Below, one piece after another: positions 1 through 36,099 of a stretch of 36,099 bases of DNA. The translations under genes were made by a program, and so were the position numbers. A model generated the notes under the pieces. The model was given only the letters and a program-made list of their open reading frames with translations. It had not been told where the DNA came from and did no database searches. The stretch is from positions 1-36,099 of IMG/VR virus record IMGVR_UViG_3300007609_000049; one strand, written 5' to 3'. Positions within the stretch are counted from its first letter, which is position 1; every line of letters starts with the position of its first letter. The stretch is from a virus.

Positions 1-493
1 ATTCTATAGTGTTACTTGAAAAGTTTAACTCTAAAGAGCTAACACTGCTTAAAATCATTTGTTGTATTTTAGCAGTGACGTAAGTATTTCCTTCAGCATC
101 TATCATTTGAATTCCTACACCTTCTGGTAAAAAAGGCTCTTTTCCACTAAGATTATAATAATGATCAAAAAGTTCAATTGCCATCCAATAATTTACATAC
201 CCATCTAATGCCTTTATAGTAACCGTCATTGTTTTATCAAATAGTTCTTGGTTAGGTAAGCTTGTTCTAAATCTTCTAGTATTCCCAGGAAAATCATTTT
301 GCTGTATTGGATCAAAACTTGGCCCTGGTAATGATAAAGATTGAATTCCATAATTAAAAAGATCTATAGGTTCTTTAATCATGCTACCTGGCATACGATT
401 AATATAAGGTTTATATTTTTCGGATATATTCTTAGGAATAAAAGTTCTAGGAAAATTAAACTTAAATTGACTATTTCTTGCAGTTATAAACAT
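1..493 (-). CDS. Tail-tube-like virion structural protein, 3' part missing
   Basis: The reading frame starts with ATG at 493-491 and stays open to the left window edge, so only about 164 N-terminal residues are seen. The ATG overlaps the stop of the upstream gene by one base (TAATG), which suggests translational coupling. The product begins MFITARNSQFKFNFPRTF and contains KYKPYINRMPGSMIKEPIDL (about residues 26-45), an SLSLPGPSFDP segment and an ALDGYVNYWMAIELFDHYY segment. From memory this pattern belongs to virion proteins of large myophages that I take to have a tail-tube-like fold, but I cannot verify that here. It follows two structural genes and the fibre genes, as expected for a late structural gene. 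The function as tube or tube-related protein is inference; virion location is more certain. Confidence 0.6.
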   Translation of the reverse strand, partial: MFITARNSQFKFNFPRTFIPKNISEKYKPYINRMPGSMIKEPIDLFNYGIQSLSLPGPSFDPIQQNDFPGNTRRFRTSLPNQELFDKTMTVTIKALDGYVNYWMAIELFDHYYNLSGKEPFLPEGVGIQMIDAEGNTYVTAKIQQMILSSVSSLELNFSSNTIE

Positions 494-1311
494 TATATGC
501 TATACTTTTGTTGAACTCTAATCAGTGATTCGTAATTAGGTTTATTTTTTTGTTGTCTATTAACAAGTGTTTGTGCAACTCTTTTCTTACTGTCTTTTGA
601 TAATTTTTGAGCTTCTTTAGAATTTTGTTGTAATTTTTTAATTTTGCTACTACTTACTTCTTTATTTAATTCTTCAATTTCATTAGATAGTTCTTCATTA
701 CTAGCATTAAGAGAATTAATATTAGTTTCCTGATCACTTATTACTTGTTCAAGTTCTCTATTTCTTTGTAATAAATTTTCATTTTCTTGTTGAAGTTTTG
801 CTAACTCTTTTGAATATTCTGTTGATATATTTTCTATTTCACTTGTTAATGATTTTCGTGCGGCTTCTGTAACTGATGAAAACTCTCCAATATATAAAAC
901 ACTTTCATCAGATTCATTACCGTCTTCACTAGTCATGGCAGTTGAAATATAAAAATCTTTAGTTGTTAATGATAATATTTTTTTACTATCATCTTTTGAT
1001 ATTTTAAAAAGAACTTCACCAGAAGATATATCAATATCTTCAACTTTAGTATAGTTCGGAATTTTTATTTCATCAGTTCCATCTATAAATGAAATAAAAA
1101 TAGTACCTACATTACTTAAATCAATTGGAGTATCTTCACCATCCTTTTCATCAAATAAGGTAAACATAAAATAATCATCAAATGGTGATATTTTAATTAA
1201 CGCATCACCTTGTGGTAAAGGTTGTTCATTATTTGATAAGTTTTTAAACTTTTTAATATATCTTACTTCCTTTTCCTTAACTGTAGTATTTGTTAATATT
1301 TCTTTAGCCAT
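493..1311 (-). CDS. Virion protein with N-terminal beta domain and long coiled coil
   Basis: This 272-residue protein is not one I can name. Residues about 30-145 look like a beta-sandwich (alternating hydrophobic strands such as SNVGTIFISFIDGTDEIKI), similar in style to N-terminal domains of baseplate or fibre proteins. Residues about 150-235 are a long coiled coil rich in E, Q, N and L (for example ELAKLQQENENLLQRNRELE). The C-terminal 35 residues are basic. The ATG at 1311 overlaps the end of the upstream gene by 8 bases, and the stop overlaps the next ATG by one base, so it is embedded in a coupled gene string. A fibre, whisker or tail-attached rod is plausible from the coiled coil; this is inference. 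Confidence 0.7.
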   Translation of the reverse strand: MAKEILTNTTVKEKEVRYIKKFKNLSNNEQPLPQGDALIKISPFDDYFMFTLFDEKDGEDTPIDLSNVGTIFISFIDGTDEIKIPNYTKVEDIDISSGEVLFKISKDDSKKILSLTTKDFYISTAMTSEDGNESDESVLYIGEFSSVTEAARKSLTSEIENISTEYSKELAKLQQENENLLQRNRELEQVISDQETNINSLNASNEELSNEIEELNKEVSSSKIKKLQQNSKEAQKLSKDSKKRVAQTLVNRQQKNKPNYESLIRVQQKYSI

Positions 1312-2668
1312 CAGATTCTTCTATATTTTGTATTTTAACAGGTGATACTGCAGCTTTAACTTTAACTTTGTCTCTAAAGCTAGTAACATATGTAGTTTGT
1401 GTAATTGTATTATTAGTTGTACTATCAGATGCTCCATTTGGTCTAAATCCACTACCATTAGTAATAGTTATATTATTTCCAGAATCATCTTTAATTTTAT
1501 TATATACTTTTGCAACAGTAGGAACAGTTCCTAGATTAATTTTCATTAATCTTCTACCATATTTTTTAGGATCAAATGAAACTAATCTAGCCTTTTTAAT
1601 AATTTGTGTATTATCATTTCTATTAAAGAGTCTTAAAGTATAGTTAATAGCAAATGAAACTGCTATAGCGCTATTTAATATTATAGGCCTAAATCTAATA
1701 GGTTCATCAAAATCATTTGTTTGTGTAAACATTTGATCCGACGTTTGAATAAAATTAGTTTCTATCTGTTCACTGAGAGTTATTTGGTGTATTGCAATAT
1801 AATCACCCCCTTCACTATTTAATTGCGCAATAAAATTAGAAAGCGTAGATCCTTGTATTTGACCAGTTAATTCAAAGAAATCACCTGACTCTGATTCTAC
1901 AACTTCTGCAAATAATAAATCATATTCATCCCTATTAGGCAATGCAACTGAATTAATATCCTGTACATTAAAAAACTCATATCCATTATCTACAATAGTT
2001 TCATATATTCCTGAAAATTTAATTGTTACAGGTGGTGTTGATTTAAATCCTTGCCCTTCCGTTAATCTATATGATAATAAATTAGTATCATTAGTCAAAA
2101 AATTAGATGCCAAATAAAACAACGAAGGTATTTTCCATTCTATATATGTGGAATATAATTTAGTACCTAATAAAAAGGGATCAGGATTAAATACAGGTGT
2201 ATCTGTTTTTAAAAAAGCTATAGATGAGGTATTTATCATTTTACCATCTCTTCTAGGTATTAATGATTCTATAATTAAACCATCAAAATCTTGAAAATCA
2301 AATCCTGAAGTAAAATGTACTCTAATAGTATCATATTCAATATTTAAATTAGGTGAAAATATCTGAGGTAAATTAGGAGTACTTGTTAGTTTAGGATCAA
2401 AATCATTATAAGGTACACCTACACTGGTATCAAGATATGCATATTGTGTTTTGTTTTCATCTATTGCAGCTACTGAGATATCTCTTTCATTACCCATAGT
2501 AGAAAACACAGAATCTGAATTAAACATATAAGAACCACCTGTGTAATCGTCTTTCATTATCTCAATAGGGAATGATGATGTATCAAAAGTGTCAGGATTT
2601 GCTTGATCAGTATATACATACTCAAGCAATATTTCGGGTGATATTTGTAAAAATCTTGATGAATTCAT
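1304..2668 (-). CDS. Phage structural protein, function unknown
   Basis: The product has 454 residues, starts MNSSRFLQISPEILLEYVYT and is rich in N, S, T, F and Y, as is usual for beta-rich virion proteins. I see no catalytic motif, signal peptide or membrane segment. The C-terminal third turns basic (KKARLVSFDPKKYGRRLMKI) and the last 70 residues are threonine/asparagine-rich. It lies between the membrane-anchored gene and the coiled-coil structural gene, with a 20-base leader made of ATAA repeats and no Shine-Dalgarno sequence. Its context in the tail and fibre block makes a virion role likely. The ISPEILLEYVYTD opening looks familiar from large-phage structural proteins, but I cannot give it a precise role. 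Confidence 0.65.
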   Translation of the reverse strand: MNSSRFLQISPEILLEYVYTDQANPDTFDTSSFPIEIMKDDYTGGSYMFNSDSVFSTMGNERDISVAAIDENKTQYAYLDTSVGVPYNDFDPKLTSTPNLPQIFSPNLNIEYDTIRVHFTSGFDFQDFDGLIIESLIPRRDGKMINTSSIAFLKTDTPVFNPDPFLLGTKLYSTYIEWKIPSLFYLASNFLTNDTNLLSYRLTEGQGFKSTPPVTIKFSGIYETIVDNGYEFFNVQDINSVALPNRDEYDLLFAEVVESESGDFFELTGQIQGSTLSNFIAQLNSEGGDYIAIHQITLSEQIETNFIQTSDQMFTQTNDFDEPIRFRPIILNSAIAVSFAINYTLRLFNRNDNTQIIKKARLVSFDPKKYGRRLMKINLGTVPTVAKVYNKIKDDSGNNITITNGSGFRPNGASDSTTNNTITQTTYVTSFRDKVKVKAAVSPVKIQNIEESDG

Positions 2669-2688
2669 TTATTTATTTATTTACTTTC

Positions 2689-3465
2689 TTACCATTGTAA
2701 AAATTTAGGAGTATAACCTAAACCAATACCAACATAAGGCGCAACAGTGTTTCCACTATACCCTAAGCCTAATTGAAAACCAATGCCTAAAGTTTTTCTA
2801 CTCTTTCTTCTTATTTTATTTAATCCTTTACTATTAGGATCAATCATAATTCCAGTAGCATCATTAAATGTTACTCCAGGATAATCTGTTTTTAATTTCA
2901 CAAAAACTTCTTCAGTTTTAGTATCTTGTAAAATGCTTGCAGATAACCAAATATTTTGTTTAATATCAATAGATGCTTCTCCTAATGAGATACTATCATT
3001 AGAAATACTATAAGGTATCGTTGCATTTACGTTTCTATAACTTTTATCCCAAGATGCATTATTGTTAAATGTAATTGCAGATTCATAAGATCCAATAACA
3101 GTATCAATCGTTTTTACAGGAACTTCCACTATTTTTTCAACAATTTTAGTTTTTGTTTCTATTATTGTAATAGGTGGTTTGTTTTTTTCTATTTCTATTG
3201 AATCATTAAGTTCTTCAATTTTTAAAACTAACCCTCTTATTTCACCTACACTATTACCCCATTTGTCTTTGTAATTTTGTATAGAATCTGTTAATGCTAT
3301 TTGATTATTTGTAATTCTTGTAACTTCACCTTTAGCTGCAGAAGTAGCTTCACATTGTCTAAATAAAAAAAATGTAAGCACAATGATACCACCTAAAAGA
3401 ATCATTCTTGTATTTTTAGGATCAGTAAAAAAACTTAATATATTACATACTAATTTAATCATCAT
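2689..3465 (-). CDS. Membrane-anchored coiled-coil protein with beta tail, possibly spanin-like
   Basis: The frame can be opened at a TTG (3477), but two ATG codons at 3465 and 3462 are better starts; I chose 3465, giving about 258 residues and an 11-base overlap with the upstream gene. One transmembrane helix (MILLGGIIVLTFFLFRQC) lies at about residues 17-34. It is followed by a charged, coiled-coil-prone stretch, a valine/lysine-rich segment (IVEKIVEVPVKTIDTV), a beta-rich region, and a glycine-rich C-terminus (LGIGFQLGLGYS then APYVGIGLGYTPKFLQW). From memory, proteins with this order (helix, coil, beta, GIG..PYVGIG end) are common in phages of Bacteroidota. An inner-membrane spanin or a similar envelope protein is one reading, because a helix-plus-periplasmic-coil layout fits. 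No lysozyme or holin is seen nearby to support it. Confidence 0.65.
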   Translation of the reverse strand: MMIKLVCNILSFFTDPKNTRMILLGGIIVLTFFLFRQCEATSAAKGEVTRITNNQIALTDSIQNYKDKWGNSVGEIRGLVLKIEELNDSIEIEKNKPPITIIETKTKIVEKIVEVPVKTIDTVIGSYESAITFNNNASWDKSYRNVNATIPYSISNDSISLGEASIDIKQNIWLSASILQDTKTEEVFVKLKTDYPGVTFNDATGIMIDPNSKGLNKIRRKSRKTLGIGFQLGLGYSGNTVAPYVGIGLGYTPKFLQW

Positions 3466-3694
3466 TAAGTGCTTCAATTAATTTATTTGGAGTTATTTCA
3501 GATTCTCCATATTTTGCAATTAGAGTACCCATAAAACTTTGTTCTTCATCTTTTAAATCTTCTGCTCTATTTAATAACTTATCTCTCTTTTCAGCTAAAC
3601 TTTGTATACTCTTTTGCATAAGATCAATATTAAAATTAATCTCATCATATTCTTTAATAAAATATTTTAGTTTTTTCTTCTCGTCTTTTGTCAT
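3455..3694 (-). CDS. Small coiled-coil protein, function unknown
   Basis: This 79-residue protein is highly charged and almost entirely helical by appearance. Residues about 1-55 show heptad-like spacing of I, L and M among K, E and D (for example LMQKSIQSLAEKRDKLL), consistent with a coiled coil. There is no signal peptide or cysteine. It ends inside the next gene, overlapping the chosen ATG of the membrane-anchored protein by 11 bases, so the two are probably translated together and may work together. Small cytoplasmic coiled-coil proteins next to lysis-type membrane proteins are common in phages, but I see no specific family. Confidence 0.65.
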   Translation of the reverse strand: MTKDEKKKLKYFIKEYDEINFNIDLMQKSIQSLAEKRDKLLNRAEDLKDEEQSFMGTLIAKYGESEITPNKLIEALNDD

Positions 3695-3717
3695 TTGTTT
3701 CTATATTTAAAATTATA

Positions 3718-5745
3718 TTAAGTACCAACATACATTATAAACGCTAGTGCATAGTATGGTGGTAAATTTGAATCTGATTGAATTCCATGATTATGTGAAA
3801 CATTTCCACCTTCTGGCTGAATTCTAGTATTTTCTACCTTTTGTATATTTTGAGTATTTGTGCCACCTATTGAACTTATTAACATTTCAGGTGAACCACC
3901 ATCCCCTGTATCAGTACCTGAAGCAGTACGCCATCCAGCTGGTGAATTATTTGGTTCTCCGCTTGGTACTCTAGTCCATCCAGCTAAATATCCAAATCTG
4001 CTATCTAAATAAGAAGGTACATGATCGTGTTCCGGTATTTGGCTTAGAGTAAGAGTATGATCATCTGTTTGTCCACCGTGATTATGTTCTATTTCACCGC
4101 CAGTCGCTCCATTATTTTGTGATGTCCAATTTACATTAGGATTATCACCTACACCAACAACGAATCTCTGTCTTAAATCTGGTACAGTTACTCCATTTAC
4201 ATCATTACCATCACAAAGAGTCCATCCTGTAGGTATATTGTTCGTACCACCACTCCACATTATAATACCACCTACTGGTATAGGTGCTGCTTGTGATTGT
4301 GGTATTTCACTTAATTGATTATTGTTATTTGGATCTTTAACTACAAGATTACCTGTACTAGGTGATACGTCAGGTAGATTATTAGCTCTTATTGTACCGT
4401 TAAATGTAGAAACACTAGTAGGTTCACTTACATTAAACCATCCTTCTATTACAGTATCATCAGCAACGTTTAGTGTACTATTAATATTAGTCTGTGTTGA
4501 ATTTATTTCAACATTGTTAGAAGTTCCTAAAGTTATACCATTACCTTGTGCATTTAAATTAATACCAACACCTAATATGTTTACATTATTACTTCCAGTA
4601 AATGCAGAAATATCAATATCACCACTACTAGTATTTAATGAAATACCACTAGTTGTTAATTGTATATTAGTGTTTGCGTTACTATTTAATCTAATAAGAT
4701 TACCAGTTAATCCAATATTTCCAGCTTCACCTATAATTTTACCATTTTTGGTTGTTGATGGTGGTATTGTACCTAAGCCTCCGATATTTAGAGAAGCCTC
4801 ATTTCCAGTGTATAAAACATTTAATGATATTTTAGGAGGTTGTTCTAAGCCTGAATATCCATTTACATTAACAGTAAAATTAGAAGTGTCATCAACATCA
4901 GCTGGATAACTATTTTCATCAAGTCCTGTTGTAAATTCAATATTCTTACCTGCTCTAAATTGCTGTCCTCTTGTACCAGTTAAAACCCTAAGACCTATAA
5001 GATCTGATTGTGGGTTTTGTGGAGCTTTAGGAGAGTTAATTATTAAAGTATCATCTACACCTAGCGAAATATTAGATAATTCACCTATAGCATCTTGTTC
5101 AAAATAATCATCTATAAGAGTACCACCGTGAAAAATTATTGATTTTGACCCTGATGTTTTTTGGTGAATAAATAAACTTGTAATGCTTGAATTTATTGAA
5201 GTTGCTAAAGTATCAGATAAAACACTATACCCTTGACTACCTGGTGATAAAGTATCTGCATTGATTGCAGCCCCAAAAACACCAGTTGAAATACCTTCGT
5301 TTTGCGGTGTTGCACCAGTTGTATCAAATGGTGCAGGGTATATTGAAGTTTTTAGTCTTTGACTAGGTGGATTACCACCAAAAAAACTAAGACCTACACT
5401 AATACCAGCTGATCCTTGCGGTCCTGTTAAATTAACACCTGTTTGTATCCACGATGATCCATCCCACGTCCAAACATTACCATTTGATTGTAAGTAATTA
5501 TCATCTTCAATTAAATTAGAAAATATTAAACCAGTCGGAGGTGATCCTGGTTTTGGATTAGTATCTTCATACCACCTAGATCCTCTTTCACCTCTTCCCC
5601 CTATAGGACCTTGTGGACCAGTAGGGCCAGATGGGCCAGATGGGCCACCACCATTTAGAAGAAGCTGGTCAAAATTAAAATTAATTTTGTCTGCTGCTTG
5701 TGATATAGTATCAGATGCTATTATTTCTTGTATTACTATTGGCAT
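3718..5745 (-). CDS. Short tail fibre with phage collar domain (gp12-like receptor-binding protein)
   Basis: The 675-residue product starts with a short attachment-like segment (residues 1-30, IIASDTISQAADKINFNFDQ), then a collagen-like Gly-X-Y run at about 33-56 (GPSGPSGPTGPQGPIGG). A long repetitive beta region follows, and then a C-terminal phage tail collar domain. The collar is clear: PVGGIIMWSGG and IPTGWTLCDG at about 490-513, VPDLRQRFVVGVG at 521-533. His pairs occur at 554-556 (HNH), 573-575 (HDH) and 651-653 (HNH), and the end is LPPYYALAFIMYV. In T4 gp12 an HxH motif binds zinc in the trimeric tip and the tip binds the host surface; the HNH near the end is the likely equivalent. 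Its position at the end of the baseplate and fibre block matches gp12 in T4. No intramolecular chaperone or peptidase signature is visible. Confidence 0.88.
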   Translation of the reverse strand: MPIVIQEIIASDTISQAADKINFNFDQLLLNGGGPSGPSGPTGPQGPIGGRGERGSRWYEDTNPKPGSPPTGLIFSNLIEDDNYLQSNGNVWTWDGSSWIQTGVNLTGPQGSAGISVGLSFFGGNPPSQRLKTSIYPAPFDTTGATPQNEGISTGVFGAAINADTLSPGSQGYSVLSDTLATSINSSITSLFIHQKTSGSKSIIFHGGTLIDDYFEQDAIGELSNISLGVDDTLIINSPKAPQNPQSDLIGLRVLTGTRGQQFRAGKNIEFTTGLDENSYPADVDDTSNFTVNVNGYSGLEQPPKISLNVLYTGNEASLNIGGLGTIPPSTTKNGKIIGEAGNIGLTGNLIRLNSNANTNIQLTTSGISLNTSSGDIDISAFTGSNNVNILGVGINLNAQGNGITLGTSNNVEINSTQTNINSTLNVADDTVIEGWFNVSEPTSVSTFNGTIRANNLPDVSPSTGNLVVKDPNNNNQLSEIPQSQAAPIPVGGIIMWSGGTNNIPTGWTLCDGNDVNGVTVPDLRQRFVVGVGDNPNVNWTSQNNGATGGEIEHNHGGQTDDHTLTLSQIPEHDHVPSYLDSRFGYLAGWTRVPSGEPNNSPAGWRTASGTDTGDGGSPEMLISSIGGTNTQNIQKVENTRIQPEGGNVSHNHGIQSDSNLPPYYALAFIMYVGT

Positions 5746-5752
5746 TTTTTTA

Positions 5753-8700
5753 TTATTTTTTAACTAAAGTAATACTAAGCCCTAATGACTCAGAAAAACC
5801 TGCCCTTTTGTTATATATTAGGCGCGTATCAAAGTCGTTGGTATTTAGTATTTTAGATGAAAAGTTTTCATTAATAATTAAACCTGCTGATTTTTTGTCT
5901 GAATTATTCAATAATGCAGTTTGATAGTCTGTTGGTTTATCTAATCGTTCTCGTTTTGTATATAAATTAATTGTACCTATTTTATATTGTGATAGTATAT
6001 TATCTTCAATATATTTTTTAACATCATCATTTAAAGTATCTTCTTCACCAAAACTATATTCTTCATTTATATACTTAGAAAATACATTTTTAATAGGTTG
6101 AAATAGAAAATCAATTAATTTTTTTCTTATAAATAAATAAAGTTCAATTTTAATATTATCTTCCTTATGCATAAAATCACCATCTACTAAATCAGGCTGT
6201 TTAATAGCAGGCTCAAAAAATTCTGAAGGTGAAAAGGTATCTAATGTTATTTGATCTGGTGTTTTCATATACTTTGACCCAAAGAAAGATTTCTTTTCTT
6301 TCATTGATCTTGTCCCAATAATTATTTCAGTTGTATTTTTGTCTAAACTTTTTCTAAAATAACCAGGTTCCCAGTTTGAAGAAAATATGTAAAAGTCTCT
6401 CTTATCAATACCTACTTCATTAATTAAAGGGTATAAACTCCTAAATGCACTTTCATTTGATAGTTCTAAAACTGAAGAAGGATCTTCAATATTTACTTTA
6501 TGATAAAATAAATTTTTAATTTGTCCAAAATTTAAAACTTTAGAACTATTGAATTGAGAATTAGCATGTCTAGTTAAATTAAATACTTTAAGTTTATAAT
6601 CTTCATCAGGTATAAAACTACCAGTTGAATCTGTTAAACCAGTGGATCCTGTGTTTTGTATAAAATCTAATTCTAAATAAGGATCTTTAAAAAATATAAC
6701 ATCATTAGATATAGGTTCATAACTACCTGAATGTCTAGCAATAGGTGTAATTCTAGGAGTTTTTTGTAAACTTAAATCATAACCAATAATATCAATTAAA
6801 TTAAATGATGTTGGCTTAGCAGGATCTGGTAAAACTCCAGTATAAATAGACTTAAGTATATCATCTTGTGATCTTAAGTTAAGTAAAAATGTTTGTACAA
6901 AATTACCTGATGAATCTAATAAAGGTTCACCGCTTTCATTTATAGTTTCATATACAACGCTAGGATCTCCTTGGTTAACTGCTTTGGCTATAGATGCAAA
7001 TGAAACACTATTTAAAATATTTCTAAATTTGTTATAACCACCTCCTATAGTAATATAGTCTGCTTGTCTTAATATTAATTCAGGTGGGGTACCAGGTGAT
7101 GGTAATACTGTAATATTTCCATTTTTTAATACTCTACTACATATTAATATATCATCAGACAAAACTTTAGTTATACCATCAATTAAAAAAGTATCATTAC
7201 CTATTTGAAATTGTATATTTGTATACTGACCATCTATTCCTACATTCACATCGCTTAAAAATTTAGTAGGTATACCATTAATATCAGGTTGACCTTTTAT
7301 TTTTACTTTTGACACATCCTCAACCCATGGACCACTAGTTGTAAAACTTATAGCACCTTGCATATTACCATTTTCATATTCAAACTGGTCTCCTATTTTA
7401 ATAGGCTCACATGAACTATCTGTAGAATATGCGCTATTTAGTGAATATAAACTGGTTCTATCTATAATTTGATCATTATCATTGATACATTCATATGCAA
7501 GATTTATTGATATTAACATAACAATAGTTTTCCACTTCTCATTTTTAATTATTTTAATTTGAGACTCTGGTTTGTTTGGTATATTAGGAACAAGCATAAC
7601 GGAAAATCTATAATCATTAAACCTACCATCTCTAACATAAGAAATACTTTTAGCATTAAAATTAACATTAGCAGATTTTAATGCTTTAGGTTTTGCAATA
7701 ATTTTTACCCCTCTTAAAAAGGCTTCACTAAAATTATCTTCATCACCACCACTAAAAACACCATATCTTAATTGTTTGTCAACAATACCAGTTTCAAAAG
7801 AATTACTTAACTTATCTATTATAAAATATTCATCAAAATAATTTATGTTTACATCTTGGAATGTACCTGGTATATAGGGTGTATTAAGTGTAGGATTAGG
7901 CAATATTGAGTCAGTAGGTGCTTCATTGAAATAACTCCAAGACTCTTCAATTGCGTTTTGATTGAAATATTCTGGTACCTTTGCTAAATAATACCATTCA
8001 TGAGAAAATCCAAACGGTGATCTATTAAAATCATATTTAGAAGGTGAAAAATTATTTAAAGTAAATGCTTCAGATACGTTTAATCTATATGGATTATTTC
8101 TTACATCCTTTCCATTTTTAAAATACCCCCATTTGTTTATATAGGGTATTACTCTAGATGATACTGCTTGTGATGTTAAATAATTTTCTTCAAGTCTATT
8201 ATACTCAGATGAAATAACAGAATCAAAAGATTCATCTGGGTCTGCATCTTTAAGTAAACCTATTAAAGTTCCAAATCCACCATTATCATAAAAATTAATA
8301 ATATCTGGATTAGAAGAAACACCAGTAGGAATAAATGAACCCCCTGTAACACCAGTTGATATAATATCATTTTGTGTATAATACTCTTTCTCAAATTCTA
8401 ATTCACCTAAATTTCCATATAATTCACTATAAAAATCATAATCAAAGTCTTTAATTGGGAAAAATGAAAATCTACCAAATGAAGGTTTATATTCATTATA
8501 TAATGAAACTTGTTTTATACTAGTTAAGTAAATATCATTATCTTCCAGTTGTATAATTATATACTTATCTACATTTCTAAATCCTATTATTTCATTATTA
8601 TTATTTCGTATAGGTTCTTCTAAATAAGGCATATAATTTTTAATAGAAGTAAAACCACCATTTGTTTTAATAAACTTACCAGGTGTAAATCTATCTTCAT

Positions 8701-10402
8701 CACCTTTTTGTATTTTTAGAGATGAATTATTTTTATCAGTACCTCCTATAAAATTTGTATTAGGATTATTTACTGATGTTATTGGGTATGTTTCAATAGG
8801 TAAATTAGGATAAGAATCCCAGTCTAACGTAACATTTAAATTATTAAATCTACTTCCACCAAATCTTGAAATAACATAAACACTATTTTTATTATAAAAG
8901 GCAGTAAAAAGTCTTTTGTTTTGGTTTATGCCATTGTTTATTGCATTTGTTATTGATTTTGCAACTTCTTCATTAGTACCACTTGAATTAAAAAATGATT
9001 CCACATTTTCACCAACAGTAGTAGCAATATTAGAATTAGAATATACTTCTCCTATTAAATCTGTACCATCATAAAAAGAGAACCTAACACCATAAGGAAT
9101 TTGGCCATTAATAGTAAATGATACTAATGATCTTCCTTTATCCGAAAGTATTTCAGCTTCAGCAAAAGTATCAGGCTGTTTATATCCAGTTAATAAAGAA
9201 ATATCAATTTTTTTATCAAATAGTCTTATTTGATTATTTTCCCATATTGACCCTTTTTTAACTGTATGAAATTGATTTTCTTTATCCTTAACATAAAAAA
9301 TAGATTCAACTTCATTAACTCTATCAGGTGTTAAAAATCCAGTAATTGTAGAACTTCTATTTTCATCTAAATAAAGCAAAACACCTCTTGGGTTTTGTAT
9401 TTCAAATGAAGTATTTAAAGTTTCAGAAATTTGATCAACTGTTTTAATTTTAGGAGTTTGTGTTTTTTCAACTCCTTTATAAAATCCAGTTCCTGATAGA
9501 TCAAATTCTCCTTCATTTATTTCATTTACATATAAACCAAAATATCTGTTTATTGAATATTCATCAGAATTTGGATCATCAAATAAAAATTGCATATTTA
9601 TTAAATTAGCTGCAATAATACCATTTTGTTCAAATCCTTTAGTAAATAAATATTCATTATTTATAATTGTAGTATCATTAGTTATTAAATCCTCGTATAA
9701 AAATTTACCACCGCTAGAAAAACCCCCTGATGAATATGATATTCCATTCCATTCAATAGGCTCATCTTTTCTCCAGCTAACTGTTAGTGGTGAACTAGGA
9801 AAATCTTTTTGTGAACGGTATCTTCTTATATAAGAACCTAATTTGGTTTCTTCAGTTAAATCAAATGTCTTTATAGCAGTACAGTTTTCTAATACATTTT
9901 TTGTAAATTCTTTAGAAGTCTGTGCGCTGTCTTCGCCATCATTAGGATTATCTGCAGTTAAGTTATTAACCGAAACAGGATCATTAATTCTAAATATTAC
10001 AAAGTATTTAGGTATTTGTTCATTTAACCAAATAGGGGCTAACATTCCTAAACTTTCTTTATAAGATTCAGATGACATCACTTGAGTACCTGCAGAATAA
10101 AACATTTCATATTGTTCTGCGTATGAAGATAGTATCGAGATATCATTATATTGTTGATATACACCATACGCAAGTTCTTTAGGAAATGCCCCAAATTGAA
10201 AAAACCTATGTACATCATTATTATAAGTAGAATCCCCACTTATTTTAAATGATTTAAATCTAGAAGATGCCAATTGTGTATTGGCACTAAATGATTCTAA
10301 ATACAAATCATTACCATTGGATACTAGCTTAACATTACCTGATAATTTTGGATTTGTTCTTAATAAACTATATGAAGCTTTATCAAGTATTCTCTCTACC
10401 AT
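5753..10402 (-). CDS. Giant baseplate or tail-fibre structural protein (1549 residues)
   Basis: This is the largest gene in the window. The product begins MVERILDKASYSLLRTNPKL, followed by segments such as MFYSAGTQVMSSESYKESLG (about residues 100-119) and PIWLNEQIPKYFVIFRIND (about 123-141). The rest is rich in N, S, F, Y and D, with no catalytic motif or transmembrane segment that I can see. From memory the N-terminal pattern recurs in very large structural proteins of uncultured and large myophages, usually annotated only as structural. Its place between the 1285-residue protein and the gp12-like fibre corresponds to the region holding gp10 and gp11 in T4, so a peripheral baseplate or fibre-network role is inferred. 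The start is ATG at 10402, directly after a 13-bp inverted repeat; there is no Shine-Dalgarno sequence. Confidence 0.75.
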   Translation of the reverse strand: MVERILDKASYSLLRTNPKLSGNVKLVSNGNDLYLESFSANTQLASSRFKSFKISGDSTYNNDVHRFFQFGAFPKELAYGVYQQYNDISILSSYAEQYEMFYSAGTQVMSSESYKESLGMLAPIWLNEQIPKYFVIFRINDPVSVNNLTADNPNDGEDSAQTSKEFTKNVLENCTAIKTFDLTEETKLGSYIRRYRSQKDFPSSPLTVSWRKDEPIEWNGISYSSGGFSSGGKFLYEDLITNDTTIINNEYLFTKGFEQNGIIAANLINMQFLFDDPNSDEYSINRYFGLYVNEINEGEFDLSGTGFYKGVEKTQTPKIKTVDQISETLNTSFEIQNPRGVLLYLDENRSSTITGFLTPDRVNEVESIFYVKDKENQFHTVKKGSIWENNQIRLFDKKIDISLLTGYKQPDTFAEAEILSDKGRSLVSFTINGQIPYGVRFSFYDGTDLIGEVYSNSNIATTVGENVESFFNSSGTNEEVAKSITNAINNGINQNKRLFTAFYNKNSVYVISRFGGSRFNNLNVTLDWDSYPNLPIETYPITSVNNPNTNFIGGTDKNNSSLKIQKGDEDRFTPGKFIKTNGGFTSIKNYMPYLEEPIRNNNNEIIGFRNVDKYIIIQLEDNDIYLTSIKQVSLYNEYKPSFGRFSFFPIKDFDYDFYSELYGNLGELEFEKEYYTQNDIISTGVTGGSFIPTGVSSNPDIINFYDNGGFGTLIGLLKDADPDESFDSVISSEYNRLEENYLTSQAVSSRVIPYINKWGYFKNGKDVRNNPYRLNVSEAFTLNNFSPSKYDFNRSPFGFSHEWYYLAKVPEYFNQNAIEESWSYFNEAPTDSILPNPTLNTPYIPGTFQDVNINYFDEYFIIDKLSNSFETGIVDKQLRYGVFSGGDEDNFSEAFLRGVKIIAKPKALKSANVNFNAKSISYVRDGRFNDYRFSVMLVPNIPNKPESQIKIIKNEKWKTIVMLISINLAYECINDNDQIIDRTSLYSLNSAYSTDSSCEPIKIGDQFEYENGNMQGAISFTTSGPWVEDVSKVKIKGQPDINGIPTKFLSDVNVGIDGQYTNIQFQIGNDTFLIDGITKVLSDDILICSRVLKNGNITVLPSPGTPPELILRQADYITIGGGYNKFRNILNSVSFASIAKAVNQGDPSVVYETINESGEPLLDSSGNFVQTFLLNLRSQDDILKSIYTGVLPDPAKPTSFNLIDIIGYDLSLQKTPRITPIARHSGSYEPISNDVIFFKDPYLELDFIQNTGSTGLTDSTGSFIPDEDYKLKVFNLTRHANSQFNSSKVLNFGQIKNLFYHKVNIEDPSSVLELSNESAFRSLYPLINEVGIDKRDFYIFSSNWEPGYFRKSLDKNTTEIIIGTRSMKEKKSFFGSKYMKTPDQITLDTFSPSEFFEPAIKQPDLVDGDFMHKEDNIKIELYLFIRKKLIDFLFQPIKNVFSKYINEEYSFGEEDTLNDDVKKYIEDNILSQYKIGTINLYTKRERLDKPTDYQTALLNNSDKKSAGLIINENFSSKILNTNDFDTRLIYNKRAGFSESLGLSITLVKK

Positions 10403-10452
10403 TTAATTTTACTTTTTTTATTTATTTAAGAACAAAAACAAAGTAAAATTAA
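10403..10452 (-). promoter_or_regulatory. 13-bp inverted repeat abutting the start codon of the 1549-residue protein gene
   Basis: The arms are 10403-10415 and 10440-10452 and are perfectly complementary, with a 24-base spacer. In the transcript the 5' arm (TTAATTTTACTTT) contains the TAA stop codon of the upstream gene, and the 3' arm (AAAGTAAAATTAA) ends exactly one base before the ATG. There is no following U-tract, so I do not read it as an intrinsic terminator. A ribosome ending the upstream gene would have to open this stem, which fits translational coupling; that function is inference. Confidence 0.5.
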
Positions 10453-13400
10453 TTACGAGGCGCTCTAGTGAAACCTGTAAGATCTCTAGTAGATCTAGAT
10501 CCACCACTTATTGCTTTATTTACTTGAGTTTCTGTGATAGTTGGACTAAGTTTTGTTACAACTTTTTCTAAATCACTTAATCCCTTAGTTACTGTTGCGG
10601 CCGGGAATACTTTAATATTAAGATTATCTGAGCGGTACTTTGCAAAAAATTCTAAATCAAATTGTACAACATCTTCGCTATTAGGATATATATCTATTCC
10701 TATTCTTTTAGAATAAGTAACATTTGTAGTAGCCCCAGTACTATCTCCAGCAATATTACCTAAACCTCCAGCAGATCCTAACCCTGAACCAAAATAATCA
10801 GTCATTCTATATTGAAATACTATAGGAACGTTAATAGAATTTTGGCTTCCGAATTGTATAGGTTTAGATGATTGTAAAGAATCACCCTCTACTTGTATAT
10901 TTTCATGATCATCAGTAGCTAAAAATAAATAAGATCCGCATGATTTTTTACCAATTAAAAATTGATCAAAAGTATCAAAGCTACTTTTAACATTTCTACT
11001 AAAATTAGTAAATGATGAATTTAATACATTATTAATACTAGGACTACCTTGTAAAGATTGTGACCCATTAGGTGCTGATAATGATGAAGGGTAATTTCCT
11101 GTACCTGCTAATGAATCTAACTCTAAAAAGTTTTCATTTAAATAAATTGCCTGTTCCTTACCTTTATTTTGGTCAGATTTTAATGGTATAAACTTAGAAT
11201 GTCTAAATATTAAATTAGCAGTATTATTACCAGTAGATGTACAATCAACTCCACCAACAGGTGAAGATGGTAATGTAAAGTTAGAATTATCACCTGTTAA
11301 ATCAATGTATGATTGTCTATAAGATGAATAATTTTGTAAAATTGGGTGTTCTATATGAACTTCTATAGTATCATCATTAGAACCACTAAATGTACTTGCG
11401 GTTGTAGGATTTCCATTCGAGTCAAAACCTCCACCCCATACAAATTGCCCAGACGTAATATTACCTGTGTTATTATTTCTGCCATAAAAATTTTCAGCAG
11501 TATCAATATTAATTATAAACTCTCCATCAGGATTAATATAGCTATAAAAATTAGAATCCGAAGATACATCACTAAACCTACTATATAAAAATTGATTTTT
11601 ATTTTGTGATGATTGGTATGGTGAAATAGATTTAATTTGACCATACTTATTACTTGCATCAATAACAGGGTTTGTCAATATTATTGGTACTAAATCATAC
11701 TTTCTAATAGTGTTGTAATTACTATCATTAGAAGAATATGTTGGTCTATTATCAGACTGATTAGTTGCACTATCATCTAACCACTCATACGTAGCAGGTA
11801 ATATAACACTACCACTAGAAGCTTCTGTTGTGGAAAAGCTTGGATTTTCTGATTGTTTAACCATTCTAGTTCTAGAACCAGCAATACTTGCTATTAATTG
11901 TAATGTTGTCTGTTCACTGTTAGCAATATTTAAAAAGAAAGTTTTTGATATAATTGCACCTCTAGGATCATCCAAGTCTAACACTTCTTCTGAATAAAAC
12001 CCAGAAAATACTTTAGTTGTAGCATCTCTGTTAATTTTAATGCTATTACCTTCCTCATCAATTAGAGTGATAGCAAGTTCACCTTTAGCTGTACTAAGTA
12101 TTTCTTCAAATTGATTAAGTCTGTTTTGCATTTCTGTTAATTTTGAAAACAGATCAATTGGTGTTTGTTCAGATGATAAAAACCCTGAAGCAATAGAAGA
12201 AGCCGTATGTGCGAAAAACTTCTCATTAGCTGTAAATTGAGTAGATAAATGTTCATTAATACCTTTTGAGTTCAAATCTTCTTCTAATTTAACCCTAGCT
12301 AAATCTTCAGTATTTTGTTGTACTATTTGATTTACTGCATTATCAGAACTTAAATCTGCTGGAAACTCAATTCTAATAGGATCTGACCATACACTTTCTA
12401 ATGGGTTAGATGGCCATCCTGCCTCTGAAATAGATTTAACTTGAACTTCAATAATTTCACCTTTTCTTATTGGTACATCAAGCTGATTAATATTAATTTC
12501 ATCTGCATTATCAGTTTGAATAGGTGCCCATTCATATCTCCCAGTAACTTCATTTTTAATTCTAGGTCTAAGAACACTTTCAATTATATTATAATTTGAA
12601 AATGCACCTTGGCTTTCAGCCTCACCATCTTGAAAGGTAAATTGATCAACAGGGTTTGCTGCGCCATCTTGTGATAGATATCTATATCTTACTTTAAATT
12701 TAATAATTTCTTGTGGTCCAGTTGATTCAGATATTTTTTCTTCTGGTAACTTCCAAAAACCTCTAGCTCTATATTTTGGAGATATACTAGAAACTGAATT
12801 GTCATCTGCTTTAGATGAAATTTCTTTAACCACTGATGAATATAATTCAGATTGAGATGATCTTTCTGTTATTAAACCTTGTAATTCATTTCGGTCAGCA
12901 TCTCTTTCAACTTCAGTTGTGTAATTTGTTGATTGTATTCTTGATCTCTTTTTAGAAATAGCATCATCTAATTCCTTTATCTTAGCTTCAAGAGTTATTT
13001 TTTGATTATTAAGATCTTCTAATTCAACTATAGCACTTGAATTAGTAACTTGTCTATTAATTGCAACTACTTTAAAGTCATTTATAGATAATGCAGGAGA
13101 ATTAGGATTAACACCTTCTTTTGAAGTTGGAAATTTATCTTGTGCAAATGATAATAAAAATCTACCAAAATCTATTGCACTACTTTGATAAAACTGAGAT
13201 AACGTTTCTTCTGTACCATCATCATTTAATGTAGTAAGATCATTTGTATAAAATGAAGAACCTGGTGACCAATTTACTGAAGGTATTTTAGAATTAGGAT
13301 CTATTGGTTTAATAAACGTCACACATCTTTCATCAAACCCAACAGTAACGTCAACCTCTACTTGTTCATTTAAACCTGATCCTATTTTTAATACATCAGA

Positions 13401-14306
13401 ACCGATACTTATAGATCTAGATCCTTCTACTAAATCTAATACTACAGAATTTGTACTTGAATCAATTTGAATTATTTTATATCTTGTGTCAATAGAATCA
13501 GATATAACTTCTAATGAATCACCTACCTTAAGCTGTATTGTGCCATTAAAATCAGCTTCACTATCATTATAGGATAATTTATTTAACTTATATAATTTCT
13601 TCTTAGATGTGATACTAACACCATTAATCTCTTGTGTAACATCTATATCTGATATTCTTATAACACTAAATTTACCATTATATCTTTTACTTCTTGGTGG
13701 TAAGTCAACTACTGCTTCGTCTAATACATAAGAAATATTTCGTTCAACCATTTCCTGTATAAAATCATCAAATCTTATATCAGATCTACCTTTATATGAA
13801 TTATCAAAGAAATTAGTTTTACTTTTTGTGTTTGTTTCTAAAATATACCTTCTAACTATTGCTCTTTCAGTATTAATAGGAACTTGACCAGTAATATCAA
13901 AACTTACATATAATAAAGGATTTATTAATTCTTCAAAAAACCAGTTAGGTTTTATGTTAAAGGTATTAACAGAATTTAATTCATTCAAATCTTGTGCTTC
14001 TGATGGAAGGTTTGCTAAAACTAACTTTCTAAATGTACCGTCAGATAATCTTATTGAGCTATTTCCACCACCAACATTAGTAATAGTTTGTATATTTCTA
14101 TCTAAGCGATCAACTGAATTTTTAAGAAAACCGAAGCTAGGTAAGGTAACTCTTGAAATCGTATTATCACTGTTTTGTAAATCAATAGTAACTGACTCCC
14201 GGTTAGAAGTTATTGCTTGGTTTACCTTTTCAAAACTTTCAACTGAATTGTTAAAGAGTCTTAAAAGCTCAGGAAGAAGTGTTGATATTGAATTTTGTTC
14301 TGCCAT
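10449..14306 (-). CDS. Large baseplate or fibre protein with coiled coils and a fibronectin-like domain
   Basis: The product has 1285 residues and starts MAEQNSISTLLPELLRLFNN. A coiled coil is visible at about 420-500 (ELEDLNNQKITLEAKIKELD and further heptads). A fibronectin type III-like domain lies at about 510-645 (IKFKVRYRYLSQDGA, GEIIEVQVKSISEAGWP, SVWSDPIRIEFP). A second coiled coil is at about 655-750. The C-terminal half is serine/asparagine-rich and beta-like. The order suggests a rod with joined globular parts, such as a long wedge-attached or fibre protein. It sits between the 704-residue and 1549-residue structural genes, where T4 has gp8 to gp11. I cannot equate it with a single T4 protein. 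The leader has no Shine-Dalgarno sequence (AGATAAATAATAAAAATATA before ATG). Confidence 0.75.
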   Translation of the reverse strand: MAEQNSISTLLPELLRLFNNSVESFEKVNQAITSNRESVTIDLQNSDNTISRVTLPSFGFLKNSVDRLDRNIQTITNVGGGNSSIRLSDGTFRKLVLANLPSEAQDLNELNSVNTFNIKPNWFFEELINPLLYVSFDITGQVPINTERAIVRRYILETNTKSKTNFFDNSYKGRSDIRFDDFIQEMVERNISYVLDEAVVDLPPRSKRYNGKFSVIRISDIDVTQEINGVSITSKKKLYKLNKLSYNDSEADFNGTIQLKVGDSLEVISDSIDTRYKIIQIDSSTNSVVLDLVEGSRSISIGSDVLKIGSGLNEQVEVDVTVGFDERCVTFIKPIDPNSKIPSVNWSPGSSFYTNDLTTLNDDGTEETLSQFYQSSAIDFGRFLLSFAQDKFPTSKEGVNPNSPALSINDFKVVAINRQVTNSSAIVELEDLNNQKITLEAKIKELDDAISKKRSRIQSTNYTTEVERDADRNELQGLITERSSQSELYSSVVKEISSKADDNSVSSISPKYRARGFWKLPEEKISESTGPQEIIKFKVRYRYLSQDGAANPVDQFTFQDGEAESQGAFSNYNIIESVLRPRIKNEVTGRYEWAPIQTDNADEININQLDVPIRKGEIIEVQVKSISEAGWPSNPLESVWSDPIRIEFPADLSSDNAVNQIVQQNTEDLARVKLEEDLNSKGINEHLSTQFTANEKFFAHTASSIASGFLSSEQTPIDLFSKLTEMQNRLNQFEEILSTAKGELAITLIDEEGNSIKINRDATTKVFSGFYSEEVLDLDDPRGAIISKTFFLNIANSEQTTLQLIASIAGSRTRMVKQSENPSFSTTEASSGSVILPATYEWLDDSATNQSDNRPTYSSNDSNYNTIRKYDLVPIILTNPVIDASNKYGQIKSISPYQSSQNKNQFLYSRFSDVSSDSNFYSYINPDGEFIINIDTAENFYGRNNNTGNITSGQFVWGGGFDSNGNPTTASTFSGSNDDTIEVHIEHPILQNYSSYRQSYIDLTGDNSNFTLPSSPVGGVDCTSTGNNTANLIFRHSKFIPLKSDQNKGKEQAIYLNENFLELDSLAGTGNYPSSLSAPNGSQSLQGSPSINNVLNSSFTNFSRNVKSSFDTFDQFLIGKKSCGSYLFLATDDHENIQVEGDSLQSSKPIQFGSQNSINVPIVFQYRMTDYFGSGLGSAGGLGNIAGDSTGATTNVTYSKRIGIDIYPNSEDVVQFDLEFFAKYRSDNLNIKVFPAATVTKGLSDLEKVVTKLSPTITETQVNKAISGGSRSTRDLTGFTRAPRN

Positions 14307-14321
14307 TTATATTTTTATTAT

Positions 14322-16436
14322 TTATCTAATCACATCATGTACAAAGTTAAGAATACCTTGTTCTGTACAAATAATTTCTATGATAGGTTTATTTGACAAC
14401 TCAGAATTATTAATAGTAGCGACCTGTGTACCATAAATACCGTTGTTTAATCTGTTCTTAGAATCAGTAAACACTCTAATATTTCTTGATCCTAAATCTA
14501 TAGGAGTTTCAAATACAATTCTAACAGTTTGACCTACTTTAAATTGAACATCACTGTCATCAATATTAATAATAAGATCGCCTCCTGCGGTATTTACTGT
14601 ATTTAATCTTAACATATTTGTATAAGGTTGTAATTCAGTAAATACTGTAGGTGTAGATACATTAAGATTTAATGGATCATTAATTGTAATATCATCACCA
14701 TTAGTATTGGTAGGAATAGCAAAATTATATTGCTGAGTACCTAATGAAAGTGTAATTATATTAGGTACACTCTTATCAACTATAATACCTTGACCCTGTC
14801 TAACAACATCAGTGTTATATTGTAATGTTTGGGATACTTCACCATTTGCTAATAATTGTATTTCATCAGCATTCTTAGCAATAAGATCTAATATAGTAGA
14901 ATCGTTTGCAAAAGCAAGAGATGCATTATCAATTTGGCTTTGCATACTATTAAGTTGCTCTTGTAATGATGATATATCAGAAGAAGAATCTGTTCTATTT
15001 TCAATTGATTGTAATCTAATATCTAAATCAGAAATTTCAATTTGTTGTCTTTGAAATATTTTTGCGGATTCTTGTAATTGGGCCGTTGCTTCAGAAAAGA
15101 GACCCATTGAGAATGTATTATAATCATTAATAATAGTATCAATACCAGCAGAGCCCGGTGAAGCATCAAATCTTAAATTAACTTTAAAACCATAACTATT
15201 ACCATTTTGGCCTGTTACTCTATTTGGTTTAAACTTAGGGTATCTCTGTATAAAACCCCCATCTGTAGTTGGGGTAATATTGTCTAATAATAATATACCA
15301 TAAAGATTTGTTGCTGTATTAGATGTGTTAGAATTATCCTTTAAATCATAATAAACTAAAACAGCATTAAATTCAAAATTACCTGAATTATCGGTTCCAT
15401 TAAACTGAGGTATTGTACTAACCTCAGGATTACTTGTAATCTGTTGATAGTCATTAGGATTAAAATCAACTGAAATACCATCAAGCTTACTTCGTCGGTA
15501 TGCAACGCCACTAAAACCAGAAGGGTTATTATAATCTGCTGGGTATTTTCTAATATCTATATTACCTGCATCAGTAAAAGTAGAAGGTTCAGTAAAATAA
15601 GAATCAGTTATTGATGGGGGTGTACTTTCATTCATCCAATTTGCACCAGGATCAGTGTAACCAGCAGGACCTGGTCCTTCTAGTGCTTGATCATAATCAT
15701 AAAAAGCAAACATATCTAAGCCTTGTGGGTGAATTGTGTTTGTACCTCTACCTAAAATATATTCATCTTCTCCTTGTATACTTATACCAGGCTGGTAATT
15801 ATTATCCTCAATTGAATCAAATAAAATAGTTGGTGTATTACCAACTTCAGTAGGAACGTTAATGTATAATTCAGTATAAGCTTCTCCTGCTTTATCAACA
15901 TTATTTACAATATCAATTTCTCCGATATATTTAACAACCCTACGATATTGCTCTGGACCATTTAATCTTTCATCTTCCTCAACAAAAAGAGGCCTAGTAA
16001 CACCGCTACTTTGTTCTAGATTTGAAGCTTCCCTAAAACGTATAGCTCCAGTTTCTTTAAGCCATTTAAAAAATATTCTTTCAGTTGGTGTATGATTAGT
16101 TGTATTATCATATGAAGAATCACTAATAATAAGCTCTTCTATATTTAATGCATAGTTTTGAAAGCTTTCTGCCCAATTAATATTAGGGTCAGATTTTAAA
16201 CCACCATTCCATATTGCACCATCTATTGTATCAAATTGCATATAATTTTGATAATTACTAAATGTATTAGTATCTAATCTATCAAAATCAGGTAAATTTA
16301 ATAATACAAATTTAGAAAAGACTAATCTTAAATTATCATTACTAAATGTTTTAGATAAGTCTCTTGCTGCTGATGTAAACGTATATAGAGTACCTCCATC
16401 TGCCTGCGGTGTTCTTATTAACGGTGTTGTTGCCAT
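14322..16436 (-). CDS. Structural protein with central coiled coil and C-terminal beta domain
   Basis: This 704-residue protein begins MATTPLIRTPQADGGTLYTF. The first 430 residues are mixed and rich in aromatic, D and N residues, without recognisable motifs. A coiled coil is seen at about 449-502 (QRQQIEISDLDIRLQSIENR, then SSLQEQLNSMQSQIDNAS). A beta-rich domain closes the protein (about 580-704, ending GILNFVHDVIR). An organisation of attachment domain, trimeric coil and beta tip is typical of phage fibre or peripheral baseplate proteins. The start ATG at 16436 lies just after a 7-bp hairpin and has no Shine-Dalgarno sequence. The exact role is not recognised. Confidence 0.72.
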   Translation of the reverse strand: MATTPLIRTPQADGGTLYTFTSAARDLSKTFSNDNLRLVFSKFVLLNLPDFDRLDTNTFSNYQNYMQFDTIDGAIWNGGLKSDPNINWAESFQNYALNIEELIISDSSYDNTTNHTPTERIFFKWLKETGAIRFREASNLEQSSGVTRPLFVEEDERLNGPEQYRRVVKYIGEIDIVNNVDKAGEAYTELYINVPTEVGNTPTILFDSIEDNNYQPGISIQGEDEYILGRGTNTIHPQGLDMFAFYDYDQALEGPGPAGYTDPGANWMNESTPPSITDSYFTEPSTFTDAGNIDIRKYPADYNNPSGFSGVAYRRSKLDGISVDFNPNDYQQITSNPEVSTIPQFNGTDNSGNFEFNAVLVYYDLKDNSNTSNTATNLYGILLLDNITPTTDGGFIQRYPKFKPNRVTGQNGNSYGFKVNLRFDASPGSAGIDTIINDYNTFSMGLFSEATAQLQESAKIFQRQQIEISDLDIRLQSIENRTDSSSDISSLQEQLNSMQSQIDNASLAFANDSTILDLIAKNADEIQLLANGEVSQTLQYNTDVVRQGQGIIVDKSVPNIITLSLGTQQYNFAIPTNTNGDDITINDPLNLNVSTPTVFTELQPYTNMLRLNTVNTAGGDLIINIDDSDVQFKVGQTVRIVFETPIDLGSRNIRVFTDSKNRLNNGIYGTQVATINNSELSNKPIIEIICTEQGILNFVHDVIR

Positions 16437-16437
16437 A

Positions 16438-16462
16438 CTTTATAATTTCTTGGTCTATAAAG
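16438..16462 (-). promoter_or_regulatory. 7-bp hairpin just upstream of the start of the 704-residue protein gene
   Basis: The transcript reads CTTTATA, an 11-base loop, then TATAAAG, followed by T and the ATG at 16436. The arms are 16456-16462 and 16438-16444. The upstream gene stops 12 bases before the hairpin. The stem is short and AU-rich, so it could be chance in such AT-rich DNA. I list it because longer stems occupy the same place at other genes in this window. Confidence 0.3.
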
Positions 16463-16474
16463 ACTCTTTTTAAT

Positions 16475-17128
16475 TTATGAAATGGTGTATCCTACTCCAC
16501 CAATTAAATACCATGATGGATTTCCAGTGCCATCATCAATACATAAAAAATGAGCAGAATCTCCTTGTTGATCTAATGTAACAGTAGGAGTTGAACCAGC
16601 ACCTGGTAAAATAAAAGGATTAATTGCTCCTCTTAAATCAACAGAACCTGTCGTTGCTTCAGAATAAACAAAAATAATTTCTTGTCCAATTCTACCGTCA
16701 TGGACTTGTACTGTTAAACTGCCGGTTGCATTATTACTTACTCGTTCAATTGAAAACGGTGGAACAGCTGTACTAGTACCTACTTGTGCATTTAAACCTG
16801 GCCCAGTGAATGTATCATTAATAGTTTGTGGATTTACATTATTTCTAATTAAATTACCACCATTAATATTAACATTACCATTATTAATATCAACGTCTGT
16901 TAAGATATCAAATGTTGATGCATTAATGTCTAATAAAACAGTATTTAAACCAACCCTAAGTGACTGTGTTTTAAGGTCATTTAAGCTAGTGATTGTACCA
17001 GCAGTTGGATTAAAATAAATTTCCATTGCATTAATTTCAGATGCTAAAACATTAAAGTTATCATTTAACACCAGTCTAGATCCAGATAATGAATCAGTTC
17101 CTAAAATTTCTGTTACCGTAATTGCCAT
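16475..17128 (-). CDS. Small fibre-like virion protein
   Basis: The product has 217 residues. Its N-terminus (ITVTEILGTDSLSGSRLVLN, then DNFNVLASEI) resembles the N-terminus of the gp12-like fibre at 3718-5745: both open with an E-I-(L/I) segment, an S-D/T-D-(S/T)-(I/L)-S segment and an N-x-NF motif. This is probably a shared attachment module. Residues about 65-105 are a repetitive beta segment (DVDINNGNVNINGGNL), and the rest is a compact beta domain ending WYLIGGVGYTIS. I infer a short fibre or a decorating baseplate protein. It is only 5 bases downstream of the large wedge-like gene, so it is very likely cotranslated with it. Confidence 0.7.
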   Translation of the reverse strand: MAITVTEILGTDSLSGSRLVLNDNFNVLASEINAMEIYFNPTAGTITSLNDLKTQSLRVGLNTVLLDINASTFDILTDVDINNGNVNINGGNLIRNNVNPQTINDTFTGPGLNAQVGTSTAVPPFSIERVSNNATGSLTVQVHDGRIGQEIIFVYSEATTGSVDLRGAINPFILPGAGSTPTVTLDQQGDSAHFLCIDDGTGNPSWYLIGGVGYTIS

Positions 17129-17133
17129 ATTTT

Positions 17134-20100
17134 TTACTTTATTATTAGAATATTTCTTTCTTTTTTATATTTATTACCATTACTATCCTCAAGTTCAAGA
17201 GTAATTTCATATTTACCTTCTTTCTTAAATAAGTAAGTTAAGTAACGGCTTTCAAAATATATATCAGCTATGCTTGAGTTAGTGGTATTTCTTATTTTCC
17301 ATTTAGGTTTATCCTTTCCTAATATTCTACAGTTATCATAAACAAACATTGCCCATGTTAATTTTGGTAAAGTTTTTCCATCATTAATAAATTTAGCAGT
17401 GTCCCAGGTTGGATTACTTGATATATGTAATCCTTTTTTATAAATTAAACTTTCACAACCAGTAAATCCAGTAGATCCAGTAGATCCAGTAGATCCTGTT
17501 GCTGCACATACTGTATTTCCTGAAGAATCTACAATATCAATATTAGCCCAATCACCATAAATACCAAAATATCTAGATACTGCTTGTATAAATTTTTGAT
17601 CTAAACCTGCATCATATACTACATTATAAACATACTTATTTAATATAGGATCATCAGATACATTTAATGCGGAAGCAACATCAGCTAATGTAGTATATGA
17701 TGAATCAAAGAAAAATTCACCTACATCACCATTAAGATCTTCTATTCTCAAATATGTACCAGAGTAAAATTCACTAAATTGAAAAAATGATGGAGTATCA
17801 CCTGATGTTGATGTCATATTCCACCATAAGTGATATGTATCATTCCAATTACCACCTTCTACATTATCCCAACGATATGGGCCAGCAAAACTTAAATTAC
17901 CATCATTTTGGTAATTAAGTAATTGAAAGTCTGGTGATGTACCTAGTCCAAAATTATTAAGAATTGAATTTACCCTATCTAACGATTCATATAATTTAGG
18001 AGTTTCATCGCCCCAAGTAACACTAGGTTCTATTGGTAAATTCCACTGGGACCCATAATCATTCCATTTATATTTACCATCACTTTCCCATGTATAGTTT
18101 TCCTTTCTAGCTTGGTACCATCCTGAATACTCAACTTCTTTACCTTCAACACATATTCTATCAATTTCAACTTTAGAAGATATATTATTATATAAATCAA
18201 ACATTTTCATTTCAACTGTATATGTACCTACGTAAGGTAATATTAAAGGTAGTCTTTCGTACTCAGCCATAGAACCTCTTATAGTATATAAAAATTCAGG
18301 TGAAATTTCAGTTTTTTCTTTAAAAATACTCCATTCTATTTCTTCAAAATTACCTCTAAAAATACTATCCCATGTATATAATTTAGATCCAGGTAAAATT
18401 ATTTTTTGAAAAAAGCTAGTTGAAGATTGATTTACTCTTTCCACTGATAATGATAATCTATTAGGAGTATCACCAAATAATCTTATGTCATAAAACTCAC
18501 AAGAAGTAGTACCACCAGTTGATGAACAGTTTTCTTCTGATTGAGTAATTTTATAAAAAGTCCATGGATCAATAAAATTTGATTTAAGAGTTAGTAATTG
18601 ATTAAATAAACCGTTTCTAACATCTTCTTCAGTGTCACCTAACTGTACTGTATATGATATGGTTAAATCAGTCTCCGGGTCATATATTTTATATACATCA
18701 TTTGTTGATGGCGTAATAGGTCTTAAGTCTATATTATAATATACACCACCATTGTCTAATTGATTCCATGTTGAATTTATACTATTCCATGTTTCATTCC
18801 CAAAACTACAGTTTCTTAAAACTATAGGAGCTCCTATTGGTATACCTGGTTTATCAGGTAATTGGTTTGATGATCTCCCTTCTTGGTATTTTGTTGTATT
18901 AATACCAGGTGCATATCTGGAAAAGTATGATAAAAATATATCGGATACATCTTCCACTGTTAAAGTATCACCATTAACAATATTTCCTAGTGGATCATTT
19001 ACATCAGGCCCAATAGGTGGTTTTGGTAAAACATCTCCACTATTATAAGGACCTATTATAACATTAGGTCCTGCTTTATCAACTAAAGGTGTAATAAAAG
19101 CATCACAAAAATCAACGAATGATTTTCCTACAATAGCTTCACTTTCTAAGCAGTCTAATGCAAGTGTTCTTAAATCTTCTAAATATACACATTCATCAGG
19201 TTCAACACAAAAGTTTGCATCTATTCCTATGTTTAATGTATTAGTTTCATTTTTACTTATTGTACTCGTTAATTCCTGTAGACCAAAAAATTCAGCCTCA
19301 CCTACTATTTCTTTAATATGAGCATTGAGTGGTAAAAATTCTTTTTCTAATTTTTCCTTTAATCCAAATAATTTAATTAAGACTTCTTCAATAGTAAAAT
19401 CACTAGTTTCTTCAGTTAAAGGTAAATCATCAATATCATAAAAATCTTCTCTAATTTCATTAATTTTATAAATTAAACTAAATAAACTAGTTTTTCTAAA
19501 ATTCTTATTAGGAAGAGATATTTTTTTATCATTAAGCTCTACAATAGGATCAAATATACCAATAGGATTACTTTGTATATATGTTCCAAATTTATCAGAA
19601 TTAACATTTACATTTTTCCAAAACTCCTTAACTTGTAAATTATCGTAACCAAAAAATTTAATTGCATTAATAAGACCTTTATATGAACCGATAAAGGTAT
19701 AAATATTATGCCCTTCTAACATAATTTCCTTTCTCTTTTCATTAATCTCTTGATAATCAGGTAATGATTCATTAATATCAACTTCTCTAAATATACTACT
19801 ATCTTTAGCTATAATATTATAACCAAAATTTTGAGTCATTACCTTTAATCTTTCGTCTTCTTCAATAGTTTCACCATAAATAGTAATTTCTGCAACTGTA
19901 GTTGCAGTGCTCCTATCAATAATCTTTAATGTTCTTCTGTATGTATCTTCATTCTTTGAATTAATACATATGTTAAGTTGGAGTGCTTCAGATCTAATTT
20001 GTGATGTAACTAAATATCCATCTGAATTGAATGTTTGATTAGGATCATAATCTAATGGTGCAAATATTTGATCATAAAACTGTATAGGAGGACCGTCATC

Positions 20101-20457
20101 TTCTCTTACCAATGCAGACTGTGTCCCTGTATCAAAATTACGATCAAACTGAAATAATTTTAATTCAGTAGGATCTTGGTCTTTCCATTCAATATCCCAT
20201 CCACCATTTCCAGTGATAGTAGAACCTGTTGAAGCTTCAGTATCATGAGGAAATCCGTATTTAAATACATTAGATGAATTAATTGAGGCATCAACCATTT
20301 TTTCTAATATAAATATTTGTGCAACTTCAAATAAACCTACAGATACTTGTGGTATGTAAATATCACCAGTCCACATATCTTGATCACTATCATAATCAAA
20401 ATTATAGTTTTTACCGTTTTTATCAAAAAAGTATATGTTATTCCAAAGATTTGCCAT
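17134..20457 (-). CDS. Large baseplate wedge-like protein (gp7 position)
   Basis: The 1107-residue product starts MANLWNNIYFFDKNGKNYNF. A characteristic segment, EGHNIYTFIGSYKGLINAIK followed by FFGYDNLQVKEFW, lies at about 248-280. From memory this segment is shared by large baseplate proteins of large myophages, also in phage-tail-like contexts where the polypeptide chain wraps the wedge. The gene follows the gp6-like gene and one small gene, which is the place of gp7 in the T4 order 5-25/6-7, so a wedge role is inferred. Near residues 985-998 the chain carries a short Gly-Ser-Thr triplet repeat (GSTGSTGSTGFTG) encoded by a 9-base tandem repeat. No catalytic motif is visible. The upstream gene ends 10 bases away and the leader lacks a clear Shine-Dalgarno sequence. 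Confidence 0.78.
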   Translation of the reverse strand: MANLWNNIYFFDKNGKNYNFDYDSDQDMWTGDIYIPQVSVGLFEVAQIFILEKMVDASINSSNVFKYGFPHDTEASTGSTITGNGGWDIEWKDQDPTELKLFQFDRNFDTGTQSALVREDDGPPIQFYDQIFAPLDYDPNQTFNSDGYLVTSQIRSEALQLNICINSKNEDTYRRTLKIIDRSTATTVAEITIYGETIEEDERLKVMTQNFGYNIIAKDSSIFREVDINESLPDYQEINEKRKEIMLEGHNIYTFIGSYKGLINAIKFFGYDNLQVKEFWKNVNVNSDKFGTYIQSNPIGIFDPIVELNDKKISLPNKNFRKTSLFSLIYKINEIREDFYDIDDLPLTEETSDFTIEEVLIKLFGLKEKLEKEFLPLNAHIKEIVGEAEFFGLQELTSTISKNETNTLNIGIDANFCVEPDECVYLEDLRTLALDCLESEAIVGKSFVDFCDAFITPLVDKAGPNVIIGPYNSGDVLPKPPIGPDVNDPLGNIVNGDTLTVEDVSDIFLSYFSRYAPGINTTKYQEGRSSNQLPDKPGIPIGAPIVLRNCSFGNETWNSINSTWNQLDNGGVYYNIDLRPITPSTNDVYKIYDPETDLTISYTVQLGDTEEDVRNGLFNQLLTLKSNFIDPWTFYKITQSEENCSSTGGTTSCEFYDIRLFGDTPNRLSLSVERVNQSSTSFFQKIILPGSKLYTWDSIFRGNFEEIEWSIFKEKTEISPEFLYTIRGSMAEYERLPLILPYVGTYTVEMKMFDLYNNISSKVEIDRICVEGKEVEYSGWYQARKENYTWESDGKYKWNDYGSQWNLPIEPSVTWGDETPKLYESLDRVNSILNNFGLGTSPDFQLLNYQNDGNLSFAGPYRWDNVEGGNWNDTYHLWWNMTSTSGDTPSFFQFSEFYSGTYLRIEDLNGDVGEFFFDSSYTTLADVASALNVSDDPILNKYVYNVVYDAGLDQKFIQAVSRYFGIYGDWANIDIVDSSGNTVCAATGSTGSTGSTGFTGCESLIYKKGLHISSNPTWDTAKFINDGKTLPKLTWAMFVYDNCRILGKDKPKWKIRNTTNSSIADIYFESRYLTYLFKKEGKYEITLELEDSNGNKYKKERNILIIK
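17461..17496 (-). repeat. 9-base tandem repeat (four copies) encoding Gly-Ser-Thr or Gly-Phe-Thr triplets
   Basis: Four adjacent 9-base units read agtagatcc on the plus strand; the first copy differs by a single base (agtaaatcc). In the minus-strand frame they encode three Gly-Ser-Thr units and one Gly-Phe-Thr unit inside the 1107-residue wedge-like protein. Such in-frame microrepeats can gain or lose units by slippage. The protein effect would be a flexible or collagen-like linker. Confidence 0.8.
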
Positions 20458-20467
20458 TATCCAATAA

Positions 20468-20743
20468 TTAGTTTATTTTTTGATAGTCTTTAGGTACAGC
20501 ATAATTATAAAAAATTCTTAAATACTTAACTCTATTCAAAAAGAATGTCATAATAGGATTAAGATAATTATTTAAGAATGTTGAAAGATTAGGATTTCTA
20601 AACATATAATTTGACATAGTTCTTTGTAATAAGATATTATTATAATCATATCCTACATTTTTTAAATCCCACCCTTCTCGGTAAGTAGCCTTATATCTAC
20701 TTGGAAATCCTGTTCTTCTATCCTTTCTATTTAATGATGACAT
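20468..20743 (-). CDS. Small baseplate-region protein, function unknown
   Basis: This 91-residue basic protein begins MSSLNRKDRRTGFPSRYKAT and is rich in N, Y, R and F. A hydrophobic stretch (LNNYLNPIMTFFLNRVKYLR) is broken by polar residues, so I do not call it a membrane segment. It lies between the gp6-like wedge gene and the large wedge-like gene, one base after the former's stop codon. It has the only clear Shine-Dalgarno-like sequence before an accepted start in the window (AAAAGGAGAATAAT before ATG), but that sequence is also the last codons and stop of the gp6-like gene. A small wedge-assembly or bridging protein is possible; no family is recognised. Confidence 0.65.
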   Translation of the reverse strand: MSSLNRKDRRTGFPSRYKATYREGWDLKNVGYDYNNILLQRTMSNYMFRNPNLSTFLNNYLNPIMTFFLNRVKYLRIFYNYAVPKDYQKIN

Positions 20744-20744
20744 A

Positions 20745-22601
20745 TTATTCTCCTTTTAAAGCTTTAATTGTAGAGGTTTGCTGTAGTCTACCTGTATTTG
20801 AACTAGTTGAATTTTTACCAGTTGCTATTGTAGTTCCTCTATTTCTTCTTAACTTATTATATCTTTCTTGTTGAGTTTTATTATATAAGTTGTTTGCAAT
20901 TTCTTCTTTAAAGAATATATTTAATGAAGATATACCGGTATCTTTAGGCGTTTCTTCATAAAAATTATTATTACGATCTTCCCATCCTCCTCTAATTATT
21001 GGAAGATCTTCAGGCCCAATAACAACATCACCAAATTCGTCCAAGCCTAATTGAGGATCTTCATCTTCTTTTAATACAATTTTTTTATTTTCAATAAGAA
21101 CTTTCTGGTCAGTGTTAGGATCAATGCCATACACTGGTATAAAATAAAAACCGTCTCTAATTGCTTTTTCATTTTCTTCAGAAATAAAAAATACATTAAC
21201 AGAGTCAATACCTTCAATATCTTCTATTATAGAAACAATATCAGATCTAGGAATTCTATCCCTTCTATTAATATTTAAAAAATAAAGATTTAATTGTTCT
21301 CTTATTTCATTTCTAATTTTATTTTTATCAGAATTTTCAAAATATCTTAAAACAATATTTAATGAATACTTTCTAATAATAGGATCATTAATTCTAACCT
21401 CTGCAGTAACAACCTGTCTTCCGCTTTGGTTAAGAATATCAAATACTTGATCTTTTTCCGCTTGTGTTAATACGAATTCTTCTTCTTCAATGTTAAAATA
21501 GTCTTTATCACTAGTAAGCTTATTTTTAATATCAGGTATTAAAAACAAATAAATTATATTATCATCATTAAGATATTGATCATCTTTTGTGTTATATGCA
21601 TCTATAAATGAAAATGCATTATATTTTCTTAAGTAGTAAATGTAGTTATTAGGATTTGCCAAAACAAATGATCTACTTGAATATGGTGCAATTAACCTAG
21701 TAAAATCAGGATCTTCTGTGTTACTTCCAAGATTAGGATTTCTTGTTATATTAATTGCAAGATATTCATTAAGATCAACATCTTCACCTGATGGGGTAGA
21801 TCCACTATCTTTAAATGAAAGGGTCATTGATTTATTTCCGCTTATATTACCTGCAGCACCTCTTGTCTTAAGATATGTTACTTCTATACTTGATCCTAAT
21901 GGAGGTCTAAACCCAAACTGTTGATTACCAAAAAAGATACTTATACCACCTGTTATACTACTTTTAACCATAACAGCTTTCATATCACGGTCCATATCAT
22001 ATAGTGAGTTAACATTTTCATATCTTTGACCGTCAACTTTAACAATTACATAATCATTATCAGTACCTTCCTTTGTAACGATATTAAAGCTTTGTAAATC
22101 TCTACCTGTACCTGTAAAATTTTGTGTTTCTAATTTTCCTTGAATTAACTCAACGTTAATAAAATCTTTATTAGATTTTTCGAGTCTTACATAATCATTA
22201 TCAAATCTTAAAAAATAAGTTAACCCATTTTCAGCAACTTCAACCTCAGCTAGATTATTAATTTGAACATAGTTACCGTTTATTTGACTAGCTTTTTCAT
22301 TTAGTCTTAATCCAATAATACCTCTAGCAGAAATACCTCTAGTAGGATCATGACCTGTTAATCTTGATAAACCATAAATTGACTCAATATTTCTTGCTCT
22401 TGCAATATTAAGTTCTGTTGCAACAGATTCAATATAAAAAAATATCATTTCACCTAAATTTGCAACTACTGTGAGTATTTGCCCAAACGGTGATGCAGGA
22501 GTAAATACCTCAACTGCTTGATCATACGTTTGCTGTAAATACCTAAACGAATCCTGGAATAATTCCGAAGCTTTTATCCTTGTCTTACTAAAAAATGACA
22601 T
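20745..22601 (-). CDS. Baseplate wedge protein, gp6 / baseplate J-like
   Basis: The product has 618 residues. The N-terminal region (residues 1-110) is helical and contains the typical opening of this family: a helical start, then ASPFGQILTVVANLGEMIFF and ARARNIESIYGLSRLTGHDP, followed by the small-residue-rich ARGIIGLRL strand. The middle carries the family-style TRGAAGNISGNKSM segment, and the C-terminal part has YSLNIVLRYFE, IRNEIREQLNLYFLNINRRD and DIVSIIEDIEGIDSVNVFFI. These correspond to the baseplate J / gp6 fold that forms the iris-like wedge ring. It lies 18 bases after the gp25-like gene, the usual neighbour in contractile systems. T4 gp6 has 660 residues, so the length fits. Confidence 0.9.
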   Translation of the reverse strand: MSFFSKTRIKASELFQDSFRYLQQTYDQAVEVFTPASPFGQILTVVANLGEMIFFYIESVATELNIARARNIESIYGLSRLTGHDPTRGISARGIIGLRLNEKASQINGNYVQINNLAEVEVAENGLTYFLRFDNDYVRLEKSNKDFINVELIQGKLETQNFTGTGRDLQSFNIVTKEGTDNDYVIVKVDGQRYENVNSLYDMDRDMKAVMVKSSITGGISIFFGNQQFGFRPPLGSSIEVTYLKTRGAAGNISGNKSMTLSFKDSGSTPSGEDVDLNEYLAINITRNPNLGSNTEDPDFTRLIAPYSSRSFVLANPNNYIYYLRKYNAFSFIDAYNTKDDQYLNDDNIIYLFLIPDIKNKLTSDKDYFNIEEEEFVLTQAEKDQVFDILNQSGRQVVTAEVRINDPIIRKYSLNIVLRYFENSDKNKIRNEIREQLNLYFLNINRRDRIPRSDIVSIIEDIEGIDSVNVFFISEENEKAIRDGFYFIPVYGIDPNTDQKVLIENKKIVLKEDEDPQLGLDEFGDVVIGPEDLPIIRGGWEDRNNNFYEETPKDTGISSLNIFFKEEIANNLYNKTQQERYNKLRRNRGTTIATGKNSTSSNTGRLQQTSTIKALKGE

Positions 22602-22619
22602 TTAAAAATTTTAATTTTA

Positions 22620-22982
22620 TTAATATAGTGCACCTATTACTCTCTGTTCATTAACAAAAATATCAACCAATGCACCGTCTCTTTCTTCAGTCTTATAAAA
22701 CCTTACTTTTGAATTAACTATAAATTTACGGTCACCTGAAGTACAATAAGCAGTTAACTGTTGATTTATTTTTTGTTCAATAACAGATTCATTTAATACA
22801 AGAGAAAATATTAAATCATCTAAATTACAGCCAAAATCAGATACTCCTAAAACTTCAGTTTTCCTGGTTAATAAAGTATTTTCTATTTTTACAATAAGTT
22901 GAGATAATGCATCATCGACTTCTAAACGAGATGGGTCGTATTTTGCTGAATTTTCTTCCCTGCTGTAAATATCCTTAATCAT
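22620..22982 (-). CDS. Baseplate wedge protein, gp25-like
   Basis: The 120-residue product has the size and pattern of the gp25 family that forms the core of the wedge bundle with gp6: an N-terminal extension, an amphipathic helix (DDALSQLIVKIENTLLTRKT), the signature EVLGVSDFGCNLDDLIF at about 43-59, a second helix (ESVIEQKINQQLTAYC), and a C-terminal beta hairpin (KVRFYKTEERDGALVDIFV). The classical E-P-R triplet of many gp25 proteins is not seen; SGDRKFIV occupies about that place. The gene directly precedes the gp6-like gene. The ATG at 22982 follows a 7-bp hairpin and has no Shine-Dalgarno sequence. Confidence 0.88.
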   Translation of the reverse strand: MIKDIYSREENSAKYDPSRLEVDDALSQLIVKIENTLLTRKTEVLGVSDFGCNLDDLIFSLVLNESVIEQKINQQLTAYCTSGDRKFIVNSKVRFYKTEERDGALVDIFVNEQRVIGALY

Positions 22983-23053
22983 AGAGAGACTTCTTTTATT
23001 ATATATTCTCTCTTAATTTTTAGTAAATTATAATATAAAAAATCTATATAAAA
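22983..23053 (-). promoter_or_regulatory. 71-base intergenic leader with a hairpin next to the gp25-like start
   Basis: In the transcript AGAGAGA (23013-23007) can pair with TCTCTCT (22989-22983), with a 17-base loop, and the ATG follows at once. The rest of the gap is plain A/T sequence with no promoter that I recognise: no T4-type late box TATAAATA and no Bacteroidota-type TTTG pair. It is the second longest gap in the window and lies between the 280-residue protein gene and the wedge genes. Confidence 0.35.
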
Positions 23054-23896
23054 TTATCCAGTAAAAAAGTAATCAACACCTTCATCCCCTTTTATCTCTT
23101 CTATAATTTGAGTTAATTCTTCTTGCCCTTCACTTAACACAAGATCAAAGTTTATAGTAATGTTACCTGGTAAATTGTAATTAAAGGTTCCTAAAATTCT
23201 TGCAAGCTGTGTTTTTGCTTTAGCAGTACAGTATCGTATGAACACTTCGTCTTGAAATAAATAGCAATCAGATATTTTAGAATATATTTGAAAGATTACA
23301 GTATGTTTAGGTAGTTCTCCCATAAATCTTAGTTTATGAGAAAGTCTGTTATAATTGTATGATATTTGTGGTTGTAGTGCTTGTCTAGCGTTATCTATAA
23401 ATTTTTCGTTAATTACATAATACATTAAATTTTCACTTCCTATTCCTGCACCATAAAGATCATCATAAATAAATTTGTCTATAGATAAATCAGGATCACC
23501 AGCAGAAAATGACCTAGACCCAAAACCACCATCTTCACCAGAAAATCCACCAATTTCAAACACATTGTTTACTGAATACACACCATGAGGCATACTAACC
23601 ACACCTCTATTACTTTGTAAATTACTTTTTGATAATGTATCGCTTTTATTATTTATACCATCAGAAAAACCACCATTATCCCATGCACTTGCAGGTAAAG
23701 CAATGTACATTTCTTCAACGCTATCTTCATAAATTTTATAAAAATAATCTTTAGCTCTTTTAACTATTCTAGCAATTTCCTTTTTAGGTACTGTAAACGG
23801 TACCTGGCATGCTATAGTTAACTCATCATTAATTTCTTTGATTAATGTATCTAAACATTCTTTTGCATTAGGATCATCACAATCAACGTAACTCAT
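23054..23896 (-). CDS. Conserved phage tail or neck structural protein, role unknown
   Basis: This 280-residue protein starts MSYVDCDDPNAKECLDTLIK. Recognisable stretches are IARIVKRAKDYFYKIYEDSV (about 42-61), YNRLSHKLRFMGELPKHTVI, then FIRYCTAKAKTQLARILGTF and NYNLPGNITINFDLVLSEGQ towards the C-terminus. From memory, proteins with the pair KAK.QLARILGTF and LPG..TINYD occur in the tail regions of large myophages, where they are usually annotated as structural. There is no transmembrane or catalytic signature. It starts 3 bases after the amidoligase-like gene, so the two are probably cotranslated, and it ends 71 bases before the gp25-like gene. It could be a baseplate or a tail-completion protein; I cannot choose between them. 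Confidence 0.68.
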   Translation of the reverse strand: MSYVDCDDPNAKECLDTLIKEINDELTIACQVPFTVPKKEIARIVKRAKDYFYKIYEDSVEEMYIALPASAWDNGGFSDGINNKSDTLSKSNLQSNRGVVSMPHGVYSVNNVFEIGGFSGEDGGFGSRSFSAGDPDLSIDKFIYDDLYGAGIGSENLMYYVINEKFIDNARQALQPQISYNYNRLSHKLRFMGELPKHTVIFQIYSKISDCYLFQDEVFIRYCTAKAKTQLARILGTFNYNLPGNITINFDLVLSEGQEELTQIIEEIKGDEGVDYFFTG

Positions 23897-23899
23897 AAC

Positions 23900-25195
23900 T
23901 TATTTTATTTTTTCTATTTCTATAACCTCAGTATTATTAAATTTAGCATGATTAGTAGCTCTACCTTTTCTAAATATACCACCATTCATCTCACCGCTAA
24001 AAACACCTAATTTTCCAAAAATATAACAATCATCAGTCATGACATTTCTACTCACATAAGAATCTTCAATTTTTGATTTCTTAACAGTAGTATTACCAAA
24101 TAAGTTTGATTGTAATACTGAAGAATCTAAAATTTCACAATTAAATAAATCACATGTTTTTATATTTCCTTTAATTGTACAATCAACTAAATCAACATTT
24201 TCAACTAAAAAACATTTGTTTAATACAGAATCTTTAATTTGGATTTTACTAATGTCAGAATCATAATTCAATAGCCCTGAAGATAAACCAGATTCTGTTA
24301 TAAGTTTAAATATATTATCTCTCATTTTAGGATAATACATTTCAATTATATTATCATAGGTCTGAAGATCAACCATTAATTTAATTTTAGGATATATCTT
24401 TTTAAATTTAGAATACGATTTATATGATTGAATTACCTTTTGGTGGTTTTCTAAAATTTTATCTAATGATAATTTATCCTCTTTAGTATAGTTAGGATAT
24501 TCTAAAGTTTCATATAGTGAAATTATAAAATGTTCTGTTATTCTTAATATTGAATTATACTTCTTTTCATAATCTTTACCACCTAAATATCTAAATTCAA
24601 TATACCCTTTAGGTACTTTAGTAAAATTAACACCATAATATTTTTCATTAACAAACTTATAATTTTGCCATATAGTTTTTCCTGATGAATCTTGTGTCAT
24701 TCCACTAAGAGGCACCACAAATTTTATTGATTTTGCATATACTGAATCTTTTCTATTAGGAAATGCCTTATATACTTTGTCTTCATCAAAATTAAGGACA
24801 AATTTACCAATATCTAAATTTGATACATTAACAGATGGTCCTAAGGTTTTACCATCAAATGCAATATTAACATGAATTGAACATCTTTCATTAGTATTTC
24901 CATTTTCTCTTATCCACTTTAAAGTTTTTGCTAAAATTAACTTAGCTTCAGTAAAATGAAGCGGCCCTGTTACGAGTTCAATCATACCAGTACCACCTGA
25001 ATTATCTGGTTCTAATTTAAATGTGGTATCTGATGGTGTAAAATCACTATGAGCCTTTTCCTCAATTCTTATTCTTTTATTTAAAGATTGAATTAAAGAT
25101 TCTTTAGTTTTACTAAGATCTATGTTTGAGAAAAATTCAAACTCAAAACCTATCTTTGAGTTATGAATTGCTATAAGCTGTTCATTTGAATACAT
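23900..25195 (-). CDS. Amidoligase-like enzyme fused to pentapeptide repeats
   Basis: The 431-residue product has two parts. Residues about 10-300 match the pattern of the glutamine-synthetase-fold amidoligase family: GFEFEFF (16-22, acidic residues E18 and E20), MIELVTGPLHF (71-81, E73), CSIHVNI (105-111, H108) and YIEFRYLGG (198-206, E200, R202). Enzymes of this family are thought to use ATP to join a carboxyl and an amino group, forming amide bonds on peptides, proteins or cell-wall material. Residues about 320-395 form a run of pentapeptide repeats (CDLFN, CEILD, SSVLQ, SNLFG and similar), which should fold as a right-handed beta-helix. The gene sits between the S1 homologue and a tail gene. 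Its ATG at 25195 is inside a perfect 15-bp inverted repeat and has no Shine-Dalgarno sequence. The substrate is unknown. The domain calls rest on motif recognition only. Confidence 0.75.
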   Translation of the reverse strand: MYSNEQLIAIHNSKIGFEFEFFSNIDLSKTKESLIQSLNKRIRIEEKAHSDFTPSDTTFKLEPDNSGGTGMIELVTGPLHFTEAKLILAKTLKWIRENGNTNERCSIHVNIAFDGKTLGPSVNVSNLDIGKFVLNFDEDKVYKAFPNRKDSVYAKSIKFVVPLSGMTQDSSGKTIWQNYKFVNEKYYGVNFTKVPKGYIEFRYLGGKDYEKKYNSILRITEHFIISLYETLEYPNYTKEDKLSLDKILENHQKVIQSYKSYSKFKKIYPKIKLMVDLQTYDNIIEMYYPKMRDNIFKLITESGLSSGLLNYDSDISKIQIKDSVLNKCFLVENVDLVDCTIKGNIKTCDLFNCEILDSSVLQSNLFGNTTVKKSKIEDSYVSRNVMTDDCYIFGKLGVFSGEMNGGIFRKGRATNHAKFNNTEVIEIEKIK

Positions 25196-25234
25196 ACCAG
25201 GTTTAATTTGTTTATATATTTAAACCTGGTATGT
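25192..25234 (-). promoter_or_regulatory. 15-bp start-codon hairpin of the amidoligase-like gene
   Basis: The arms are 25220-25234 and 25192-25206, perfectly complementary over 15 bases, with a 13-base loop. In the transcript the 5' arm is ACATACCAGGTTTAA and the 3' arm is TTAAACCTGGTATGT; the ATG at 25195-25193 is inside the 3' arm, paired with a CAU. The upstream S1-like gene stops 6 bases before the 5' arm. No U-tract follows, and the sequence after the hairpin is coding, which argues against an intrinsic terminator. I read it as a translation-control element for the amidoligase-like gene (inference). Confidence 0.6.
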
Positions 25235-25240
25235 TCTATA

Positions 25241-26383
25241 TTAAGATAATCCCATTGAAATTTTTCGTTCATTAGGGCTAATACTTCTGATAATAACTTC
25301 AACACTATCACCTTTATTTAAAGTTTTATCATTAAGTTCAGATTTATGGAGAAGTCCACTTATTCCTTTTTCTAATTGTATAAATACTCCATATTTTGTT
25401 TTTTTAGTAACTTTACCTATTACATTTTTCATAGGTGGATATTTTTTACCTGCACCATCCCATGGGTCTTCAACAGCACCATGTTGAGTAAGAATAATTT
25501 TATTTTGATTAATAATATCCTTAACCCAAAATTTAATGTCATCACCTGGTTTAATTGTTCTGGATTCAAATTCTTTTAATGATTCACTGATTTCATCCTT
25601 TGGTATTAATCCTGTTAAACATTCATTAAATTCAGCGAAAATTCCAAAGGTAGTAGTACCAGTAACCTTTCCTATAATATATTCTTTAGTATTTGATCTT
25701 AAGTCATCAATTTCAGTTGGAATTAAAGTCTTAAGATATTCACGGTGAGATACCACTATTGTATTTTTTTCACGTGAATATGTAATTGGCATAACTATTA
25801 ATTCCTTACCAATTAGAGAATTAAAGTCATGTAGTTTATTTATGCCACCTAACGATCCTGGCATGAAACATCTTATTCCTGAAATTTCAACCCAATAACC
25901 ACCATGAATAAGCTCTTTAACTTTGCATTTATATCCTACTGATTTATTTCCGATAGATTCTAATATTTCAGCTTTCTTAACCTCTGCTAATGCATCAGAT
26001 ATAGATGCAATTATTTCACCATTAGGCTTTGTTTTAATTTTAACATCAACTATCATATTAGGTTTAAGCTGCTCAGAAATTTCTTTAGGCTCTTTCGTTG
26101 TATAACATACTGCTGTAAATTTAGAACCAATATTAACAAGCGCATGATCTTCACTAACACTATGTATAATACCTTTCATAATAGCACCATCAGGTACATC
26201 AACATTATTATATGATTCGTCATCATTATTATTACCTTCAATATCGATACCATAGTCTTTAAGCATATCAATAGCATAAGGCTCACTTGATAAAAGTTTA
26301 ACCCCTTTAGGTAATTTTAATTTTACCGTTTTAGTATCAAACGGATCTTCACTTAATTGGATTGTAATTTCTTGTTCAATCAT
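25241..26383 (-). CDS. Phage-encoded ribosomal protein S1 homologue (four S1 domains)
   Basis: The 380-residue product carries four S1 (OB-fold RNA-binding) domains at about 65-128, 147-213, 233-300 and 318-379, after a 60-residue acidic N-terminal extension. The order and linkers match bacterial bS1 domains 1-4. Domain 2 has the GGYWVEISGIRCFMPGSL pattern (bS1: GGFTVELNGIRAFLPGSL) and ends NTIVVSHREYL. Domain 3 ends at VEDPW...KKYPP, like EDPW...KRYP in E. coli S1. Domain 4 reads KYGVFIQLEKGISGLLHKSE. Domains 5-6 of the 557-residue E. coli protein are absent. In bS1, domains 1-2 dock on the 30S subunit and the following domains hold and unwind mRNA. A role in recruiting phage mRNA to ribosomes is therefore likely, but it is inference. 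The gene follows the longest intergenic gap of the window (86 bases) and precedes the amidoligase-like gene. Confidence 0.92.
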   Translation of the reverse strand: MIEQEITIQLSEDPFDTKTVKLKLPKGVKLLSSEPYAIDMLKDYGIDIEGNNNDDESYNNVDVPDGAIMKGIIHSVSEDHALVNIGSKFTAVCYTTKEPKEISEQLKPNMIVDVKIKTKPNGEIIASISDALAEVKKAEILESIGNKSVGYKCKVKELIHGGYWVEISGIRCFMPGSLGGINKLHDFNSLIGKELIVMPITYSREKNTIVVSHREYLKTLIPTEIDDLRSNTKEYIIGKVTGTTTFGIFAEFNECLTGLIPKDEISESLKEFESRTIKPGDDIKFWVKDIINQNKIILTQHGAVEDPWDGAGKKYPPMKNVIGKVTKKTKYGVFIQLEKGISGLLHKSELNDKTLNKGDSVEVIIRSISPNERKISMGLS

Positions 26384-26469
26384 TTTTATTTTTTAAATAG
26401 TTAATTTAGATTATATATTACCTACTAAATAGTTTATTATTTTTACACTTAATTAGGTATATTGTTTCA
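26384..26469 (-). promoter_or_regulatory. 86-base leader of the S1-like gene
   Basis: This is the longest intergenic stretch in the window. It is nearly pure A/T and ends in an A-rich run (TTTAAAAAATAAAA) before the ATG, with no Shine-Dalgarno sequence. An imperfect inverted repeat is present: ATATACCTA pairs with TAGGTAATAT, with one bulged A and a loop of about 25 bases. I see no T4-type late promoter box and no clear Bacteroidota-type promoter. Its length and place suggest separate regulation of the S1-like gene, but no site can be named. Confidence 0.3.
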
Positions 26470-27021
26470 TTATATAATACCAACCCAAGGTAAAACTAAC
26501 GGAGGTGGAGGCGTTCCTGGTGCAGTTCCAGTCCATACACCAGTAATAGTACTTAAATGTTTTAAAATTGCTAAGTCTAATTCTTGAGCTACTAAATAAG
26601 GATCTTCTTGCTGAAATGCTAAGCCTATATCAGTATTAAGAGGTTCAGGTAAACCTGGTGACGTTACTAAATTAGTTGCACCAATTAATCCACCTGGTGG
26701 TGGAGGCATAGGAGAAAAAGATACACCTGTCCAATAAGTAACAATTGATGTAGCAGCAGGTAACCAAACAACAGGTAAAGGCTTTCCTATATTAAGTGCT
26801 CTTGCTAACTTAAATGATGCCGAAAATCCACTAAATATAATATCATCGGATTTTAATGAAATAGGATTAGATGGCCATTGTGGTGATGATGGTGTTACTA
26901 ATGGTGCTGATTGCCCATAATATTTTGCAATTTCTCTAGCAGTACTATCATCACTATCAGAACTGTTCGTAGCTAACCAATCACCTACACCACTTATAAA
27001 ACTACTACTATTCCACGCCAT
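26470..27021 (-). CDS. Small proline-rich baseplate-associated protein after the spike
   Basis: The 183-residue product has segments MAWNSSSFISGVGDWL, TAREIAKYYGQSA, ATSIVTYWTGVSFSPMPPPP and a hydrophobic, proline-rich end (GTPPPPLVLPWVGII). From memory, proteins with YWTG...PMPPPPG and a WVG(I/F) end occur next to spike and tail genes in a number of phages and contractile systems, without a named function. There is no signal peptide, and no His/Cys set that would suggest a PAAR tip. Its ATG overlaps the stop of the spike gene by one base (TAATG), so the two are coupled, and the product may assemble with the spike. Function is unknown. Confidence 0.68.
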   Translation of the reverse strand: MAWNSSSFISGVGDWLATNSSDSDDSTAREIAKYYGQSAPLVTPSSPQWPSNPISLKSDDIIFSGFSASFKLARALNIGKPLPVVWLPAATSIVTYWTGVSFSPMPPPPGGLIGATNLVTSPGLPEPLNTDIGLAFQQEDPYLVAQELDLAILKHLSTITGVWTGTAPGTPPPPLVLPWVGII

Positions 27022-27911
27022 TAATCAGTTGTGTTTTTCTTACTAAGATATGAATCTGTTATTGAAGGTGGAGTAGGAGGTCCACTTGGACCAACCCCAG
27101 TTGGATGAATATGAGCATCAAAAATAGCCTTAAATGTATCTCCTTTCATAACTGCTTCAGCTGCTTGTTCACCTAATTTAATTCTAGGTGAATTAATATG
27201 TGATTCTGTTGATGCATTAATATTTGCATTATCACAATTTATGATTGCATCTTTACAATTTATTTCCGTATTATCTGTACTATTTATAATAAACTTAGCT
27301 GAATGTGTAAATGTAATATTTCCATCATTTAACATTACAATTGAATCACCGTTTGCATTTATAATTTCTACACTATTATCAGGTTTAATATTAACAGTAG
27401 TAGACCCTTCAGTAGTTGCATAATCAAACATAAGACCTTTTTCCTCAGTAAAGAATGCTTTAATATGTTCACCTTCCCGATTATTATTTCCTTCTTCATC
27501 TAATTCAAATGCAGTATCATATAATAAAACATGAGCATTATCATATGCAGTTTCTATTTCTGTTTTGACTTCATCTGAATGGTATAGATTATAATGATAA
27601 AACGGTGAGTATATGTTACCGTTATCAAATGTTACTTTAACTATTGAATTTAATTTTGGTACATCAAATGTACCAGAACCTGTTGAACTTCCTCCTGTGA
27701 ATTTATTCCCAGGTCTTGCCCACGGTAAGCTTTCTGTAGGTATAATAAAATCACTTTGATTATCAGTAGGATCAACTCTACCATCAAATTTACCTAATAC
27801 ACGAATTCGACATCTTCCTTCAAATAGTGGATCTTGTGCATCCTCTACTATACCAACCCATTGTGAGTCTCTTAAATTGTCATATTGGAAATCTTTTGCA
27901 CTTATTTTCAT
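27021..27911 (-). CDS. Baseplate central spike, gp5/gpV-like, without lysozyme domain
   Basis: The product has 296 residues. Residues about 14-105 form the OB-fold of gp5 and gpV type spikes: WVGIVEDAQDPLFEGRCRIR, then PTESLPWARPGN, then LNSIVKVTFDNG. Residues about 150-255 have short repeating strands (VEIINANGDSIVMLNDGNIT, CKDAIINCDNANINAS) typical of the intertwined triple beta-helix. The end has DAHIHPTGVGPSGPPTPPS at about 265-283; the HIH (267-269) resembles the iron-binding HxH at the tip of P2 gpV-type spikes. The lysozyme domain of T4 gp5, which lies between these parts in T4, is absent. Both neighbours overlap it by one base (TAATG on each side), indicating tight coupling with the tube-like gene before it and the proline-rich gene after it. 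Confidence 0.85.
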   Translation of the reverse strand: MKISAKDFQYDNLRDSQWVGIVEDAQDPLFEGRCRIRVLGKFDGRVDPTDNQSDFIIPTESLPWARPGNKFTGGSSTGSGTFDVPKLNSIVKVTFDNGNIYSPFYHYNLYHSDEVKTEIETAYDNAHVLLYDTAFELDEEGNNNREGEHIKAFFTEEKGLMFDYATTEGSTTVNIKPDNSVEIINANGDSIVMLNDGNITFTHSAKFIINSTDNTEINCKDAIINCDNANINASTESHINSPRIKLGEQAAEAVMKGDTFKAIFDAHIHPTGVGPSGPPTPPSITDSYLSKKNTTD

Positions 27912-29278
27912 TATTCAAATATATTAGTACTATTTATTGATGGACCAGGTGGAACTTTTGTAAATAACCTATCAGACCCACTGATCGTTCTAGGTGGCGT
28001 TCCGTCATTATTAGTAGGCTGTTGTCCTGGTGGTAATATTCTATCACCTAACCTTGGTGCGGTATTAGGAATGTTTGTATCTTGTAACGCATTTAGTGCT
28101 GCACCGTTTAATGCATTTGCTAAACCTTGTGGATTACTAATTGAATTTAGAATTTCATTTCTTAAACCAAATGCATTACCTAATATTTGGCTTTGTGCAA
28201 ATGATCTTGCTCTTTGTACCGCTGCACTTAATGTACTTTCAGCTTGGTTTGTAACCAAGTCTTTAGCAAACTTTTCTAAATTTGAACCACTTTGTGATGT
28301 TTGTTGTCTCTCTTCGTTTATTTGTGAGTTATAGCCTGAAAACTGTGATTCAAATAATACATTACAATAAGAAAATTTAATTTCTGTAGTGGTCACTGAT
28401 GACTCTGAGTTTGAAACAGTTTCAAATACTTTACCACTAGCACTAACATCCCAAACACATTTTTTAAATCTGAATTTTATTTGTGATGTATTCTTATTTA
28501 TAAAATCTTCAGATTTAGGATTATTATCACCTTGGTTATCAGAAAGTGAAACTAAATTATTTTTTGTGGTATTAAATTTCCTTATCTCTGATACTGAAAC
28601 ATATGCATCAAATTTCATTAAATTTTTAGGTAAAATATATCTTCTATATCTTGAATCATAAACTGCCATTTTATAAAGAGTAAATAGTGAAGTAAGTTTA
28701 AGATCTATAGCTTCAAGACACCCTATAGTAATACCTTCACCTTCAGCTGAACCTATATAAGGATCATTTGAAAAATCAGAAGATTTATTCCATGATTCAA
28801 TTAAACCATCAATTGTTTGAAAATAATATGGTCTGGTTTCGGCAATTTTAAATAAACCTTGTACAAATGCTCTTAAATATGTAGCCCTTTGTGTTTCTCC
28901 TATTTGTTCTAAATAACCTACCGCGGATTCTCCTGAAGGTAAAGATAATGAATTAAGAGCATTTGATAATAATGATGTACTATTATTGAATTCAGGTAAC
29001 TCACTTTCTCCTTCTAGTGCACCATTAAATAAAGGGCTATCTCGTAGAAATAAAATTTCAAAACCTAAGTAAGTTGGATCATCTAATGAAGTAACACCAT
29101 TTCCCCCGCTTTTTATATCAGAAGGCACCTGAACAAATCTTTTAACAAATTCATATGAAGATGGGTAAGATACAGGTCCGCTTAAACCTAAAGCATCGGC
29201 TATTTCATTTACTCTTCCATTTGCTTCTTCCCCTAAAAATCCATTAGGACCAGTATTTATAGGATTAACTATTGGCAT
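27911..29278 (-). CDS. Baseplate or tube-like structural protein
   Basis: The 455-residue product has an N-terminal region with VKRFVQVPSDIK. A helical middle part follows (YLRAFVQGLFKIAETRPYYF at about 134-153; EAIDLKLTSLFTLYKMAVYD at about 189-208), then a beta segment SRYRRYILPKNLMKFDAYVS. Closing strands at about 266-315 (IKFRFKKCVWDVS, TTTEIKFSYCNVLFESQFSG) resemble a tail-tube-type beta fold. The last 140 residues are low-complexity and alanine-, asparagine- and proline-rich. From memory the middle segments recur in large-myophage baseplate proteins. Its place between hub candidate and spike suggests a hub or tube-initiation role, comparable to T4 gp48 or gp54; that equivalence is inference. 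Confidence 0.68.
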   Translation of the reverse strand: MPIVNPINTGPNGFLGEEANGRVNEIADALGLSGPVSYPSSYEFVKRFVQVPSDIKSGGNGVTSLDDPTYLGFEILFLRDSPLFNGALEGESELPEFNNSTSLLSNALNSLSLPSGESAVGYLEQIGETQRATYLRAFVQGLFKIAETRPYYFQTIDGLIESWNKSSDFSNDPYIGSAEGEGITIGCLEAIDLKLTSLFTLYKMAVYDSRYRRYILPKNLMKFDAYVSVSEIRKFNTTKNNLVSLSDNQGDNNPKSEDFINKNTSQIKFRFKKCVWDVSASGKVFETVSNSESSVTTTEIKFSYCNVLFESQFSGYNSQINEERQQTSQSGSNLEKFAKDLVTNQAESTLSAAVQRARSFAQSQILGNAFGLRNEILNSISNPQGLANALNGAALNALQDTNIPNTAPRLGDRILPPGQQPTNNDGTPPRTISGSDRLFTKVPPGPSINSTNIFE

Positions 29279-29300
29279 ATTTTATGTATTTTTTTATTTA

Positions 29301-30764
29301 TTATGTAGAAGGTTTAAACTCTCTTCTTTGTAGATATAATTTCATTCTTAAGCCACCTGGTTTAGTTTGAAAATATTCTAAACCTGATATAACATAAAAA
29401 CCGCTTAAAAATTCATTAAGTATACCAGTACTTTCTGAGTCCTGTTCAGATGTAGTATCCCTTTCAGCTGCCCCTTCAGGCGGGGTTTCTTCACCGTTAG
29501 TGTTTTGGGTTAGGACTGTTTTTTGTGGGCTACCATATTCAAATATTTGGCAGTATATTCTGGTATATCTCAAAAGAGCAGGATTTACTGTATCTAATTC
29601 AATAACCATTCCCATTTTAGTTATTTCAATTAAATTTTGGTAATTAAGTACAATTGAATACATATACTCATCGTGTACATTTTCACTCTGTGTACCTAAA
29701 TACTTAAATCTTAACTGATTATCTTTAGGACCTTCAGGTTCACCATCAATAATTCTACCTTTAGTTGCAGGAACAAATCCTGGTGTATCATTAGTTATTG
29801 GATCAACAAACTCACTTATAAATTCTTTATCAATTAAATTCCAACTCTGTGAATATCTTTTATACCCATTATTTTTAGTAACCATACCACTTTCATTAAC
29901 CATTTGATACTTTGATATGTATCTTGCACCACCTTGCATTTTTATGAGATTACTTAAATAATTTGGAAAATTATCCTCTTCCCCTTCTGACTTACTATAT
30001 AAATCTCCTGCATTTTGGCTAAATGTTTTACTTGCCTCAATTGAACCTTCCTGGCTAAATAATGAATTAACATCAACTAAAGTCAAATAATAATAAGGAT
30101 CAATATATGCAGTAAAAAAATGATCATCGTCAAGATATGAATTTGACACAATATCTTGTATGTACTTTTCAACAGTATCATTAGGATTAATCCATGTCAT
30201 TTCATCAGCAGTATCGTCTACATTAGATGCATAGCCTAACTGTAATTCTTCGGCAATTTCTAATAGTGAATTCCAACTAGTTCCATTTTTAAATTGTACT
30301 TTTTCTGTAAATAGATCGGGTACAAACATTCTCCCTTCAACCATAAACTTATTAGCTGATACATTACCACCACCACCAATAGGTGATATATCAACAATGC
30401 TAAAATCTATTCTAATAGGTTTAAATGTAGTTTCATTACCTTGTGATCTAATGTACAATTGGATAATGTCACCGTCCTTTGGAAAAAATCTTGACATAAA
30501 CATTCCATCCCTATCTTCAAAAATTATCTTGATAGTAGGATAAAAACCAGTGTTCCTTAATCTTATAAGATCTATCCTATCTTGTTGAACCTCATATTGG
30601 TTAATTCTAACTAATGAAATAACTGAACTTGTTTTTGATGGTGGTATTTCTGACTTAAGCCCATCAGAGTTTTCTGTACCGCTCTCAACATCAGGAATAC
30701 TCATTTCATCAAGCACTATAGCAGGTTCAATTATAGTAAGTATTTTATTTTCAATTTCAGCCAT
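29301..30764 (-). CDS. Baseplate hub protein, gp27/gpD-like candidate
   Basis: The product has 487 residues. The first 60 residues are polar. From about residue 75 there is a beta-rich region with RNTGFYPTIKIIFEDRDGMF, FFPKDGDIIQLYIRSQG and IRIDFSIVDISPIGGG; then SWNSLLEIAEELQLGYASNV and DTVEKYIQDIVSNSYLDDDH. This succession (ring beta domain, then a LysM-like or helical part that samples a DYLT-like region) is what hub proteins of the gp27 / late control D type show. The gene directly follows the gp53-like wedge gene with a one-base overlap, and it is two genes upstream of the spike it would carry. The C-terminus (about 450-487, FYVISGLEYFQTKPGGLRMK) is typical of the last beta hairpin of tail hub proteins. 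Hub is the best reading, not proven. Confidence 0.6.
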   Translation of the reverse strand: MAEIENKILTIIEPAIVLDEMSIPDVESGTENSDGLKSEIPPSKTSSVISLVRINQYEVQQDRIDLIRLRNTGFYPTIKIIFEDRDGMFMSRFFPKDGDIIQLYIRSQGNETTFKPIRIDFSIVDISPIGGGGNVSANKFMVEGRMFVPDLFTEKVQFKNGTSWNSLLEIAEELQLGYASNVDDTADEMTWINPNDTVEKYIQDIVSNSYLDDDHFFTAYIDPYYYLTLVDVNSLFSQEGSIEASKTFSQNAGDLYSKSEGEEDNFPNYLSNLIKMQGGARYISKYQMVNESGMVTKNNGYKRYSQSWNLIDKEFISEFVDPITNDTPGFVPATKGRIIDGEPEGPKDNQLRFKYLGTQSENVHDEYMYSIVLNYQNLIEITKMGMVIELDTVNPALLRYTRIYCQIFEYGSPQKTVLTQNTNGEETPPEGAAERDTTSEQDSESTGILNEFLSGFYVISGLEYFQTKPGGLRMKLYLQRREFKPST

Positions 30765-31294
30765 TATCTATTTCTAGTATTAAGATTAGTACCTAGTTTA
30801 ATTTTTCCTTTTGCAAACTCTTTGACATTTTCACCTGGTTGTAAAACATTAGGAGGTAATGGTGATTTAACTCCATTCTTTTTATTTTTTGCTTTTTGTA
30901 TAAGTCTTTGTATTCTTGATTGGTCTTTTTCGCTTTGTCTATTTGTTTCAATATATTGTGATTGTACTGAATCTGGCTTTTGTATAGTTTTAGGCCTAGA
31001 ATAAAATAATTGAGGATTTTTAAGATTAGGTATAATCAAAAGATCACCTTCTTGTATTGAAAAAGGATTAAAAATATTATTAATTATACAAATAGCATCA
31101 ACATATTCAGTTGTACCAAAGTATTGATCTGAAACCAAATCAACTCTACCTGCTTGATCAAAAGCAACATAATGAATTGATTTAATACCATATTCTGATA
31201 CATATTTAAATGACGGCGCAGTTAAATCAAAATATGATTCACCTGTTTTTTCGTCTATGAGAGTATTTTTTAAAGTTAAAGACTTTATATTCAT
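30764..31294 (-). CDS. Baseplate wedge protein, gp53-like with LysM-type fold
   Basis: The 176-residue product carries at about 48-90 the pattern RVDLVSDQYFGTTEYVDAIC followed by IINNIFNPFSIQEGDLLIIP. This is the LysM-like core of T4 gp53-type wedge proteins (a D..S..YYGT...W.I...NNI.NPF.I..G..L.IP pattern) that joins neighbouring wedges around the hub. The C-terminal 80 residues are basic and lysine/asparagine-rich. T4 gp53 has 196 residues, so the length fits. In T4, gene 53 opens the baseplate operon; here it sits just before the hub candidate, with a one-base TAATG overlap. The leader is an A-run (AAAAAAATAAAAAAA before ATG) with no Shine-Dalgarno sequence. Confidence 0.78.
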   Translation of the reverse strand: MNIKSLTLKNTLIDEKTGESYFDLTAPSFKYVSEYGIKSIHYVAFDQAGRVDLVSDQYFGTTEYVDAICIINNIFNPFSIQEGDLLIIPNLKNPQLFYSRPKTIQKPDSVQSQYIETNRQSEKDQSRIQRLIQKAKNKKNGVKSPLPPNVLQPGENVKEFAKGKIKLGTNLNTRNR

Positions 31295-31306
31295 TTTTTT
31301 ATTTTT

Positions 31307-33112
31307 TTATGAATCAATCATTATAGCTACTAAATTAGAAACATATTCTGGATCATTATCTGTAACTATTGAATTTTGATTAGATGTTTTATTATTGATA
31401 TTTTCATTACCTACATCTTCTTTAGAAATTTCATTTCTATTTCCACTAAAGTCTGATTGTGTTCCTTGTCTATCTTGAGTTCCTACGTTTGGAATTGAAC
31501 CATAAGTTTCAATATTAGCACCGCTTAAATTTAAAATATCATCTGAGCTTTCAGCTGATGCATAAATTCTACCTTTACCTGCATTAAACATATTTTCTAT
31601 ATCACCTTTATCTCTAGGTTTTCCGTGTTTAACATCTACTTCAAATTTTAACTCCATAGGAAAGTCATCATAACCTAGACCGTGACCTAATGTCATAACA
31701 GTATTATCACAGTACATATTACCCATCGTTACGATTGGATTAAGAGGGTTACCTACAGTTACATGCCAGTTTCCAGTTGGATCACCACTAATAAAAGCTT
31801 TAGTTGCTTCAGTACCTACAGGACCTCCAACTTGACTACCTAAAAATTGACCCATTACATTTCCTAAAAAGTTTTTACCTGCTTTGAGGCCACCTTCAAG
31901 TAGAGAGTCTAATGAAAAGCCACCATCACCATCGCCAAATAATCCTTTAAATCCTGTTTCTACATCATTAACAACAGAACCTATATAACCAGCAAAATCA
32001 CCCTTTCTAAGTTTAGCAATGTCACCAAATTGATTAGCAACATAACCAGCTGACCCATAGTATCGATGACCTCCTCCCCAAAATGCTGCATTATTTGTAG
32101 TCATAGTTAACATGTTACTCATAATGTCTATCATTGCAATTTTAGGATTAACATAATTTAATGATTTAAGTTCATATTCAAATGTTAATTTAAGATCATT
32201 TTGAAAAGATAAACCCCTATCCCTGATAAAAGTTTTATCAACAACATTTACAGGACCTAATACAAAGTTTGCAAATGTAGTACCTAATCTATCTTCTGTT
32301 GTAATATTTTGTGCAGCAAATTTTTGGCCTGGTTCTATATTTTTACTAGCATCTACGATCGATCTACCTATACCTCCTATTTTACTATAAAAGGGCTGTT
32401 GTGTATATCCACCGTCACCACTACTTTGGCTTTCCATTTCGGACGTTAATTCTTTCCAATTAAGGCCGTATGTAAAATTTAAAATTTCATCTAATTTATT
32501 ACCGGCAGTTTCACCTAAATAAGTAACAGCAGTAACACCAGCAACTTGTGTTGCATCTACACTTGCTTCTGTAGTAGTTTCTCCTTCATTTTTTGGTGCT
32601 GGTCTAGAATTTAATGAGTAAATATTATCAGGAATTGGAATTGGAAACCTTCTTAATGTAATCAAATGATTAACAGGTATTTTTTGGTAATATTTACAAT
32701 AGAGAAAATCTGATGCTTTATATCCAATTTTAGGATATTTATCCTTAAAAAATTCAATTACCTTTGAAACCGAAACATTATGAGCCCTATCACCACCCAT
32801 AAGTGGATTATTAGGACTATCTCTATAGTTATTAGAAACATCACCAGACAAATCTCCATAAAAACCTCTGAAATTATATAAAGCATATGTATTTGCTAAT
32901 GATACCGGTACAGTAGCTGGACCATTTTCAGGCACAGTAAATACATCAGGTTTACTTTTTGTTGAATAAAAATTTTCAGCGTATTTTTGTGCAACATCAT
33001 CAGCAAAGCCAAATGATTGTCCACCAAATGCTTTTAATTTATCAGGAGATGAAGAATTTGGGTTTTGTGGTAAAGCATCGTTAATTCCATCAATTCTAAA
33101 CTTTATACTCAT
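31307..33112 (-). CDS. Large baseplate or tail structural protein
   Basis: The product has 601 residues. Segments that I recognise from large-myophage structural proteins are CKYYQKIPVNHLITLRRFPI (about 139-158) and, at about 447-517, WHVTVGNPLNPIVTMGNMYC, GYDDFPMELKFEVDVKHGKP and RDKGDIENMFNAGKGRIY. Between them is a glycine-rich part (about 340-440) with some hydrophobic character. The C-terminal 84 residues are N, S and D-rich and probably disordered. I do not recognise an enzyme motif. The order in front of the gp53-like and hub genes suggests a baseplate role close to the hub or tube. A T4 equivalent cannot be named with confidence. Confidence 0.7.
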   Translation of the reverse strand: MSIKFRIDGINDALPQNPNSSSPDKLKAFGGQSFGFADDVAQKYAENFYSTKSKPDVFTVPENGPATVPVSLANTYALYNFRGFYGDLSGDVSNNYRDSPNNPLMGGDRAHNVSVSKVIEFFKDKYPKIGYKASDFLYCKYYQKIPVNHLITLRRFPIPIPDNIYSLNSRPAPKNEGETTTEASVDATQVAGVTAVTYLGETAGNKLDEILNFTYGLNWKELTSEMESQSSGDGGYTQQPFYSKIGGIGRSIVDASKNIEPGQKFAAQNITTEDRLGTTFANFVLGPVNVVDKTFIRDRGLSFQNDLKLTFEYELKSLNYVNPKIAMIDIMSNMLTMTTNNAAFWGGGHRYYGSAGYVANQFGDIAKLRKGDFAGYIGSVVNDVETGFKGLFGDGDGGFSLDSLLEGGLKAGKNFLGNVMGQFLGSQVGGPVGTEATKAFISGDPTGNWHVTVGNPLNPIVTMGNMYCDNTVMTLGHGLGYDDFPMELKFEVDVKHGKPRDKGDIENMFNAGKGRIYASAESSDDILNLSGANIETYGSIPNVGTQDRQGTQSDFSGNRNEISKEDVGNENINNKTSNQNSIVTDNDPEYVSNLVAIMIDS

Positions 33113-33138
33113 TAAAGACGTTTATTTTAGATATATAT

Positions 33139-33702
33139 TTAGCCTAATGAATCCAGATATTTGTCAATATCAATATCACTATTGTTAAATTTATCATTCC
33201 ACCCTATTTTAAATCTTTTATCAAATTCATATGTGCTATCTACTGATAAAATACCTTTAAAAAATGGGCGAGCCATAAACTCTCTTGTTTCTTTTAAATT
33301 TTTTGAAATTAAATAAAATTGAACTTTTTCAAATAAGTCTTTTAATTTTACTTTTGTTTTTGTACACATTAATGAATCTACAATAACAAAAAATCTATCT
33401 CTATCCTTATCATTAAGTCTTTTTTCTAATGATCTAACGTTAGGATAGTTTTCTTTTTTTAATGGAAAAGGTGTACCTCTACCTTTAAATGATTTATGAA
33501 AGCTCATATCAAAAAAATAAGTTTTAAGATATTTCATATTATCATAAAATTTAATAATCCTTATTTGGTACTTAGGATTAATTGGATCCCATTGTGTATC
33601 TATAATTACGCCCTTTACAGGAATAAGTACATTTGGTTTATTATGGGATGATAATAAACAATAAACATAATCACCTTTATTAAAGATTCTATGTTGTTTC
33701 AT
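33139..33702 (-). CDS. Hypothetical phage protein (187 residues)
   Basis: The protein is lysine-, aspartate- and aromatic-rich. The N-terminal 60 residues look like a small beta-barrel (RIFNKGDYVYCLLSSHNKPN, GVIIDTQWDPINPKYQIRII), in the style of SH3- or KOW-like modules. The middle is basic (FHKSFKGRGTPFPLKKENYP) and the end is acidic (DIDIDKYLDSLG). No catalytic set is visible. The ATG overlaps the stop of the upstream gene by 4 bases (ATGA), so it belongs to the chain of small coupled genes at 33139-34774. I do not recognise a family; an assembly or regulatory factor is as likely as a virion part. Confidence 0.6.
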   Translation of the reverse strand: MKQHRIFNKGDYVYCLLSSHNKPNVLIPVKGVIIDTQWDPINPKYQIRIIKFYDNMKYLKTYFFDMSFHKSFKGRGTPFPLKKENYPNVRSLEKRLNDKDRDRFFVIVDSLMCTKTKVKLKDLFEKVQFYLISKNLKETREFMARPFFKGILSVDSTYEFDKRFKIGWNDKFNNSDIDIDKYLDSLG

Positions 33703-34088
33703 TCAAATAATATTACATCATTAAATAATTTTTCTTTATCACCTATTGAAACGTTCTGTGTGTGATAAATATTAAAATTAATATTTTTAGTAGTTATGTC
33801 AAGTACAAAGCTTTGTACGTTAGTTATAACTTCATAGTCTAAAGAACTTAAAACATAATAAACAGATGATATTGAATCTTTGCTAAATACACTTTGTAAT
33901 TGTTTAACCAAATATGAAGATACTACCTCATCTGATGGCTCATATTGATAATAATCGTTTTTTGTAAGCTTATTAACAATATCAATATAATTGACACAGT
34001 CAATACTTCTTGGTACATTACCTAAGAATTCTTTAACCTTTACTGCATCATGAGTGTATATAAAATTAAATTCTATGATTTCCTCCAT
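33699..34088 (-). CDS. Hypothetical phage protein (129 residues)
   Basis: This acidic 129-residue protein starts MEEIIEFNFIYTHDAVKVKE and contains helices with hydrophobic faces (SYLVKQLQSVFSKDSISSVY). There is no membrane segment or metal motif. It overlaps the upstream gene by 16 bases and the downstream one by 4 bases, so it is translated as part of a tightly coupled set. The short acidic form would fit an assembly chaperone, but that is a guess from composition only. No family is recognised. Confidence 0.6.
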   Translation of the reverse strand: MEEIIEFNFIYTHDAVKVKEFLGNVPRSIDCVNYIDIVNKLTKNDYYQYEPSDEVVSSYLVKQLQSVFSKDSISSVYYVLSSLDYEVITNVQSFVLDITTKNINFNIYHTQNVSIGDKEKLFNDVILFE

Positions 34089-34402
34089 TCTTTTAATAAA
34101 TTAAGTTCTGCATCTAGTTCCTTTATCCTATTATTAATTTCATCTATTGTAGGTTCATAATGACTACCCCATTCTGATTGAATTTTAAGAACTTCTTTAC
34201 TAAATTTATTTCCTATATGTAAACCTAAATCTTCACATATATCATAAAAAAATCTTTTAATATAATTTATATTATTTTGATTATCTTCAGACTGTTCATA
34301 AACATCAACAATGGAAAAGTTTTCTTTACTACCGCCATAATTTTCATCAATAACTTTTTTAATTACCCCATTTCTTGCAGGTTGTAATATAACTTTAGCC
34401 AT
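34073..34402 (-). CDS. Hypothetical phage protein with C-terminal coil (109 residues)
   Basis: The product begins MAKVILQPARNGVIKKVIDE. The last 35 residues (TIDEINNRIKELDAELNLLK) form a predicted coiled coil. The N-terminal part reads like a compact alpha/beta unit (PARNGVIKKVIDENYGGSKE). The gene starts 3 bases after the previous stop and its end overlaps the next ATG by 16 bases. I see no family signature. Confidence 0.6.
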   Translation of the reverse strand: MAKVILQPARNGVIKKVIDENYGGSKENFSIVDVYEQSEDNQNNINYIKRFFYDICEDLGLHIGNKFSKEVLKIQSEWGSHYEPTIDEINNRIKELDAELNLLKEWRKS

Positions 34403-34405
34403 TAA

Positions 34406-34774
34406 TTATAGTCTTTTGTTTTTAGAAATAGCAGCTTCTTTCATGAGTTTTCTAGCTGTTTTCTTATCCTCATGCCAAGTTTCTAAATATTTTACTGAAG
34501 TTATAACATTGGCTTCTTTTAACATTTTAATTTCATTTTCATTGTACCCAACATCATTCCAATATTTAATTCGTTTCTTTTCAATTTCTTCTAATTGAGT
34601 ATTAATAGAATTTTCAACATTCTTTTGGTTTTTGTTAAATATTTCATTACCTCTCTTAATGTTTTCTTTTCTAAAATTAGCCCTATCTTTAAAAGATAAA
34701 GAATTTTTTATTTTGAAAAATTTATTAAATTTCATTGCAGATCTTCGCTGTCTTCTATTAGGTATTCCTTCCAT
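34406..34774 (-). CDS. Small basic protein, function unknown (122 residues)
   Basis: The product begins MEGIPNRRQRRSAMKFNKFF and is strongly basic (many K, R and N) and helical throughout, with a charged region KNVENSINTQLEEIEKKRIK. The composition suggests nucleic-acid or scaffold interaction, but no domain is recognised. The 43-base gap before it holds AT-rich palindromic sequence around 34790-34806, not over the start codon. The leader has no Shine-Dalgarno sequence (AAATCTAATTAAAC before ATG). Confidence 0.6.
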   Translation of the reverse strand: MEGIPNRRQRRSAMKFNKFFKIKNSLSFKDRANFRKENIKRGNEIFNKNQKNVENSINTQLEEIEKKRIKYWNDVGYNENEIKMLKEANVITSVKYLETWHEDKKTARKLMKEAAISKNKRL

Positions 34775-34817
34775 GTTTAATTAGATTTAAATTATAATAT
34801 ATTATATATTGGGTGAT

Positions 34818-35333
34818 TTATTTAAGCTGGCTTGTGAACGAATCTATTAAATGTTCAACTGATTTATTAAGTAAATTTTTGATTTGTTTACTATCTAATT
34901 GGTCATTAATATAATTCATTAATGCAAATTTTACTTTATCATCACCAAATGAGTTAGATAAAACTTTATATAAATCTTTTGTTGGGATACTGATAGGTAC
35001 AGATATATCTAAACTATAAGTATCTGTTTTATCCATTGTATCAAGTAAAGACATAATTGGATTTTTTAACCTATCAGTATTTTTATTATCTGTATTATTA
35101 ATTTCATTTTGCTGTGGTCGTTTTTTATTATTAGATGGTTCTAAATTTATATCATCTAATAAGTTACCTTCATTAGTAACATCAACCATAAATTCATTTA
35201 AGAGGGTAGCATTAATTCTAGACCCACTTTCAAAATCAATCCATTCTGGGTCTTCTTTTAATACAGTTTCAACCTTTCCTAATTTATCCCCTTTAATCCA
35301 TTGGAGCTTTTTTACTTCTTGACCTTCTGACAT
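34818..35333 (-). CDS. Hypothetical phage protein (171 residues)
   Basis: The product begins MSEGQEVKKLQWIKGDKLGK. An N-terminal region with DPEWIDFESGSRINATLLNE is followed by a low-complexity asparagine/lysine-rich linker (about 66-90), then a helical C-terminal domain (VPISIPTKDLYKVLSNSFGD to the end). The two-domain layout with a flexible linker suggests an adaptor or assembly factor; I do not recognise a family. The ATG at 35333 is buried in a perfect 15-bp inverted repeat. The upstream gene is the collagen-like fibre gene, 42 bases away. Confidence 0.62.
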   Translation of the reverse strand: MSEGQEVKKLQWIKGDKLGKVETVLKEDPEWIDFESGSRINATLLNEFMVDVTNEGNLLDDINLEPSNNKKRPQQNEINNTDNKNTDRLKNPIMSLLDTMDKTDTYSLDISVPISIPTKDLYKVLSNSFGDDKVKFALMNYINDQLDSKQIKNLLNKSVEHLIDSFTSQLK

Positions 35334-35364
35334 AATCTTTATTTTTTATATAAAGATTATGTCA
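35328..35364 (-). promoter_or_regulatory. 15-bp start-codon hairpin of the 171-residue protein gene
   Basis: The arms are 35350-35364 and 35328-35342, perfect over 15 bases, with a 7-base loop (ATAAAAA). In the transcript the arms are TGACATAATCTTTAT and ATAAAGATTATGTCA; the ATG at 35333-35331 is inside the 3' arm. The stop of the upstream fibre gene lies 11 bases before the 5' arm. No U-tract follows, so an intrinsic terminator is less likely than translation control. The layout is the same as at 25192-25234. Confidence 0.6.
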
Positions 35365-35375
35365 ATAGTTTAATA

Positions 35376-36099
35376 TTAAGATGGTGTGTATATCATGCTC
35401 CATGAAATTGACATTTGATTAACCTTTGCATCAGTACCAAAGCCTAACATTAAATACTCTCCACTATTTAATGTGTTTGTTAAAGTAGTTGTAAAATTAA
35501 AACAAGTATAAGCAACAGATCCATCTGTTGTATAAGATGAATTCCAATTAGTACCAGTTTCTATATTGGTAACCGATACTATTCTACCTGAAATATCACT
35601 ACATTTAAAATGATCCAATGCAGCATTTAAATTAAATGATATGTTACCTGCAACAAAAGAAATACCTGTGACTGTTATAGTACCACCTGCAGCTAATGTT
35701 ATTGGTAACGGTATACCTGAACCAATGTTTTCTACTACTATATCAACACCTGGTACTTTATCAAAAGGATAAAGATTCCAATCAGGGTATGACCATGTAT
35801 AAATATCGGCGGATGTTGGTGCAGCTGCAAATGAGTATCTACCAGCAGTTAAGTCTGAAATACCACTAATAGATGAAAATGATGATTGCGCAATTGAAAA
35901 ATCATTAACAGGACTACTAGGTCCTTGGAAACCTTGTTCACCTCTTTCTCCTTGGAAACCTTGATATCCTTGGAAACCTTGATATCCTTGGAAACCTTGT
36001 TCACCTCTTTCTCCTTGGAATCCTTGATATCCTTGGAAACCTTGTTCACCTCTTTCTCCTTGGAAACCTTGATATCCTTGATATCCTTGATATCCTTGG
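35376..36099 (-). CDS. Collagen-like fibre protein, 5' part outside the window
   Basis: The frame is open from the right edge to the TAA at 35376-35378, giving about 240 residues with the N-terminus missing. The visible part starts with 20 Gly-X-Y triplets (36095-35918) made of GYQ, GFQ, GER and GEQ units and ending in GPS, which is a collagen-type triple-helix stalk. The remaining 180 residues are a serine/threonine-rich, beta-like head (TAGRYSFAAAPTSADIYTWS, AGGTITVTGISFVAGNISFN, ending ISWSMIYTPS). Trimeric phage fibres often combine such a stalk with a C-terminal head. A TTG-started frame at 35618 is only an internal part of this gene. A host-binding or surface-decorating fibre is inferred; it is placed upstream of the small genes and the baseplate set. 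Confidence 0.8.
   Translation of the reverse strand, partial: QGYQGYQGYQGFQGERGEQGFQGYQGFQGERGEQGFQGYQGFQGYQGFQGERGEQGFQGPSSPVNDFSIAQSSFSSISGISDLTAGRYSFAAAPTSADIYTWSYPDWNLYPFDKVPGVDIVVENIGSGIPLPITLAAGGTITVTGISFVAGNISFNLNAALDHFKCSDISGRIVSVTNIETGTNWNSSYTTDGSVAYTCFNFTTTLTNTLNSGEYLMLGFGTDAKVNQMSISWSMIYTPS
35918..36099 (-). repeat. Tandem repeat DNA encoding the collagen-like stalk
   Basis: The DNA is built from 9-base units (for example CAAGGATAT and CAAGGTTTC) organised in a larger 45-base unit encoding GFQ-GER-GEQ-GFQ-GYQ. That larger unit is seen three times with small differences, the last copy ending in GPS instead of GYQ. The array runs into the window edge, so its total length is not known. 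Repeat-number change by recombination or slippage is likely, and the assembled length should be treated with care. Confidence 0.85.

Follow-up and report, generated by a model that had tools for sequence, protein, structure and literature searches.

How an amide-forming enzyme fused to a beta-solenoid would serve inside a phage tail operon is the question raised by one gene of the IMG/VR virus record IMGVR_UViG_3300007609_000049, analysed here as a stretch of 36,099 nucleotides (the window). The program-made ORF list placed a 431-aa frame with an ATG start at exactly 23900-25195 on the minus strand, within a run of genes on the same strand. A preliminary description, made from the sequence, had read this gene as an amidoligase-like domain of 300 residues followed by clean pentapeptide repeats.

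The 431-aa protein scored 23.9 bits (E 4.5e-5) against Amidoligase_2 (PF12224), above the curated Pfam cut-off of 22 bits, in an alignment spanning profile positions 3-118 of 245. One relative (L150) aligned to positions 2-224, and the same model was matched by 19 of 39 diverse relatives. The AlphaFold2 model, built from 39 window and IMG/VR sequences, had a mean pLDDT of 90.3 at full length. Residues 1-235 of the model (24491-25195, minus strand) resembled glutamine synthetases (Z 10.6-12.6) with about 10% sequence identity; the best match was 4bax_A (Z 12.6, 3.2 A over 181 residues). Foldseek comparison with viral models matched many phage proteins named amidoligase with a probability of 1.00 at lower coverage, and a PDB sequence search returned weak pentapeptide-protein matches and chance-level hits only. 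The family and the glutamine-synthetase-like fold proposed at the outset were therefore confirmed, but the domain is shorter than proposed, as residues of about 238-302 (24290-24484, minus strand) form a helical linker in the model. A low-confidence loop at about residues 160-180 of the model could be a substrate flap.

The conserved residues of the domain fall into six motifs, all on the minus strand: GFEFEF (E18, E20; 25133-25150), FKLEPDNSGG (K60, E62, D64, S66; 24992-25021), IELVTGP (E73; 24962-24982), SIHVNI (H108, N110; 24863-24880), FPNRKDSVYAKSIK (R148, S156, K158; 24722-24763) and IEFRYLGG (E200, R202, then Y203 and G205; 24578-24601). The four motifs originally singled out (GFEFEF, IELVTGP, SIHVNI and IEFRYLGG) are all present in the protein. 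The ExE, D-x-S, E, H and E-x-R residues were complete in the window protein and its intact relatives, with H108 replaced by Gln in one clade. Among the 146 loci of our first searches (lineages without the site came from later searches), E18, E20, K60, E62, D64, S66, E73, E138, R148, K185, N190, E200 and R202 were near-invariant. The expectation that E18, E20, E73, H108 and R202 would recur in homologues held in these loci for all but H108, which was Gln in 19 of the 146; the site as a whole was lost in some other lineages. The H108Q clade (L060-L080; contigs G002 and G008) was well supported and carried Gly or Ser at N110, the site being otherwise intact; judging from these residues, its enzyme is probably active with an altered site. 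In two contigs of this clade, a GATase_6 gene lies at a distance of about 30 kb.

The C-terminal part, residues 305-431 (23903-24283, minus strand), was modelled alone as a beta-solenoid with a pLDDT of 96. It resembled 2j8k (Z 10.1, 4.0 A over 127 residues) and MfpA (Z 9.4, 2.5 A over 113 residues), and its hydrophobic residues recurred with a period of five (p 8e-4), no other tested period being significant. The same periodicity was found at p<0.01 in 26 of 39 relatives. No Pfam pentapeptide model matched the window protein, whereas Pentapeptide_4 was matched by 8 of the 39 relatives. The solenoid thus shares its shape and five-residue strand spacing with pentapeptide-repeat proteins (NP275/NP276, MfpA, AlbG, Qnr), but it is short, with irregular ends, and pectate lyase and Ag43 scored in the same range, so that the fold alone is not specific to that family. 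To call the repeats clean was therefore a slight overstatement, although a solenoid with a five-residue period is present.

The proposed tail-operon setting was well founded. The amidoligase stop codon is followed, after only 3 nt, by the ATG of the adjacent downstream gene, g13 (280 aa; 23054-23896), the product of which weakly matched the PHROG 'head-tail adaptor'. Also downstream lie the genes of a gp25-like baseplate wedge protein (22620-22982) and a gp6/baseplate-J-like wedge protein (20745-22601). The upstream neighbour encodes an S1-domain protein (25241-26383; E 8.9e-24), beyond which lies a gene for an OB-fold hub protein; the g13, gp25-like, gp6-like and S1-domain genes are all on the minus strand. 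Promoter and terminator scans remained near shuffled expectation, and an Rfam search gave no match. S1-like proteins have been reported in huge phages (PMC7162821); the S1-domain gene lies inside the tail module in most of our loci, a placement that the parts of that paper available to us do not mention.

This architecture is recurrent. One profile scan found 503 related viral stretches, many of them near full length, and five huge-phage records of 462-735 kb (LR756500, LR756502, LR745206, LR756501 and LR756504) each carried one full-length copy. The 642-kb genome LR756502 (W02) additionally showed a partial, weak amidoligase-like match at 208753-208977 with one internal TAA. Most loci, at identities between 70% and about 37%, showed the order hub, S1, amidoligase, g13, gp25, gp6. 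The amidoligase gene lay directly upstream of g13 in 156 of 157 g13-anchored loci (those with at least 1.4 kb upstream; some loci derive from the same contigs). In the exception, L305, the g13-like gene (3477-4355) is surrounded by genes on both strands; the locus has no other recognised module gene, and no amidoligase was found on the 121-kb contig. In a Mahaphage-like group, the amidoligase gene was relocated, often adjoining other tail genes. Bacterial and archaeal genomes yielded two relatives, L149 and L150, from Deltaproteobacteria and Bacteroidetes MAGs into which phage contigs had probably been binned; L149 has the same module and L150 has a large tail-gene homologue nearby. A plasmid search for relatives found none.

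Several lineages keep the gene without its active site. The amidoligase profile scan had used active-site peptides and was thus biased against such copies, and g13-based searches were added for them. We refer to these copies as dead on the basis of their residues, and an altered chemistry is possible. Dead clade 1 (L049, L154 and L195) is sister to the intact L012; L049 had lost 12 of 37 conserved ligase-domain columns and none of nine elsewhere. The g13-based searches added dead copies in L294, L296, L297 and L299, in the L306 group (12 loci) and in L337, which is sister to intact relatives. The supported tree branches require the state to have switched between intact and dead at least three times; we read these as at least three independent losses, since the site is common to other amidoligases. 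The dead copies had open frames, occupied the same gene place and retained the solenoid, and each checked contig with a dead version, itself a fragment, carried one copy only. Among seven dead representatives, the alignment of the most diverged being uncertain in loops, E73, E200 and G68 were retained in none, and E18, E62 and H49 in at most two. In contrast, F21, T101, K131, L134, E138, P146, R148, S156, K158, Y203, G205, G206, Y209, P269, N310, G343, G406 and G411 were retained in all seven, so that the R148/S156/K158 motif persists even in dead lineages. Y209, though kept in the dead versions, was Trp in 22 intact sequences (L398, L352, L361 and others). The more diverged dead lineages lacked the solenoid residue R409, and L195 had Lys in its place, a hint that the solenoid may reach the active site.

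The dead copies remained under purifying selection. In dead clade 1, the ligase-domain dN/dS was 0.13-0.21 against the intact sister L012 and 0.21-0.24 among the members themselves, with dS near saturation in both comparisons, whereas intact pairs gave about 0.06; the solenoid values were similar in dead and intact copies. The dead pair L306/L411 gave 0.06 in both domains at an unsaturated dS of about 0.6-0.7. Conserved columns changed in dead clade 1 amounted to 9-19% for the amidoligase and mostly 0-5% for neighbouring genes, with up to 12% in three small ones. Because the dead copies keep their frame, place, solenoid and a second residue set under such selection, the scaffold probably has a role that does not need catalysis. 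The initial reading was right on fold, family and architecture, and neither of the observations named as refuting it was made for most close homologues. As a purely enzymatic account it is incomplete, since some lineages retain the protein in place after the catalytic residues are gone.

This evidence bears on two simpler explanations. The protein might be an enzyme only, an amide ligase that acts on a tail protein while the tail is assembled and has no part in its structure, the dead copies being decaying remnants. The near-invariance of catalytic-type residues in most lineages and the tail-module placement would fit, but the dead copies stay in frame, in place and single-copy on their contigs and show the constraint measured for L306/L411, and we regard this explanation as unlikely. 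Conversely, the protein might be purely structural, a pseudoenzyme in the window phage as well, with the catalytic residues serving folding or ligand binding rather than ligation. The tail-module placement is compatible with this, and the fold does outlive those residues in several lineages; however, even highly diverged relatives conserve the full catalytic-type set, and its residues disappear jointly, as those of an active site should, which leaves a purely structural protein rather improbable.

The possible targets of the ligase were also narrowed. Phage amidoligase genes typically share a cassette with those for glutamine amidotransferase, COOH-NH2 ligase and ATP-grasp proteins, for which a peptidoglycan change has been proposed (PMC5498523, PMC3890496). 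The amidoligases of LUZ24 (gp18), a Kuravirus and Aeromonas phage LAh_9 share with the window protein the motif order G-x-E-x-E, D-x-S, E, H-x-H/N, R-x-D-S, K-Y-x-x-N, I-E-F-R; profile-profile comparison with LUZ24-type amidoligases gave an E of 0.16, not significant alone, with the motifs in register. The genes of the LUZ24-type enzymes sit in such cassettes, beside those for GATase, COOH-NH2 ligase or ATP-grasp proteins, whereas the window protein comes from a single tail-module gene and has a solenoid. Since these proteins belong to one enzyme family, the ligase could modify peptidoglycan or the cell surface and so exclude other phages, as proposed for the phiEco32/LUZ24 cassette (PMC5498523). 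Wall material, one of the targets first suggested, lost support: GATase_6, the usual partner, was found neither in the five huge-phage records nor in those window genes that the Pfam scan covered, and both the tail-module location and the conservation of dead copies also speak against it. We consider wall modification decidedly improbable.

Another early suggestion, that the ligase acts on the S1 protein of the phage or on the host ribosome, is favoured by the S1 gene lying directly upstream in most loci. In four huge genomes retaining both genes, however, S1 was 48-443 kb away (record coordinates), which makes an S1 substrate less likely, and S1 showed little change in lineages with a dead ligase; this target now appears very improbable indeed. 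A further alternative is that a small molecule, host protein or other target is modified during infection, as auxiliary metabolism, with the tail-module place reflecting operon history. Many amidoligases have unknown substrates, and in the 735-kb phage the gene lies far from gp6 and the recognised tail genes, near ParB, homing endonuclease and methyltransferase genes, a location that counts against a tail role. The nearly fixed adjacency to g13 and the conservation of dead copies argue the other way, and such an auxiliary function seems quite improbable. A virion protein, also among the initial candidates, is a possible target.

We surveyed the conserved columns of nine genes for residues lost together with the active site. 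The only column outside the amidoligase that was freed to three residues was E395 of the 1107-aa g09 (17134-20457), which became S, I and A in the three dead clade 1 contigs and was conserved in the close clade; seven control triples contained no column of this kind. In other intact lineages, this position was N, S, K, A or V, and E395 was therefore rejected as a family-wide acceptor. No family-wide acceptor residue was found in the surveyed genes. In g13, most family members had Tyr at position 159, where dead clade 1 had Ala. This single inherited change is no more than suggestive, and Y159 is a possible contact residue with the amidoligase.

Two other phage proteins resemble the window protein. 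Agrobacterium phage Atu_ph07 gp196 carries an amidoligase domain (25% identity) and is encoded near the portal gene but, unlike the window protein, shows no solenoid region in the alignment; judged by its number, it falls within the CDS 170-215 cluster that is described as rich in virion proteins (PMC6102473). The uncharacterized, unannotated A0A6J5PQ40 of an uncultured Caudovirales phage was a full-length structural match (TM 0.90, 25% identity), and the other viral structural matches appear limited to the ligase part.

With moderate confidence, we favour a protein of the huge-phage tail/baseplate module that has two jobs, ligase and assembly scaffold. The fold, family, context, conservation and repeated loss under selection were computed; the chemistry, substrate and docking set out here are what we infer. 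In the first job, residues 1-235 would act as an amide ligase of the Amidoligase_2 group that depends on ATP and metal, as the fold and conservation suggest. At the ExE / D-x-S / E73 / E200-x-R202 site, a carboxylate would be phosphorylated and so activated before being joined to an amine, the likeliest substrate being a phage tail protein from the same operon. Selection on the catalytically dead relatives supports the existence of a second job. In this job, the solenoid, together with K131, E138, P146, R148, S156, K158, Y203, G205 and Y209 as a docking set, would allow the scaffold to dock with, or join, the assembling tail beside the g13, gp25-like and gp6-like proteins, and catalysis would be dispensable while this job persists. 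A more specific version, in which the baseplate module's own ATP-dependent ligase marks or cross-links a neighbouring tail protein covalently through an amide and also stays as an assembly or structural part, the chemistry being repeatedly discarded and the part kept, is doubtful, although we retain it tentatively.

Phage amidoligases themselves are known, and the apparently new elements are the solenoid fusion, the fixed tail-module place and the repeated catalytic loss; the literature found, which excluded most subscription journals, described only generic phage amidoligases. If the two-job explanation is true, the largest known phages have recruited a metabolic-enzyme fold, as a conserved tail-module protein, into the building of their tails, and the enzyme has naturally become a scaffold at least three times. 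The paired intact and dead lineages would then offer a direct route to the substrate and to splitting the catalytic from the structural function.

Follow-up and report, generated by a model that had tools for sequence, protein, structure and literature searches.

The stretch of DNA analysed here (the window) comprises 36,099 nucleotides (nt) of the IMG/VR virus record IMGVR_UViG_3300007609_000049. On its minus strand, among tail and baseplate genes, lies an amidoligase-like gene (23900–25195) of 431 amino acids (aa), which matches Pfam Amidoligase_2 (PF12224) with an E value of 4.5e-05, just above the curated cut-off. Its upstream neighbour on the same strand (25241–26383) encodes 380 aa with an S1 domain (Pfam S1, E 8.9e-24). 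The two genes are separated by 45 nt. Coding conservation (ATGTAYWCYAAYGA...) starts at the window's ATG in nearly all close relatives, and the ATG at 25195 is the right start of the amidoligase-like gene. In the group of relatives that includes locus L047, a TTG a few codons in seems to be used as the start; near L047 4986–5001, this apparent TTG start immediately follows a short hairpin, which itself overlaps the stop codon of the S1-like gene.

Most of the spacer and the start codon of the amidoligase-like gene fall within an inverted repeat (25192–25206 / 25220–25234) in which all 15 of 15 base pairs (bp) are complementary (100%), with 13 nt between the arms. Read along the mRNA, the S1-like stop codon is followed by 6 nt, the 5' arm (ACATACCAGGTTTAA, 25220–25234), the loop (ATATATAAACAAA, 25207–25219) and the 3' arm (TTAAACCTGGTATGT, 25192–25206), all on the minus strand; the start codon (25193–25195) sits inside the 3' arm. 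These coordinates confirm the geometry described in the original prediction, which was made from the letters of the window: a perfect 15-bp hairpin with a 13-base loop, 6 bases past the S1-like stop, and the ATG in its 3' arm. Such a hairpin is far beyond chance: the window holds two perfect inverted repeats of at least 15 bp with loops of 3–30 nt, compared with 0.02 expected from first-order Markov simulations. The region folds as RNA with an energy of -33.1 kcal/mol (z -4.0) when the plus-strand letters are given to the folding tool, and the mRNA strand adopts the same stem. The start codon is sequestered in this fold, as had been proposed; its AUG is paired within the 3' arm of a stable hairpin, which is the arrangement of the initiation region in a T4-type switch.

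No U-tract follows the stem, and no terminator-like site was called at the hairpin or between the S1-like and amidoligase-like genes. An intrinsic terminator, defined as a stem with a U-tract, was considered and rejected, in agreement with the view originally taken of this hairpin. An Rfam search of the window gave no match at gathering scores, and a tRNA search of it found none.

The promoter-like motif in the loop

A promoter-like core, AATATATAA (25212–25220, minus strand), lies between the arms of the hairpin, 25 nt before the ATG. The original prediction had missed this motif, which we regard as the decisive feature of the locus. Relatives of the amidoligase-like gene were collected as a first set of 80, followed by more from two other close queries. 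In nearly all close relatives AATATATAA, usually in the form AATATATAAACAAAT, occurs approximately 25 nt before the ATG at this junction, and the bases flanking it vary. Across the window and 54 close loci, 172 copies are on the coding strand and one is on the opposite strand, mostly 20–40 nt before open reading frame (ORF) starts; these loci share ancestry, so the sites are not independent. Within the -18 to -45 interval of six contigs, AATATATAA ranked first, with 33 matches compared with a median of 1.5, when set against all 84 permutations of its letters. In these six contigs its distance to the start has a sharp mode at 25 nt, a value shared by the variant AATAAATAA. Among the motifs that precede the genes of this lineage, AATATATAA is the strongest.

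Its position, its strand bias and its resemblance to the late consensus of T4, TATAAATA, suggest that AATATATAA is likely a promoter core of the T4 late type, read by a gp55-like sigma factor. Homologues of the T4 late sigma factor gp55 (phrog_234) were found in LR756500 (E 1.7e-12), G015 and G016 and also in G023, G024 and G025, six larger and more distant relatives in all; none was found in the window or its closest relatives, all of which are partial fragments. The T4 sliding-clamp family PF02916 (gp45-type) was not detected in three larger relatives, in a search that had no positive control. If the spacing of T4 late promoters is assumed, transcription is predicted to start near 25205, at the loop-facing end of the 3' arm and approximately 13 nt past the first T of TATATAA. 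Among open-licence papers, we found none describing the AATATATAA motif or promoter-in-loop hairpins in huge phages.

The S1-like gene carries a motif of its own (AATATATAA, 26411–26419, minus strand) without a hairpin. The same motif class precedes the orthologous S1-like start in G001, G003, G004, G005 and G008, and the S1-like gene has such a motif in all contigs examined. In L100 (LR756500, 300001–350000), a different motif, TTTTGGAT, is enriched upstream of genes (4 occurrences, compared with 0.36 expected) and is perhaps part of another promoter class.

Covariation of the arms and similar hairpins in the window

The original prediction staked its hairpin on covariation of the two arms in related phages, and the arms do covary. 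Among ten lineages, each lineage's own arms pair with an average of -17.3 kcal/mol, compared with -8.2 kcal/mol for swapped arms, and 0 of 100,000 permutations were as good; among 22 distinct junctions the corresponding values are -14.5 and -10.0 kcal/mol (0 of 10,000 permutations). RNAalifold, applied to an alignment built without structure, found double-sided changes in 4 of 7 pairs. Pairing at the amidoligase-like hairpin is conserved by covariation.

The extent of this replacement is evident from individual loci. In place of the window's ACATACCAGGTTTAA / TTAAACCTGGTATGT, L042 has ATTCTGCCTGAAT / ATTCAGGTAGAAT and L047 has AAACTAAAT / ATTTAGTTT, while L146 has an entirely different 22-bp stem around the same loop, extending past the AUG. 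Stem length ranges from about 8 to 22 bp among lineages, and the arms share no sequence. The register of the stem also shifts between groups (that of the window is displaced relative to the CAAATCAGG group), which indicates that structure has been kept while sequence has been replaced; because of these shifts, no single consensus structure was forced on all lineages and the swap test was used instead. The 22 distinct arm pairs contain 22 G-U and 13 A-C pairs, the latter mostly at helix ends, and this excess of G-U favours the mRNA strand as the strand that pairs; such counts lean towards pairing, since the register was picked by best pairing, whereas the swap tests give both sides equal freedom.

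The hairpin is not universal. A sister group (L001, L002, L012, L032, L105, L106, L112 and L167) keeps the motif and has no strong hairpin, and L049 has neither, so the device is dispensable. A DNA search of phage records returned one distant record; LR756500 retains a motif, with no strong hairpin. Wherever a relative has a strong hairpin, the gene immediately upstream is the S1-like one. Different genes intervene between the S1-like and amidoligase-like genes in L001, L002, L049 and L106, where the hairpin is absent; in L012, L032, L105, L112 and L167 the S1-like gene is adjacent, yet there is no hairpin, which suggests loss in one group.

Two further observations were made among these loci. 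In the group lacking the main hairpin (L012, 4976–5013; L112, 2976–3013; and relatives), base pairing would be possible between the motif itself and the first codons (GGAATATAT / ATGTATTCC), and some members show a corresponding change on both sides (TTAG / CTAA). In L096 (G008 contig), near 6900–6980, the 3' part of a tRNA-like sequence (GGTTCGAATCC) apparently coincides with the start of an ORF.

Within the window, only 4 of 26 genes tested have a z of at least 2: the amidoligase-like gene, a gp25-like gene, a 1549-aa gene and a 171-aa gene. The gp25-like gene (start 22982) has a second device at 22983–23013 (minus strand), a 7-bp stem (AGAGAGA / TCTCTCT) around AATATATAA at 22999–23007. This stem ends at the ATG, with the motif in or beside the 5' arm; the nearest upstream stop codon is approximately 40 nt away. 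Pairing is retained in most relatives, but the swap test is weak (own arms -9.0, swapped -7.6) because most arms are nearly identical, and covariation is below that at 25192–25234. The hairpin before the 1549-aa gene (start 10402) occupies 10403–10452 (minus strand); it has 17-nt arms that are 94% complementary and end right at the ATG, and its loop contains AAATAAATAA with the AATAAATAA variant motif. In orthologues of this gene the arms are changed yet partly paired. For the gp25-like gene and the 1549-aa gene alike, several relatives show the same arrangement. At the 171-aa gene (start 35333), a perfect 14-bp hairpin (GACATAATCTTTAT / ATAAAGATTATGTC, 35329–35363, minus strand) buries the ATG, and the variant motif TATATAA (35346–35352) overlaps its arms and loop; the cost of opening the start region is 15.1 kcal/mol with the hairpin and 0.6 kcal/mol in the predicted promoter-started form. 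Orthologues of the 171-aa gene keep a TATAAA-like stretch and no hairpin was seen in them, so that this case is limited to the window. When all genes of six contigs were considered, the association between motif and start-codon hairpin was not significant (Fisher p 0.16), indicating that the device belongs to a few genes and is no general property of the promoter.

Accessibility of the start codon and alternative explanations

In the window, unfolding the stretch between -12 and the AUG is predicted to cost 17.7 kcal/mol in a read-through transcript, compared with 0.4 kcal/mol in the predicted promoter-started transcript. The difference has the same direction in most hairpin-bearing relatives (8 to 18 kcal/mol in several of them), and there is little or none in the hairpin-less sister group. 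A transcript reading through from the S1-like gene or beyond would carry both arms and fold, burying the start region and the AUG, and the amidoligase-like gene would be left untranslated. A transcript begun at the AATATATAA promoter would lose the 5' arm, leaving the AUG open. The gene would then yield protein solely from transcripts of its own promoter, as in T4 e, 49 and I-TevI. We consider it probable that the hairpin is such a switch, acting in cis on translation and with a promoter at its centre, so that mRNA from the gene's own promoter is translated and read-through mRNA is silent. As the S1-like gene has a promoter-like motif of the same class, read-through from it may not be earlier; the gain from the hairpin may therefore be the separation of two genes of one time class rather than of early from late.

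The original prediction proposed that a ribosome terminating on the S1-like gene could invade the 5' arm and free the amidoligase-like start, coupling the two genes. Such coupling would tie the levels of the two proteins together. The stop codon just 6 nt before the 5' arm is in keeping with such coupling, as is the pairing of the AUG with the base of the stem (25231–25233), which a terminating ribosome could perhaps just reach. The restriction of strong hairpins to positions directly behind the S1-like gene, and their absence where another gene intervenes, also speaks for coupling and makes a tie between the hairpin and transcription or translation of the S1-like gene possible; this pattern fits control of read-through equally well. 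Coupling predicts a fixed, short distance from stop codon to stem, however, and the observed distance varies from approximately 2 nt (L016) through 6 nt (window) and roughly 14–18 nt (L042) to about 30 nt (L033), while the gp25-like hairpin has no close stop codon at all. In addition, a terminating ribosome would open only a few of the 15 pairs, and coupling gives no account of the conserved promoter motif between the arms. Coupling is thus not supported as the main mechanism, and we regard it as unlikely.

Control of the neighbouring gene by the S1-domain protein itself, as an mRNA-unwinding factor, was also raised originally; the protein might bind the hairpin and unwind (or stabilize) it. 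Such a role would suit the S1 domains and the adjacency of the two genes, but the arms are rewritten between lineages with the loop motif alone constant, and genes distant from the S1-like one bear the same device, making this explanation very improbable. Neither stop-codon coupling nor S1 control is needed to explain the hairpin. We give equally little credence to a 3'-end structure of the S1-like mRNA (a terminator, an RNase processing site or an exonuclease block): although the hairpin lies just past the S1-like stop codon in most relatives that have it, neither a U-tract nor a terminator call accompanies it, the stem extends over the start codon that follows, and a promoter motif in the loop would be superfluous. 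Least probable of all is a DNA dyad serving as an operator for a repressor or activator, given that the symmetrical arms flanking the promoter-like motif share no sequence between lineages, vary from about 8 to 22 bp and have non-Watson-Crick pairs that lean to G-U on the mRNA strand.

If the hairpin is a translation switch of the kind described above, a broader picture can tentatively be suggested, in which a large-phage lineage with no evident Shine-Dalgarno sequences shields selected late genes from read-through by a small set of promoter-in-loop hairpins (at the amidoligase-like gene, the gp25-like gene and the 1549-aa gene), with the loop fixed, the arms rewritten and the S1-like protein possibly tuning access to start codons. 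With a switch at the amidoligase-like gene, a gene-timing trick of T4 would extend to distant, mostly uncultured phages in which no Shine-Dalgarno sequence is evident and the start codon itself is hidden. The analysis also names a likely promoter motif for this phage group (AATATATAA or AATAAATAA, with 25 nt as its commonest distance to the ATG) and provides an unusually clean case of covariation, in which a putative promoter fixes the loop while the stem is rewritten. The hairpins also mark genes whose expression the phage seems to time.

Comparison with T4 leaders

In T4, hairpins silence the long transcripts of e and I-TevI made early, whereas transcripts from the late promoters lack the 5' strand of the hairpin and are translated (PMC3014915, PMC2988022). 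When we folded the leaders of T4 e, 49 and I-TevII, the late-promoter sequence was either inside the arms or adjacent to them, and the 3' arm contained or bordered the initiation region. The leader of gene e (lysozyme) resembles that of the amidoligase-like gene in having a 3' arm over the initiation region, and its late promoter TATAAATA sits between the arms, where the window has the promoter-like AATATATAA (PMC3014915). Its promoter transcripts lack the 5' arm (PMC3014915), as is predicted for those of the window. It differs in that T4 hides a strong Shine-Dalgarno sequence, whereas the window hairpin pairs the AUG itself and no Shine-Dalgarno sequence is evident; the motif (AATATATAA), the gene and the phage lineage are also different, and the gene upstream in the window has the same promoter class.

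The leaders of T4 gene 49, soc, I-TevI, I-TevII and segB and of Aeh1 mobE share the layout of the window hairpin and the logic proposed for it (PMC2988022), with that of I-TevII being close to it in geometry. These genes lie in early or middle transcription units, whereas the amidoligase-like gene has tail and baseplate genes as its neighbours. T4 gene 25, like the gp25-like gene of the window, bears a stem at its start; the T4 stem draws the Shine-Dalgarno sequence and AUG closer and aids translation (PMC3014915), whereas the gp25-like stem, which has a promoter motif inside it, is expected to be inhibitory. The hairpin at the amidoligase-like start appears to work like the T4 device, with its promoter activity and timing read from motif and position.
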